From contig JACPRZ010000030.1 of the NCBI GenBank assembly GCA_016193485.1, positions 1 through 64,000 on the forward strand: a DNA stretch of 64,000 nucleotides. Reading direction: 5' to 3'. Under the pieces are notes generated by a model that was not told where the DNA came from, did not search any database, and was given only the letters and a program-made list of their open reading frames with translations. Every line of letters begins with the position of its first letter. The first letter of the stretch is position 1. The stretch is from Bacteroidota bacterium (GTDB lineage Bacteria > Bacteroidota > Bacteroidia > JACPRZ01). The translations under genes were made by a program, and so were the position numbers. Positions 1 through 64,000 of this stretch are shown piece by piece.

Positions 1-535
<535 letters not shown>

Positions 536-995
536 GATTATTAAAATGCCTTACGGCAAAAATGATGAGTCGATCCTGCCGAATGAATCCAAAAAAATTC
601 AACAGATTCCCGCTATTTCCAAGCTATTCCAATATTTTCAAAGAACTTTTGTGTAACTATTACACTATTAATGAGATAAATACAATATCAAATTCCTGTG
701 TAATGTGAATTTTTACGAAAATGATTTTTTAAGGGGTGCAAATATAAGAATTTATTTAACTGACAATGGTTCCAGAAAAAATATTTTATTTGATGATTCC
801 ATTGTCCGGAAAAACTACAATAAAATTTTTTACCTGTCGTGGTATAAGGAATAAAGGGATATATGGGGATCTCCAATTTTTCTTATTTAACCGTATCCGA
901 ACAGTTGCAAAAATTCCACACACTATATTTTTTCCGGTATAAATTGATATTTTATCTACGTTTGTAACCAGTTTTTCAAATATGGTTTACTGATA

Positions 996-1928
996 ATGTC
1001 CGCAATTTCAAAACAATATTTCAATAATGGGATGATTGATTTCATTTCCGGCAACCGGGTTGACCAGGTTGGCGTTGAAGAACGGGTGGCGAGGTTTACC
1101 AAAAGAAGCATTAAAAAATCTTCAAAGGTTGAAGGGCTGAAACTTGCGCTGAGCATGATTGACCTTACAACTCTTGAAGGAAAAGATTCTGCAGGAAAAG
1201 TTAAACAATTGTGTTACAAAGCAAGGCATCTTCATGATGATTTCCGGGATTTGCCTTGTGTGGCGGCTATTTGTGTTTATCCTACAATGGTTCGCATTGC
1301 CAAAAAAGAACTTAAAGGAACCGGAATAAAAGTGGCTTCGGTTGCAACCGCATTTCCGAGCGGTCTTGCTCCGAGGGATGTGAAAATTTCGGACACAAAG
1401 TTCGCTGTTGAAGAAGGGGCTGATGAAATTGATATGGTAATTTCACGCGGCCGATTTTTTGAAGGTGATTACAATTTTGTTTCGGATGAAATTGCCGAAA
1501 TAAAATCATTATGTCCTGACCATGTTCATCTTAAAGTAATCCTTGAAACCGGAGAGCTGAATACGCTCGACAATGTAAGACGAGCCAGTGATATTGCACT
1601 TTACGCAGGCGCTGACTTTATTAAAACATCAACGGGTAAAATACAACCTGCCGCAACTATGCCTGTTACCCTGGTAATGTTTGAGGCGATACGGGATTTT
1701 TATTATAAAACCGGGATGAAAAGAGGTATGAAACCTGCAGGCGGTATTTCAAATGCAAAAACAGCATTGAATTATCTTGTAATGTTAAAAGAAACTTTAG
1801 GAAATGACTGGTTAACACCGGAATTTTTCAGGTTCGGTGCCAGTAAACTTGCCAATGATATTCTGTTACAATTAGGAAAGGAAAGGACGGGTGTTTATCA
1901 GTCGGGAGATTATTTTTCGGTGGATTGA
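996..1928 (+). CDS. deoC: deoxyribose-phosphate aldolase
   Basis: 310 aa; motifs AAICVYPTMV, EIDMVISRGRFFEGDY, LKVILETGEL, ADFIKTSTGK, MKPAGGIS typical of DeoC. Confidence 0.93.
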   Translation: MSAISKQYFNNGMIDFISGNRVDQVGVEERVARFTKRSIKKSSKVEGLKLALSMIDLTTLEGKDSAGKVKQLCYKARHLHDDFRDLPCVAAICVYPTMVRIAKKELKGTGIKVASVATAFPSGLAPRDVKISDTKFAVEEGADEIDMVISRGRFFEGDYNFVSDEIAEIKSLCPDHVHLKVILETGELNTLDNVRRASDIALYAGADFIKTSTGKIQPAATMPVTLVMFEAIRDFYYKTGMKRGMKPAGGISNAKTALNYLVMLKETLGNDWLTPEFFRFGASKLANDILLQLGKERTGVYQSGDYFSVD

Positions 1929-2031
1929 ATCAGGATACAGGGAGGAGAAGACGGGAGACAGGGAAATATAAAATTGACAGGTGCTGATGGGCATTGGTAG
2001 GCATTGAATATTGCGGATTTGGGATTGCCAA

Positions 2032-2051
2032 CCTGCCTGCCGGCAGGCAGG
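2032..2051. repeat. 20-bp perfect palindrome CCTGCCTGCCGGCAGGCAGG, within a larger imperfect hairpin
   Basis: Exact palindrome; same 20-mer recurs at 27349, 29732 and 30171. Outer ATTGCGGATT/AATCCGCAAT arms flank it. Confidence 0.9.
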
Positions 2052-2178
2052 AATTTCGGATTAAAATCGCTAAATTTCAAAAAGCATTATGAATTTGGTT
2101 TTTCAATCCGCAATGTTAAATTAATACAAAAAGTAATTTGCATATCAAAGTTCGTTAAGTATAATAAGTACAAAATAT

Positions 2179-3642
2179 ATGATCGTTAAAACGAAAGAAT
2201 TGAAATTTTCAAAGGGATGGGTTTATGCGCCTGCACCGGAATCAAAAGAACATATCCAATTAAAAAGCAGGTATGAATTGTTTATCGGGGGCAAGTTTGT
2301 CACTCCGGTTAACGGAAAATATTTTGATACCATAAATCCTTCCAATGAAGAGAAAATTGCCGGTATTGCCGAGGCGAGCATAGAAGATGTGAACCGGGCG
2401 GTCACTTCTGCCAGAACTGCGTATGAAAAATACTGGAAAATGACTCCGGCAAAAGAGCGGGGTAAATATTTATTCCGCATTGCAAGAATGATCCAGGAAC
2501 GTGCACGTGAGTTTGCGGTAATAGAATCAATGGATGGCGGTAAACCCATCCGTGAATCACGGGATGTGGATATTCCGCTTGTTGCAGCACATTTCTTCTA
2601 TTATGCCGGCTGGGCAGATAAACTTGAATATGCTTTTTCAAACCGGAAACCCAGGCCGTTAGGCGTTGCAGGACAAATCATTCCATGGAATTTTCCGTTA
2701 CTTATGGCTGCATGGAAAATAGCACCTGCTCTTGCCTGCGGTAATACTGTTGTTTTAAAACCTGCAGAAACCACCCCCCTTACCGCTTTAAAACTTGCCG
2801 AACTCATCCAAGAAAGCGGATTGCCTGACGGAGTAGTTAATATCATTACCGGTGCCGGCACTACCGGGGCTGCCTTAGTAAATCATCCCGATGTTGATAA
2901 AATCGCTTTCACCGGTTCAACCGATGTAGGAAAAATTATCCAAAAAGCTACTGCCGGAACAAATAAGAAAGTAACACTTGAACTTGGCGGAAAGGCGGCA
3001 AATATTATTTTTGATGATGCCCCTATTGACCAGGCGGTTGAAGGCATTGTCAACGGCATTTATTTCAACCAGGGTCATGTATGCTGTGCGGGATCACGGC
3101 TTTTTGTTCAGGAGAATATTTATAATACAGTGCTTCAGAAACTGAAAGACCGGATGGAGACACTTATTGTGGGCGACCCGCTTGATAAAAATACCGATAT
3201 AGGTGCAATCAATTCGAAACCACAGCTTGAAAAAATAAATTATTTTATCGAAGAAGGGAAAAAGGAGGGAGCAGATATGTACCAGAGTTCCTGCCCGGTT
3301 CCTGAGAAGGGATACTGGTGCCGGCCAACTCTATTTACCAATGTCTCTCAATCGCACCGGATTGCAAAAGAGGAAATTTTCGGTCCCGTGCTTGCGATTC
3401 AAACCTTCCGTACGGTGGATGAAGTAATTGAAAAAGCAAATAATACGCCTTATGGATTATCGGCAGGGGTGTGGTCTGATAAAGGGTCAAAGGTTTTTGA
3501 TGTGGGGAAAAAACTCAGGGCGGGTGTTATCTGGGCGAATACCTTTAATAAGTTTGATCCGTCTTCACCGTTTGGCGGTTATAAAGAAAGCGGATTCGGA
3601 AGAGAGGGGGGGGTGTATGGGTTGGAGGGGTATTGTAAATGA
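2179..3642 (+). CDS. aldehyde dehydrogenase family protein (catalytic Cys present)
   Basis: 487 aa; IIPWNFPLLM, VTLELGGKAANII, GHVCCAGSR, EEIFGPVLAI, PFGGYKESGFGRE motifs. Confidence 0.92.
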   Translation: MIVKTKELKFSKGWVYAPAPESKEHIQLKSRYELFIGGKFVTPVNGKYFDTINPSNEEKIAGIAEASIEDVNRAVTSARTAYEKYWKMTPAKERGKYLFRIARMIQERAREFAVIESMDGGKPIRESRDVDIPLVAAHFFYYAGWADKLEYAFSNRKPRPLGVAGQIIPWNFPLLMAAWKIAPALACGNTVVLKPAETTPLTALKLAELIQESGLPDGVVNIITGAGTTGAALVNHPDVDKIAFTGSTDVGKIIQKATAGTNKKVTLELGGKAANIIFDDAPIDQAVEGIVNGIYFNQGHVCCAGSRLFVQENIYNTVLQKLKDRMETLIVGDPLDKNTDIGAINSKPQLEKINYFIEEGKKEGADMYQSSCPVPEKGYWCRPTLFTNVSQSHRIAKEEIFGPVLAIQTFRTVDEVIEKANNTPYGLSAGVWSDKGSKVFDVGKKLRAGVIWANTFNKFDPSSPFGGYKESGFGREGGVYGLEGYCK

Positions 3643-3732
3643 GCCGGTCAGGATTACAAATCCCGACCAACGAAATTGAATTGAAATTGATAGAAACTCA
3701 TTGAAATTGGTAGAAATTAATTGAAATAATAC

Positions 3733-4701
3733 ATGAGAAAATCTGATCAGGATCGCATTGAAGTTTTGAAGACCTGTAAAATTTTTATCGGAGGAAAATT
3801 CCCGCGAACCGAGTCGGGAAGGTATTATGTAATAAAGGATAGAAACGGACAACCTCTTGCCAACATGTGCCGTTCTTCACGGAAAGATTACAGGGATGCG
3901 GTGGTTGCGGCACGGAATGCATTTGAAGGATGGTCGTCAGTTTCAGCCATGAACCGGGGGCAGATACTTTATCGGATTGCTGAAATGATGGAGGAGAGGA
4001 AAGAGCAGTTTACCGGTGAAATTGTTGCACAAGGGGAAAACGAGACAAGGAGAAAACGAGACAAGGGGAAAACGAGACAAGGGGAATCCCGATGGCTATC
4101 GGGAGGGATAGGGAGAAAACGGGAGAATCAGGTAACCAAGGATGCAGTCAGAGAAGTTGAACAGGCGATTGACAGGGTTGTTTATTATGCCGGCTGGTGC
4201 GATAAATTCCAGCAAATATTCAGCACGGTAAACCCGGTTGCATCACCGCATTTTAATTTTTCAAGACCTGAACCGATGGGGGTGGTTGCGGTAATTGCAT
4301 CAGAGGAACCTGCTATGCTGGGACTTGTTTCGATGATTGCTCCTGTAATTGCCGGAGGCAATACCTGTGTTGTGCTTGCATCGGAGACAAAACCCCTGAC
4401 CGCTGTTTCTTTCTCTGAGGTTATCCATACTTCAGATGTCCCCGGGGGAGTAATTAACATCCTCACGGGTTTGAAGTCGGAACTATATGGCCATTTTTCA
4501 TCGCACATGGATGTTAACGCAGTAATATTTTGCGGGAATGACAATAAAATTATTTCTGAAATCCGGCAAAATGGTTCAGTGAATGTCAAACGCGCAATAA
4601 TTCATAAGAATATCAGATGGGAAGATAATTCTAATCAGAACCCATACCTGATTAAGGATACAATGGAGATTAAGACAACGTGGCATCCGGTGGGGGTTTA
4701 G
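3733..4701 (+). CDS. truncated aldehyde dehydrogenase-like protein lacking the catalytic-Cys region
   Basis: 322 aa; ALDH N-domain-like (FIGGKFPRTESGRYY, PEPMGVVAVIASEEPA, GGNTCVVLASETKPLTA) but ends before the catalytic region; ~35 aa low-complexity insert (ENETRRKRDKGKTRQGESRWLSGGIGRKREN). Confidence 0.8.
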   Translation: MRKSDQDRIEVLKTCKIFIGGKFPRTESGRYYVIKDRNGQPLANMCRSSRKDYRDAVVAARNAFEGWSSVSAMNRGQILYRIAEMMEERKEQFTGEIVAQGENETRRKRDKGKTRQGESRWLSGGIGRKRENQVTKDAVREVEQAIDRVVYYAGWCDKFQQIFSTVNPVASPHFNFSRPEPMGVVAVIASEEPAMLGLVSMIAPVIAGGNTCVVLASETKPLTAVSFSEVIHTSDVPGGVINILTGLKSELYGHFSSHMDVNAVIFCGNDNKIISEIRQNGSVNVKRAIIHKNIRWEDNSNQNPYLIKDTMEIKTTWHPVGV

Positions 4702-4843
4702 CAGGAGTAGGGGGGGAAACAATAAGTTGTAAATAGTAAGTGGTAAGAAGTAAATGGCAGTCGGTATTCAGTGGTCGGTAATCAGTGAAAAATACAATAG
4801 AAATTTGTAGAAATTCATAGAAATTTATTGTAATTATCTTGAT

Positions 4844-5938
4844 ATGAAAAAATCAAAAGTTGCTTTGATCACCGGTATTACCGGGCAGGATGGCGCCTAC
4901 CTTGCAGAATACCTGCTGAAAAAAGGATATTTAGTTCATGGTATTAAGCGCAGGAGTTCCCTTCTTAATACGCAAAGAATAGATCATTTATATAAGGATC
5001 CTCATGAAGAAAAACTCAACTTTAAACTTCACTACGGTGACCTGACCGATTCGACCAACCTGATACGGATCATCCAGGAATCACAGCCGGATGAAATCTA
5101 TAATCTCGCTGCGCAGTCGCACGTCATGGTTTCATTTGAAACGCCCGAATATACTGCCAATGCAGATGCGGTGGGAACGTTGAGGTTACTTGAAGCCATC
5201 CGCATCCTGAAACTGGAAAGCAAGACCAAATTTTACCAGGCATCTACATCCGAATTGTACGGGCTGATACAGGAGCCCGTACAGAATGAACGGACTCCTT
5301 TTTATCCCCGGAGTCCCTATGCGGTTGCCAAATTGTATGCTTACTGGATTACAAAGAATTATCGCGAAGCATACAATATTTTCACCTGTAACGGAATCCT
5401 CTTCAATCATGAAAGCCCGATCAGGGGTGAGACATTCGTGACACGGAAAATAACCCGCGCTGCCGCAAGGATAAAACTCGGTTTGCAGGAAAAATTGTTT
5501 TTAGGTAATCTTAACGCAAAACGCGACTGGGGCCATGCAAAGGATTATGTTGACGGAATGTGGAGAATAATGCAATTAGATAGACCGGATGATTTTGTTC
5601 TTGCAACAGGCGAGAGTCATTCTGTCAGGGAATTTACCGAAATCGCTTTTGGCGAAGCGGGTATTGAATTAACCTGGAAAGGGAAGGATAAAAATGAAAA
5701 AGGCATAGACCGTGAAACCGGAAAAATTCTGGTTGAGGTTGACGGGCGGTATTTCAGGCCGACCGAGGTAGATGAACTTATCGGGGATGCCTTCAAAGCA
5801 AGAAAGATTCTCGGATGGAAGCCCAGGCACACTTTTAAAGAACTGGTAAAAGAGATGGTTGAAAGTGATATTGAGTTGTTTAAAAAAGACAAGCATCTAA
5901 TGGATGCGGGACATTCGGTGCTGCAGTATCATGAGTAA
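4844..5938 (+). CDS. gmd: GDP-mannose 4,6-dehydratase
   Basis: 364 aa; [48 protein letters not shown]. Confidence 0.97.
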
Positions 5939-6042
5939 TCTACGAAAAACGAATTTATACGAATTTACGAACGAAAAGCAGGAGGGTTGGAAAGCATGAC
6001 AACGGGAATGCAAGAGAAAACGGCTGAGAGAAAACGAGAAAA

Positions 6043-6981
6043 ATGGAAAAAAATTCTAAAATATACATTGCAGGCCATACTGGCATGGTGGGTTCGGCAA
6101 TAGTCCGGAAATTAATTTCAGAAGGATATAAGAACCTTTTAACAAGAACTTCAAAGGAACTGGACCTCCGGAATCAGGATGGGATAAATACTTTCTTTAA
6201 AAAAGAAGAACCGGAATATGTATTTCTTGCGGCTGCAATGGTGGGCGGAATAAATGCAAATAATACTTGCCGTGCGGAATTTATTTATAACAATTTATCC
6301 ATTCAAACCAATGTCATTCACGCAGCATACATCAATAAGGTTAAAAAACTTTTGTTTCTGGGCTCTTCCTGCATTTACCCGCGCAATGCTCCGCAACCGA
6401 TGAAGGAGGAATATTTATTGTCGGGTTACCTTGAAAAAACAAATGAGCCATACGCAATCGCCAAAATTGCCGGATTGAAAATGTGTGAGGCGTACCGGGC
6501 GCAGTACGGTTGCAATTTTATCTCAGTAATGCCGACCAACCTTTATGGACCAAATGATAATTATGATTTAAACACCTCCCATGTTCTTGCAGCGCTTTTG
6601 CGGAAATTTCATGAAGCGAAAATCAATAACAAACCATTTGTGGAAGTATGGGGAACAGGAAAACCATACCGGGAATTTTTACATGTGGATGACCTGGCGG
6701 ATGCTTGCCTTTTCCTGATGAATAATTACGATGATGCGGAAATAATCAATATAGGAACCGGTGAGGATATTTCGGTTCGCGACCTTGCATTGCTGATAAA
6801 AAAAATAGCCGGTTATACGGGAGAGATAAAATACGATACTTCAAAGCCGGACGGGACGCCTAAAAAATTATTGGCTGTAACAAAAATCCATAATCTTGGG
6901 TGGAAACATAAAATTGAATTATCAGACGGGATAAAAATGGTGTATCAATGTTTTCTGGAAACCCTGACGGCTGCGAAATAA
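6043..6981 (+). CDS. fcl: GDP-L-fucose synthase
   Basis: 312 aa; [54 protein letters not shown]. Confidence 0.96.
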
Positions 6982-8096
6982 AATGCAAAGACGCGATATA
7001 TTGCGTCTCTGTATTTCTTATTTTCCTTCTTATTTATTTTCACATTTTTTCCGGAAATGTTGAACTTTACGCTCAGCCCGGCAACATCGGCATTGCTGCC
7101 GATTCAGAATCATTCCGCAACCTCGTCTTTGAAGGAGGGGGTATCCGTGGCATCGCCTACGGAGGTGTTGCGTTGGAACTTGAAAAGCGCGGGGTTTTAA
7201 AGGATATAAAGCGCGTCTGCGGCACTTCGGTCGGTGCAATATGCGCAACTTTTATCGCACTTGGTTACACGCCAGAAGAAGCAATCCCGGTTCTTTATGA
7301 ACTCAACATTAAATCATTCGCTGACGGCAAGCCCGGCTTTCCGATGGGCTTCATTCGGTTATTTGCCAGGTTCGGATGGTACAAAGGCAACCGCATTGAA
7401 AAATGGATGGGGAAAATCATCGCGGATAAAACCGGAAAAGCAGACCTCACTTTTGAAGAGTTGCATAATCGTTCTTTAAGCGACAGCAGGTTTAAAGACC
7501 TTTATATTACCGCTACCAACCTTTCCCTGCAGCGGCTTGAAATACTTTCATACGAAACCTATCCAAAAATGGAAATACGGACAGCAGTGAGAATTTCCGC
7601 TGGCATTCCTATTTTTTTCGGTGGGGTTTTCATCTCGCCTGACGGAAAGCCGGCAAAGAAGGGGGGGGATTCGGTTTATGTAATGATTGATGGCGGTATC
7701 ACCGGAAATTTTCCCATCCGCACTTTTGATGACCTCAGATATGCCGACAGCAATCAATTTATTGACACGGTTTTTTTAAACGGGAAAGAAATTTACATAA
7801 ACCGGCAAACCATTGGCATCCGCTTAGATAGCGAAGAGCAGATTGCCTTTGATAAAAAGGGACGAGGACTTGCGCCATACCGGATAAAAAAATTCCGCAA
7901 CTACATTGAGGCACTTTATGTTTTTGTTATTGAAAACCTTAACCGGCAGGTTTTGTTAAGGGAGGACTGGGAGAGAACCATTTCAATCAGCACCCTTGGG
8001 ATTGGTCCGCGCATTAAGAAAATGTCGCGCCAGCAAAAAGAGGCGCTGATTTATAGCGGGAGGAGGGGAGTGGAGGAGTTTTTTGAAGGACAATAA
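6948..8096 (+). CDS. patatin-like phospholipase family protein
   Basis: [20 protein letters not shown] (oxyanion hole), GTSVGAI (Ser nucleophile), [10 protein letters not shown] (Asp motif); ORF start overlaps the end of fcl by 34 bp, so the true start is uncertain. Confidence 0.88.
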
Positions 8097-8212
8097 AATC
8101 AGGAAAATATTAAGGCATCCGGTGAGTAGACCCTGGCCTCAACCTTCCCGTTTTTTTCACTATTTTTGGAACTTATTGAATTTACCGGTTTTACCATTTA
8201 AAACCATTTCCC

Positions 8213-11200
8213 ATGAAAACCAAAGTTAATTTTCTATCTTTTGCATTTTGTATTTTGTATTTTTTCCTCTTCCCCCCCTGGGGGGGAGAAAGGGGGGCTG
8301 CCCAGGGCACCTGGTCGCCTATTGCCGGTTTCATAGACAGTTTGGAGAATGGTGTGGCTGTGGCTATCGGGGATAAAGGTTATGCCGGCCTTGGCGATAA
8401 TACCACCGGGTCGGCTCAAACCTACTGGTGGGAATATGATCCGGTTGCAAATTCATGGTCGCAGAAAGCCGATTTTCCCGGTGCAGCCCGTATAAAAGCC
8501 AACGCATTTTGCATAGGGAATTATGCCTATGTCGGCATTGGCGCCAGCGGTGGACTATTCGGATATAATGATTTTTACAGGTATGACCCTTCATCCAATT
8601 CATGGTCTTCAATAGCCAGTTTCCCGGGACCCCAGCGGTACACAACCGTATCCTTTGTAATACAGGGAAAAGGTTATTTGGGAACAGGTGCAGCAGGAAC
8701 TCCCTTTGAAACCTATTACAAGGATTTTTACCAGTATGATCCGTCAACCAATTCGTGGACGCAGAAAACCCCTTACGGTGGAGTGAAAAGACGTCATGCC
8801 ATGGGATTCGCCATCGGCTGCAAAGGATACCTCGGCTGCGGGTGGGATATGAGCGCATTCGCCTGGTACCAGGATTTCTGGGAATATGACCCGACCACAA
8901 ATGCGTGGACGCAGAAAGCCAGTTTTCCCCAGACAACCGAGGGGGGGGTTGGATTTTCCATAGGAAACAAAGGGTATATCGGGCTTGGCGAAAGCAGTTC
9001 GGGTCAGCATGACGAATTCTGGGAGTATAATCCCGTAAACAATTCCTGGACGGCAATACCCGATTACCCCGGAGGCCCGCGCAACCGTTCATTCGCCTTT
9101 GTGATTGACAGTATTGCCTACGTGGGAACAGGTAACGGTCCCGATACCATTTACAGCAATTGTTACCGGTATATTCCTGATAATTATGATACTAATCTTG
9201 TCTGCTGCATTTTACTGGTTACCGAAGCGAAGACCAACGAAACCTGCGGCAATGCCGATGGTTCGGCAATACTGACGGAGACGGGTGGTACTCCACCGCT
9301 TACCTACCAGTGGAGTAACGGGGCGACAGCATCAAACAATACGGGTCTGACCGCTGGAAATTATTTTTATACGGTGACCGATGCATCCGGATGTCTGTTC
9401 AGCGATTCGGTCAGGATTTCAAATACCGGAGTGAATGTCACCGCTACTTCCGTTAATGCTACCGATTCTTTAACCTGTGACGGTGAGGGAACAGCGATAC
9501 CTTCCGGAGGTACCCCCCCTTACACTTACCAATGGGATCCTGCTGCCGGAAATCAAACAACTGCAACGGCAACCGGATTGTGTGAGGGTACTTATTCGGT
9601 TACTGTTACGGATAATAACGGCTGCAGCGCCACTGTAACAGTAACTATTACATGGCCCAAATGTTTTACAATTGCATCATCGGTCACAAATGTAAGTTGC
9701 AATGGTGGTAATAATGGCGCTATTGATATTACAGTCGGAAGCGGTAATCCTCCATATACATACCAATGGTCCAATGGCGCTACTACGGAAGATATTTCCG
9801 GATTAACGGATGGAACTTATACGGTTACCGTTACAAGCAGCAGTGCAGGGTCAAGTACGGTATTCTGGAGTGATGACTTTTTTTCTTCAGGCGCGGGCTG
9901 GACACTGAATACCAATGGACCGGGTACAAATGGCAACATTCCGAATTATTGGATAGTAAACTCAATATCCGGTTGCGCATGCGGAAACGGTAATTACCTG
10001 CATGTAACCTGTGATGCAAGCGGTCTGGGTTGCACTTCAGGAGATTGCCTCTATAATGATACTCCGCCATTCCCGCCTTTTTTTCCGGATGATCCCACTT
10101 CGGATAAAATTGCCGTTTCACCGACAATTCCAACATCAGGTTATACCGGTATCACACTGAGTTTTCAGTGGGTTGCAGATGGAGCCGCTGCAAATGATTA
10201 TTGCAAATTACGATTAAGCGATGATGGCGGAAGTACATGGAATGAACTTTCTACCGAATATTCCGGAACAACAATCTGCGGGCAGGCATCAATTGCATTG
10301 CCTTCCAATTATGAAAACCAACCCGATTTTAAATTTGCATTCCGGTGGGTTAACCAGGCGAACGGAAACGGTTCAGACCCCCCCTTTGGTGTAGATGACA
10401 TTGAATTAAGCGTTTCAGCGGCAGCGCCTGCCTGCACCCTTTCCCAATCATTTACCGTTACCGAACCGAATCCTTTTATTGTGAACCCGTCTAAAACGGA
10501 TGTTACGTGCCCCGGAAGTAATGATGGCTCGATAACCATAAATGTGAGCGGAGGCACTACTCCCTATACATTCAACTGGAGCAATAGCCAGACAATAAAT
10601 CCGGTATCAGGTCTTGCAAGTGGAACGTACACAGTGACCATTACCGACTCAAAAGGATGCAGTACAATCTCAACAACAACATTAACCGAAGCCGGTTCGC
10701 TTGTGATTAATACATCGGTAACAAGCGCTACATGCGGCAATAATGACGGCAGCGCCAATGCAAATGTTTCGGGGGGAACACAACCCTTCACGTATTTGTG
10801 GTCAAACTCTCAAACCGGCTCAACGGCATCCTCGCTCACTGCCGGTTTTTATACCGTAACCGTGACTGATTCAAAAGGTTGCAGCGGCACTTCAACGGCA
10901 ACGGTTAACAGCAGCGGTGGTCCTTCAACTGCCATTGCAGAAAGTTCACCTGCATGTTTTGGCGGAAATAACGGAACCGCAACCGCAGCCGTATCCGGAG
11001 GTACCCCCCCTTATTCCTATAACTGGTCAAGCGGACAGACCGCTTCAAATGCTACAGGGTTATCATCCGGCACCTATTACCTGACGGTCACCGATGCTGT
11101 TTTATGCCAGTCGTTTGATACGGCAGTTATTACTGATCCAGCGGCAATTTCTGTGACGTTGTCGGTGATTGACGCAACCTGCGGCAGTAATGACGGCTCT

Positions 11201-13012
11201 GTGACTGCATCGGCAACCGGAGGTACAGGAACGTTAACCTATTTATGGTCAAACTCCCAGACCGGTTCATCCATAACCGGCCTCGGTGCCGGCAATTATT
11301 ACATTACCGTAACCGATGCCAAAGGTTGTACTGAAACCGATAGTACATCGGTCGCTGGCATAGGTGGAGCATCATTAAGTTTAAACTCCTCCGGAGATGT
11401 ATCCTGCAACGGTGGAAGCGATGGTTTTATCAATATAAATGTCAGCAGCGGCTCCCCCCCTTACACATTTGCATGGAGCAATGGCGCATCCATTGAAGAT
11501 ATTTCAGGAATTCCCGATGGGATCTATATCGTATCGGTTACCGATAATGCAGGATGCCTGGCGCTTGATACTTTTACGATAACTGAACCATCCGCCATTG
11601 CAACCACTACCGGCAAGACCGATGCAAGTTGTGGCGTTCCGGACGGTTCCGCATGGGCGTCTGCCTCAGGTGGCGCTCCCGGATATTCATTCCTGTGGAG
11701 CAACAGCGCAACGACAAGCAATATCACCGGAATTCCTGCAGGAAATTATTTTGTGACTATTACCGACAGCAAGGGATGTACAAAAACCGATACTGTGGCA
11801 GTGAACGAAACTGGCGCTGCAACCCTCGGTATAAATACGGTTACGGATGTGTCATGCAGCGGTGGAAACGATGGAAGCATCAATATTGATGTTTCGGGAG
11901 GCACACCCCCCTTGACTTTTTCGTGGAGCAATGGCGGAACAACCGAAGACATTGCGGGTCTTGACGCAGACAATTACGCTGTTACAGTCACAGATAATTC
12001 CGGTTGCAAGAGTTATATAAATGCTACGGTTACTGAACCGCTGCAGGTTACAAGTACTGCCAGCGCTACGAGTGCAAATTGCACAACCGGTGGAACTGCA
12101 TCTATAATCGCCAGTGGTGGCACTGCGCCCTATTCTTACCTGTGGAGCAACGGGGATACAACAGTTGGCAGTGGGCAGTTGGCAGTGGGCAATTATACGG
12201 TAACAGTTACCGATTTAAAAGGATGTACTGCGGTTGATACCGCAACGGTAAACCAGACAGGCAGCATTACCGCGTCAATTACGGGTATCAATGAAATCTG
12301 CGCTGGCAATAGCGTCATGCTGGTTGCTTCCGGAGGCGTAAATTATTTATGGAGCAACAGTGTGACCAACGATACACTTTCCATTACACCTGCTGTGACT
12401 GACACCTATTCGGTAATCGTTACGCAGGGCGCATGTTCCGATACGGCATGGTACACTGTTGTCGTCAATCCCGGAGTCCAGGTTGATGCAGGAAAAGATA
12501 CCACCATTTACATAGGAGAAAGTGCCGGTCTTAATACAACGGTAAACGGTGGAACACCGCCATTTACATATACTTGGTCAACCGGTTCTGTAACGGAATC
12601 AATTAACGTTTCACCTGTAACCGGGACCGAATATTTCATTACCGTTGCTGATGGCAAGGGCTGTACTTCAAAAGATTCGGTATTTGTAGATGTCCTTCCG
12701 TGCGATGCAGAGGTATTTGTTCCCAATGCATTTGCTCCAGGGTGTAAATGTCCGGATGAGCAATTCAGGGTGTACAGCGATTGCATTGAAACGGTGGAGT
12801 TGCGCATTTTTGACCGGTGGGGTGAGATGGTGTATGAATACAAAGGTTCTCCCCTCCCTTCGGGAGGGGCAGGGGGTGGGCTTGGATGGGATGGAATATT
12901 TAACGGCAAAGCGATGGATGCGGCTGTATATGTTTTTTATCTTGAATACACAACCATCAATAATCCTGATAAGGAAATATTGCTGGAGGGGAATGTAAAT
13001 CTTGTGAGATAG
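8213..13012 (+). CDS. secreted Kelch-like / SprB-repeat protein with gliding-motility-associated (CHU_C-type) C-terminal domain
   Basis: 1599 aa; signal peptide; Kelch-like repeats (YDPSTNSWTQK); many SprB-like units (GGTPPYTYxWSNGxTT...GxYxVTVTDxxGC); C-term FVPNAFAPG...LRIFDRWGEMVYE. Confidence 0.9.
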   Translation: MKTKVNFLSFAFCILYFFLFPPWGGERGAAQGTWSPIAGFIDSLENGVAVAIGDKGYAGLGDNTTGSAQTYWWEYDPVANSWSQKADFPGAARIKANAFCIGNYAYVGIGASGGLFGYNDFYRYDPSSNSWSSIASFPGPQRYTTVSFVIQGKGYLGTGAAGTPFETYYKDFYQYDPSTNSWTQKTPYGGVKRRHAMGFAIGCKGYLGCGWDMSAFAWYQDFWEYDPTTNAWTQKASFPQTTEGGVGFSIGNKGYIGLGESSSGQHDEFWEYNPVNNSWTAIPDYPGGPRNRSFAFVIDSIAYVGTGNGPDTIYSNCYRYIPDNYDTNLVCCILLVTEAKTNETCGNADGSAILTETGGTPPLTYQWSNGATASNNTGLTAGNYFYTVTDASGCLFSDSVRISNTGVNVTATSVNATDSLTCDGEGTAIPSGGTPPYTYQWDPAAGNQTTATATGLCEGTYSVTVTDNNGCSATVTVTITWPKCFTIASSVTNVSCNGGNNGAIDITVGSGNPPYTYQWSNGATTEDISGLTDGTYTVTVTSSSAGSSTVFWSDDFFSSGAGWTLNTNGPGTNGNIPNYWIVNSISGCACGNGNYLHVTCDASGLGCTSGDCLYNDTPPFPPFFPDDPTSDKIAVSPTIPTSGYTGITLSFQWVADGAAANDYCKLRLSDDGGSTWNELSTEYSGTTICGQASIALPSNYENQPDFKFAFRWVNQANGNGSDPPFGVDDIELSVSAAAPACTLSQSFTVTEPNPFIVNPSKTDVTCPGSNDGSITINVSGGTTPYTFNWSNSQTINPVSGLASGTYTVTITDSKGCSTISTTTLTEAGSLVINTSVTSATCGNNDGSANANVSGGTQPFTYLWSNSQTGSTASSLTAGFYTVTVTDSKGCSGTSTATVNSSGGPSTAIAESSPACFGGNNGTATAAVSGGTPPYSYNWSSGQTASNATGLSSGTYYLTVTDAVLCQSFDTAVITDPAAISVTLSVIDATCGSNDGSVTASATGGTGTLTYLWSNSQTGSSITGLGAGNYYITVTDAKGCTETDSTSVAGIGGASLSLNSSGDVSCNGGSDGFININVSSGSPPYTFAWSNGASIEDISGIPDGIYIVSVTDNAGCLALDTFTITEPSAIATTTGKTDASCGVPDGSAWASASGGAPGYSFLWSNSATTSNITGIPAGNYFVTITDSKGCTKTDTVAVNETGAATLGINTVTDVSCSGGNDGSINIDVSGGTPPLTFSWSNGGTTEDIAGLDADNYAVTVTDNSGCKSYINATVTEPLQVTSTASATSANCTTGGTASIIASGGTAPYSYLWSNGDTTVGSGQLAVGNYTVTVTDLKGCTAVDTATVNQTGSITASITGINEICAGNSVMLVASGGVNYLWSNSVTNDTLSITPAVTDTYSVIVTQGACSDTAWYTVVVNPGVQVDAGKDTTIYIGESAGLNTTVNGGTPPFTYTWSTGSVTESINVSPVTGTEYFITVADGKGCTSKDSVFVDVLPCDAEVFVPNAFAPGCKCPDEQFRVYSDCIETVELRIFDRWGEMVYEYKGSPLPSGGAGGGLGWDGIFNGKAMDAAVYVFYLEYTTINNPDKEILLEGNVNLVR

Positions 13013-13041
13013 CAGGTAGAAACGGCAGGTTCCGGGTTCCT

Positions 13042-16000
13042 CTAAAAAAACGCCCTCATCTGCACGCTGCCGGTATGAACTGCATCAGTGTCTTCGGATT
13101 TACGGCCGGTATAGGAAAGTCCCATCTGTATATGGTCGGAAAGATTCTGCTGCCAGGAAACAGTCCATGTAATATTTTGTCCAGGCCGTAATCCCTGCAG
13201 GATTTCGTAAGCGACAGGACTGTTTTCGGGGTACCTGTAGATAATATCAATATAGTTCGCCTGTGCTTCAAGAAACCCTTTGCCGGCAGCGCTGCGCTTT
13301 ATTTCAATGCCGATGGTATTGAGATACCCTCTTTCGCCACCTGAACCGTCAGGAAAAAATCCATTGCGTTTTTCCGAGTATTTCCACCATCCCTTTACAC
13401 GCATTTTTGGACCTTGCTGATAAACCGCTTCCGGCATGAGATCAAAATAAGCAAGACGGTAGTTGCGTGTTGCGAGATATTCCGAAAAACTCTGTTTTGA
13501 ACCGTTGGTGTACGATAAAAACAGGGTCACCGTTCTCCCGGCAGTTGTCCGCACCTTCCCCCCCCAGTATTCGTTGCTCCGGCTGTCAAAACCGTTCACC
13601 AGAAACGACTTCCCGCGGTTTGCCTGGTAATTAAGATCAACTCCATAAACCGGATCGGTGCGGTTGAAATACAAGGTGTTCCGGAAGGAATAATTCATGG
13701 TCACCAGTGCAGTATCGGCAATATTCACCTGGAACGGATTATAGGCAAGGTAGAAATTTTCCATCATGGTTTTCTTATCCATCCTGTATGCCGACTGGTT
13801 TGAAAAACGGGTGAGGAATTTTTTTATTCCTTTTTTATTGTTCCAGATCATTACTGGACGCAGGTCAAGGGTTTGGTTGAAGAGGTTTATTCTTGTTGAT
13901 ACCAGTTGGCTTGTCGGGGTATAAATGCGCAGGTATTCGGCTTTGTCTTTGAAGGCCGCAAGAGGGAACTCAATAAGGTCTTCACGCCCATTACCGTTGT
14001 AATCCTGCCATGTATAAATTCCGTCACCGGGGGCTACTTTGATGTAATAAAAATCCTTTTTGTACTCCTGGCCGGTTCCGATTTCGTAAAAGGTGGCGAG
14101 CGAGACACTGTTTTTTAATATGCGCAGGTAATATTCAATTCTTCCCAGTACGGTATTACCGGGTTTCAATGAAGTCAGAAGAGTATCGAGAATTTTCAGT
14201 TGGCGGTAATTAATGCTTGTCTTTAACTGGTTCTTTGGATTTTCAAGAAACATTGCCGATAAGTTAATATCATCTGCATTTGTTACCGGTTCATTCCTTC
14301 CGCGATACGGGAGGCGGTCGGTCCGGTTCTTCCATGTGAGATTATACTGCGTTGATGCGGTATCGGCTGATGCAATAAAAAATTCCCTCTGGAAAAAAGC
14401 AAAACCCCCTGTTAGAAGCGAGTCGGATCCGGGAATGCCGATGACGTTTTCTTCAGTTTCTTCTTTTATTCCTATGGACAGGGCTTTGATTCGTTTTGTC
14501 AAAAGGATTTTATGACGCAGGAAACGGCTGAAATTACCGGTGCCTGCCGAATTCAGCAAACTGCCATCGGCAGATACCGAAAAACCCGATGCGGTTCCAT
14601 TACCGCCTAATGCATTACGGATGCCCCGGTAACCATCACCCCTGATGAAGGATTGAAGGCCATATTTCAGCAGGTTGCCTTTCCCGTTTTTCAGGGAAAT
14701 ATCCCCCCCCAGCAAATGCTCATCCGATAAAGCGGATGTGCCGGTGATGTTCCAGTCGCGTTCAAATTCGACCGCGCGGTAACGTTCAGGTGGTAAAAAT
14801 GTCTTTCCCTTGTTCTCATAAGATACCGATGTTTCAAGAGATGTTTTTAACGATACATCAGATTTATTTTTCAAGGCAAACCGGTGAGCGTACCCTGTAT
14901 TATCGTCATTACCAACCGCAGAAAAAGTGTTCAGGTCATTATTGCTTATGGCGCTCTCGTATGTAAAAACTGAATTGCCTGAAATAAAATAATCGGCTCC
15001 TATCACGGCCATCTGCTTCTTTTTTGGCGTCACTAATTTGATGACCGGTTCAAAGGAACCGGAAGAAGTAAATGAACCGTCCGCATTGAGAAGAGGCGCT
15101 TTCCATGCATAGACCTTTCCGTTTACGGTTGATGATACCTGCGCATAATTTCCGTTCCCTTCCCCTACATACGAAAATGCAAGAGAATAAAAAGCGCTGT
15201 CAGGATCAAATGACCAGATATATACATCTTTAAAAATGAAATATTTATTTTGTGCCGGATAGAAAATAAGCGTATCTGTTTTTTTATAGAGGACAACATT
15301 GGCCGAATAACCCACGCTGTCGGCACTCGGGGCGATGGCGGCATTGAGGTCATCACCGGCATTTTTCATGATATTTTTCTGTTCATCATCCAGGTCCTGC
15401 AGCAGGGGCTGATTGCGCGCATCCTGTTCGGAAAAAAGATGAAGGCGTAATTCAAGATTATTTTTTTTAACCGTACCGCCAGTAAAGACCAGCGAGCGGG
15501 TGTAATTGCGCTCGGAATATTCAAATTCCACCACCAGACGTTTATCTTTTGTGATGACCTGCGCAGGGGTGAACGATATTTCGGCCGAATTATAATCAAT
15601 TATGTAATCATTTTCCTGCCCGCGCACGAGACGTTTACCGTCAATGTAAATGCGTTCGGTGCCGCTAAGAACAATAATGAAAGATTCATTTTCAGCCCCT
15701 CTGAGTTTATAGGGACCCTGGTTGCCTTCCTGCTCCGCACCGTTGAATTTACTTCCGGAAGAAATATTTCTCGCATACTTGCCTTTTGAGACAGCGATAT
15801 TCGCTTCTGAGGTGACCGTTACGTGTTGTTTTTCTTTTTCCACCAAGCGGGTTGACAAGCCGGCACCCTGCACTTTTTTGTAAAAATTCATAAAGTAACT
15901 TTTGGGCCTGCGCAGTTCAAAATCACCGGCAATCAGTTTTGTTTGTCCGTCCGATAACTGGATAAATACCTTATCAAATTCCTGTATCTGCTGCGTGTTG

Positions 16001-16575
16001 CCTTCGGGCTGAAAAGGTATGTTGTTATCGGTTATGGCTGCGAGAATTTCAATGTTTTCGCTCAGTTTACCGGATAGTTCAATATTCATATTGGAATTTA
16101 CGGTTACATCCTGATTATTACCAAAGGTAATCCCGCGTGATATGCTTCCGTTTTTTGTCAGTCCGCGAGAAGAGAAAAAATCTTCCATCGGTTTACCCGA
16201 TGCCGGATAAATAAACGGGTTAGCGACCTCACCCGACCCTGGAACTATCAACGAAATATCCTTATGCCGGAAGTTTTTTGCAAACGAAAACGGAAATACC
16301 CTCCATAAAATCAGTAAACTGTCGCCATGAGAAATATTCTTCCTGTTTTTCAGAATCAGAAATCCGTTAATGAAATCTGTTTTATAATAAGATGAATCCA
16401 GTGAATTGAATTTACGGTCATGCACCAGGAGCGATCCGGGTATAATGCTTAACGTATCAAGCCGGATAGTGTCACTGGCGGGGTAAAACCATTTTTTCCG
16501 CTGGTTTGAAAGAACTTGCGCCTGCAGTGAAGCGGTAAACACGATGAGCGGGAGTATGGATGATATGATTTTCAA
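13042..16575 (-). CDS. large predicted outer-membrane/cell-surface protein, function unknown
   Basis: 1177 aa; signal peptide MKIISSILPLIVFTASLQAQ; repeated amphipathic beta segments; C-terminal residue Phe. Confidence 0.7.
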   Translation of the reverse strand: MKIISSILPLIVFTASLQAQVLSNQRKKWFYPASDTIRLDTLSIIPGSLLVHDRKFNSLDSSYYKTDFINGFLILKNRKNISHGDSLLILWRVFPFSFAKNFRHKDISLIVPGSGEVANPFIYPASGKPMEDFFSSRGLTKNGSISRGITFGNNQDVTVNSNMNIELSGKLSENIEILAAITDNNIPFQPEGNTQQIQEFDKVFIQLSDGQTKLIAGDFELRRPKSYFMNFYKKVQGAGLSTRLVEKEKQHVTVTSEANIAVSKGKYARNISSGSKFNGAEQEGNQGPYKLRGAENESFIIVLSGTERIYIDGKRLVRGQENDYIIDYNSAEISFTPAQVITKDKRLVVEFEYSERNYTRSLVFTGGTVKKNNLELRLHLFSEQDARNQPLLQDLDDEQKNIMKNAGDDLNAAIAPSADSVGYSANVVLYKKTDTLIFYPAQNKYFIFKDVYIWSFDPDSAFYSLAFSYVGEGNGNYAQVSSTVNGKVYAWKAPLLNADGSFTSSGSFEPVIKLVTPKKKQMAVIGADYFISGNSVFTYESAISNNDLNTFSAVGNDDNTGYAHRFALKNKSDVSLKTSLETSVSYENKGKTFLPPERYRAVEFERDWNITGTSALSDEHLLGGDISLKNGKGNLLKYGLQSFIRGDGYRGIRNALGGNGTASGFSVSADGSLLNSAGTGNFSRFLRHKILLTKRIKALSIGIKEETEENVIGIPGSDSLLTGGFAFFQREFFIASADTASTQYNLTWKNRTDRLPYRGRNEPVTNADDINLSAMFLENPKNQLKTSINYRQLKILDTLLTSLKPGNTVLGRIEYYLRILKNSVSLATFYEIGTGQEYKKDFYYIKVAPGDGIYTWQDYNGNGREDLIEFPLAAFKDKAEYLRIYTPTSQLVSTRINLFNQTLDLRPVMIWNNKKGIKKFLTRFSNQSAYRMDKKTMMENFYLAYNPFQVNIADTALVTMNYSFRNTLYFNRTDPVYGVDLNYQANRGKSFLVNGFDSRSNEYWGGKVRTTAGRTVTLFLSYTNGSKQSFSEYLATRNYRLAYFDLMPEAVYQQGPKMRVKGWWKYSEKRNGFFPDGSGGERGYLNTIGIEIKRSAAGKGFLEAQANYIDIIYRYPENSPVAYEILQGLRPGQNITWTVSWQQNLSDHIQMGLSYTGRKSEDTDAVHTGSVQMRAFF

Positions 16576-16690
16576 CAGGGAAGGATAACGTGTTTTTGTC
16601 CGTTTTGTGACGGGTTGCCGAAAATACGATTATTCCGGGTTTGACAGGAAAGCAGAAGAGACGGTAGAATAAACTCAGAAAACTATTTAA

Positions 16691-18481
16691 TTACTGCGCT
16701 GCAGCCGTAGTATCTTTTTCCTGCGCACCGGGTTGCGGCTTAGGCGCTCTGAAAAAAACTTCCGAAAAATCCCTGTAGTGCATGGAATTAAGGAAGAGGC
16801 GGTTTACAAAGGATTGGGAGAGGCGGTAATTTTCTTCATACCACAGTACGAGAATGGGTGCATCTTCAATGGCTTTCTGTTCGGCCTGAATGTAGAGATC
16901 AAATTTATGAGAAACCGAATCAGTAACTGCGGCTTCCTCAAAGAGTTTATCAAAATCAGCATTTACATAGCGGGAGGTATTATAAAATGAGGGTTGCGAT
17001 AAACTGTCCGGAACCGTTTTACCGTACAGCAGCATCAGGAAATTATCGGGTGCCGGGTAATCGGCTATCCAGGCGCTCATAAAAAGGTCGGCACGACTGT
17101 AAGCGGCATCTTCAAGTTTCACCGACATCGGCACTATTTCAATATCCACATTTACATTTAAGTTATTCAAAATCTGCTTCTGGACCTCAAAGGCGACCTG
17201 GGTATTATACCCCCCAACGTTCACTTCCATTTTCACAGGCGGAAAACCTTCACCGTTTTTATATCCGGCTTCAGCAAGGAGTTTTTTGGCCTGTTCCATG
17301 TCATAGGAGAACCCCTTTATTTTTGTCACATCATACCCGTAACTCATAAATGCCGGAGGTACGATGCCGTTAAAACCTCCCGATCCCTCATTATCAAGGA
17401 TTTCTTCAACAATTTTCTTCCGGTCAACTGCAAGTGAAAATGCCTTGCGGATCCGTATGTCCTTAAAAATGCTGTTTAAGTTAAATTCAATAAAATGAGA
17501 TGCCATGTCGGTTGACCGTTCCAGGACATAAAGCGGGGGTTTTTTCTCAAAACTGGCGATATGCTGTTCAATCATTTCCCTTACGCTCTGTGCAGGAATG
17601 CTGAGCACCAGGTCGAGTTTCCGGTTAAAAAACATATCTAGTTCTTCCTTTTTAGGTATGGTAAAACTGACGACAATGGAATCAAGGAAGGGTAACCTGT
17701 TGTCAAAGGAATCGGTACGATGATAGTTTGCATTGCGTACAAGGATGACTTTCTCCATCGGTTTTCCTGTGGCTTCATCATATTCTTCAATGATATCTGC
17801 AAAAATAAACGGACCCGTGCCTGTGGAGAGCATATCACCGTCTTTTTCAAAACATTCTTTAGGAACAACGCTTGCCGGAGGTTGGGCCAGGATATAGAGG
17901 AAATTGGGTTCGGGTTTAATTAAGGTTAACTGCAGGGTGTAATCATCAATGACTTTTACACCTTCAAGCGGGAATCCCGGTGTTCCGGTGCCGCTTGCTT
18001 CATAATATTTATTGACACCTGCAACCCTGTCCTTAAACGATGTGGAAAAACTGAAATTATCCTTGTGCTGTGTACAAAGCAGTTCGAATGAAAATTTAAA
18101 ATCGGAGGCCTTTACTTCGCGTCCTTTTCCGTCCGGGAAACAGGCATAATCATGGAAATAGACGCCTTTTTTAAGGTGAAAGGTATAGGTGGTTTTTGAT
18201 TCGTCAAGTTCCCAACTTTCAGCAAGGCAAGGCATTATTTTAAGGGTTCGCGGATTAAATTTAACCAATCCTTCATAAACCTGTGTGGCTATATGGGCAG
18301 AAGCGGCATCAATTATGGCAAAAGGAAGAAGTGTCTGCCATTCGGTATTCTCATTATAGCGGAATGTGCCTCCATAAACCCGCTCACCTTTTGCCACACG
18401 GTTCTTATCATTATCTTTGCCGCCATCCCCGCAACTGCTTAGCAGACATGCGGTCACTGCAAGTAGGAATAATTTATTCAT
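16691..18481 (-). CDS. ABC transporter substrate-binding protein (oligopeptide/dipeptide type, SBP family 5)
   Basis: 596 aa; lipoprotein-like signal LLAVTACLLSSCGD; PCLAESWELDESKTTYTFHLKKGVYFHD; IRKAFSLAVDRKKIVEEI. Confidence 0.92.
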   Translation of the reverse strand: MNKLFLLAVTACLLSSCGDGGKDNDKNRVAKGERVYGGTFRYNENTEWQTLLPFAIIDAASAHIATQVYEGLVKFNPRTLKIMPCLAESWELDESKTTYTFHLKKGVYFHDYACFPDGKGREVKASDFKFSFELLCTQHKDNFSFSTSFKDRVAGVNKYYEASGTGTPGFPLEGVKVIDDYTLQLTLIKPEPNFLYILAQPPASVVPKECFEKDGDMLSTGTGPFIFADIIEEYDEATGKPMEKVILVRNANYHRTDSFDNRLPFLDSIVVSFTIPKKEELDMFFNRKLDLVLSIPAQSVREMIEQHIASFEKKPPLYVLERSTDMASHFIEFNLNSIFKDIRIRKAFSLAVDRKKIVEEILDNEGSGGFNGIVPPAFMSYGYDVTKIKGFSYDMEQAKKLLAEAGYKNGEGFPPVKMEVNVGGYNTQVAFEVQKQILNNLNVNVDIEIVPMSVKLEDAAYSRADLFMSAWIADYPAPDNFLMLLYGKTVPDSLSQPSFYNTSRYVNADFDKLFEEAAVTDSVSHKFDLYIQAEQKAIEDAPILVLWYEENYRLSQSFVNRLFLNSMHYRDFSEVFFRAPKPQPGAQEKDTTAAAQ

Positions 18482-18782
18482 AAAACGACATCAAATATAG
18501 TAATATTTAATAATGCCAAACCAGGGGTTAAATAAAATGTTATCTTTGCCGGACTATTAATAAAGGGGGTAACCATTTGTCACTAAAAGATTTTAATTAC
18601 ATTTGCGCCCTCAAAATTACAACAAAATAATATACCCTGAACCCTGATATAAAAATCATTTTTATATTTGAGCCCTCAAAACGGGGAATTGCTATTTTTG
18701 TAAGGTTTTGATAATTGAAAAATTAGTCATAATATTGCGCCCGTTTTCCGGAAATAATTTCCCGGTTATTTGATATAAAATA

Positions 18783-19574
18783 ATGAAAAGAGGCGTTTAC
18801 TTAATTGCTCTATTTGTTGCCGGGATGATCGGTTCGGCCAACGGAGGCCAGATTGTACTGCAAGGCAACTATCAGGGAAAAAACCTATACGTCCAGAACC
18901 CTTTTGCCGGTTCAGGAGTTGGTTTCTGCACTATTGAGGTTACCGTAAACGGTAATGTCACCACCGATGAAATTGCTTCCAGCGCCTTTGAAATTGACTT
19001 CACGCCATTTCAATTAGAACTGGGCGCCAAAGTTGAAGTGGTAATAAAACATAAGGATGACTGCGTTCCCAAGGTGCTGAACCCGGAGGTGCTAAAACCA
19101 AAAAGTACCTTTGAAGTTGTTGCCATAGAAGTTACTAAGGACGGGGTACTGGACTGGACTACTAACGGTGAGACCGGTCAATTACCTTATATTATCGAAC
19201 AATTCCGCTGGAATAAATGGGTAAAGGTCGGTGAGGTTGAAGGGAAAGGAGCAAAGGGCACAAATCATTATTCTTTCAAGGTAGTCCCACATTCCGGAGA
19301 AAATAAGTTCCGCATCAAACAGGTTGACTTCAGCCGGCAACCCCGCTATTCCCAGGTGGTAAAATACCGTTCAATGGATCCACCCGTCACTTTTGCTCCC
19401 CAGAAAGTAAGCGATAAAATAACCTTCTCGGCCGAAACAATGTATGAAATATATGATGCTTACGGGAATATTGTTAAAAAAGGATTCGGTAAGGACGTTG
19501 ACTGCGCCAATCTTAAACGGGGCGCCTACTTCCTCAATTATGACAATGAAATGGGTAAGTTCATTAAAAAATAG
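18783..19574 (+). CDS. secreted hypothetical protein with T9SS-like C-terminus
   Basis: 263 aa; signal peptide; C-term YEIYDAYGNIVKKGFGKDVDCANLKRGAYFLNYDNEMGKFIKK resembles a type A sorting domain. Confidence 0.7.
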   Translation: MKRGVYLIALFVAGMIGSANGGQIVLQGNYQGKNLYVQNPFAGSGVGFCTIEVTVNGNVTTDEIASSAFEIDFTPFQLELGAKVEVVIKHKDDCVPKVLNPEVLKPKSTFEVVAIEVTKDGVLDWTTNGETGQLPYIIEQFRWNKWVKVGEVEGKGAKGTNHYSFKVVPHSGENKFRIKQVDFSRQPRYSQVVKYRSMDPPVTFAPQKVSDKITFSAETMYEIYDAYGNIVKKGFGKDVDCANLKRGAYFLNYDNEMGKFIKK

Positions 19575-19635
19575 TTTGTTTCCGTTCTTTCCTTCCGGTA
19601 TTCTTTTCTTCCAGATATTTTCAGGATAACTCCTT

Positions 19636-20049
19636 ATGGTTATTAAAATTGATCATATTGGCATTGCCGTCAGGACGCTTGAACAAGCAAGCCCTTTGTT
19701 TGAAAAATTACTGGGTGAAAAGCCATTTAAATCCGAGGAAGTGCATAGTGAAGGAGTAAATGTTTCATTTTTCAGGTGCGGTGAAACCAAGATTGAACTG
19801 CTTGAATCGTCAATGCCCGGCAGTACCCTTGAAAAATTCCTGGTAAGGAAAGGTGAAGGCGTTCATCATATCGCATTTGAAACCGATAATATTAAGGAAG
19901 AGATGGCCCGGATGAAGGAAGCGGGTTTTTCATTATTACATGAAGAACCCCGTATTGGGGCAGATAACAAACTGGTATGTTTTATTCATCCGAAAAGTGC
20001 CGGTGGGTTGCTGGTGGAAATATGTCAGGAGAGAGATAAGCAGAATTAA
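19636..20049 (+). CDS. mce: methylmalonyl-CoA epimerase
   Basis: 137 aa; IDHIGIAVRTLEQA, KIELLESS, EGVHHIAFETDNI, LVCFIHPKSAGGLLVEICQ. Confidence 0.93.
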   Translation: MVIKIDHIGIAVRTLEQASPLFEKLLGEKPFKSEEVHSEGVNVSFFRCGETKIELLESSMPGSTLEKFLVRKGEGVHHIAFETDNIKEEMARMKEAGFSLLHEEPRIGADNKLVCFIHPKSAGGLLVEICQERDKQN

Positions 20050-20292
20050 GCACGATATGGGTAAATAGCAAACCGGTTTTTATACCGAAAGCATTCTGAT
20101 TTCCTCCCGCCATGGCGGGACAAATTAAAAAAAACAACTTCCAAATAAGAACCAATGAACAAAATCCCAATAAATCAAATCCAACCTCTGGCGAGACCTC
20201 GCTATAGCGGGTAGTTTTGCACATTTGACATTTCGGATTTGGATATTATTTGTTATTTGGAATTCGGATTTTGGAGTTTGTTTTGTATCGTT

Positions 20293-20748
20293 ATGCCAGT
20301 TGATGGGAAAAACCTGCTTCCTCCTTATGAGGTGACTCCGCCACCGGTGTTATCCTGGGCGACCTATCTTTTTAAAACCGATTCCGGGATGGAATATGAA
20401 GTTCGTTTTTCAAGAAAACAGGATAATATCCTTCATGTAAGTATCGCTTTTGGCGTCACCAATGAAGAGTTTGAAGGAGAGGAATATGTTGCGACCAATA
20501 AAGGCGAGATGTTCAGGGTCATGTCAACAATGGTTAAAATAGTACGAATGTATAAGGAAGCGCATCCTCATGCTTCCATCTATGAGTTTATGGGAGAAGC
20601 AAGGGAGAAAGAAAAAAATTTACCTCAGACAGCCCGCATTAAACTCTATTACCGATACCTGCCGTATATATTCGATGAACCGGGATGGATTATCCACTTT
20701 CTGAAAAATCATATCGTGGTTACACGGGATAAAGATTTTAAACCTTAA
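20293..20748 (+). CDS. conserved hypothetical protein
   Basis: Start placed at internal Met (MPVDGKNLLPPYEV) because the upstream part of the supplied ORF lies in repeat-like sequence. Confidence 0.55.
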   Translation: MPVDGKNLLPPYEVTPPPVLSWATYLFKTDSGMEYEVRFSRKQDNILHVSIAFGVTNEEFEGEEYVATNKGEMFRVMSTMVKIVRMYKEAHPHASIYEFMGEAREKEKNLPQTARIKLYYRYLPYIFDEPGWIIHFLKNHIVVTRDKDFKP

Positions 20749-20839
20749 TGGTCAAAATGCGGTTAGGTGATTTATTTTTCTATTCGCTACTTTCAACTAT
20801 CTATTACCATTTTCAAGTTTCAATTCTCTTACATATAAC

Positions 20840-20997
20840 AAATAATGGTTACTATTCAGGTTGCCTGATTATTTCTGCCACAAAGGCACCAAGGCACCAA
20901 GTTTCACAAAGAATTCTTCGTGTTTCTTTGTGACTTTGTGTCTTTGTGGCAAGTATTTCAGGGTTTTTTATGGATACCTGAATAGTAACAAATAATG
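20840..20997. mobile_element. MITE-like element (copy D1), 142 bp, with 13-bp terminal inverted repeats and 8-bp target site duplication
   Basis: GTTACTATTCAGG (20848..20860) and CCTGAATAGTAAC (20977..20989) are perfect inverted repeats; AAATAATG flanks both sides (20840..20847 and 20990..20997). Confidence 0.85.
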
Positions 20998-21100
20998 TTT
21001 CTTTATGGATAATAGATATTAGAAAATGGTAATAGAAAATTGGAATTTGAAATTTGAAAAATACTGCTTTCGTAAAAAACAATAAAAATCCTTTTTACCA

Positions 21101-22501
21101 ATGAAATTTGACGTCACAATAATCGGTTCAGGACCTGGCGGATATGTTGCCGCAATCAGGTGCGCGCAACTGGGAATGAACACCGCACTTGTTGAAAGGT
21201 ATCCCACTCTCGGAGGAACCTGCCTGAACGTGGGGTGCATTCCATCAAAAGCGCTTCTCGATTCTTCCTGGCATTTTTTTAACGCCCGGATAAATTTCAG
21301 GCAGCATGGAATTGAGACCGGAAATGTTTCCGTTAACCTGCAGCAAATGATAAAAAGAAAAGATGACGTGGTAAAGCAAACCTGTGATGGCGTGCGTTAC
21401 CTTATGAAGAAGAATAAAATAACCGTCTTTCATGGTCATGGTTCTTTTATTGATAAAAACAGGATTAAAATCGGTTATTCTGAGGGGAAAAAAGAGATTA
21501 TTGAAATCGCAAAAACAATTATTGCTACAGGTTCAAAACCATCTGCGTTGCCAGGTGTTACCATTGATAAATTGAGAATTATTACTTCCACTGAAGCATT
21601 ATCAATCCGGGAAATCCCTTCACATTTCATTGTTATCGGGGGGGGAATTATCGGTGTAGAACTGGGTTCGGTATTTTCGCGGCTTGGATCAAAAGTGACC
21701 ATTCTCGAATTCCTTGATTCGCTGGTACCCGGAATGGATAGAACCCTTGCCGGAGAACTTGAAAAAGTTCTCAGAAAGCAGGGGATTGAAATATTCTTAA
21801 ACCATAAGGTAACCGGTTCAAAAAATACAGGGAAAGGAGTAACGGTTTCAACTAAAAACAAAGAAGGCGTCATCCGTGAGTTCCATGGCGATTATTGCCT
21901 TGTTGCCGTAGGCCGGTCGCCATACACGCAGAATCTCGGACTTGAAAATGCGGGGGTAAAAACCGATGCCAAAGGAAGGGTTGCCGTTAATCAGAATCTT
22001 GAGACAACCGCAACCGGCATTTATGCCATTGGCGATGTAATTGGCGGTGCCATGCTGGCGCATAAAGCCGAAGAAGAAGGAATTTTTGTTGCAGAACTGC
22101 TTGCCAGTCAGAAACCGCATATCAATTATCATGCGATTCCCGCTGTTGTATACACTCATCCCGAAGTAGCCGGGGTCGGATATACTGAAGAAGAACTGAA
22201 GGCGATAAACAAAAAATACAAGACAGGTAATTTTCCTTTCCGAGCCAGCGGACGAGCCCGTGCCAGCATGGAAACCGAAGGACTCGTGAAAGTCCTGGCT
22301 GCTGCAGATACAGATGAAATCCTCGGTGTTCATATTATCGGACCAAGGGCATCCGATATGATTGCCGAAGCGGTTGTTGCATTGGAATACCGCGCATCGG
22401 CAGAAGATATTGCCCGAACCTGCCATGCCCATCCTACTTTTACCGAAGCATTCAAAGAGGCGTGCATGGATGCAACGGGAAAGAGGGCGATTCATGTTTA
22501 G
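21101..22501 (+). CDS. lpdA: dihydrolipoyl dehydrogenase
   Basis: 466 aa; GSGPGGYVAAIRCAQLG, GGTCLNVGCIPSKALL, IGDVIGGAMLAHKAEEEG, CHAHPTFTEAFKEA. Confidence 0.97.
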   Translation: MKFDVTIIGSGPGGYVAAIRCAQLGMNTALVERYPTLGGTCLNVGCIPSKALLDSSWHFFNARINFRQHGIETGNVSVNLQQMIKRKDDVVKQTCDGVRYLMKKNKITVFHGHGSFIDKNRIKIGYSEGKKEIIEIAKTIIATGSKPSALPGVTIDKLRIITSTEALSIREIPSHFIVIGGGIIGVELGSVFSRLGSKVTILEFLDSLVPGMDRTLAGELEKVLRKQGIEIFLNHKVTGSKNTGKGVTVSTKNKEGVIREFHGDYCLVAVGRSPYTQNLGLENAGVKTDAKGRVAVNQNLETTATGIYAIGDVIGGAMLAHKAEEEGIFVAELLASQKPHINYHAIPAVVYTHPEVAGVGYTEEELKAINKKYKTGNFPFRASGRARASMETEGLVKVLAAADTDEILGVHIIGPRASDMIAEAVVALEYRASAEDIARTCHAHPTFTEAFKEACMDATGKRAIHV

Positions 22502-22797
22502 GTAAGAATACAGGAGACGGGTCCGATGGACTCCGAAGAGTCATGCGGACTCCTTCGGAGGAGACAGTGGGCAGTGAGCAATGGTCAACCTACAATAAAC
22601 AGTAGACAATAGACATCCCGATAGCCATCGGGAGGCAAAATAAATTTGAGTGGATTTTGTATCGTAAGGTAAATTCCTACAAAGAGTCCGGCTGATCTCA
22701 GACAATCACTATCCGGCTTTACTGACTTCGCAGAAAAACGAAAAGTGATTTCCATGCGTATGTGTGGGTGGAAAGCAACCACTAAAACCATACGACT

Positions 22798-23172
22798 ATG
22801 AAAACAACTTTTTACAATCTTCCGGTGACAGTGCTTGTAACCGGATTGCTGACAATCACAACAGCAAACGGGCAGCCGAACAAGGAATTGAATAATGGTT
22901 CTGCAGGATGTCCATGCTTTTCAATGTTCCTTGAATGTCTTACCGGGAATTTTGGAGATGCAAATCATAACCCGAACGGATCCTCAATTCAGCAATTCCT
23001 TAATGCATATACCAATCCGTCACCACAGGGCAATGAAAATAGTGGCAGCAACGGAGGATGCAATTCAAATAATAATGGCTGGGACAACGCAATGAGTAAT
23101 GGAAACAATCCTCCGGCAATTATCTGCGTTGCTGAGTATGTCTTTTGCTGTCAGCAAAACGGGTGTGAATAA
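22798..23172 (+). CDS. small secreted Cys/Asn/Gly-rich protein
   Basis: 124 aa with signal peptide (MKTTFYNLPVTVLVTGLLTITTANGQ), Cys-rich and N/G/S-rich mature part. Confidence 0.6.
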   Translation: MKTTFYNLPVTVLVTGLLTITTANGQPNKELNNGSAGCPCFSMFLECLTGNFGDANHNPNGSSIQQFLNAYTNPSPQGNENSGSNGGCNSNNNGWDNAMSNGNNPPAIICVAEYVFCCQQNGCE

Positions 23173-23247
23173 AAACCGGTTACTTCCTTTGTTAAAAACT
23201 ATGAATAAGATAATTTAAATTTTGCTTTCTTTTCGGAATTTTTTTCG

Positions 23248-23255
23248 TATATTTG
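23248..23255 (+). promoter_or_regulatory. Bacteroidota-type -7 element TATATTTG (possible TTTG at 23221..23224)
   Basis: Matches TAnnTTTG; lies 26 bp upstream of the TTG start of the 23282 CDS. Confidence 0.45.
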
Positions 23256-23281
23256 TCAATTCATAGAAAATTTCTTTCCCT

Positions 23282-26200
23282 TTGAAAAATCCCGGATTAA
23301 TATTGTTTTTGTCTGCGATACTTTTGTGTGTAAAGAGTTGGGGGCAAACAGTAGTTTTTATCGATGATTTTAACCGTGCATCAGTTAGTCCCGGGGGAAC
23401 TCCTTCTATGACTTATACTACAACCTCTCCATCTTCCGGATGTGGCGCTTCAAGTATAAACAGTAGTTCATTTTTAGAATTGACAAATTGTGCCACAGCA
23501 GGAAGAGTTTTTGTTACCGGTACATTAAGCACTTTTTCATGTCCCTTTTCCGGAACGCTTTCAAGCAATCCAGGACTGATCACCTGGACATTTAATTTTC
23601 GGTATAACAGAACTACTAACCCATCGGGATTTGGATCAACTTCATACGGAGTTGCCATTGCGCTTGCAGCATCATCATCCGATTTAATGACCGCTAATGG
23701 TTATGCCATTGCCTATGGAAATTCCTCAACCCCTGACCCGATCCGGCTGGTAAAATTTGCATCAGGACTTGATCTCGATGGTAACATTACCAATATTATC
23801 AGTTCCGGTGCCAGTGATATATCAGCAGTAAACAATTATGTCAGTATCAGAGTCACTTATGATCCGGCCGGTGATAACTGGTCTCTTTTTATCCGGGACG
23901 ATGGTGCAGCCGCCTGGTCTGATCCATCATCAGGCGTTACCAATCAAATTGGATCCACCACTTCCGATAATACCTATACAGGGGTTGCAAATTCCAATTT
24001 CGGTTTTTTGTGGAACTATTCCACGGCTGCAAGCCAAACAGCCCGTTTTGATAATTTCAAAGTTACCGTTGTTAATGGTGTACCCTCTTTGTCTTGCACC
24101 GAAACTCATGCTGACGCTTCGTGTAATGGTTCAAATAATGGCAGTATTGATGTAACTGTTATGGGAGGAAATTCTCCATATACTTACTCGTGGAATGATG
24201 GTCCTGCAACCGAAGACCGGACAAATATTGCTTCTGGTTCCTATACTGTAACTGTCTCAGATGCTTGTTCAAATACTACTTCCAAAACCGTCATTCTTAC
24301 CGCCCCCCCCCTTGAATCAACACTGCTTGAATCATTTTGCGATGGCGAGTTTACAAGTAATCCCGTATGGTCCGGAGATGCAGCCAACTGGCAGGTAGTA
24401 TATAACAGTACTGCGGCTGCCGGATCGGCAGGATCTAACACCCTGCGGCTTAATGCTGCATCTGCAGGAACGCAATATTTAAGCACGCAGATCGCAACAT
24501 GGGGAGATGAACAGGAATGGGGATTCTGGATCGGAAGACGCGACTATGCTTTCACCGACTTAAACAATATTTACATCTGGCTGTATGCCAACGAAAGCAA
24601 TCTTGAATCCGGTACCGTTGACGGCTACAGGATTAAAATCGGAGATGATTCAGGCGATGATGAACTCGTACTGCAACGTGTAACAAACGGAACCGCCACT
24701 GATATTCTCACTTCCTCCGGCTCCATTCTGAATGGAATTACCGATATCGGATTCCTTGTAAGAGTTACCCGCAGCAGTTGTGGCGACTGGCAATTATTTA
24801 CGTCAACTCTCCCATCTTCCAGCGGAACAGGCGAGATTGCGAGAGGTGTTCCCAATTCAGCCAATGCTTCGGTTTTACAGGGCAATGTAACTAACAGCGC
24901 CTACACTCCGGCCAGCAACGGTTATTTCGGAATTATTGCAACTCATACCGGGGATGCCAACGCTATGGCAGCGCTTGAATTTGACCAGATCCTTTTTAAT
25001 GCAACCGCCTTCACACCTTTTTCAGGATATTTCCGCAGTAAACAGTCCGGCTACTGGTGTAATATTTCAACATGGGAGCAATCGTCCGATAATATTTCAT
25101 GGAATGACGGAACGGATGTACCCGATTTTAATGACAATGAAATTACCATACGTGCCGGGCATAGCGTTACCATCGGAAATTCATCCCTCACCATTGATGA
25201 AACCACCGTTCAAACAGGTGGGGTTCTGATCCGTGCCGGTACAGGTTCCGCAGGTGATGTTTTTACTATAAACAATGGATCCGGTGATGACCTGATCATC
25301 AGCGGAACATATCGCAATACAGATGCCAATGACGGAAGACATACTGGAACGGGTAAGGTGAGAATAAAAAAGAACGGGATATTTGAGGCGACTGTAAACC
25401 CGGGAGGGGAAATTGATTATTACGCCAATGACCAGGATGTCGCTTTTGCCGCCAATATTGTCTGGGAGGATTCTTCGGTTTTTTACTGGAACACTTCAAC
25501 GGCATTCAGTAACAGCGGTATTACTTATTTCCCTAATGTCACCGCAAGCGAAACTCCCGTTTTCAGGGTTAACGGCAATATGGCCGTTGGGGGGGCTTCA
25601 AATACTACCGTTAACGGCATTTTTGAGGTCTCGGCAGGTAAAAATGTCACCTGGCAATGGGGGGGGACTAAAAGTTTCAGAAACGGTATCCAGGGTGCAG
25701 GGAGTATTGTACAGGCAACAGGAGCATCCTTTTGCGGACCATTTACCATTACCGGGCAGGCGCTTCTTGGCGGCAGCGGGGCCATTTCGCTCAATTCAAA
25801 TGGGCTGGAAATCACTGCTACAGGTTATACAACGCTCACTTCCGGTAAAACAATAAACAATGATGCAGGATCCGGTTCGGTTGTTGTCAACGGCACACTT
25901 AATGCCCGAACCTATAGTTTATCGGGAACTTCTGAATTTGCACTTAACAGCGGTGCTCTTTTGGTTACCGCCCATTCAGGCGGAGTAACCGGTTCAGTCA
26001 CTGTGGCCGATACAAAAACATTTGATGCAGGAGCAAATTATACTTTTAACGGGACCGTTGCCCAGGTGACGGGCACACTAATGGGAACGCCAGCAAATAA
26101 TGTGACTATCAATAACACGGCAACTTACCCTGATGATACCGTTCGCCTGACGCAATTAACTACAATTACCGGAACCCTCAGTTTAATTGCAGGTGATCTT

Positions 26201-27286
26201 ATGACCTCTTCATCACGGTTGATTACCCTGGCCGATAATGCCGGGGCAGTTGGCGCAAACGATAATTCATACGTGGGAGGTCCATGCCGCAAACTGGGTA
26301 ACGATGATTTTGTATTTCCTGTTGGCGCTGAAGATAATTACAACCCTGTTAAAATATCTTCCCTTGACGCTGTGGCCGATGATTATACCGCTCAATATTA
26401 CTTTGATAACCCGCGTCCTATCTACGATGAAACCCAAAAAGATGCTACCATAGATCACATCAGCGGAATGGAATACTGGACGGTTGTGAAAAATAGTGGA
26501 ACGGATGCGTATGTCTGGCTTTACTGGGATAATAACAGCGGAGGGGTAACTTCTCTGGCAGATATGATGGTTTGCAGGTGGAACGGTTCAATGTGGAAGG
26601 ATCATGATAATGGGGCGACTACAGGCAATACTTCTGCCGGAAGTGTGCGGAGTTTAACGGAAATTTTCACGTTCAGTCCTTTTACACTTGGATCAAAAAT
26701 AGCAGTACCGGGTAATCCCCTGCCTGTTGAACTACTTAAATTTACTGCCGTTGAAAGCAACGGTAATGTGATTCTTTCATGGACCACGGCTTCCGAAACG
26801 AATAATGATTATTTTACAATTGAAAGAGCAGCCCCCTCCAACTCCCCCAAAGGGGAAGAGTTAGAATGGATAGCAATCGGCACAGTTAAGGGCGCTGGCA
26901 ACAGCAGTACAATTCGTCAATATGAATTTACAGATCCCCTCTCCGATGGGGAGGGTAAGGGCGGGACTTTGTATTACCGTTTAAAACAAACCGACTACGA
27001 TGGCAGGTATGAATATTTTGGTCATGTAGCCGTTGAGATTCTTTTTTCCAAAACAATTGCACTCTATCCCAATCCTGTAAAAGATGAGATGGTAATTTCA
27101 ATCAACGGCACGGGAGAGGATGAAGCAACCGTAAAAATTTACAATATTACTGGTCAGGTTGTTTATTCCAGATTGCTTACAAATGGTTTCAACTCTTTTA
27201 TTTTCAACGCCAACCGGTTGCCTCCCGGAATTTACTACATCACCGGTGGATGGAATGGAGAAGGAATGAGGTTTGTGAAGGAATAA
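23282..27286 (+). CDS. large secreted protein with one SprB-like repeat, LamG-like regions and T9SS type A C-terminal domain
   Basis: 1334 aa, TTG start; [42 protein letters not shown]...[15 protein letters not shown]...[16 protein letters not shown]...GIYYITGGW. Confidence 0.85.
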
Positions 27287-27494
27287 AATCAATCGTTACT
27301 ACTCAGCATCCCAGGAATTTCATGCCACAAAATCACTAAAACACAAAACCTGCCTGCCGGCAGGCAGGTTTCACTAAATTTTTTTGTGTTTTTTGGTGCT
27401 TTTGTGACTTTGTGGCAGAAATTTTTATGTTTTCGGACTTTGTGGCAGAAATTTTTATGTTTTCGGATACCCACCTGAATAGTTACAATCAATC
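27287..27494. mobile_element. MITE-like element (copy D2), 192 bp, with 8-bp target site duplication
   Basis: Element 27295..27486, ends GTTACTACTCAG / CTGAATAGTTAC; perfect flanking AATCAATC duplication (27287..27294 and 27487..27494). Confidence 0.88.
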
Positions 27495-28283
27495 AAATTT
27501 CAAATGTTTAATTGATCGTCCGCCATCGCGTAATTGCCTGAGTGCATCAATACCGATTTTGATGTGCATTTCAACAAATTTATCCGTTACAATTTTATCC
27601 TGTTCTTCGGTTTTTACTCCTTCGGGAGTCATCGGCTGATCTGAAATAAGCAGAAGCGCGCCCGTAGGGATACGATTTGCAAACCCGGTAGTGAAAATTG
27701 TTGCCGTTTCCATATCAATTCCCATACAGCGTATGTCGCGCAGGTAATTTTTAAATTTATTGTCATGTTCCCAAACCCTGCGGTTGGTAGTGTAAACCGT
27801 GCCTGTCCAGTAGTCCCGCTTGCAGTGCTTAATGGCGGAGGAAACCGTGCGCTGCAAACTAAAAGCAGGCAGGGCGGGTACTTCGGGCGGAAAATAATCG
27901 TTTGAGGTGCCTTCTCCCCGGATTGCCGCTATGGGAAGTATCAGATCGCCTATTTTGCTTTTATCTTTAATTCCACCGCATTTTCCAAGGAACAATACGG
28001 CTTTTGGCATCACTGCGCTCAGCAGATCCATAATAGTGGCCGCATTGGCGCTGCCCATTCCGAAATTTATTATGCTTATGCTTTCGCTTGTGGCATTAGA
28101 CATCGGCTTATCTTTTCCTTTGATTTCAATACCCATCTGGCGCGCGAACTTTTCAACGTAAACGGTAAAATTTGTCAGCAGAATGTATTTCCCGAATTCA
28201 TCAGCGTCAGCGCCCGTATAGCGGGGAAGCCAATTGTCAACTATTTCTTTTTTTGTTTTCATTAGGTTTTCGTTACTATTCAT
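27489..28283 (-). CDS. amn: AMP nucleosidase
   Basis: 264 aa; SIINFGMGSANAATIMDLL, FLGKCGGIKDK, RGEGTSNDYFPPEVPALPAF, GIDMETATIFTTGFAN, LLISDQPMTPEGVKT. Confidence 0.93.
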   Translation of the reverse strand: MNSNENLMKTKKEIVDNWLPRYTGADADEFGKYILLTNFTVYVEKFARQMGIEIKGKDKPMSNATSESISIINFGMGSANAATIMDLLSAVMPKAVLFLGKCGGIKDKSKIGDLILPIAAIRGEGTSNDYFPPEVPALPAFSLQRTVSSAIKHCKRDYWTGTVYTTNRRVWEHDNKFKNYLRDIRCMGIDMETATIFTTGFANRIPTGALLLISDQPMTPEGVKTEEQDKIVTDKFVEMHIKIGIDALRQLRDGGRSIKHLKFD

Positions 28284-28629
28284 GCCCGATTATCCCATAA
28301 TTATCCAACTCAATCAAATCATATACTTTGAACATCTTTTCAATTTGTTCAATATGGTTATTGACTAAGGCGTAAAGAATGTTGTTCTTTATGTTGCCCG
28401 TGGTAATAATCAATAATTTTTTTGGCGAGCGCTGCAGATAAAATGAATTTTCAAAATCAGAATCTTTCGTGATTAAAATCCGATTCTCTTTTTGGACGAT
28501 GGCACGAATAACATTATCATGTGTTCGTTCTTTAGAAGGTAAATCATCGGTATGAATAGCATCGTGACCTTTGGCATTTAGCAGTTTGCACAATTGATAG
28601 GGTAGTTGTGCGTCAACAAAAAACTTCAT
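28276..28629 (-). CDS. DUF5615-like (PIN-like/Mut7-C-like) putative toxin
   Basis: MKFFVDAQLPYQLCKLLNAKGHDAIHTDDLP...ILITKDSDFENSF; overlaps the upstream DUF433-like gene by 4 bp. Confidence 0.85.
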   Translation of the reverse strand: MKFFVDAQLPYQLCKLLNAKGHDAIHTDDLPSKERTHDNVIRAIVQKENRILITKDSDFENSFYLQRSPKKLLIITTGNIKNNILYALVNNHIEQIEKMFKVYDLIELDNYGIIGHE

Positions 28630-28859
28630 GCAAGTATTTTGTGAATGGCTTTAACACTTGTAAGGCGGGAAGCAAATTGCAGGCATGCTTTTATGTCGGC
28701 CCGCTCAAGTGCCGGATAATCCTTTATTATTTCTTCAGGAGTCATTCCGGAAGACAATAAATCCAGTATCATCTCCACCGGATATCGCATATTTCTCACT
28801 ACCGGTTTGCCATGGCAAACTTTCGGGTGCATGGTTATTCTTTTTATTAATCCTTTCAT
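28626..28859 (-). CDS. DUF433-family putative antitoxin
   Basis: 77 aa; RITMHPKVCHGKPVVRNMRYPVEMILDLLSSGMTPEEIIKDYPALERADIKACLQFA. Confidence 0.9.
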   Translation of the reverse strand: MKGLIKRITMHPKVCHGKPVVRNMRYPVEMILDLLSSGMTPEEIIKDYPALERADIKACLQFASRLTSVKAIHKILA

Positions 28860-28999
28860 TTTCTCATATTTTTACAAAGGTATAACATTTTTCCCGGAGC
28901 ACCCGGGGTTTCGTTTTTCGGCTAATTCTTATTTTCCGGTGCTACGAGTAATATTTTATCTCGCCACACGCAATTTCATGATGGATTATTTTGATGTTT

Positions 29000-29024
29000 G
29001 AGACGAGACGTGGTCTCGTCTCTA
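29000..29024. repeat. REP palindrome (GAGACGAGAC-GTG-GTCTCGTCTC) 3' of the RAYT gene
   Basis: Perfect 10-bp arms with 3-nt loop; same arms occur inside the adjacent transposase gene. Confidence 0.85.
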
Positions 29025-29044
29025 CATTCCGGTTGTTTTTCGTG

Positions 29045-29701
29045 TTATTTATTACACCGGGGATTATATTCGTCTGCATCCCAATTTTTTGGATTATGGC
29101 AGCTATATGAACGAATTTGTTGTAGCCGTTCATCGTTACGGATGATCTCATCATAGAATCGTGGTTGCCAATCAAACCATCCGCCATGACCCTTATGTTT
29201 GAATTCTTTTTTACATTTTGATTTCCATCCGCCTATTATTACGGATAATGAACCTTTTGGGGGTGAAATTGCTGCCATTTTTTTGTTTTTGGAAATGTTT
29301 CCTGATATGTTCTTGGGTATGTAGAGACGAGACCTTGTCTCGTCTCTTTTATTTAATTCGTTCTCGTCTCTTTTTTTTATTTCGTTCTCGTCTCTACATA
29401 CCGGCTGTTGTTGGGTTGTTTCAGGCAGCAGACGTTTCATAACCACAATTCCATGAATGTGATTGGGCATTATTTGAAATGCATCAAGGTATGTATCCAT
29501 AAATGACTCCGGTATTTCCAACCAATAGTCCAGCACGATTTTTCCCATTTCATTCAATTTCATTTCTCCATTTACTACATCGCCAAAACAACAAATACGG
29601 TTTCGTGTACATATCGTTACATAATATTTACCACCCCGGGCGTAATCCCAACCTGGCATTCGGGCGGATTGTATGCGGTATTTTTCTTTATATCGTTCCA
29701 T
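29045..29701 (-). CDS. REP-associated tyrosine transposase (RAYT, Y1_Tnp/TnpA_REP)
   Basis: GGKYYVTICTRNR, MPNHIHGIVVM (HUH), FYDEIIRNDERLQQIRSYSCHNPKNW (catalytic Tyr region). Start at internal Met (MERYKEKYR); upstream ORF extension is encoded by a palindrome. Confidence 0.88.
   Translation of the reverse strand: MERYKEKYRIQSARMPGWDYARGGKYYVTICTRNRICCFGDVVNGEMKLNEMGKIVLDYWLEIPESFMDTYLDAFQIMPNHIHGIVVMKRLLPETTQQQPVCRDENEIKKRDENELNKRDETRSRLYIPKNISGNISKNKKMAAISPPKGSLSVIIGGWKSKCKKEFKHKGHGGWFDWQPRFYDEIIRNDERLQQIRSYSCHNPKNWDADEYNPRCNK
29316..29402. repeat. REP-type nested palindrome inserted in frame inside the RAYT ORF
   Basis: 17-bp perfect outer arms GGTATGTAGAGACGAGA/TCTCGTCTCTACATACC, 87 bp = 29 codons (encodes part of RDENEIKKRDENELNKRDETRSRLY). 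Confidence 0.85.
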
Positions 29702-29731
29702 CAGCCGGAACAGTAATAAAAATTTGGCAAA

Positions 29732-29751
29732 CCTGCCTGCCGGCAGGCAGG
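29732..29751. repeat. 20-bp palindrome CCTGCCTGCCGGCAGGCAGG upstream of RAYT
   Basis: Exact match to copies at 2032, 27349 and 30171. Confidence 0.9.
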
Positions 29752-30082
29752 TATACTCCAGCACCGGAAAATAAGAATTAGCCTATGTGCCGAGTCAATT
29801 TTGTTTTGTTGTGCATGGCAGATGCAAGAGGGCAGAAGGCAGAGGGAAAATACGAATGAAAAACATATAACAAGAAATGAATAATGAATAAGGGAAAAGC
29901 AGAGCAGGCGATGGAGTATATTTGACAAATTATCACTATTGTCCGACTAAAAATAAAATCAACACTTTTTCTACTATGAAGAGTAAACAATTTTATAAAA
30001 GTACCCCCTATCATGTTTTTTTGATCCCAGAACAAGGATTAACGATTAGCGATTTTTGATGTATTTTACGGATTAAAATTTC

Positions 30083-30244
30083 GTAACTATTCAGGTGGGT
30101 ATCCGAAAACATAAAAATTTCTGCCACAAAGTCACAAAAGCACCAAAAAACACAAAAAAATTTAGTGAAACCTGCCTGCCGGCAGGCAGGTTTTGTGTTT
30201 TAGTGATTTTGTGGCATGAAATTCCTGGGATGCTGAGTAGTAAC
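30083..30244. mobile_element. MITE-like element (copy D3), 162 bp, inverted relative to D2
   Basis: Reverse complement is identical to D2 except for a 30-bp tandem duplication in D2; no 8-bp duplication visible at its ends. Confidence 0.85.
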
Positions 30245-32582
30245 CCACCACCAACTTCTCAATATGGTTACCGGTTTCCGCAACAATCTCAAAAATGTAA
30301 ATTCCCTTATCTAAGTTTGTTGCATCTATGTCAATGAAATTGTTGCCGGTGATTACCGTTAGTTCTCTGCTGTAAACCACACGCCCGGTAATGTCATACA
30401 ATTTTATGCTTACTTCCTGATTTAATGCTGATTTGTAATTCATCATAAAATTACCATTGTTCGGGTTCGGAGTAAGTATGATCAAGACATCGTTGGTAAT
30501 ATTTTCAAAAATCCCTGAAGTATAGCATGGATTACCGGGATTGTCTATTTTGGTCATAGTATAAAAATCAATATAGCAGGCGAAATTCACACTGTCGACA
30601 AAAGGATTTCTGTTGTTCTGAAGTGAAGCGATATAATCATTTCTTGCTATTTCCCAATCATCCGGTGGATCCTGGAAGTGCCATTCTTTCAGAAGATTCT
30701 GATCCTGGAAACGGTTTGGTATGCTTGGCAAAGACCAGTTATTTCCGCTGATGCCGTTATAACATACCGCCATGTACATCATTGCTCTTGCCGCATCACC
30801 TTTATGCGAATTGCGCGGCTCGTAAACCGTTTTGCCGGCAGCATTCAACCCTAATATACCCTCCAGATAAGAACCGGTTACAGTTACCACCTCTCCCAAA
30901 GGGTAGTTGCTCCTGGGGATATTTGCATACTCAAGGTTGGTGGGAAAAAGATTATGCTGGTCATTGTATTCGGGCTTTTCAGGATTATCTGCAGGGTAGG
31001 TGGGCATCCAACTATGAGGATAGGAATGTTCCCTGCTATATCCTAATGCCGACCAATTGAAAGCGCCTGTATAAATAATGTTTTCACCGGTGTAAACACA
31101 GGTTACTGTTTTTCTTCCAAGCGTGGTATCTCTCGATTCAAAATTATTTATCATAGTGCCTAAATAATTTACATAAGAAACCGTGGTATGCGGATTAATA
31201 AGGGAACTTAAATCCGTTACAAAAGCAGGCGATGAAGTTGATATGCCGGTATAATAATTATTTATCATTCCATCCGGTGTAGCGGTATCGCCCGACAAAG
31301 GATTTATCGTAAGATAGTTCTCATAGCCGGAAGATCCGTTAAATGCAAAGACCATGAAATAATAATCGGTATTAGATACAATGAAATTTGGAGTGAAAGA
31401 TGCTCCGCTGCCAATGTATGCAACCTGATCTGTGCCGATATAATCGCCCCTTTGATAAGTAATTCCGTCAACAGGACTTGCCGTAACGGGTAATCCGTTC
31501 TTTCTCAGTACCATGTATTTTTCGGCAGCAGGCGATGCAGCGGTATAAGAGACATTTAAAGTATAGGACTTAACATTGGAAAAGAGCAGGTTGGTTGGCT
31601 GTGCCGTTGGCTCGGTAGCATAGTTACCTGAAAGTCCATAAATATTTATGATGTACGGATTCTCGTTAGAATCGTCATTGCCAATAGAAATAGTTGCAAA
31701 TTTAGAACCTGTAGGACCGGTAGGAGTAAAGTTTAACGTAAAATCAGCGGAATCATAAGGCCCGACTGATGAAGGCATTGAATCGATGCTGAAATCGGCA
31801 GAGTCAGTTCCTGTAATTGTATAGTTGGAAATATTTAATGTTTGAGATGCTCCCTGATTCTCTATGGTAAACAGGGTAGATGCGTTATTCCCGATTACAA
31901 AGTCAGAACCGGATAAAACGGTTGTCATGCCTTGCAGTACATTTATTTCTAATGCCGGGGCGACATACGAAACAATATCATTCTGATCCCGCGGCAATAA
32001 CTGGTAAACGGTATTGTATTCCGATAATATGCCGGTTATGTCCACCCCCCCCACAGGAATGGTTTGTCCCACTAATGGGTTGGTAGTTCCTGTTATTCTT
32101 ATTACGCCCGACTGGCTGCTGCCTGTAAAGGGATAATTGATGTTTGCTGCAAATGTGCCGCCCGATGAAAAAGTGCAATTTTCTAATATCACCAATTGCG
32201 CCTCAAGGGGTTCGCTCATTTGAGCAGGGATAATTGTCAGCGGTGTCGGTAATGGATTGCCGGAAGAGTTAAGGGAATAAGCGGTAACAGGATTAATTTC
32301 AAGCAAGCCGTTATAGTCCGATAATTTTCCGGTAATGGTAACCGATGCCCCTCTTAACGGGGCGAAAGAAACGGAGCCGGCTCCGGGATAGGCGGCAATA
32401 CCGCCAGAACTATCCTGGATATACCTGATGATACCGAACTCTGAACCGTTGGTAACAATGCCGGTAACGGTTACCGTTGAGCCGATGGGGTTCGTCCTCG
32501 CATCTGCAATATCGGTTTGTGCAAAAAGCAAATGGTCATCGAATAATAGCAGCGCTATAGTAATGACGAATGATTTTTTCAA
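30162..32582 (-). CDS. secreted endonuclease I family protein with T9SS C-terminal domain
   Basis: 806 aa; signal peptide; GYSREHSYPHSWMPTYPADNPEKPEYNDQHNLFPT...NIPRSNYPLG nuclease motif; C-terminal VSIKLYDITGRVVYSRELTV...GIYIFEIVAETGNHIEKLVV followed by repeat-encoded tail. Confidence 0.85.
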   Translation of the reverse strand: MKKSFVITIALLLFDDHLLFAQTDIADARTNPIGSTVTVTGIVTNGSEFGIIRYIQDSSGGIAAYPGAGSVSFAPLRGASVTITGKLSDYNGLLEINPVTAYSLNSSGNPLPTPLTIIPAQMSEPLEAQLVILENCTFSSGGTFAANINYPFTGSSQSGVIRITGTTNPLVGQTIPVGGVDITGILSEYNTVYQLLPRDQNDIVSYVAPALEINVLQGMTTVLSGSDFVIGNNASTLFTIENQGASQTLNISNYTITGTDSADFSIDSMPSSVGPYDSADFTLNFTPTGPTGSKFATISIGNDDSNENPYIINIYGLSGNYATEPTAQPTNLLFSNVKSYTLNVSYTAASPAAEKYMVLRKNGLPVTASPVDGITYQRGDYIGTDQVAYIGSGASFTPNFIVSNTDYYFMVFAFNGSSGYENYLTINPLSGDTATPDGMINNYYTGISTSSPAFVTDLSSLINPHTTVSYVNYLGTMINNFESRDTTLGRKTVTCVYTGENIIYTGAFNWSALGYSREHSYPHSWMPTYPADNPEKPEYNDQHNLFPTNLEYANIPRSNYPLGEVVTVTGSYLEGILGLNAAGKTVYEPRNSHKGDAARAMMYMAVCYNGISGNNWSLPSIPNRFQDQNLLKEWHFQDPPDDWEIARNDYIASLQNNRNPFVDSVNFACYIDFYTMTKIDNPGNPCYTSGIFENITNDVLIILTPNPNNGNFMMNYKSALNQEVSIKLYDITGRVVYSRELTVITGNNFIDIDATNLDKGIYIFEIVAETGNHIEKLVVGYYSASQEFHATKSLKHKTCLPAGRFH

Positions 32583-32621
32583 ATTATTGATTTGTTGATT
32601 ATTTAATACCTCTTCAAAATC

Positions 32622-33293
32622 TCATTTTCTCTTTTTCATCTCCTCAATTTTTTCATTGAGTTCGTCATTCCTGAATGTATCAAATGCAGTGAATACTTTT
32701 TTCTTCACATCATTCCATGTAATATTTCTGAATGTTTTGGGAGGGGGAGATTGTTCAAGTTCACGGTTCCGGAAAGGTATTTCTTTTATAACATCAATTA
32801 CATTCCGGGTGGTTTTATGTGGGTATTTTTCTGCATAAAATCCAAGTAATTCCTTAAATGTAAAGTTGTTTAATAATTCCGCTATATCATAATAGTCCTT
32901 TTTCGTGGCTCGGTCAGTAATTGCGTTAAGTTTCATAGCTGCAATATCCTCTTTATCAGCCATTCTGATGTTTTCTTCCGTTATTTCCGGTCTGATAAAA
33001 GGCACATCCAGAGCCCAAAGATCAACCTTTGAATTATTTATATGAAAACTTAAACTTTTTTCTCCTTCCCTCAGCAAGTCCATATTATGAAATTTTTCAG
33101 CAATCCTTTTTCCCAGTTTTTGTTTAGCGAAATCCTTATAGGAAAACAAATCAATATCAACAGATTCCCGGTGCCCCAACTGTAAAGCAAGAGCTGTACC
33201 CCCGACAAGCCGGAATGCTTTTAATTCATTAACGACCATCAAGTTTTGCAGTACGGCTAATAGTCGTGATGAAATTGCTTCCTTGTATAACAT
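32622..33293 (-). CDS. nucleotidyl transferase AbiEii/AbiGii-like toxin family protein
   Basis: 223 aa; FRLVGGTALALQLGHRESVDIDLFSY, ADKEDIAAMKLNAITDRATKKDYYDIAELL. Confidence 0.88.
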   Translation of the reverse strand: MLYKEAISSRLLAVLQNLMVVNELKAFRLVGGTALALQLGHRESVDIDLFSYKDFAKQKLGKRIAEKFHNMDLLREGEKSLSFHINNSKVDLWALDVPFIRPEITEENIRMADKEDIAAMKLNAITDRATKKDYYDIAELLNNFTFKELLGFYAEKYPHKTTRNVIDVIKEIPFRNRELEQSPPPKTFRNITWNDVKKKVFTAFDTFRNDELNEKIEEMKKRK

Positions 33294-33553
33294 TTAAAAT
33301 CGGCAGGGTTTAAATTGAAAAGAGAACAAGCTAAACTCAGGGCATAAGGTTTTAAATATTTTACATATTGAAGGGATTTCATTACTTTTTTTTCCCCATA
33401 ATAAGCGATGACTTCCTTAACATCTTCCCATGATCCATAGTCAAATACACGGGAAATAACCCATAAATATTGTTTATCGGGATCTATCTTGTTATAATTA
33501 GTATCCCAAAATAACCGTTTGGGAAGTTTTAGAATTGTTGATCTGATCAGCAT
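33257..33553 (-). CDS. putative antitoxin-like partner of AbiEii protein (DUF6922-like)
   Basis: 98 aa; KRLFWDTNYNKIDPDKQYLWVISRVFDYGSWEDVKEVIAYYG; overlaps downstream AbiEii gene by 37 bp. Confidence 0.7.
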   Translation of the reverse strand: MLIRSTILKLPKRLFWDTNYNKIDPDKQYLWVISRVFDYGSWEDVKEVIAYYGEKKVMKSLQYVKYLKPYALSLACSLFNLNPADFKCYTRKQFHHDY

Positions 33554-33610
33554 ACCGCAAAAATACGAAATTTGAGCATGCTTTCAGCAATGGCAAGTAT
33601 TTCAGGGCAA

Positions 33611-36340
33611 TTAAAAAGTTATCTGCAATGAAGTATTAAACCTTCTTCCCAAACCAAAAAATACTCCGGCCGATTTAGCATCAAAATCATTATAATTGTT
33701 CAAAAAACTATCATTATTCTGGGCGTCCGAAACATATACTTCGTTCAGCAGGTTTAAAACGCTTGCCCTTAAATCCATTTTGATTTTACCGATTTTGAAA
33801 TTATATCCCGCATGAAGATCTAAAAGATAATCATCGGGCATTTGCCATGATTCCCTGCCTGCGTTGATACCATCTAAACTTAACGGATCAAATTCAGCGA
33901 AATTTTTCCCGAAATAAGTTCCCTGTGTTTTAATATATAATCCTTTAATTACTTCGTAACGGATGCTCGCCCCGGATTGCATCTGGGCTGCATCGCCAAC
34001 ATGAACTCCTTTTGCATCAAAACTTTGCTTATAAACCAGATTTCCATTGTCATCATATTTCCGGGCTGTATCTTTTGATGTCCATACCCAGTCGCCATAA
34101 GAGACCAACCCCTCCAATTCTAAATTTGAAAATGCCTTGTAAATAAAATCAAATTCCACTCCCTGGTGAAGCGCATCCATTCCATTTATATTTACCGAAT
34201 ATATATTGCCATCCGGATCTGTATAAACACCTGCACGGTCAGCGGGTTTATTTTCCCAGATGGTATAATATCCGTTAAGGTTCACCGCAAATTTTTCATG
34301 TTGGAAATTATAACCCAATTCAGCCGATTTTACAATCTCATTTTTTATATCTGTAAAAAACTTGTTGTTCCTGTCAATTACATTATTAAAGCGTGGCGTT
34401 TTGGAAAGATAACCCACATTAAAAAAAACATTTTGAAACTCGGTCAAATTAAAATTAGCGCCTGTTTTAACAGTAAAACCCGGAATCCATTTCCACCCGG
34501 TTTGGGCGAAGCGCAATCCTGCTGCATCCCGTGTGTAATAGGCGCCATCATAAATTATTGTATCCCTGTAGCCGATATTTAATAGTGTGTCGCCAACCAA
34601 TAATTCTTTCTTTCTGAAATAGTCAATGCGTTTGTACCCGCTGTACGCACCTGAAATATTTATGAAAGCAGTCCAAAAACCGCCTTTAATTTCCGCCTGC
34701 GCAAAACTGCCTGCCCATCTTACCAAACCATCATTATAATATCCAATCCTGTCACCGGTTCTTTTAACATTGGATTCCTGGTTCAGGTTGGAATTTTCTA
34801 TTGCATAATCACCGCCAATTAAATCATAAACGGTTCTGTAATGGCTGCCAACATAATCCCTCATATCTACTCCGCCTGAAACTGAAACATGATTTCCGGG
34901 AGAATAATTGATTGTTGAAAGCAACCCGTACCAAAAATGATTATTTACGCTGCTATTCAGGTAATTAAAGGATTGGTGTTCTGTTGAATCTATTAATGGC
35001 AGAATGGAATAAGGCCCGGTGTTTTTTTCATAAATGCTCTGAAAGTCAATTTGTCCATGTACATCAACCGGGGGCCCACTGGCATTTAAACCTGTACCGC
35101 CACCGCTTCCAACCGATAAATAAGCGATATTGGAAATATAAAACTTATCGTTGACTGTCCAGAAATCTTTTAAGGTAAACTGCGGTTTGTGATAATAATT
35201 AACTTTTTCATGGAGTATTTCAACATTGGCGGGAATGGTGTCGCCATTAGGAGCTTTATACCTCCTGATGTATCCCCAGTGAGGATTAAATCGGGTTCCG
35301 TATCCTTTTATTTCACTGTATTTCAAAGAATCGGTGATGCCAATTTTATCGGCATATTCAGCATCAAAATAAGCAATTGATTTTTTATATGAACGTTGCG
35401 CGTGTTTTTGCGGAGCGCCCATTGCAGAAGCGCTTAATAAATGTTTCTCAAGTTTTTTTTCTATTTTTAGAAAATAGAACCAGCCCTTTGTCCATGTTTG
35501 GTCCACCCATCCGTTGCCTTGTTTATAGGAGCCGGCAGCAGTAATGCCAAAACCATTTGATAATTGTCCTGATGTCAATCCAACACTTGTTCTCATGAAT
35601 CCGTCATTGCCAAGTTCCTGTTTTACCCTGCCGCCTTTTTTCGCTTCAATTCCCTGGCTGATGATATTCAGTGTTCCTCCAACGGAAGGATTTGCAAGTT
35701 TGGAGGCGCCAAGTCCCCTTTGTACCTGAGTACTTCTCATAACCATATCCAGTCCAAACCAGTTAGACCAATAGACCCATCCGTTTTCCATATCATTCAC
35801 AGGTATTCCGTCTAACATTACAGCAACGTTGCGCTGACTGAAACCGCGTATTGTTATTCTTGCATCGCCATCGCCACCGCCTGACTGTGTTGCATAAACT
35901 CCGGGGGTGGCGTTTAATATCATAGGAATATCGCGCGAAGCGAGTTCTTCTTGTATTTTGAGAACAGGAATAGTGGAAAAAGCAACCGGGGTTTCTCTTG
36001 TCCTTGCAACATCGGCTACAACCTGTACCTCGGATAAGGTAATACCTTCAAGAGCAAAATTTACCGTTACAATATTGTCGTTAACCGTAACTTTTCGTGA
36101 ATTCGTTTTAAACCCGATGTAGGAAATCGTTAAAGAATACTCACCGTTTGGAACTTCTATGCTGAAGTTACCATCCATATCCGTTGTCACTCCCTTACCT
36201 TCTCCGAATAATACGTTCGCGTTAATTAATGTTTCCCCGGTATTTTTATCCGTTACAGTTCCTTTTATTACTCCTTGTTGAGAAAATGCAGGTGAGGTGA
36301 TAAGGATAATGAAGATTAAAAAAATAATATCCTTAAGCAT
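33611..36340 (-). CDS. TonB-dependent receptor with carboxypeptidase-regulatory-like N-terminal domain
   Basis: 909 aa; GVIKGTVTDKNTGETLINANVLFGEGKGVTTDMDGNFSIEVPNGEYSLTISYIGFKT; plug MLDGIPVNDMENGWVYW; C-terminal Phe. Confidence 0.93.
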   Translation of the reverse strand: MLKDIIFLIFIILITSPAFSQQGVIKGTVTDKNTGETLINANVLFGEGKGVTTDMDGNFSIEVPNGEYSLTISYIGFKTNSRKVTVNDNIVTVNFALEGITLSEVQVVADVARTRETPVAFSTIPVLKIQEELASRDIPMILNATPGVYATQSGGGDGDARITIRGFSQRNVAVMLDGIPVNDMENGWVYWSNWFGLDMVMRSTQVQRGLGASKLANPSVGGTLNIISQGIEAKKGGRVKQELGNDGFMRTSVGLTSGQLSNGFGITAAGSYKQGNGWVDQTWTKGWFYFLKIEKKLEKHLLSASAMGAPQKHAQRSYKKSIAYFDAEYADKIGITDSLKYSEIKGYGTRFNPHWGYIRRYKAPNGDTIPANVEILHEKVNYYHKPQFTLKDFWTVNDKFYISNIAYLSVGSGGGTGLNASGPPVDVHGQIDFQSIYEKNTGPYSILPLIDSTEHQSFNYLNSSVNNHFWYGLLSTINYSPGNHVSVSGGVDMRDYVGSHYRTVYDLIGGDYAIENSNLNQESNVKRTGDRIGYYNDGLVRWAGSFAQAEIKGGFWTAFINISGAYSGYKRIDYFRKKELLVGDTLLNIGYRDTIIYDGAYYTRDAAGLRFAQTGWKWIPGFTVKTGANFNLTEFQNVFFNVGYLSKTPRFNNVIDRNNKFFTDIKNEIVKSAELGYNFQHEKFAVNLNGYYTIWENKPADRAGVYTDPDGNIYSVNINGMDALHQGVEFDFIYKAFSNLELEGLVSYGDWVWTSKDTARKYDDNGNLVYKQSFDAKGVHVGDAAQMQSGASIRYEVIKGLYIKTQGTYFGKNFAEFDPLSLDGINAGRESWQMPDDYLLDLHAGYNFKIGKIKMDLRASVLNLLNEVYVSDAQNNDSFLNNYNDFDAKSAGVFFGLGRRFNTSLQITF

Positions 36341-36384
36341 AACGATTCACGGGAAAAGATGTGGCACGAATTTTTAGGAAGTAA

Positions 36385-37410
36385 TTATTTTACCGCAATT
36401 TTTTTTGTAACCCGGTGATATGATTCAAAATTCACCTTTACAATATAAATGCCTGAAACAATTTCGGGTAATTCAATGTTCACTTCATAATTATTGGTAT
36501 AAGTATGTGAAAATACTACATGCCCAAGAACATTTGAAATTTCAACGGATGAAATATCAGAAGCGGCTTTAACAGTTAAAGAACCGGTGTTTACGGGATT
36601 GGGGAAGAATAAAATACCCCTATCCGTCAATGGTTCATTAACTGATGCCGGATTACATTCACATGAATGAGAGCCCAAATTGGAAAATGTATTGGCATTA
36701 AACCTGTCCCATTCTGCAGCAGGATTAAAAGCGGAGGGGTTTACCGTAACACTTTGTTTAATGTTAAACTTTCTGACTAATGTTTGATCAACAGTGTAAA
36801 AATTTCCCTGCCCCGTATTGTAGGGCGCTACATCTGTCCATCCCCCTGTAGGGCTTGATGTGCCTCCGCTGGCATTAACCGGTTGTTCACCTATTTTCCC
36901 GATAAGGTCGATAATAACACCTGCTGTTGTCTCCAACGCCACAGCATCATCGCCATTAAAGTACATGGCTTCACTCACGAGGTAATCAGGGCATAGGAAC
37001 AGATTACCGGGTAAACTGCCGATAGAATCCAATTCATCCCATACAGGCGCTTCCTGCCCCGTTCCGGCAGGATTTCTTTTGTCAATCACTAATACCTTTG
37101 TACCGTAAGGAGCAATGGTGCCGGATAATGCAACTACCCAGTTGGTTTGGGCAGGAGGTACATCCTGTCCGTTGGAATACCTTGCAATCCTATAACCGCT
37201 AATGTTTACAGTATCAATAGTAGGGTTATAAATTTCCAGGGCTTTATTGTTGCTCCATCCTTCAACATATTCTGAAATAAATAATTCATTGCATTGAGCA
37301 AAAGAGATTGCATATTGCAACGCAGAGATCGCAGCAACCGGAAAAAGACGGAACAATAAGAACCTGGAACCTGAATCCCATCGGTTCCAGACGGATAAGA
37401 ATTTTTTCAT
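36385..37410 (-). CDS. secreted lamin-tail-domain-like protein with T9SS C-terminus
   Basis: LFISEYVEGWSNNKALEIYNPTIDTVNISGYRIARYSNG; C-term FPNPVNTGSLTVKAASDISSVEISNVLGHVVF...GIYIVKVNFESYHRVTKKIAVK. Confidence 0.85.
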   Translation of the reverse strand: MKKFLSVWNRWDSGSRFLLFRLFPVAAISALQYAISFAQCNELFISEYVEGWSNNKALEIYNPTIDTVNISGYRIARYSNGQDVPPAQTNWVVALSGTIAPYGTKVLVIDKRNPAGTGQEAPVWDELDSIGSLPGNLFLCPDYLVSEAMYFNGDDAVALETTAGVIIDLIGKIGEQPVNASGGTSSPTGGWTDVAPYNTGQGNFYTVDQTLVRKFNIKQSVTVNPSAFNPAAEWDRFNANTFSNLGSHSCECNPASVNEPLTDRGILFFPNPVNTGSLTVKAASDISSVEISNVLGHVVFSHTYTNNYEVNIELPEIVSGIYIVKVNFESYHRVTKKIAVK

Positions 37411-37650
37411 GGAGAATAATAAAATTAAAATTTGATGAATACCTGTAATTCGGTCGAAAAAATGGTTTTTTTGCTTCGGTGGTTATGCTTATTAACCGGC
37501 AGGACAAAGGTAAAAAATAATAAAAGAAGTAATATTTCTTTCTTTATTTTTTATTTTGATGCGGGATAACCGGATCTATTGTAAAACCGAAAACCCAAAT
37601 TCCGTATCTTGCCCCTCCTTAGGCGGGGTCTTGCATAAAAAATAACCGGG

Positions 37651-39183
37651 ATGATTTTCCCTAAAAAAATTCTTTATTTATTCATTCTTCTTGAAGGCGC
37701 TGGCGTAATGTGCATTGAACTTGCTTCGGTAAAGATGATAGCGCCCTGGTGCGGGGAGACCCTCTATGTATGGACTTGTGTGATAGGGATCTCGATTCTC
37801 TCGCTTGCTGGCGGATACTTCATCGGTGGATATATGGCGGAAAAGCATAATCCTCCGCTGCTGCAAATGGTGTTCGTGCCGGCAATCGTTTTTCTTATCC
37901 TGCCGATGGTAACAAAAGAATTTTTCCGCCTGGCTGAAAGCGATAATTTTATTCTTCTCGCGGTAATTTCTTCACTGATTATCATACCCCTTCCGGTTGT
38001 TTTTCTTGCAGCCATACCGCCAGTTGCGATAAAAATTTTATCGGCAAACGAAAATGAAAGCGGTAACTCTACCGGCAAGGTCTATGCCCTGTCAACTGCC
38101 GGAGGAATTTTTTCAGCACTGCTGACCGGGTTTTTCCTTCTGCCTGATCTGGGTATTTCAAAATGCCTGTTCCTCGCGGGAATGATTTCCGGGTTGTTAC
38201 CTCTCTTTCTTTTCCGAAAAAAAACTCTGCCGGTAATTATCTTTCTTATATCCATTATGCTGTCTGGATCAGGTATCCTGAAAAAACAACTAAAGGGGTC
38301 GGTCCGCATACTTCATTATTCCGAAGGTATGCCGGGACAAAACCTCGTGGCCGATGTAACCTTCCCATCCGGAAAAGTTCAGCGTTTCTATTATATTAAC
38401 CGTATGGGACAAACCACGATAAATCCTGAAACCGGCCGGTCGCTGTGGAGTTATCCCGATTATGTAACCGCGGTTGCCGGTATTTTTCCCGAAAAATCCA
38501 ATGTCCTCCTGCTCGGGCTGGGCGGAGGCACTATTGCAAATTATCTGGAAAATTACCTGGACATGAAAGTAACGGCTGTGGAAATAGACCCCCGCGCAGA
38601 TGAAATAGCAAAACGTTTTTTCGGGCTGAGTAAGAATACACGGGTGATTATTGACGATGCGCGCCACTACCTGCAAACATCAGATTCCCGTTATGATATC
38701 ATTTTGTTTGATGTTTTCAGGGATGTAATACCCGAATACGTCATGAGCCGTGAGGCATTTTTATCAGCAATGTCCCTTCTTAACCCGGGCGGAATAATCA
38801 TGGTGAATTTTAACGGCTTTCTTACCGGTGATATCGGGAAAGCAGGACGGCTTCTTTTTTCCACGATGAAGTCATGCGGCATGACCGTAGAAATTTTACC
38901 CACTTTTGAAGAAGAAGAAAAATTCAGGAATAATATTTTTATCGGTGTAACAGCACCGGTCGATTTTTCAAAAACCAGGACACCGCTGAACCGGAACGGT
39001 ATTCCCGTTCCGATAAATGATCTTCTTCTTAAAGAAGTACCTTCCCCGGGAACCGCTGTAATTACAGATGATCTGCCCTGCCTTGACCTCAGCAATTACC
39101 TGGCATCATCCGTTTGGAGGAGCGAGTATATCCGCGGTCATACATCTTTGCTTAGTCAAAACGGCATACCGTTATTCAGGTAG
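37651..39183 (+). CDS. fused membrane domain / spermidine synthase-like protein (paralogue 1)
   Basis: 510 aa; hydrophobic N-half (LLEGAGVMCIELASVKMIAPWCGETLYVW), C-half NVLLLGLGGGTIANYLENYLDMKVTAVEIDPRADEIAKRFFG...DDARHYL. Confidence 0.88.
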   Translation: MIFPKKILYLFILLEGAGVMCIELASVKMIAPWCGETLYVWTCVIGISILSLAGGYFIGGYMAEKHNPPLLQMVFVPAIVFLILPMVTKEFFRLAESDNFILLAVISSLIIIPLPVVFLAAIPPVAIKILSANENESGNSTGKVYALSTAGGIFSALLTGFFLLPDLGISKCLFLAGMISGLLPLFLFRKKTLPVIIFLISIMLSGSGILKKQLKGSVRILHYSEGMPGQNLVADVTFPSGKVQRFYYINRMGQTTINPETGRSLWSYPDYVTAVAGIFPEKSNVLLLGLGGGTIANYLENYLDMKVTAVEIDPRADEIAKRFFGLSKNTRVIIDDARHYLQTSDSRYDIILFDVFRDVIPEYVMSREAFLSAMSLLNPGGIIMVNFNGFLTGDIGKAGRLLFSTMKSCGMTVEILPTFEEEEKFRNNIFIGVTAPVDFSKTRTPLNRNGIPVPINDLLLKEVPSPGTAVITDDLPCLDLSNYLASSVWRSEYIRGHTSLLSQNGIPLFR

Positions 39184-39617
39184 CGACATGGCGAGGGGGA
39201 ATTTCTTTTTCATTATTCATTTCTTGTTATGTGTTAATTCTTATCAATACTCCGCTAATTTTTTGTTTCTCGCAGAAACGCAGAGAGCGCAAAGTTTTAA
39301 AATTCAATTCTTTGCGTTCTTAACCCCGCCTTTGGCTGGGAGAAATGAATTTGTATCCCGATATTTATCGGGATTGGTTTTTAAATAAATAAAGATTTTT
39401 ACCGGAGTATTGATAATGAAACTTTTATTTCAAATATGCGTATAACCTTTGTTCTTGGTATTCTATCGGCATGTGGTGGTTTCTTGGTAAAATTTCATAT
39501 TTGCATATTAAATAAATTGTTTTTACCTTTGGGGCGCAGTTTTTGTCTGATATTTGTCAGGATTATTATTTGTTAAACCGGCAATAAGAGTACCGTAAAT
39601 AAATAGACCAAATAATA

Positions 39618-39983
39618 ATGAAAAAATATTTACTCTCCATTTTATTTGTTTCAACTGGTTTTTGGGTACCTGATATTTCACTTTCACAATCGGTTACCGG
39701 TGAAACAAAAGATTTAATTACCAAGCCGGCCAATTCATCCGATATAAGCAAAGAAGAACTGGAACAGTCAAGAAAGGTAACCGTTACAAAAAAGTCGGAA
39801 ACAATCGTGAGCCGGAAAGTGAGAATGATACCAAAAAACAGGAGCGGTCAGGGTGAAAGGGTTTTTATTATTGAGGATGCAGATTCCTCTCACGCTGTTA
39901 CACAAACATCATCTGATGAGAACAATAGCAATAGTGCGCCTTTGAATGAAGAAACTATTATTGAAAAAGACCCGAAACAATAA
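39618..39983 (+). CDS. small secreted hypothetical protein
   Basis: 121 aa; signal peptide MKKYLLSILFVSTGFWVPDISLSQ; charged mature region. Confidence 0.6.
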   Translation: MKKYLLSILFVSTGFWVPDISLSQSVTGETKDLITKPANSSDISKEELEQSRKVTVTKKSETIVSRKVRMIPKNRSGQGERVFIIEDADSSHAVTQTSSDENNSNSAPLNEETIIEKDPKQ

Positions 39984-40011
39984 ATACGGATAAAAAGCAA
40001 AAACGATTGCA

Positions 40012-43000
40012 ATGAAACGAAGCATCTTTTTTGTTGCGATTTCATTTCTCTCTTTAGTAACATGGAAAAACACCTATGGCACAGCGTGTTCACCTGTTGG
40101 TTATGCAAGTACTGTTGATGCCCTGTGTAATGCTCCTGTTCTTACACAGAATACGACTTGTGCAGCAGGAACCAATGTCGGAGTTTATACATGTACTACA
40201 TGGGGATGCATTACGGCTGGAAGTTCTTACAAACATGATTACTTCAGATTCACTGCGACTTCAACAAGTGTCGATGTAAAAGTAACGGCAGGTACTATTC
40301 TGAATTACAATATTAATCTTTCATCGGTTAATCCCGCTTGCCCTTCTCCTACCACCGTAACTCAACTTGGATGCGCCACAGGACAAGGAGCTAATGGCTC
40401 ACTTACAGTTGCAGGGTTAACTATAGGTACACAGTATTTTATAGTAATTCAAAGCACTACCGCTAATTCCGGCACATTTAATATTAGTGTTATTACTTCT
40501 GGCGGGGCAAACCCTTGTGCCGGCTGTACAATCAGCGGAAACGATATTTGCACCAGCGCAAATACAATGACGCTGGATGGCACCTGCTGCTCGGCAACCA
40601 ACGTAGGAATGGCGGATAACTGGACCGGAACGGTTGGTTGCCAGTCGGCTGACGGGCATGAAGACGCATGGTTCATGGGCACACCAACATTAAGTACCTT
40701 AAGCATAACGGTGGATGGTTTGATGGGCGGTACAACAGTTTTTTGGACTGAAGCATTTGAAAACGGATGCGCCAACGGATGTTCTGCCAATGGTGTAAAT
40801 ACAGGGAATGGTGCCTGGGCAGTTACAAACACTGGTGCCAACGGACCTGTCCCTAATTTATGGTTTGTGAGTTGTGCTGAAGACGGATGTAGCGCAGGTG
40901 GATGCGGTGTCGGATGCGGAGGAGGTGCGAACTGTCCTGCCAATGATGAATCGCTTCATGTCGGTGCAGACGGAAGTAGTGATTGCGGATGTCTTGTATG
41001 CCCTACAAATGATTGTGGTGCTGTCTATGATGCATGTTCCGGGTGTACATGGTGTTGCTCAGGATCTCCTGCAACAGACAAAAGAGCTGAATCACCTACA
41101 ATTAACTGTACAGGTCGTTCAGGTATTACGTTGAATTTTAATTATATTGAAAACGGACAAGGTAGTACGGATAATGCAACGGTTTGGTATTATAATGGAA
41201 GCACCTGGGCACAAATTGATGATCCTCCAAAAGTTGTTTTATGTGGAGGGCAAGGAACCTGGACAGCCCGATCAATTGCCCTACCTGCCAGTGCGAATAA
41301 TAATCCCAGTGTTAAAATTGGCTTCAGATGGGTGAACAATGCGGATGGCATAGGCAGCGATCCGTCCTTTGCCGTTGATGATGTTACATTAAGCGTTGTT
41401 ACTGCCGCCCCTAATGCCGAGTTAATCGTAGCCACATCTTCAAATGATCTTTGCACCGGGACCTTCACCGTTGTCAATTCCAATTGTGCTGCAACCCCGT
41501 TTACCCTTAATACTACAGTAACCCCCGGTAAACCCTACTGGTGGACAGTTTCTATGAGTGATGGTTCAACAAGCACATTTACAATATGTGCCGATGAAAG
41601 CGGTGGGTGTACGGCAACAGGCAACGATGCCTGTGCGGGCGCCTTTGCCCCTGCGCTTGACGGTACTTGCTGTGCAAGTACGCTCAACGGAGCAATTGAT
41701 AACTGGGCTGGCACTCCCCCCGGCTGTCAGTCGGGTAATAACCCTGAAGTATGGTTTACAGGAACTCCTGGAGCCCTTCAGACGCAGTTGGTATTTACAG
41801 TTAATAATCTCGGAGCCGGTTTCAGCGGGAATATTGAACTTGTGGTTGTTTCTGCAAGTGGCCCTTGTTCCGGGCTTACCCTTGTAGGATCTTTCTGCGG
41901 TCCTTCCCCAATAAATGATAGTTTACAGGTTACTCCCGGAACCCAATATTACTGGACTATTTCTTCCAGTAACGGTTCCAACGGAGCTACATCTACCTTT
42001 ACAATTTGTGTGAATGATAATGTGTATGTGGACAACAGCGCCTGTAACATTAATGATGTATTGACACCCAATCCTCCGGCAACAGTAAATAATACGTATC
42101 CAGGAGGTACATATCCTGCCAATTCAACTATACAATTTTGCTATACTATAACCGGATGGGATATAGGGGCAAGTTGCAACTGGCTTGCCGGTATTGTACC
42201 TTCATGGGGCAGCGGCTGGGTTGGCGGTTCCTTTACCCGCACGCTTAATCCTGTTAATGCTTCAGGTGACATGGGATCCTGGGGCTGGTGGACCGTCCCT
42301 GTTATTCATAATATTTCGGGAGCCAATGTCAATCCTGATGGTGGCGGATGGTTCTATTGCAACCCTGACCCCGGTACCGCCTGCTCAGGGGTAAATACCG
42401 ATATTGACTGGGGCGATGGCTGTATCGCAAACGACTGGGGACATTTCGGATGCAATGTAGGATGCGATGCTGTGGGTTATGCTGCGCTTACATGGAATTT
42501 ATGTTTTACTCTTCAGACACCGCCCGTTGCATCCTGTACAGCCGGACAGGATCTATCGGTTGACATCAAAACTTATGCTGACGGAGAAATCGGAAGTTGG
42601 ACCAACATCGGCTGCATGGCTGATGTAGCGACAACCAACGGAAATGTTCAATTGTGCTGCCAAGATAACACTACCGCTCTTACCTGGAACGGTGGTAATA
42701 CCAACTGGTATGATAACGACAATGTGGGAGGATGCGTAGTACCAACCTGCACCAATGATATCACTGTTGCGAATACAGGAACTAATCCGGTGGCGGCAGC
42801 CGGGACTTCTTACTGCCGGAATTTAACAATAAATGCCAGCGCCACTTTTACTTTGAATGCCGGTTCCGTAATTAATATCTGCGGTGACTTCACCAATAAC
42901 GGAACATTTACTGCCAATGCCGGTTCAAAAGTGATTTTCAGCGGGTCCGCTGCACAAACCATTTCCGGAAGCGGAACAATCACTTTTGCAGATATGGAAA

Positions 43001-44151
43001 TATTAAATACCAGTGCAACAGGAGTTACCTTAAGCCGGGCTGTTAATGTATCTGATTCGCTGATTCTGAGAGACGGGAATATTTATACCACTACCGCCAA
43101 CCTTCTCACTATGAATTCCGGATCTTTTTCCTCTTCAGGTTCTGCAAGCAGTTACGTAAGTGGTCCGATGAGTAAAGCGGGAACTACGGCTTTTGTATTT
43201 CCGGTTGGGAAAGGAGGCAACTGGCGCAGAATAGGAATATCTACGCCAAGCGCATCAAGCACATTCAGGGCAGAATATTTTAACAGCGCTTATACCAATG
43301 TGACAACCATGGCGGCAGCGCCTCTCCCGGTTTTACTGGAAGTCAGCGCGAATCTATATTGGTTACTGGACAGAACAGCAGGCACCGGAAATTGCGCAGT
43401 ATCTTTATATTGGGAAGATGCAACGCAGATTGTTATTGATGATTGCACGGCCCCGACAGCCGGTGATTTATGCGTGGCAAGATGGAATGGATCGGCATGG
43501 GTGAATGAAAACACATCCGGTGGTTCTATTACGGTTGTCGGACCATGTGCCTCTTCGAGCGGTAATATTACTTCCCAGACAGTTTCATCATTCAGTCCAT
43601 TTGCCTTTGGTTCAAAAACATTAGGTCCCGTAAACCCCCTCCCTGTTGAATTGTTGAATTTTACCGCTTTACCTGCAAAGGATAAAGTAATCTTAAACTG
43701 GATAACCGTTTCAGAAACCAACAATGATTATTTTTCGGTTGAACGGAGCGTTGATGGTATAATTTTTACTCGGTTTGAAATTGTTAAGGGCGCTGGAAAC
43801 AGCAATGAACGAAGAGATTACCGGGATTACCGGCTGAAACAGGTTGATTTCAATGGAAAATTTACCTGCTCTCCTGTTGTACCGGTGACTCTTGCCAAAA
43901 CCTCTGATTTTTCAATCATGCCAAATCCTGCAATGGATGAACTCCATGTTACCTTTACAAACAGCATCGCTGCTGAAACCGGAATAAAACTATTTAACAC
44001 CGGAGGAAAGGAGGTATTTTCTTCAAAAAGCATCACTGAAAAAGGTGAAAATCTCATTATCCTTGATCTTCGTCACTACAGGCCGGGAATGTATTTCATT
44101 TATCTTTCAACCGGTACCGATACATACCACAGCAGGTTTGTAAAAGAGTAA
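40012..44151 (+). CDS. giant Cys-rich secreted repeat protein with T9SS type A C-terminal domain
   Basis: 1379 aa; repeats GNDxCxxAxxxxLDGTCCxxT...DNWxGTxxGCQS; C-term [39 protein letters not shown]...IMPNPAMDELHVTF...GMYFIYLSTGTDTYHSRFVKE. Confidence 0.88.
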   Translation: MKRSIFFVAISFLSLVTWKNTYGTACSPVGYASTVDALCNAPVLTQNTTCAAGTNVGVYTCTTWGCITAGSSYKHDYFRFTATSTSVDVKVTAGTILNYNINLSSVNPACPSPTTVTQLGCATGQGANGSLTVAGLTIGTQYFIVIQSTTANSGTFNISVITSGGANPCAGCTISGNDICTSANTMTLDGTCCSATNVGMADNWTGTVGCQSADGHEDAWFMGTPTLSTLSITVDGLMGGTTVFWTEAFENGCANGCSANGVNTGNGAWAVTNTGANGPVPNLWFVSCAEDGCSAGGCGVGCGGGANCPANDESLHVGADGSSDCGCLVCPTNDCGAVYDACSGCTWCCSGSPATDKRAESPTINCTGRSGITLNFNYIENGQGSTDNATVWYYNGSTWAQIDDPPKVVLCGGQGTWTARSIALPASANNNPSVKIGFRWVNNADGIGSDPSFAVDDVTLSVVTAAPNAELIVATSSNDLCTGTFTVVNSNCAATPFTLNTTVTPGKPYWWTVSMSDGSTSTFTICADESGGCTATGNDACAGAFAPALDGTCCASTLNGAIDNWAGTPPGCQSGNNPEVWFTGTPGALQTQLVFTVNNLGAGFSGNIELVVVSASGPCSGLTLVGSFCGPSPINDSLQVTPGTQYYWTISSSNGSNGATSTFTICVNDNVYVDNSACNINDVLTPNPPATVNNTYPGGTYPANSTIQFCYTITGWDIGASCNWLAGIVPSWGSGWVGGSFTRTLNPVNASGDMGSWGWWTVPVIHNISGANVNPDGGGWFYCNPDPGTACSGVNTDIDWGDGCIANDWGHFGCNVGCDAVGYAALTWNLCFTLQTPPVASCTAGQDLSVDIKTYADGEIGSWTNIGCMADVATTNGNVQLCCQDNTTALTWNGGNTNWYDNDNVGGCVVPTCTNDITVANTGTNPVAAAGTSYCRNLTINASATFTLNAGSVINICGDFTNNGTFTANAGSKVIFSGSAAQTISGSGTITFADMEILNTSATGVTLSRAVNVSDSLILRDGNIYTTTANLLTMNSGSFSSSGSASSYVSGPMSKAGTTAFVFPVGKGGNWRRIGISTPSASSTFRAEYFNSAYTNVTTMAAAPLPVLLEVSANLYWLLDRTAGTGNCAVSLYWEDATQIVIDDCTAPTAGDLCVARWNGSAWVNENTSGGSITVVGPCASSSGNITSQTVSSFSPFAFGSKTLGPVNPLPVELLNFTALPAKDKVILNWITVSETNNDYFSVERSVDGIIFTRFEIVKGAGNSNERRDYRDYRLKQVDFNGKFTCSPVVPVTLAKTSDFSIMPNPAMDELHVTFTNSIAAETGIKLFNTGGKEVFSSKSITEKGENLIILDLRHYRPGMYFIYLSTGTDTYHSRFVKE

Positions 44152-44192
44152 TTTTTGTGGTTCGGTCTGAATGGTGACGTTTTTTCCTGAAA

Positions 44193-45737
44193 ATGCCTAT
44201 CCATAAAAGCACCATCATTCTCTTTTCTTTTCTTGAAGGATTGGCTGTGATGTGCGTTGAACTCTTCGGAACTAAAATTTTTGCACCGTTTTTCGGAACA
44301 GCACTTCACGTATGGGCTTCGGTCATTGGAATGACGCTGATCTCCCTTTGTGCGGGTTACTATGTTGGCGGGAAATTATCGTTGAGTAAAAACTGTGAAA
44401 ACTTTTTACCTTATATTGTTTGGGGAGGTACGGTATTCTTCATGTTATTACCTCTGGCAGGTCCTTCCATTATTACTTTTTCGCTGAAAGCGGGCATATA
44501 TGCCGGAACTATAATTGCGGCTTCATTAGTGCTTTTCCCATCTTTGTTTTTCTTCGCCATGATCAATCCATTGCTGATAGCTGGTGCAAGGATGGAACCG
44601 GAACTTTCAGGAAAATCAACAGGCATAATTTATGCCGCCTCTGCCTCCGGGGCGATTATTGCTGCATTGATATTTGGTTTTATCCTCATTCCTGATTTTG
44701 GAATAAATTTACCAATATTTATTCTGACTGGCTGTTTTGGATTCGTGGTCATCGCGTTCTCTTTTGGAAACAAAAAGCCGATAACAACCTGCCTGGGCAT
44801 AATTCTCGTTGTAAGTGGAATCTCTGCTGTTTTGGCCAATCATTATAGCAATGAAAAATACAGGCAGCACCGGATTTGGTATGAGTCCGATGGTTTGCTC
44901 GGACAAGTTTCCGTTATTGACCATTATCATGACCGGCCAAACCGAATGCTTTATCTAAACGGTATTTCTCAGACCAATGAAGATATTGAATCCGGAATTT
45001 CAAACGGACTCTATGTGCATCGCATATCTGCTGCGAGCAGTTTTAAGCCGCCAGGCTCAAAGGCGTTGATCCTTGGAATGGGTGGCGGCAGTCTGGCAAA
45101 GGAATTTATTACCCTGGGATTCAAAACAGATATATGCGAGATTGACAGGAGAATGGCGAATGTCTCGGCTTCTTTTTTTGGGCTTGACACTTCAAAAATG
45201 AATATATTCATTGATGATGCCCGCCACTATATCAATATATGCCCTCATAAATACGACATAATTGTTTTTGATATTGCCCTCGGAGAAATTCAACCCTCCC
45301 ACCTTTTCACTACTGAAACTTTTGAGAATCTGAAAAAGTTAACTGCCCGTGATCAGGCATTTATTTTTTTTCATTATACCGACAGGGGATATGGAAGCCA
45401 GGCATCGCAATCCCTTTGCAAAACACTTCAATCATCCGGATTTGTCGTAAAAGAATTTATTCCCAAACCCGGTTTGGAAGATGACATTCTTTTTATTGCC
45501 ATGACTTCCCAACCCGATATGTCACAATTTATTCCCGACAGGCAGAATAAATGCTGTACCCTGTTTGGGAAGATGGAACTTCTTGTAGCCCTTCAATCTG
45601 TGCCTGTCAAGAATGCGTTGGTTCTCCAGGATGATAAACCTCTACTGGACATCATCAACAGTACAACCACTTTGTATTACAGGGAACTTGCCCTCAAAAA
45701 CCTTATTTTAAAACGGAGAACCGGGGAAAATTTCTAA
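44193..45737 (+). CDS. fused membrane domain / spermidine synthase-like protein (paralogue 2)
   Basis: 514 aa; FLEGLAVMCVELFGTKIFAPFFGTALHVWASVIGMTLISL; KALILGMGGGSLAKEFITLGFKTDICEIDRRM...DDARHYI. Confidence 0.88.
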   Translation: MPIHKSTIILFSFLEGLAVMCVELFGTKIFAPFFGTALHVWASVIGMTLISLCAGYYVGGKLSLSKNCENFLPYIVWGGTVFFMLLPLAGPSIITFSLKAGIYAGTIIAASLVLFPSLFFFAMINPLLIAGARMEPELSGKSTGIIYAASASGAIIAALIFGFILIPDFGINLPIFILTGCFGFVVIAFSFGNKKPITTCLGIILVVSGISAVLANHYSNEKYRQHRIWYESDGLLGQVSVIDHYHDRPNRMLYLNGISQTNEDIESGISNGLYVHRISAASSFKPPGSKALILGMGGGSLAKEFITLGFKTDICEIDRRMANVSASFFGLDTSKMNIFIDDARHYINICPHKYDIIVFDIALGEIQPSHLFTTETFENLKKLTARDQAFIFFHYTDRGYGSQASQSLCKTLQSSGFVVKEFIPKPGLEDDILFIAMTSQPDMSQFIPDRQNKCCTLFGKMELLVALQSVPVKNALVLQDDKPLLDIINSTTTLYYRELALKNLILKRRTGENF

Positions 45738-45788
45738 TGCTCTGCAGGAAAGCCATTCGTCTCATATCCCACGCATCAAAAACCGGGT

Positions 45789-45902
45789 AAGACGGTCTGT
45801 CTGGACCTAAACAATTACCTCGCGTCATCCGCCTGGCGCAGGGAGTATAGCCGCAGTCATACAGCGCTGTTCAGTCAAAACGGTATACCGTTATTCAGGT
45901 AG
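45789..45902 (+). pseudogene. C-terminal remnant of a third spermidine-synthase-like paralogue
   Basis: Translates KTVCLDLNNYLASSAWRREYSRSHTALFSQNGIPLFR*, aligning end to end with LPCLDLSNYLASSVWRSEYIRGHTSLLSQNGIPLFR* of the 37651 gene; no start or catalytic domain upstream in frame. Confidence 0.85.
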
Positions 45903-45941
45903 TGCGGATTATATGTACCTTTTTTTTACCTTTGTGCCTTA

Positions 45942-46373
45942 TTGAATACCCAACGACTAACACTTAATCTTTATCAGATGAAAACTTTATTACCCCTCTT
46001 TATTTTGCTGCTGGTTCTGACGGGCTGGTATTGTAAGCCCAAAGCCGGATCAGGCGGAAAAGCGAAATTATCGGTTCACTTCTATGAAAAAGATAAAGAC
46101 CCCGTATTTGAAGGCATTATTTATATTAAATATAACGCTACAACCTTCCCGGGAACTGACCCTTCGGTATATGATGAATTTCAAGTGACCGATTACGGTG
46201 CAAAAGTGATTTTTGAAAACCTCCGCCAGGGAGAATATTACCTGTATGGAATCAAGGTACAGGATACCGTTGAAGGCGGCACTTACTATAAAATTGATAA
46301 CCGCATAGGTGAAAGGGAAGTGGTTATTCATGAAGATAAATATTGCGATTTAGGAACGGATTGTTCCGAATAA
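45942..46373 (+). CDS. small lipoprotein-like hypothetical protein
   Basis: 143 aa; MKTLLPLFILLLVLTGWYCKPKAGSGG (internal Met start likely). Confidence 0.6.
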   Translation: MNTQRLTLNLYQMKTLLPLFILLLVLTGWYCKPKAGSGGKAKLSVHFYEKDKDPVFEGIIYIKYNATTFPGTDPSVYDEFQVTDYGAKVIFENLRQGEYYLYGIKVQDTVEGGTYYKIDNRIGEREVVIHEDKYCDLGTDCSE

Positions 46374-46395
46374 TACCACAGATTATTATCGTTAT

Positions 46396-48726
46396 GTGAA
46401 ATCAATATACTGTTTTTTCTTTTATCATGACGCATTTGGTCATGATGCTGACAGTAATCGTCAGCATTTTTTTTCTTTTGTTCTTTCCATTTGTTTTTTC
46501 ATCCCCCCTTGTGGGGGAATGAGGGGGGCTGCTCAACCACATTTCATCAGGGCATCTTCAATCGTGTTTGAAAAAAACGGATCCCCGCTGAAAAACCCCT
46601 GGGCGGGCGGAATTAACTTCGCGCAGTTTTCGAAAATTGATCTCAATCTTGACGGCATCAGCGACCTCTTCGTATTCGACCGCAGCGGCAATAAGGTAAC
46701 CTGTTTTTTGAACAACGGGACGCCCGACAGCGTTGATTATTCACATGCGCCTGAGTATGAATCACGATTCCCGCGCCTGCATGACTGGGCGCTTTTGCGC
46801 GACTATAATTGCGATGGCAAAGTTGATATTTTTTCCTACTCCAATGCCGGTTTCAGCGTTTGGAAAAATACTTCGGATATAACTAACGGTCTGCAATTTA
46901 CCCTCGATACCGCCAATATGTATTTTCTCGGTTTCTGGCGGGTTGCCTCGGATTTCGGATATGGCACATATAATCTTTATGTCAGTTTAGTTGATATTCC
47001 TGCAATCTCCGATATGGATAACGATGGCGATCTTGACATTCTCACCTTTGGCGTGGCAGGCACCATGGTTGAATTTCACCGCAACAAATCAATGGAGTTA
47101 TTCGGCAATTGCGACAGTTTGAAATATGAGTTCGTTTCCGGCTGCTGGGGAAATTTCAGCGAAAACGGACTTGACAATACCCTTTCCTACCCGGTGATCT
47201 GTAAAAGCGGTAATATCCCCCCCCTATATGATTTTTCAGATCAAACCGTTCATACCGGCTCAACCATTCTTGCCTTTGATATTGACTGCGATTCGGATAA
47301 CGAAATAGCGCTTGGCGATGTCTCATTCGGCAACCTTGTGCTCGCAGTGAACGGGGGTTCGGTCGCTAATGCCCAGGTTACCGGGCATGACTATAATTTC
47401 CCCTCTTACGATGTGCCGGTTGACCTGAGAATATTTCCGGGAGCGTTTTACCTGGATATGAACAATGATTCCCTGCGCGACCTTGTGGTCAGCCCGAATG
47501 TGCGGAATGTATCGGAAAACTTTAATTCTGTACTCTTTTACAGCAATACGGGTTCTGACTGCTCCCCGCAGTTTTCTTACCGGAAAAGTAACCTCCTCCA
47601 GGATGAAATGCTCGACCTGGGTGAAGGTTCGTATCCCGTTTTTTTTGATTTTAATGCTGACGGACTTGAAGATATTCTCATCGGAAATTACGGCTATTAC
47701 GCAATCTCCGGAGGGTATCCTTCAAAAATTGCAGCGCTGAAAAATACAGGAACCGCTTCCTCCCCTCAATTTGAAGTGGATACACTTGATTATGCCGGGC
47801 TTGGCTCACTTGGTCTGAGCAATATTTATCCGGCACCCGGAGATCTGGATGGCGATGGTGATGAAGATCTCCTTGCAGGTGTACGCGATGGATACCTGGT
47901 TTACTTTCAGAACACGGCCGGTACCGGCAATCCCGCCAATTTTCAGTTTGCGCAAACCGATTACCAGGGAATTGATGTCGGGAATTTCGCTGCACCACAG
48001 ATCATTGACCTTGACGGTGACGGACTATCGGACCTTGTTATAGGTGAACAGAACGGAAACCTTAATTATTACAGGAATACAGGAAGTGCATCAGCGCCCG
48101 TATTTACGCTTCAGACCGATTCTCTCGGAAAAGTAAAAACCACTTCGCAGATGGCGATACAGGGCTATTCATCGCCCTATTTTTATTATGATGATTCGGG
48201 ACAGTTGAAACTGATCTGCGGCACAGAAGACGGGTACCTCCGGTTTTATGATAATATTTCAGGAAACCTGAACGGAGAGTTTGACATGATCACACCGGCA
48301 CTTGATTCAATTTCTGAGGGCTACCGCACAAGAATCCATTGCAGCGACATCAATAATGACGGCAAAGCCGATATGGTAATAGGCAATTACAGGGGGGGTA
48401 TCGCGCTCTACTTCGGTGATACCCTGATAACTGCCGTCAGGGGTACTCCAATTGAAACAAATCAGATTACCGTAAACGCATTCCATTTTCCGGGAGAAAT
48501 GGATATCATCCTGCCCGGATCTTTTGACGTTAAAGGATTACACCTTACTTTTTTTGATTTGTCGGGGCGGGAAGTTGCTTCTTATCCTGATCTTACCGGA
48601 ATGGTAATAAATTACGGTAAATCGGTACACATCCGGATCAGAAATATTAGTTTTACATCCGGAATTTATTTAGGGAGATTGCTTTCAGAGACGTTTGTGT
48701 TGCGCTTCCGCATTACCGGATATTGA
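46396..48726 (+). CDS. secreted FG-GAP/VCBS-repeat protein with T9SS-like C-terminal region
   Basis: Repeats DLNLDGISDLFVFDRSGN, DFNADGLEDILIGNYG, DLDGDGDEDLLAGVRDG, DLDGDGLSDLVIGEQNG. Confidence 0.87.
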   Translation: MKSIYCFFFYHDAFGHDADSNRQHFFSFVLSICFFIPPCGGMRGAAQPHFIRASSIVFEKNGSPLKNPWAGGINFAQFSKIDLNLDGISDLFVFDRSGNKVTCFLNNGTPDSVDYSHAPEYESRFPRLHDWALLRDYNCDGKVDIFSYSNAGFSVWKNTSDITNGLQFTLDTANMYFLGFWRVASDFGYGTYNLYVSLVDIPAISDMDNDGDLDILTFGVAGTMVEFHRNKSMELFGNCDSLKYEFVSGCWGNFSENGLDNTLSYPVICKSGNIPPLYDFSDQTVHTGSTILAFDIDCDSDNEIALGDVSFGNLVLAVNGGSVANAQVTGHDYNFPSYDVPVDLRIFPGAFYLDMNNDSLRDLVVSPNVRNVSENFNSVLFYSNTGSDCSPQFSYRKSNLLQDEMLDLGEGSYPVFFDFNADGLEDILIGNYGYYAISGGYPSKIAALKNTGTASSPQFEVDTLDYAGLGSLGLSNIYPAPGDLDGDGDEDLLAGVRDGYLVYFQNTAGTGNPANFQFAQTDYQGIDVGNFAAPQIIDLDGDGLSDLVIGEQNGNLNYYRNTGSASAPVFTLQTDSLGKVKTTSQMAIQGYSSPYFYYDDSGQLKLICGTEDGYLRFYDNISGNLNGEFDMITPALDSISEGYRTRIHCSDINNDGKADMVIGNYRGGIALYFGDTLITAVRGTPIETNQITVNAFHFPGEMDIILPGSFDVKGLHLTFFDLSGREVASYPDLTGMVINYGKSVHIRIRNISFTSGIYLGRLLSETFVLRFRITGY

Positions 48727-48860
48727 CCATTGTATATTTTTCCTAAATTTATCCCCCTTTTTTTATGCTGATCTGAATGATTTGCCTGCCCCGACCGAAG
48801 CGTCAAGGAAAAATCATTCAGCGTCAGTATACAATTAAGGATTATAATTTCAGGCGCTTT

Positions 48861-50627
48861 ATGAAGATCAGATTTACCATAGGCAAGAAAATCGGCACCG
48901 GCTTCGGGGTCCTGATATTTCTGACAATGGTGATTTTCATCCTTACTCTTTTAACCCTCAATGAAAGCCGCAGGATCAATGATGAAATCACAAAAATATA
49001 TAACCCGTCCGTTGATTTACTTGAAGACCTGAACCTCCTGGTTGTCCGCTCAAAAATGCTGATCAATAACTGGGTTTTTATCCAGCGCAGCGATGATCAT
49101 GAAGAAAAGAAACAACTCCGCCAATTGGTCGACACATTATACGCTGAAAAAAGGAAAGAATTAGAGGCGATTGCAAAGGTCTGGAAAAAGGATGAGAAGG
49201 AACGGCTTAAAGAAATATTCATCGAAGTTGACAACCTGTTCCTGATGTACACTGATATTATGGGAAAACTTATTTCATTTCAGTCCTATGAAGATGCGAT
49301 GATCGTATTCTGGGTGCGACCCATGGTAGAAGGGGGGGAAGTTGATATGCAATGCAACAAGATCCTGAAAAACCTCGGGGAACTGATAGCGATCCAGCAG
49401 AAAAACACTTATTCTGTCAGCGATAAAATGATAGAGGCGTTCAATAACCTCCAGTTCGTGGTGCGCAATCTTGGCATTGCCCTCCTGATCGGCAGCATAA
49501 TCATTGCCGTACTCACCGTAAGAACCATTGTAAAACCCGTGCAGGAAGTAAAGGGAATGCTGCTCCGGCTCGGCAAAGGAATCATACCCGAAAAGCGCGT
49601 ACAGAAAAGCACCGATGAAATCGGGGACATGTCGGAAGCGCTGAACCAACTGATAGACGGGTTTAAACGCACTACCGGATTCGCCCATGAGGTAGGGAGC
49701 GGAAACTTTGAATCGGTGTACCAGCCGCTTAGCGAATTCGATACCCTCGGCCATGCCCTGCTGAAGATGAGGCATGAACTTCATGAAACCGAAAAAATAT
49801 TGGAACAGAAAGTTATTGAACGCACCGAAGAAGTGGTACGTCAGAAAGAAGAGATACAGCGGAAAAACGAAGAGATTTTCGCCAGCATCAGGTATGCCAA
49901 ACGGATCCAGGAAGCGATCCTTCCCCCGGAAGACATGGTCAACCGCCTGGTTCCGAATTCATTTATTTTTTACCGGCCTAAAGATATTGTAAGCGGTGAC
50001 TTTTTCTGGGTTGAAAAGAAAGAGGGCAAGGTATTTTTTGCCGCGGTTGATTGTACCGGTCACGGTGTGCCGGGCGCCTTCATGTCAATTGTTGGCCATG
50101 ACATGCTGCAGGAGTCGCTGGCGCGGCTCCCCGACCCGACACCCGCTGTTCTGCTTGACGAACTCAATAAAGGTGTCTGCAACACCCTGCACACAACTTT
50201 TGATGAACATCATGTAAAAGACGGTATGGATGTTGCGCTCTGTTCCATTGATTTCGCCACTAAAATCCTTCAGTTCGCAGGCGCCTATAATCCTTTGTAT
50301 CTTGTGCGTGGTATTGACGTAAACACTTATGAAGCCGATCGTTTCCCCATTGGCGGTGATTTATATAATCCGAACCGCCATTTTACAAACATTACAATCC
50401 AACTGGAAGAGAACGATACAATTTATGTTTTCTCAGACGGCTATGAAGATCAGTTCGGTGGGAAAAAGGGAAAGAAATTCATGGCAAAACGTTTCCGCAA
50501 CATGCTCCTCGATATAAACTACCTGCCCATGCACCGCCAGCGGGAATACATAGAAAAGAACTTCGAAAGCTGGAAAGGACATCACGAACAAACCGATGAC
50601 ATCTGCGTGATCGGAGTCAGGATTTGA
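48861..50627 (+). CDS. membrane HAMP-domain PP2C-type (SpoIIE/RsbU-like) serine phosphatase
   Basis: Two TM segments, HAMP-like IVKPVQEVKGMLLRLGKG; KRIQEAILPPEDMVNRLVPNSFIFYRPKDIVSGDFFW, AAVDCTGHGVPGAFMSIVGHDML; start moved to Met at 48861. Confidence 0.9.
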   Translation: MKIRFTIGKKIGTGFGVLIFLTMVIFILTLLTLNESRRINDEITKIYNPSVDLLEDLNLLVVRSKMLINNWVFIQRSDDHEEKKQLRQLVDTLYAEKRKELEAIAKVWKKDEKERLKEIFIEVDNLFLMYTDIMGKLISFQSYEDAMIVFWVRPMVEGGEVDMQCNKILKNLGELIAIQQKNTYSVSDKMIEAFNNLQFVVRNLGIALLIGSIIIAVLTVRTIVKPVQEVKGMLLRLGKGIIPEKRVQKSTDEIGDMSEALNQLIDGFKRTTGFAHEVGSGNFESVYQPLSEFDTLGHALLKMRHELHETEKILEQKVIERTEEVVRQKEEIQRKNEEIFASIRYAKRIQEAILPPEDMVNRLVPNSFIFYRPKDIVSGDFFWVEKKEGKVFFAAVDCTGHGVPGAFMSIVGHDMLQESLARLPDPTPAVLLDELNKGVCNTLHTTFDEHHVKDGMDVALCSIDFATKILQFAGAYNPLYLVRGIDVNTYEADRFPIGGDLYNPNRHFTNITIQLEENDTIYVFSDGYEDQFGGKKGKKFMAKRFRNMLLDINYLPMHRQREYIEKNFESWKGHHEQTDDICVIGVRI

Positions 50628-50674
50628 AAGGAGTATTAGTGATGATACTGTCCACGGGATAATTCCGGATTTTT

Positions 50675-51370
50675 TTACTGGTTTATCTCAATAAACCTCT
50701 GAATGTCTTTTGTCCTGCCGAAGACCACGATCGTATCGGTAGCATAAAGTACCGTTGAATGGCCGGGTACGCCCATGATGTGCTGTTCTTTTACCACTTC
50801 ACCGTTGCGTTTCATTTCCATCTCGCGCTTGATGGTGATGAGGTTGAGATGATATTTATCGCGCAGGTTGATTTCCCCCAAGTTGCGGTTAACAATTTCG
50901 GTAGGTGTTTTTATTTCTACTATTTCATGGCCATCGGGAAGTTCAAGGAATGATCCGATGCTTGGGTTGATCAGCCGCTCGGCTACAGCCATTCCTACCG
51001 TTTCTTCAGGTGAAAGGATTTCCGTAACGCCCGCCTTTTCAAGGATCCTCCGCTGGTACGGACTGTTGGCGCGGGCTATAATCCTTTTCACTTTCAGGTC
51101 TATCAGGTGCATAGTACAAAGGATCAGCGCTTCAAAATTATCTCCTATGGATACTACCACTGCATCCATGTCCTGTATCTTCTGCGCCTTGATCGTCCTT
51201 ATATCAGTGGCATCAAGCGCTACCGCAAAAGCGACTTCTTCTTTGATGGACTCCACCTTTTCTTCATCTATGTCTATGGCAATAACCTGTCCGCCTTTTT
51301 TGGAAAGTTCCCTGGCAATGGCAGTGCCGAAAAGACCAAGGCCGATAACCGCAAATTTATTTAATGTCAT
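50675..51370 (-). CDS. ktrA: TrkA/KtrA-type potassium uptake RCK protein
   Basis: 231 aa; FAVIGLGLFGTAIARELSKKGGQVIAIDIDEEKVESIKEEVAFAVALDATD. Confidence 0.9.
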   Translation of the reverse strand: MTLNKFAVIGLGLFGTAIARELSKKGGQVIAIDIDEEKVESIKEEVAFAVALDATDIRTIKAQKIQDMDAVVVSIGDNFEALILCTMHLIDLKVKRIIARANSPYQRRILEKAGVTEILSPEETVGMAVAERLINPSIGSFLELPDGHEIVEIKTPTEIVNRNLGEINLRDKYHLNLITIKREMEMKRNGEVVKEQHIMGVPGHSTVLYATDTIVVFGRTKDIQRFIEINQ

Positions 51371-51451
51371 GGCAGGAAGAAAAACAAGAGGGCAAAGCCC
51401 CGCACATAGTTTATGTGCGGGGCAAAGATATGATTTTACTTTTTACATGAG

Positions 51452-51967
51452 TCATCCCACAAGAAAACCCAAACTGATCAACTGTGCGGGGACTTTTAAT
51501 TTGTTTTTTTCAATGGCTGTTTTATTGATGTCGAATTTTAACTGGTCATCTTCAAGTGTTACGAAACTGAAGTGAGCGCCTTTCCTGGCAAGTCCTTCCC
51601 TTTCGCACACTACAAGTACAGGTTTTCCGTCAACAAGCGGGGCAAGCGCTTTGAGCAATGCACTTTTAGCCGATACCACATATACCAACTGACAGGATAA
51701 AGCATCCTGCTCTGTTAAGAGTTTTTTTACTACGATGGTTTTACCAAGTACTTTTTTTGTTCTTGCGAGTGTTTCAAGTTCATTGAGGATGGGCGAATCG
51801 CCATACACGCCAACCGTAAACTGGTTGTTCATGGTCTGAGGCCATTCGATATATTTCATAAAATTATAGACAAAGAGTGTGTACGCCCTGTAATCAATAT
51901 CCTGTGCAATTGTTTTCTGAGATTGTATTGATAAAAACAGGAATAGTATAAAAACCGGTAATTTCAT
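51452..51967 (-). CDS. YfiR family (DUF4154) periplasmic protein
   Basis: 171 aa; YNFMKYIEWP...FTVGVYGDSPILNELETLARTKKVLGKTIVVKKL...GARKGAHFSFVTLEDDQLKFDINKTAIEKNKLKVPAQLISLG pattern. Confidence 0.82.
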   Translation of the reverse strand: MKLPVFILFLFLSIQSQKTIAQDIDYRAYTLFVYNFMKYIEWPQTMNNQFTVGVYGDSPILNELETLARTKKVLGKTIVVKKLLTEQDALSCQLVYVVSAKSALLKALAPLVDGKPVLVVCEREGLARKGAHFSFVTLEDDQLKFDINKTAIEKNKLKVPAQLISLGFLVG

Positions 51968-51980
51968 TTTTGTTACTGTG

Positions 51981-52048
51981 CGGGTATAGGGGATATGGGG
52001 ATATGGGGATATGGGAATATGGGAATTCCCTTATTTTCTTATACCCGA
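51981..52048. repeat. GGGATATG-type tandem repeat flanked by CGGGTATA/TATACCCG inverted repeat
   Basis: ggggatatggggatatggggatatgggaatatggg; outer arms at 51981 and ~52041. Confidence 0.75.
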
Positions 52049-52071
52049 ATATTTATTTACTCATTTATTAA

Positions 52072-52632
52072 TTATTTAGCCCTTTCTGAATATTCAGACG
52101 TGCGCGTATCAATCCGCACGCGTTCGCCCTGGCTGATAAAAAGAGGCACGTTGACCATGGCGCCTGTTTCCAGTTTTGCCGGTTTGAGAGCCCGTGTTGA
52201 TGTATCACCGCGTAAACCCGGTTCGGTATAAACCACCTCAAGGTCAACAAAAGGAGGCAGTTCAACGGCAACCGGTATTTCGCTTTCAAATGAGATGTTA
52301 AGGACGATGCCCTCTTTGAGAAAACCTGTTTTATCTCCTATAATGGAAACCGGCAGAGAAATCTGTTCAAACGATTCGGGGTCCATGCAGAATATTTCAT
52401 CTGCCGATGAATAGAGATACTGCATCTGTTTGATTTCAATACGTACAAAATCCACCTTTTCACCGGAACGGAATTTATACTCAACGAGCCGGCCTGTTTT
52501 CAGGTTGCGCATTTTTGCCTGGAAAAAAGCATGTTTGTTGCCGGGGTTGCGGAACTGCAATTCAATGATCTGGCAAAGGTCGTTGTTGAACCGGATTACT
52601 TTTCCTGTGCTTAAATCCTGTGTAGTCGCCAT
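52072..52632 (-). CDS. efp: elongation factor P
   Basis: MATTQDLSTGKVIRFNNDLCQIIELQFRNPGNKHAFFQAKMRNLKTGR...PGLRGDTSTRALKPAKLETGAMVNVPLFISQGERVRIDTRTSEYSERA. Confidence 0.96.
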   Translation of the reverse strand: MATTQDLSTGKVIRFNNDLCQIIELQFRNPGNKHAFFQAKMRNLKTGRLVEYKFRSGEKVDFVRIEIKQMQYLYSSADEIFCMDPESFEQISLPVSIIGDKTGFLKEGIVLNISFESEIPVAVELPPFVDLEVVYTEPGLRGDTSTRALKPAKLETGAMVNVPLFISQGERVRIDTRTSEYSERAK

Positions 52633-52733
52633 AATTATCAATTTATATAAACTCGCAAATTTAACGAAGTTTAACAATCGCTGCTTTATCTGCCGGATAA
52701 TATTCGTATTTTCGCAATCCAAAATTTACCGGC

Positions 52734-54716
52734 ATGAAAAAATTTCATCTTATTCCCTTTGTTTTTTTATTATTAACCGGAATTTTATCAGCCCAGATCC
52801 TGCAGCCGGCTAAGTGGTCTTTCCGTGCTGAAAAAATCAACGGAAAAGAATTTAATCTTCTTTTTGAAGCGAAAATTGATCCCGGGTGGCATATCTATTC
52901 TCAATTCCTTCCCGAAGGAGACGGACCGGTTCCCACATCGTTTCACTTTGACTCAAGCGCAAATTTTAATCTTATCGGAAAAGTTGAAGAAGGCAAGCCG
53001 ATTGTTCATTTTGATTCCGCTTTTGAAAAAGAATTAAGTTATTTTGAAGGTTCTGTTATTTTTAATCAGAAAATATCTGTCACCGGATCAGAACCATTTT
53101 CCATTACCGGGTTTCTTGAATTTATGATGTGCGACAATGCCAGGTGCCTTCCTCCCGAAGAGGCGCCTTTTGAGTTCCGTGCAGATGATGGAAATGTAAC
53201 TGCCATAATTAAAAAAGCAGGGATGAATAAAGATGAACCTGATCCTGGTGCCGTATTACCTCCTGTCGGATCCGGCAGCGGTTCATTGTGGACTATATTC
53301 TTCGCGGGAATTATTGCCGGGTTTCTCGGGTTGCTTACTCCCTGCGTTTTCCCGATGATACCTTTTACCGTCAGTTTTTTTCTTAACCGGAATACCAGCC
53401 GTGCAAAAGGAATTTATGAGGCGTTCTATTATTCCTTTTCAATTATTGTCATTTATGTCCTGGTTGGATTTTTATTTTCAAAAATTTTCGGTGCCGATGC
53501 CCTGCGGGAGATAACGAGCAATATGTGGTTTAATCTTTCCGTATTTCTTCTTTTCATCCTTTTCGGTATTTCATTTCTTGGCGCCTTTGAGTTGCAATTT
53601 CCGGCTTCCTGGACAAACAAAGCCGACAGGATTTCGGAGAGGGGGGGTATTTTTAGCGTCTTTTTCATGGCGCTGACGCTGGTACTGGTATCGTTTTCCT
53701 GCACAGGACCTATCATAGGCGCTTTGCTGGTGGAGGCGGCAACGGCAGGAGAAAATTCGGGACCTCTTGCCGGGATGACCGGCTTTGCCGTAGCACTGGG
53801 ATTGCCTTTCGGAATTTTTGCCGCATTTCCGGGTTGGTTGAAATCGCTGCCGAAATCGGGCGGATGGCTGAACGGGGTAAAAGTCACTCTCGGTATTATT
53901 ATCATTGCCTTTTCGCTGAAATTTCTCTCGCAGGCGGACCTCGCCTATCACTGGGGTATTTTACCGCGTGAAGTATTTCTTGCCGTCTGGATAATCCTCT
54001 TCACCATCCTCGGTTTTTATTTCCTGGGGAAAATTAAATTTTCTCATGACAGCGATACGCCTTATGTGTCTGTTCCAAGGTTGTTTTTTTCCGTTGTTGC
54101 ATTTGCCTTTGCCGTTTACATGATACCCGGCATGTGGGGCGCCCCGCTGAATGCGATCAACGCCTTTACCCCCCCCCTGACAACTCAAAACTTTAACCTC
54201 ACCGGTTCACAGCCGGGAATAAAGAATAACGATATGAATTCCCCGGCAAGGAAGTATACCTCGCTGTTCCACTGCCCGCTTAATATAAGTTGTTTTTTTG
54301 ACTATGAGGAGGGTATGGAATATGCGCGGAAATCCGGGAAACCCGCGCTGGTTGACTTCACCGGCTGGAGTTGCGTAAACTGCAAAAAGATGGAAGCATC
54401 GGTGTGGTCCGACTCGCGCGTACTGAACCATCTGCAAAATGACTTCGTACTCATTTCTCTATATGTTGACGACAAAACAGAATTACCCGAAAACGAAAAA
54501 TATACTTCAGCCGTTACGGGTAAAAAAATAAAGACCATAGGCAATAAGTGGAGCGATTTCCAGGCGACCCGTTTCAAAACCAATTCACAGCCCTATTACG
54601 CTCCGCTTGCTCATGATGAAAAAATCCTGGTTCCGCCTGCAGGGTATTCATCCGATGTTGAAAATTATCTCAACTTTCTTGAAAAGGCGCTGCAAAATTT
54701 CCACAACAGGAATTAA
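52734..54716 (+). CDS. dsbD: DsbD-like thiol:disulfide interchange protein
   Basis: 660 aa; GFLGLLTPCVFPMIPFTVSFFLNR; C-term thioredoxin-like DFTGWSCVNCKKMEASVW. Confidence 0.92.
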   Translation: MKKFHLIPFVFLLLTGILSAQILQPAKWSFRAEKINGKEFNLLFEAKIDPGWHIYSQFLPEGDGPVPTSFHFDSSANFNLIGKVEEGKPIVHFDSAFEKELSYFEGSVIFNQKISVTGSEPFSITGFLEFMMCDNARCLPPEEAPFEFRADDGNVTAIIKKAGMNKDEPDPGAVLPPVGSGSGSLWTIFFAGIIAGFLGLLTPCVFPMIPFTVSFFLNRNTSRAKGIYEAFYYSFSIIVIYVLVGFLFSKIFGADALREITSNMWFNLSVFLLFILFGISFLGAFELQFPASWTNKADRISERGGIFSVFFMALTLVLVSFSCTGPIIGALLVEAATAGENSGPLAGMTGFAVALGLPFGIFAAFPGWLKSLPKSGGWLNGVKVTLGIIIIAFSLKFLSQADLAYHWGILPREVFLAVWIILFTILGFYFLGKIKFSHDSDTPYVSVPRLFFSVVAFAFAVYMIPGMWGAPLNAINAFTPPLTTQNFNLTGSQPGIKNNDMNSPARKYTSLFHCPLNISCFFDYEEGMEYARKSGKPALVDFTGWSCVNCKKMEASVWSDSRVLNHLQNDFVLISLYVDDKTELPENEKYTSAVTGKKIKTIGNKWSDFQATRFKTNSQPYYAPLAHDEKILVPPAGYSSDVENYLNFLEKALQNFHNRN

Positions 54717-54720
54717 TGCC

Positions 54721-54849
54721 TTTATTGCCACTAAAACACAAAAACACTAAACCTGCCTGCCCTGCCTACCGGCAGGCAGGCCCCGCTAAACATTTATTTT
54801 TATCAAATTATTATTTCGTGAATTTTCGTGCATTAGTGTTTTTGTGACA
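54721..54849. repeat. degenerate hairpin repeat related to the D-family interior, with CCTGCCTGCC...GGCAGGCAGG
   Basis: gccactaaaacacaaaaacactaaacctgcctgcc ... ggcaggcagg ... cattagtgtttttgtgac. Confidence 0.65.
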
Positions 54850-54864
54850 GCAAATAATTATCAG

Positions 54865-55626
54865 ATGGGTCTCATACTAAACATAGAAACCGCCACAAAG
54901 GCATGCTCGGTCGCTCTTGCCTCCAATGGAAAACTTCTGTCGCTGAAAGAATCACATGATGAAACCTACCGCCATTCGGAAGTATTGACCTCCTATATTG
55001 AGGATGCCTGCAGGCAGGCAGGCGTTTCAATTGAAAAAATAGATGCCGTTGCAATATCCAAAGGCCCCGGTTCATTCACAGGTTTGCGCATTGGCGTTTC
55101 AACCGCCAAAGGCATTTGTTATGGGTTGAAGAAACCGTTAATATCTGTTCCCACTCTTCAGGCAATGTGCGAAGGAATGAGAACCTGGCTTAATACAAGG
55201 GAGAATCAATACGGCACCTCCGGATTGCCCGGTAAAATAAATGCTGATCATTCCGGAATTTTATTCTGCCCTATGATTGATGCCCGCAGGATGGAAGTGT
55301 ACTGCGCTCTTTATGACCTGGGAGGGAAAGAGGTGCGCGAAACGCGCGCTGAAATTATCAACGGGGAATCATTTAAAGATTTTTTTAAGGGAAATTATCT
55401 CCTCTTTGCCGGTGATGGTGCGGAAAAATGCCGTGAAGTTTTATCCGGTAACGATAAAGCGATTTTCATAGATGGTTTTATTCCTTCGGCTCAATTTATG
55501 TGCGGATTATCTGAGGAAAAATACCGGCAAAAGAAGTTTGAAAACCTTGCCTCTTTTGAACCGTTTTATCTTAAGGATTTTATACCGGGAGGAGTTGCCC
55601 GGCAGGTACATTTACCATATTCCTGA
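54865..55626 (+). CDS. tsaB: tRNA threonylcarbamoyladenosine biosynthesis protein TsaB
   Basis: LILNIETATKACSVALASNGK, HSEVLTSYIEDA, AISKGPGSFTGLRIGVSTAKGICYGL. Confidence 0.95.
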   Translation: MGLILNIETATKACSVALASNGKLLSLKESHDETYRHSEVLTSYIEDACRQAGVSIEKIDAVAISKGPGSFTGLRIGVSTAKGICYGLKKPLISVPTLQAMCEGMRTWLNTRENQYGTSGLPGKINADHSGILFCPMIDARRMEVYCALYDLGGKEVRETRAEIINGESFKDFFKGNYLLFAGDGAEKCREVLSGNDKAIFIDGFIPSAQFMCGLSEEKYRQKKFENLASFEPFYLKDFIPGGVARQVHLPYS

Positions 55627-55635
55627 TATGGCGCA

Positions 55636-56556
55636 TCAACTCATCGTGTACCGTGTCAGTTTCGGGAAGTTCTGAATCCGCTCTTTGGCTTCAAAATTTT
55701 TCACTTCCTCAAGACGCTGGGTGCCGAACTTCTCAACACAGAAAGATGCCGTTGCCGACCCGCAGATCACCGCCCGCTTAAGGTTTTCAAAATTTACCGA
55801 ACGGGTTTTATCAAGGTAGCCCATCATGCCTCCGGCAAAACTGTCACCTGCCCCGGTGGGGTCCACCACATCTTCAAGGGGTAACGCAGGTGCGAAGAAT
55901 ACCTCACCACGTTTGTTGAACAGGAGCGCCCCGTGCTCCCCTTTTTTAATAACAATATACTGGGGTCCCATTGCGAGAATTTTCCTGGCGCCTTTCCGCA
56001 GGGAATTTTCCCCTGATAACTGGCGCGCTTCTTCGTCATTGATTATCAGGAGGTCAACCGACCGGATTACAATCAATAATTCCTCCAGCGCATTATTCAT
56101 CCAGTAGTTCATGGTATCAATGGCGATTATCCGGGGGCGCCTTATGAGTTGCCGTATCACCTCCATCTGCACGGCAGGAGTAAGATTGCCGAGCATGACA
56201 AAATCAGGAGCGCGGGCGGGTGAAGGAAGGCGCGGAACGAAGTCGGCAAGTACGTTCAATTCGGTGGCGAGGGTTTCGCGGCTGTTCAGATCGTAACGGT
56301 ACCTGCCTGCCCAGAAAAATGATTTTCCTCCCTTGACAATTTCCAACCCGTCAAGGTTGATATTTTTTTTTCGGAAAAATTCAAGCGTCTCCTGCGGAAA
56401 ATCATCGCCTATAACCGAAACCAGGAAAATATGTTTTGTAAAAAAGGAAGCGGCAAGGGATATATACGTAGCAGCGCCTCCAACAATCTTATCCGTTTTA
56501 CCGAACGGGGTTTCAATGGCGTCAAAAGCAACGGTGCCGACTACGAGTAAACTCAT
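55636..56556 (-). CDS. PfkB family carbohydrate/nucleoside kinase
   Basis: 306 aa; IVGGAATYISLAASFF, VDPTGAGDSFAGGMMGYL; start overlaps ahcY stop by 1 bp. Confidence 0.92.
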   Translation of the reverse strand: MSLLVVGTVAFDAIETPFGKTDKIVGGAATYISLAASFFTKHIFLVSVIGDDFPQETLEFFRKKNINLDGLEIVKGGKSFFWAGRYRYDLNSRETLATELNVLADFVPRLPSPARAPDFVMLGNLTPAVQMEVIRQLIRRPRIIAIDTMNYWMNNALEELLIVIRSVDLLIINDEEARQLSGENSLRKGARKILAMGPQYIVIKKGEHGALLFNKRGEVFFAPALPLEDVVDPTGAGDSFAGGMMGYLDKTRSVNFENLKRAVICGSATASFCVEKFGTQRLEEVKNFEAKERIQNFPKLTRYTMS

Positions 56557-57902
56557 TAATACCTGTAATAATCCGGCTTGTAGGGCCCTTCAACCGGAAC
56601 TCCTATATACTCCGATTGGGAGGATTTCATGATTTCAAGTTCAACGCCAAGTTTTTTGAGGTGAAGGCGGGCTACTTTTTCATCGAGGTGTTTGGGCAGG
56701 GTATAGACCTTGTTTTTGTATTTGCCGGGGTTATTCCACAGTTCTATCTGCGCAAGAACCTGGTTGGTAAAAGAAGTGGACATCACAAAGGAAGGATGGC
56801 CCATAGCGCAGCCGAGATTTACAAGTCGCCCCTCGGCAAGAATAATCACATCTTTTTTCCCAATGGTATATTTATCAACCTGCGGCTTAATGGTGACGAG
56901 GGTATGGCCGTAATTTTCATTGAGCCATGCCATGTCAATTTCGTTATCAAAATGACCGATGTTACAGACAATGGCTTTATCCTTCATCATGCGGAAATGG
57001 GTACCGGTGATCACATCCCGGTTACCGGTAGCCGTTACAATAATGTCGGCTTCTTTTACCGCATCTTCCATTTTTTTCACCTCATAACCTTCCATGGCGG
57101 CCTGCAATGCGCAGATAGGATCAATTTCGGTTACGATAACCCTTGCCCCGGAAGCCCGGAGCGATTGTGCTGAACCTTTGCCAACATCTCCATAACCGGC
57201 AACAATAGCCATTTTTCCTGCAATCATCAGGTCGGTTGCCCTGCGGATGCCGTCAATGAGCGATTCCCTGCAGCCGTATTTATTATCAAATTTTGACTTT
57301 GTTACCGAGTCATTTACATTGATTGCCGGCACCGGAAGCGTTCCGTTCCTTTCCCGGTCATATAACCTGCGCACCCCGGTGGTGGTTTCTTCGGTAATAC
57401 CTCGTATTCCTTTTATTAATTCGGGATATTTGTCAAGTACGGTATTGGTAAGATCTCCACCGTCATCCAGTATCATGGAAAGAGGTTTTCTCTCTTTTCC
57501 GAAAAACAAGGTCTGGTCAATGCACCAGTCATATTCTTCGAGGGTTTCTCCTTTCCATGCATAAACCGGAACACCGCTTGCCGCAACCGCTGCGGCAGCA
57601 TGATCCTGTGTTGAAAAAATATTGCAGGATGACCATGTTACATCAGCGCCAAGTTCAACCAGCGTTTCAATGAGAACAGCTGTCTGGATGGTCATGTGAA
57701 GGCACCCCGCAATTCTCGCACCTTTGAGAGGGTTTTTACCTTTATACTCTTCGCGCAGCGACATCAATCCGGGCATTTCAACCCTTGCCAGTTCAATTTC
57801 TTTCCTGCCCCAGTCGGCAAGTGAAATGTCTTTTACCTTATATTTAATGTGTTGCCGTTTTTCAGTAGCCGTATGGTTCATGCGGTTGGTTTTTGGTTTC
57901 AT
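56556..57902 (-). CDS. ahcY: adenosylhomocysteinase
   Basis: 448 aa; [80 protein letters not shown]. Confidence 0.98.
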
Positions 57903-58939
57903 TTCTGGACCCAGATAAATTTTCCGGTCTTGTCAATATATCCCTTCTGTCCCGATTTAATATCTCCTATCTGAACATAAGCCATGCCGCCCATAAAGTC
58001 GGATGGAACCTCAAACTGACCGGGAATAATAAATTTCCCGCTTTTATCAATGAAGCCCCACTTATCGGTTTTACTCATTTGTACGCACGCAAGTCCTTCA
58101 CTGAAGTGAAAGGCGCCCATAAACTGCGGGGGAATGATCATCACCCCGGTTTTATCAATATATCCGAACTTGCCGGTCTTAAAATCACCTACCCGCACGA
58201 TAGCCATGCCGTCTTTAAAAAGGAATGCTTTGTCAAATTTCGGTTGAATAGTAAAAGTTCCGCTCTTATCTATGTAGCCCCATTTGCCGGTAACTTCATC
58301 GCCAACCCGCACATTGGCCATGTTATCGCTAAAGTCCCAGCAATCATCAAACTTATAATCAATAGCTACTTTGCCTGTTTTGTCAACAAAACCCCATTTG
58401 CCTGTTTTGTAGTCACCGGTCTTCACCCGTGCAAGTCCTTCGCGGAAATCGGAAGCATTTGAAAACTGGATGGATATGACAACCTTGCCTGTTTTATCAA
58501 TGAATCCCTGTTTCAACCCCTGTTTCACCCGTGCAAGCCCTTCTGAAAAAGGATAGGCATCATCGTATTGCGGAGAGACCACCAGGTTACCGGTTTTGTC
58601 AATATATCCCCATTTGCCACCTTTTTTAACAGCGGCTAATCCTTCAAAAAATCCGGGGGCGCTACCGGGAAAGAATCCCACCTTTTCAAACTGGGGAGCA
58701 ATAACCAGGTTGCCTGTTTTGTCGACAAAACCGTAGAGTCCGCCTTGTTTCACATGGCCGAGACCTTCCATGAATACATCTGCCTTATCAAACGCTGGCT
58801 GAATTACTACTTTACCGGTCTTATCAACGTACCCATATTGTTTTCCGTTTGAGAAAGGATAGAACCCTTCATGGTGTTGTGAAAAGCCGGAGGCCGTCTG
58901 AAGCAGCAGCCCGGCAATCAGGAGATTTCTTACCTTCAT
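57899..58939 (-). CDS. secreted WG-repeat protein
   Basis: 346 aa; about seven to eight WG repeats ([31 protein letters not shown]). Confidence 0.93.
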
Positions 58940-59082
58940 GGTGTTTTGAATTATTAAAAATTATTTTCCGAAAAGGGGTGCAATTTTATGAAATAATATT
59001 CATTTCAGCAACAGGGTATTATTCCCGATTTATATAACGGAATGCATTACCCCTACGGAAACCGGCAAAGTTACCTAAATTT

Positions 59083-59658
59083 ATGAGATTAATATACAAC
59101 AAAATTTTTGCTAAAAAGATACGGGTAGGTATTTGTGAAATGGATGAACACCCAGGGATCCCCACAAAGGAGAAACACCGTTTGCATACCCTGTCCCTCG
59201 CCTCCCGCCTTCTCGGCATTAAAGATATTGAAATTGCTTATAATGGAAGAATTCCCTGCCTTGTAAATCAACCATGGAATGTCTCGGTGTCCCATTCGGG
59301 AAATCATCTTGCCTGCATCCTGACAGACCTTCCCCACGCGGGTATTGACATCGAACAGATTTCTCCAAGGATTGAAAAAATTGCCAACCGGTTTCTTCAC
59401 GAATCTGAAAAAAAAACCATCAGCGGCAAAAACCGCCTTGAAAAGTTATACGTAATCTGGTGCGCCAAGGAAACGCTTTATAAAATATTTAAAAAAGGAG
59501 GATTGATTTTCAGTGAAAACCTGATCATTGACCCGTTTGAATATTCAAAAAAAGGAGAAATATCAGGCGCCATCCAGACCAAAGATTTTGTTCGGAAATT
59601 TTACCTGTTTTATGAAGAATTCAGAGGACATATCCTGGTGTTTGGTGCTAATGAGTAA
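59083..59658 (+). CDS. 4'-phosphopantetheinyl transferase superfamily protein
   Basis: 191 aa; PWNVSVSHSGNHLACIL, GIDIEQISPRIEKIANRFL, YVIWCAKETLYK. Confidence 0.93.
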   Translation: MRLIYNKIFAKKIRVGICEMDEHPGIPTKEKHRLHTLSLASRLLGIKDIEIAYNGRIPCLVNQPWNVSVSHSGNHLACILTDLPHAGIDIEQISPRIEKIANRFLHESEKKTISGKNRLEKLYVIWCAKETLYKIFKKGGLIFSENLIIDPFEYSKKGEISGAIQTKDFVRKFYLFYEEFRGHILVFGANE

Positions 59659-59685
59659 TATTGCCGAACCGTTTACTATGGGAAT

Positions 59686-60420
59686 ATGAACAGAGGGATT
59701 TACGATAGGATTTTGAAGAAAAAAGCGCAAGGCAGGAAGCAGGTTGCGGTGCTGGTCGACCCTGATAAATTCAAAGAAAGGATAATTCAGACCGCAGTTG
59801 ATGCCGGTATTGATTTTTTTCTTGTAGGTGGAAGTTTATTGTCGGAAGGCGATATGGGGAAGGTAATCGGCAGGATAAAAAGAAAATGCCGGGTACCGGT
59901 TATTATTTTCCCGGGAAGCCCATTACAAATAGATAAAAAAGCGGATGGTATTCTGCTGCTTTCGCTGATTTCGGGACGTAATCCCGAGTACCTTATCGGG
60001 CATCATGTTATTTCTGCACAAACGCTGAAAAAAAGCGGGCTGGAAATTATCCCGGCCGGATACATCCTTATTGATTCCGGAAAAGCCACCACCGCTTCCT
60101 ATATCAGCCATTCTCACCCTATTCCATGGGATAAAGATGATATTGCTGCCTGTACTGCCGTTGCCGGTGAACTTTTGGGATTAAAGATGATCTATCTTGA
60201 TTGCGGCAGCGGTGCGGCAAAACCTCCTTCAGCATCAATGGTACGACAGGTGCGAAAGAATATTTCAGTACCCCTGATTGCCGGTGGAGGAATACGCAAT
60301 CCGCTTCAGGCAAAGGAATTGTTTGAGGCAGGAGCCGATATTGTTGTCATAGGCAATGCCGCAGAGGAGAATGCAGGATTCATTAAAGAAATTGTCCTGG
60401 TTAAGGATAATCGCAGATAG
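59686..60420 (+). CDS. geranylgeranylglyceryl phosphate synthase-like (PcrB/GGGPS family)
   Basis: 244 aa; VLVDPDKF, FFLVGGSLL, PVIIFPGSPLQI, PAGYILIDSGK, YLDCGSGA, PLIAGGGIRNPLQAKELFEAGADIVVIGNA. Confidence 0.92.
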   Translation: MNRGIYDRILKKKAQGRKQVAVLVDPDKFKERIIQTAVDAGIDFFLVGGSLLSEGDMGKVIGRIKRKCRVPVIIFPGSPLQIDKKADGILLLSLISGRNPEYLIGHHVISAQTLKKSGLEIIPAGYILIDSGKATTASYISHSHPIPWDKDDIAACTAVAGELLGLKMIYLDCGSGAAKPPSASMVRQVRKNISVPLIAGGGIRNPLQAKELFEAGADIVVIGNAAEENAGFIKEIVLVKDNRR

Positions 60421-60484
60421 TATACATCAAAATAAAAACTATTCTCTGAATCGGATAAATTTCCACATTTTGAATCATGCTGAA

Positions 60485-60690
60485 ATTTATGCGGTTTCTA
60501 GTAAATTACCACCACCAAAGGCGGTGGCTTTTATTCACCCCACCCCCATCCCCTCTCCTTAATAAGGAGAGGGGTGTCCGAATTCCGATCCCGATATCTA
60601 TCGGGACGGAATGAGGACGGGGTGAGGTAATAAATTGGCATAGCCAACTGTACATAACCACCTTCAAAGACGGTGGGTTTCTATGTTAAT
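60485..60690. repeat. composite repeat: two IS200/IS605-like subterminal hairpins enclosing GC-rich nested palindromes
   Basis: Hairpins CCACCACCAAAGGCGGTGG and CCACCTTCAAAGACGGTGG around CCCCTCTCCTTaaTAAGGAGAGGGG and TCCCGATatctATCGGGA. Confidence 0.75.
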
Positions 60691-60754
60691 CTAAAAATAA
60701 GGTGATAAGAATCTTGCTATGTAATCCGTAAAATTCGTACCTTTACACCAGTTT

Positions 60755-61453
60755 TTGTTCTGCCCTATGCGGCTCATAATCATTTCTTCACCGCACTTTG
60801 TCGAAAAAGAACAAGAGATCATCTCTTCGCTTTTCAAAAACGGTTTGAAAATTTTTCATGTCCGAAAACCCGGATTCTCAAAAAAGGAAATGGAAGATTA
60901 TATCCGGGAAATTCCACCGGACTATTATAGTTCAATTATCATTCATTCCCATTATTCCCTTGCCAATAAGTACAAACTGAAGGGCATACATTTTCCAACC
61001 CGATTCAGAAAAAGTTATTTAAAAACCTGGTTTACTCTTAAGTCCTTTCGCCACAGGTCGCCTTCATACACCATCAGCGCTTCTTTTCACCGGATAAGTG
61101 AGTTGCTGTCCGCCCGCCTTAAGTATGATTATGTTTTTATCAGCCCGGTATTTCAAAGCATTTCAAAAACGAATTATTCACCGGCATTCAAAGAAAAAGA
61201 CCTCCTTGCCGCACTAAACCGGTCGGTTTACGATATCATTGCTCTTGGAGGAATTAACCATGACTCGGCCGGAAAAGCGCTTGCCATGGGCTTCAGGGGT
61301 GTCGCCTGCATGGGCGCTATCTGGAAAAGCGAAGAGCCGGTGAAAGAATTTATCAGGATTCGTGACCGGTTCGACCAGGTAATGACCCGCCAGATCACAG
61401 ATTGCGATCCCAGTCCTTCCAGACCGCTTGATACCCCTGTTTCTCTAACATAG
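60755..61453 (+). CDS. thiamine phosphate synthase/TenI-like protein
   Basis: 232 aa; GLKIFHVRKPGFSKKEMEDYI, YTISASFHRISEL, YVFISPVFQSISKTNY, IIALGGINHDSAGKALAMGFRGVACMGAIW. Confidence 0.9.
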   Translation: MFCPMRLIIISSPHFVEKEQEIISSLFKNGLKIFHVRKPGFSKKEMEDYIREIPPDYYSSIIIHSHYSLANKYKLKGIHFPTRFRKSYLKTWFTLKSFRHRSPSYTISASFHRISELLSARLKYDYVFISPVFQSISKTNYSPAFKEKDLLAALNRSVYDIIALGGINHDSAGKALAMGFRGVACMGAIWKSEEPVKEFIRIRDRFDQVMTRQITDCDPSPSRPLDTPVSLT

Positions 61454-62534
61454 AGGCAACTTCACTGGGAGTACGGTCATCGTTGATTTCAAACTGTTCC
61501 AGCGATTCATGATAGAGCGAATACCCTCCAGGGTTTGTGCGGGATCCCGCGCTTATTGACGTTACTCCGAGTTTCACAATGTGATCCCGGAAGTTCCTGC
61601 TTTCGCGGGTAGAAACCGAGAGTTCAATATCCGGGTCAAGAAGACGGTATGCGCAGATCAGTTGAACAAGTTCCCTGTCAGTGATGAAATGTGATGTACC
61701 GTTACCGTTTTCAAAAAACGAACCGAGTTGAATACCGGCAGCAGGGCGCAGGCGTGGAAAAGAGACCGAATATTTCGTTTGCCAGTAATTTTTTTGCAGG
61801 TATTTCAGGTGCAGGGCGCAGAAAAAGGAATCAGTACGCCACTCTTCAAGTCCGAGTAATACTCCCAACCCGATTTTAAAAATTCCGGCTCTGCCAAGGC
61901 GATCGGGCGTGATAAGCCGGTAATCAAAATTTGATTTTTTTCCTTTGGGATGATATTTCGAATAACTCTCACGGTTGTACGTTTCCTGGTAAATAAAAAC
62001 CGAATGTAAACCCAACCTGATCAGTTCTGCATATTCTTCTTCTTCAAGCGGCTGAACTTCCATTGATATATTGGAGAAAAAAGGACGGATAAGGGATAAC
62101 GCATGTTTGAAATAAGGCATACTCACCTTTTTACCGGCTTCACCGGTAACGAGCAGAACATGTTCAAACCCCATTTTTTTAATTGCTTCTGCTTCCCTTA
62201 CTATTTCCTCATCCTTTAAGGTTATCCGTTTTATTTTATTGTGATAACTGAAACCGCAGTAGGTACAGATGTTCTGACATTCATTCGAAAGGTATAACGG
62301 GATGTACATCTGGATGGTCTTGCCGAAACGTTTTTTTGCTGCCGCACTGCTCATCTGCGCCATCTCTTCAAGGTATGGCGCTGCAGCCGGAGAAATCAGC
62401 GCCTGGAAATCTCCCAGGGAACGCGGGGTGTGTTTATAGAGTGCGGCTTCAACATCCGATGCAGTTTTGGATTGGATGCTGTCGCGGATTTCAATCCAGT
62501 CGTGTTTTTTGAGTATTTCAGAAAAAATAAACAT
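61395..62534 (-). CDS. thiH: 2-iminoacetate synthase
   Basis: 379 aa; radical SAM CxxxCxxC in SNECQNICTYCGFSYHNKIKR; VQPLEEEEYAELIRLGLHSVFIYQETYN. Confidence 0.95.
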   Translation of the reverse strand: MFIFSEILKKHDWIEIRDSIQSKTASDVEAALYKHTPRSLGDFQALISPAAAPYLEEMAQMSSAAAKKRFGKTIQMYIPLYLSNECQNICTYCGFSYHNKIKRITLKDEEIVREAEAIKKMGFEHVLLVTGEAGKKVSMPYFKHALSLIRPFFSNISMEVQPLEEEEYAELIRLGLHSVFIYQETYNRESYSKYHPKGKKSNFDYRLITPDRLGRAGIFKIGLGVLLGLEEWRTDSFFCALHLKYLQKNYWQTKYSVSFPRLRPAAGIQLGSFFENGNGTSHFITDRELVQLICAYRLLDPDIELSVSTRESRNFRDHIVKLGVTSISAGSRTNPGGYSLYHESLEQFEINDDRTPSEVASMLEKQGYQAVWKDWDRNL

Positions 62535-62598
62535 GGTTTATTTTGTAATATGAATGCTTGTAGATACACTGTGCACCGTGTATCTACAAGCATTATTT

Positions 62599-63372
62599 TT
62601 ATACACCCAAAAACCCTGTCAGCGGGCTGCTCGCTTCGGCTTCTTTTTTTGTTGTTCCCAATTTCGCTTCGAATGCCATTCTTCCCGCTTCTACCGACAA
62701 ACGGAAAGCGTTCGCCATCTGTACCGGATCGCCTGCGACCGCAATTGCCGTATTTACCAGGACTGCGTGGGCTCCCATTTCCATTGCTTCGGCAGCATGG
62801 GAGGGCGCTCCGATTCCGGCATCAACAATAACAGGTATATTACTCTGATCAATTATTATTTCAAGCATGGCTTTTGTCTGGAGCCCGCTGGCGCTTCCGA
62901 TGGGTGAACCAAGTGGCATCACTGCCGGGCAACCGGCTTCTTCCAACCGTTTGCATAAAACCGGATCGGCATGGCAATAGGGTAAAACAATAAACCCGCG
63001 TTTTACCAGGTCGGTTGCCGCATTCAGCGTCTCAACCGGATCAGGCATAAGGTATTTCGGGTCGGGATGGATTTCCAGTTTGACCCAGTGCGTTTCAAGC
63101 GCTTCGCGTGCAAGTTCAGCCATCAGTACGGCTTCTTTCGCATTGCGTACGCCCGATGTGTTGGGCAAAAGAGCAACACCGGGAATTTGCAGGTATTTTA
63201 TGATATCATCCCCGTTGTCATTGCTTGCACCCGCCCTCCTGAAAGCAACGGTAACCAGTTCGCTCCCGGACGCAATAATCGCCTCGCGCATAAGCGAATA
63301 TGAACCGAACTTGCCCGTGCCGGTAAAAAGACGAGAATTAAATTTTTTATCAGCGATAACCAGTATCTCCAT
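62599..63372 (-). CDS. thiG: thiazole synthase
   Basis: 257 aa; [70 protein letters not shown]. Confidence 0.97.
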
Positions 63373-63383
63373 AGTTTAAATTT

Positions 63384-64000
63384 TTATTTTTTCTCCCTAT
63401 TACTATCGGGTAAGGACGAATAAATCGTATTAAGAAAAATTTGTGTCATCCCGGTTTTGTCAACAGAATTCGCAATAGCCGAACAAACAGCAACACCATA
63501 AACGCCCGCCTCCAGTAATACCGGAGCATCTTCCGGCTGAATACCTCCGATGGCAATGACCGGCACCCGGTCTCCGGACGCTTCAACAATTTGCCGGACA
63601 CCTTTGATGCCGATCACGGAATTTATTTTTTCTTTTGTTGTTGTAAACCGGTAAGGTCCCGCACCAATGTAATCCACTCCCTGTTCAATTAACCGCAATG
63701 CATCACCGGCAGTATTCGCGCTCCCCCCGATAATGGAATTTTCCCCGAGTATCTTTCTTGCTTCTGCCGGATCCATATCTTCTTTCCCCAGGTGCACTCC
63801 GTCTGCGCCAATTTCCCGTGCAATCCGCACATTATCATTGATGATGAGTTTAGCGCTGTATTTCCGACAAACGGATTTAATATTTTCGGCAATTATTTTC
63901 CATTCCATGTAATTTTTTCCTTTTACTCTCAGTTGTATCCAATCACCCCCCCCTTTACAGGCGAATTCAGCAAGATCAACATGGGAAAATCTTTCCGCTT
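63384..64000 (-). CDS. thiE: thiamine phosphate synthase (5' end beyond window)
   Basis: Frame is open past the supplied ORF start to the window edge, reading HVDLAEFACKGGGDWIQLRVKGKNYMEWK; then LIINDNVRIAREIGADGVHLGKEDMD, YIGAGPYRFTTTKE. Confidence 0.93.
   Translation of the reverse strand, partial: AERFSHVDLAEFACKGGGDWIQLRVKGKNYMEWKIIAENIKSVCRKYSAKLIINDNVRIAREIGADGVHLGKEDMDPAEARKILGENSIIGGSANTAGDALRLIEQGVDYIGAGPYRFTTTKEKINSVIGIKGVRQIVEASGDRVPVIAIGGIQPEDAPVLLEAGVYGVAVCSAIANSVDKTGMTQIFLNTIYSSLPDSNREKK

Follow-up and report, generated by a model that had tools for sequence, protein, structure and literature searches.

The window, by which we mean the 64,000-nt stretch of a Bacteroidota bacterium genome analyzed here (contig JACPRZ010000030.1), encodes a RAYT (REP-associated tyrosine transposase, TnpA_REP) on its reverse strand. 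Translation likely starts at the ATG at position 29701, giving a protein of 218 aa, rather than at an upstream GTG (239 aa). The initial annotation had called this gene a RAYT, and profile comparisons bore this out. The NCBIfam REP_Tyr_transpos model (NF047646) matched 24 of 24 members of an alignment built from DNA references (alignment A2) and matched the window protein with an E value of 3e-10 and 40 bits, where the curated cut-off is 80; the Pfam Y1_Tnp model gave 14 bits, below its 23-bit threshold. When the RAYT profile was compared with the Protein Data Bank (PDB), the sole match was E. coli TnpA_REP (PDB code 4er8; E = 3e-8). In A2, the window protein carries NHIH at residues 80 to 83, W178, and Q179. 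Y199 is presumed, from its family, to be the catalytic tyrosine; the motif around it reads YSCHNP in the window protein and YICHNP in a second copy on contig C11 (YIxNNP in TnpA_REP subclass 2.4).

Table 1. Features in and around the RAYT unit (positions in the window)
Feature	Position	Strand	Evidence or remark
RAYT / TnpA_REP CDS, 218 aa	29048..29701; stop codon 29045-29047	(-)	ORF, NCBIfam NF047646, profile match PDB 4er8
HUH motif PNHIHG (H81, H83)	29450..29467	(-)	Invariant columns in the 24-member alignment A2
Y199	29105..29107	(-)	Invariant column in A2
In-frame REP insert (outer palindrome, arms of 17 bp; inner hairpin; right half present three times, period 24 bp)	29316..29402		Repeat search and folding
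Outer arms of the insert	29316-29332 / 29386-29402		17 nt, 100% complementary, 53 nt apart
Inner hairpin, GAGACGAGAC-CTT-GTCTCGTCTC	29324-29346		
Right-half repeats	29338-29361, 29362-29385, 29386-29402		24-bp period
REP core GTAGAGACGAGACCTTGTCTCGTCTC	29320..29346		Core found at 15 further genomic places
Second REP, directly 3' of the RAYT gene	28996..29025		Repeat search and pattern search; some 20 nt downstream of the stop codon
RAYT unit	28920-29783		Exactly TIR to TIR
24-bp terminal inverted repeat (TIR), left end	28920..28943	(+)	100% complementary; C11 homology ends exactly there
24-bp TIR, right end	29760..29783	(-)	Repeat search; C11 homology ends at same points
Palindrome CCTGCCTGCCGGCAGGCAGG, unrelated, upstream of the RAYT start	29729..29752		Repeat search; absent from the C11 copy
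Other copies of CCTGCCTGCCGGCAGGCAGG	27346-27371, 30168-30193, 2030-2051		
Perfect 143-bp inverted repeat	27295-27437 / 30102-30244		Brackets the RAYT-holding region
51-bp matching pieces	27436-27486, 30083-30133		
DUF5615 (PIN-like) and DUF433 gene pair	28276-28859	(-)	Toxin-antitoxin-like; adjoins the RAYT unit

Between H81/H83 and Y199, the open RAYT frame runs through an insert of 87 bp, which occupies residues about 101 to 129 and is translated as RDENEIKKRDENELNKRDETRSRLY. The insert is a palindrome with perfect arms, and because a shorter hairpin sits inside it, the palindrome is nested. Both points had been made in the initial annotation, which described a nested palindrome inside the ORF that is translated between the HUH and Tyr regions, and both hold. 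Folded alone, the RNA of the insert reached -28.0 kcal/mol (z = -7.5), a value that no shuffle out of 200 equaled, and for the DNA the figure was -15.0 (z = -6.6). A pattern search identified the double-foot GTAG...CTAC form of REP in the window (GTAGAGACGAGAC..GTCTCGTCTCTAC). The same palindrome had also been placed just 3' of the gene; a REP does lie there, but as a simple hairpin that lacks the triplicated half. Since a single-sequence structure model of the window RAYT had a pLDDT of 34, we place the insert in a loop on the basis of the alignment and of the model of Quentin et al. (2018, PMC6006769), in the main text of which the variable region is judged to be peripheral and to have little impact on activity.

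The 4.0-Mb genome contains the GAGACGAGAC palindrome 16 times. Four of these copies are at the two RAYT loci, in the window and on contig C11, where each gene contains an in-frame REP and has another just 3' of it; none of the remaining 12 falls within an ORF longer than 109 codons, measured from stop to stop. The insert is a genuine member of this REP family, and the recurrence of the palindrome across the genome and next to each RAYT copy supports the view that the gene holds its own REP in frame. The C11 RAYT is 91% identical to the window copy, and its insert is one 24-bp unit shorter, with both frames open. Values of dN/dS between the two copies, which rest on small counts, were 0.39 overall, 0.32 outside the linker, and 0.65 within it, consistent with a coding gene whose linker is under laxer constraint.

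Unexpectedly, the RAYT lies in a unit bounded by TIRs. The C11 unit (G000:C11:24393-25224) is flanked on either side by the 8-bp direct repeat CTTTTTAT, and the window unit has no flanking direct repeat. In a third unit (G000:C45:35769-36523), the same ends enclose a broken Y1 gene of another type (Pfam Y1_Tnp, E = 3e-17), and the flanking repeat agrees at 7 of 8 positions; this unit has only its ends in common with the RAYT unit. One other genome of the class (G025) contains about 19 such ends, some of them in short ORF-free pairs flanked by 7-of-8 repeats. Two ORF-free elements there, L175 and L176, are 398 and 231 bp long, with the same ends and 7-of-8-bp flanking repeats, and several of the ends in this genome are followed by GTTCCGTAGGAAC palindromes. 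Target duplications are not generally expected of HUH transposases, so a DDE transposase acting in trans could possibly move the TIR-bounded units; a search for a DDE transposase gene for these units did not find one. Other repeats also occur nearby. One of the four window copies of CCTGCCTGCCGGCAGGCAGG sits between the RAYT start and the TIR of the unit, and further inverted and matching repeats and a toxin-antitoxin-like gene pair surround or adjoin the unit (Table 1).

A REP within its own transposase gene is not unique to this locus: the main text of Quentin et al. (2018, PMC6006769) already gives "double-foot" REPs lying in frame between HuH and Y as the hallmark of TnpA_REP subclass 2.4. 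By its NHIH and WQ motifs, its double-foot REP, and the in-frame position of that REP between HUH and Tyr, the window RAYT is probably of the subclass 2.4 type. As that text describes the subclass, the two have in common a Y1 HUH protein with NH[IFV]H (here NHIH) and WQ motifs and a GTAG...CTAC double-foot REP that is found in frame between HuH and Y and also beside the gene. They differ in the tyrosine motif (YSCHNP or YICHNP here), in the triplication of the REP half at a 24-bp period, and in the enclosure of the unit within 24-bp TIRs, which Quentin et al. link to other subclasses. The TIRtrons (TIRYTs) in the main text of Di Nocera et al. (2013, PMC3733652) also have a Y1 gene between TIRs unrelated to REPs; however, TIRs there replace REPs, and many carry GGGGWSAS, whereas the window unit carries both TIRs and REPs, its TIR reads GGCTAATTCTTAWTTT..., and an 8-bp direct repeat flanks a related unit. 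The same text describes REPs inside other genes. Intragenic GTAG/CGTC REPs and Rickettsia palindromic elements (PMC3733652) are likewise palindromic repeats translated in frame in host proteins, but their hosts are unrelated genes, and the host here is the REP's own transposase. In E. coli TnpA_REP (4er8), the HUH and Tyr regions align with the RAYT profile, but the aligned blocks (39-71 and 79-124) are only 8 residues apart, compared to about 49 profile positions (94 to 143), and there is no REP linker.

To place the insert in a wider context, we surveyed homologues. Searches at the family and order levels returned this genome alone, and a plasmid search returned two distant RAYT homologues only; at the class level, a RAYT was found in 124 of 392 genomes. 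The loci fetched from the class-level search yielded 81 distinct genes with both motifs. A perfect hairpin (arms of at least 10, loop of at most 6) was present in the linker of 48 of these 81 homologues, compared to 0.05 expected from dinucleotide shuffles, while outside it 3 of 81 had one upstream of HUH and 0 of 81 downstream. The REP sequences differ by clade, and so do their translations (VETLHATSL, VETRFIASL, VETGHALSL, RDAMHCVST, and RDETRSRLY). REP arms were common to the linker and its own flanks in 14 of the 48 loci, where foreign flanks would give 2.0. One homologue, L050, has a 247-aa linker in which REP-derived peptides, about a dozen in all, alternate (VQTRFIASP / ETQLIASLQ). The REP-free homologues (L093, L104, L105, L116, L123, and L131) have short linkers of 48 to 51 aa. 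The initial annotation had held that REP-free homologues conserving the charged linker would refute its reading; these six have no counterpart of the peptide and so do not refute it. The survey shows that an in-frame REP, as recognized by its hairpin, is common across a large clade of RAYT homologues, and the recurrence of such hairpins in the same linker indirectly supports the self-targeting that the initial annotation had raised.

The reading that we favor, at a probability of roughly 0.55, is that a RAYT of the subclass 2.4 type inserted its own cognate REP into a tolerant loop, where the REP persists as DNA, a gene-resident putative substrate. The RAYT itself would have placed the REP in the HUH-Tyr loop by acting on nearby single-stranded DNA. 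We propose that the enzyme stays active because this loop accepts any in-frame length and that the internal REP owes its persistence to its working as DNA: a substrate in permanent linkage with its enzyme's gene, from which REPs at other places could be seeded or re-seeded. A later in-frame tandem duplication of 24 bp (8 codons) would have lengthened the right half of the REP in the window copy, or else the C11 copy would have lost one unit. The length change of exactly 24 bp, with both frames open, counts in favor of this account of in-frame expansion and self-insertion.

It is also possible, though rather unlikely, that the internal REP is a neutral passenger: the RAYT would act preferentially near its own gene, and REPs would land in the sole insertion-tolerant part of that gene and stay there, functionless, until lost. 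Linkers are indeed free in length and sequence, and homologues without REPs exist. Also as tolerated insertions should be, internal REPs use both open frames: the GTAG/GTGG feet fall 39 and 15 times in the two stop-free frames, with no case in the frame that would read TAG. Quentin et al. (2018, PMC6006769) themselves assign the extension little effect on activity. However, the density of hairpins in the linkers of the 81 genes (2.9 per kb) is about four times that in the 300-bp intergenic flanks (0.74 to 0.79 per kb), which are more permissive. In addition, perfect palindromes persist where no intact donor copy is found. When a strict internal REP pattern (GTAGRGRCN{6,16}GYCYCTAC) was matched genome-wide in 22 genomes, the internal REP was the sole match in 9 (G103, G138, G068, G368, G246, G337, G202, G211, and G095), a fraction that describes these genomes, which were chosen for having an internal REP, and is no rate. 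For G103 and G068, the REP was taken to be internal from a genome count of one and a fetched locus with one REP inside the ORF. Four further genomes of the 22 have two strict matches, one of them internal. These counts cover one strict pattern in draft genomes and leave decayed copies uncounted. By our estimate, the chance that a single randomly placed REP would hit a linker is roughly 250 in 3.5 million. The idea that internal REPs spill over from REPs abundant elsewhere in the genome was rejected on the basis of the nine genomes without another intact copy.

A less probable alternative, which the initial annotation had raised for the DNA or mRNA level, is that the internal REP autoregulates the gene, as a putative operator-like or mRNA hairpin site through which the RAYT or a nuclease limits RAYT expression or activity. 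The strong RNA and DNA hairpin, the conservation at the DNA level, and the closeness of two REPs, internal and 3', on one gene would all suit such a role. Against it, the position of the REP varies within the linker, the number of hairpins ranges from 0 to about 12 (in L050), and a perfect hairpin is missing from about 40% of homologues.

Several observations bear on whether DNA or peptide is kept in the linker. An identical 28-bp REP (GTAGGGACGTTGCATGCAACGTCCCTAC) is read as VGTLHATSLQ in L098 and as GRDVACNVPT in L120, proteins whose cores are 75% identical. Among L079, L087, and L117, which come from three families, the shared REPs are identical and show no synonymous change, while synonymous divergence of the cores is saturated (pS of 0.75 to 0.87); the P values for zero synonymous change (5e-8 to 9e-6) cannot separate retention from recent re-insertion, and the frozen sites may also reflect recent insertion or replacement rather than selection. 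Between the window and L043 (core pS of 0.71), the REP cores differ in the hairpin loop alone: the arms are unchanged, and both synonymous changes fall in the loop. Within clades, a change in one arm is matched by a compensating change in the other. Close pairs were limited to window/C11 and L054/L062, and these are too similar for a test of constraint. Together with the hairpin survey, the frame usage, and the only-copy genomes, the frame swap and the frozen silent sites show that the linker is maintained or renewed as DNA and not as peptide. A conserved function of the charged peptide, with the palindrome incidental to its codons, is thus very improbable. RDETRSRLY does recur in L043, which is 54% identical to the window RAYT over the aligned protein, but related proteins read one DNA in different frames, different peptides fill the same slot, and silent sites are frozen; the L098/L120 frame swap led us to reject this reading. 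A chance palindrome or assembly artifact, for which we found no support, is hardly credible given the independent C11 copy with its other length and many substitutions and the 0 of 200 shuffles that fold equally well.

Some internal REPs also extend beyond their usual ends. Of 26 strict internal REPs, 7 have an inverted repeat that continues past the GTAG/CTAC feet by 3 bp or more (about 0.4 expected by chance), and in 6 the continuation is 5 bp or more (about 0.03 expected). These six (L061, L081, L098, L114, L052, and L121) are extended by 5 to 13 bp into unique linker sequence, with the longest extensions, 12 to 13 bp, in L061 and L081. Few as they are, the extended arms would fit a fold-back or template-switch origin. 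We did not find only-copy genomes, the frame swap, frozen silent sites, or extended arms in the main text of Quentin et al. (2018) or Di Nocera et al. (2013).

Beyond residence in the loop, we raise tentatively, and with some doubt, a stronger role for the internal REP: that of a selected DNA master copy, which would tie enzyme to substrate through horizontal transfer and re-found REP families that have decayed. If this were true, internal REPs with arms extended into unique flanks would be footprints of fold-back, template-switching insertion. REPs belong to the most common repeats of bacteria, and there is no settled account of their spread and persistence. A RAYT that keeps its target in its own coding frame offers a directly testable system.
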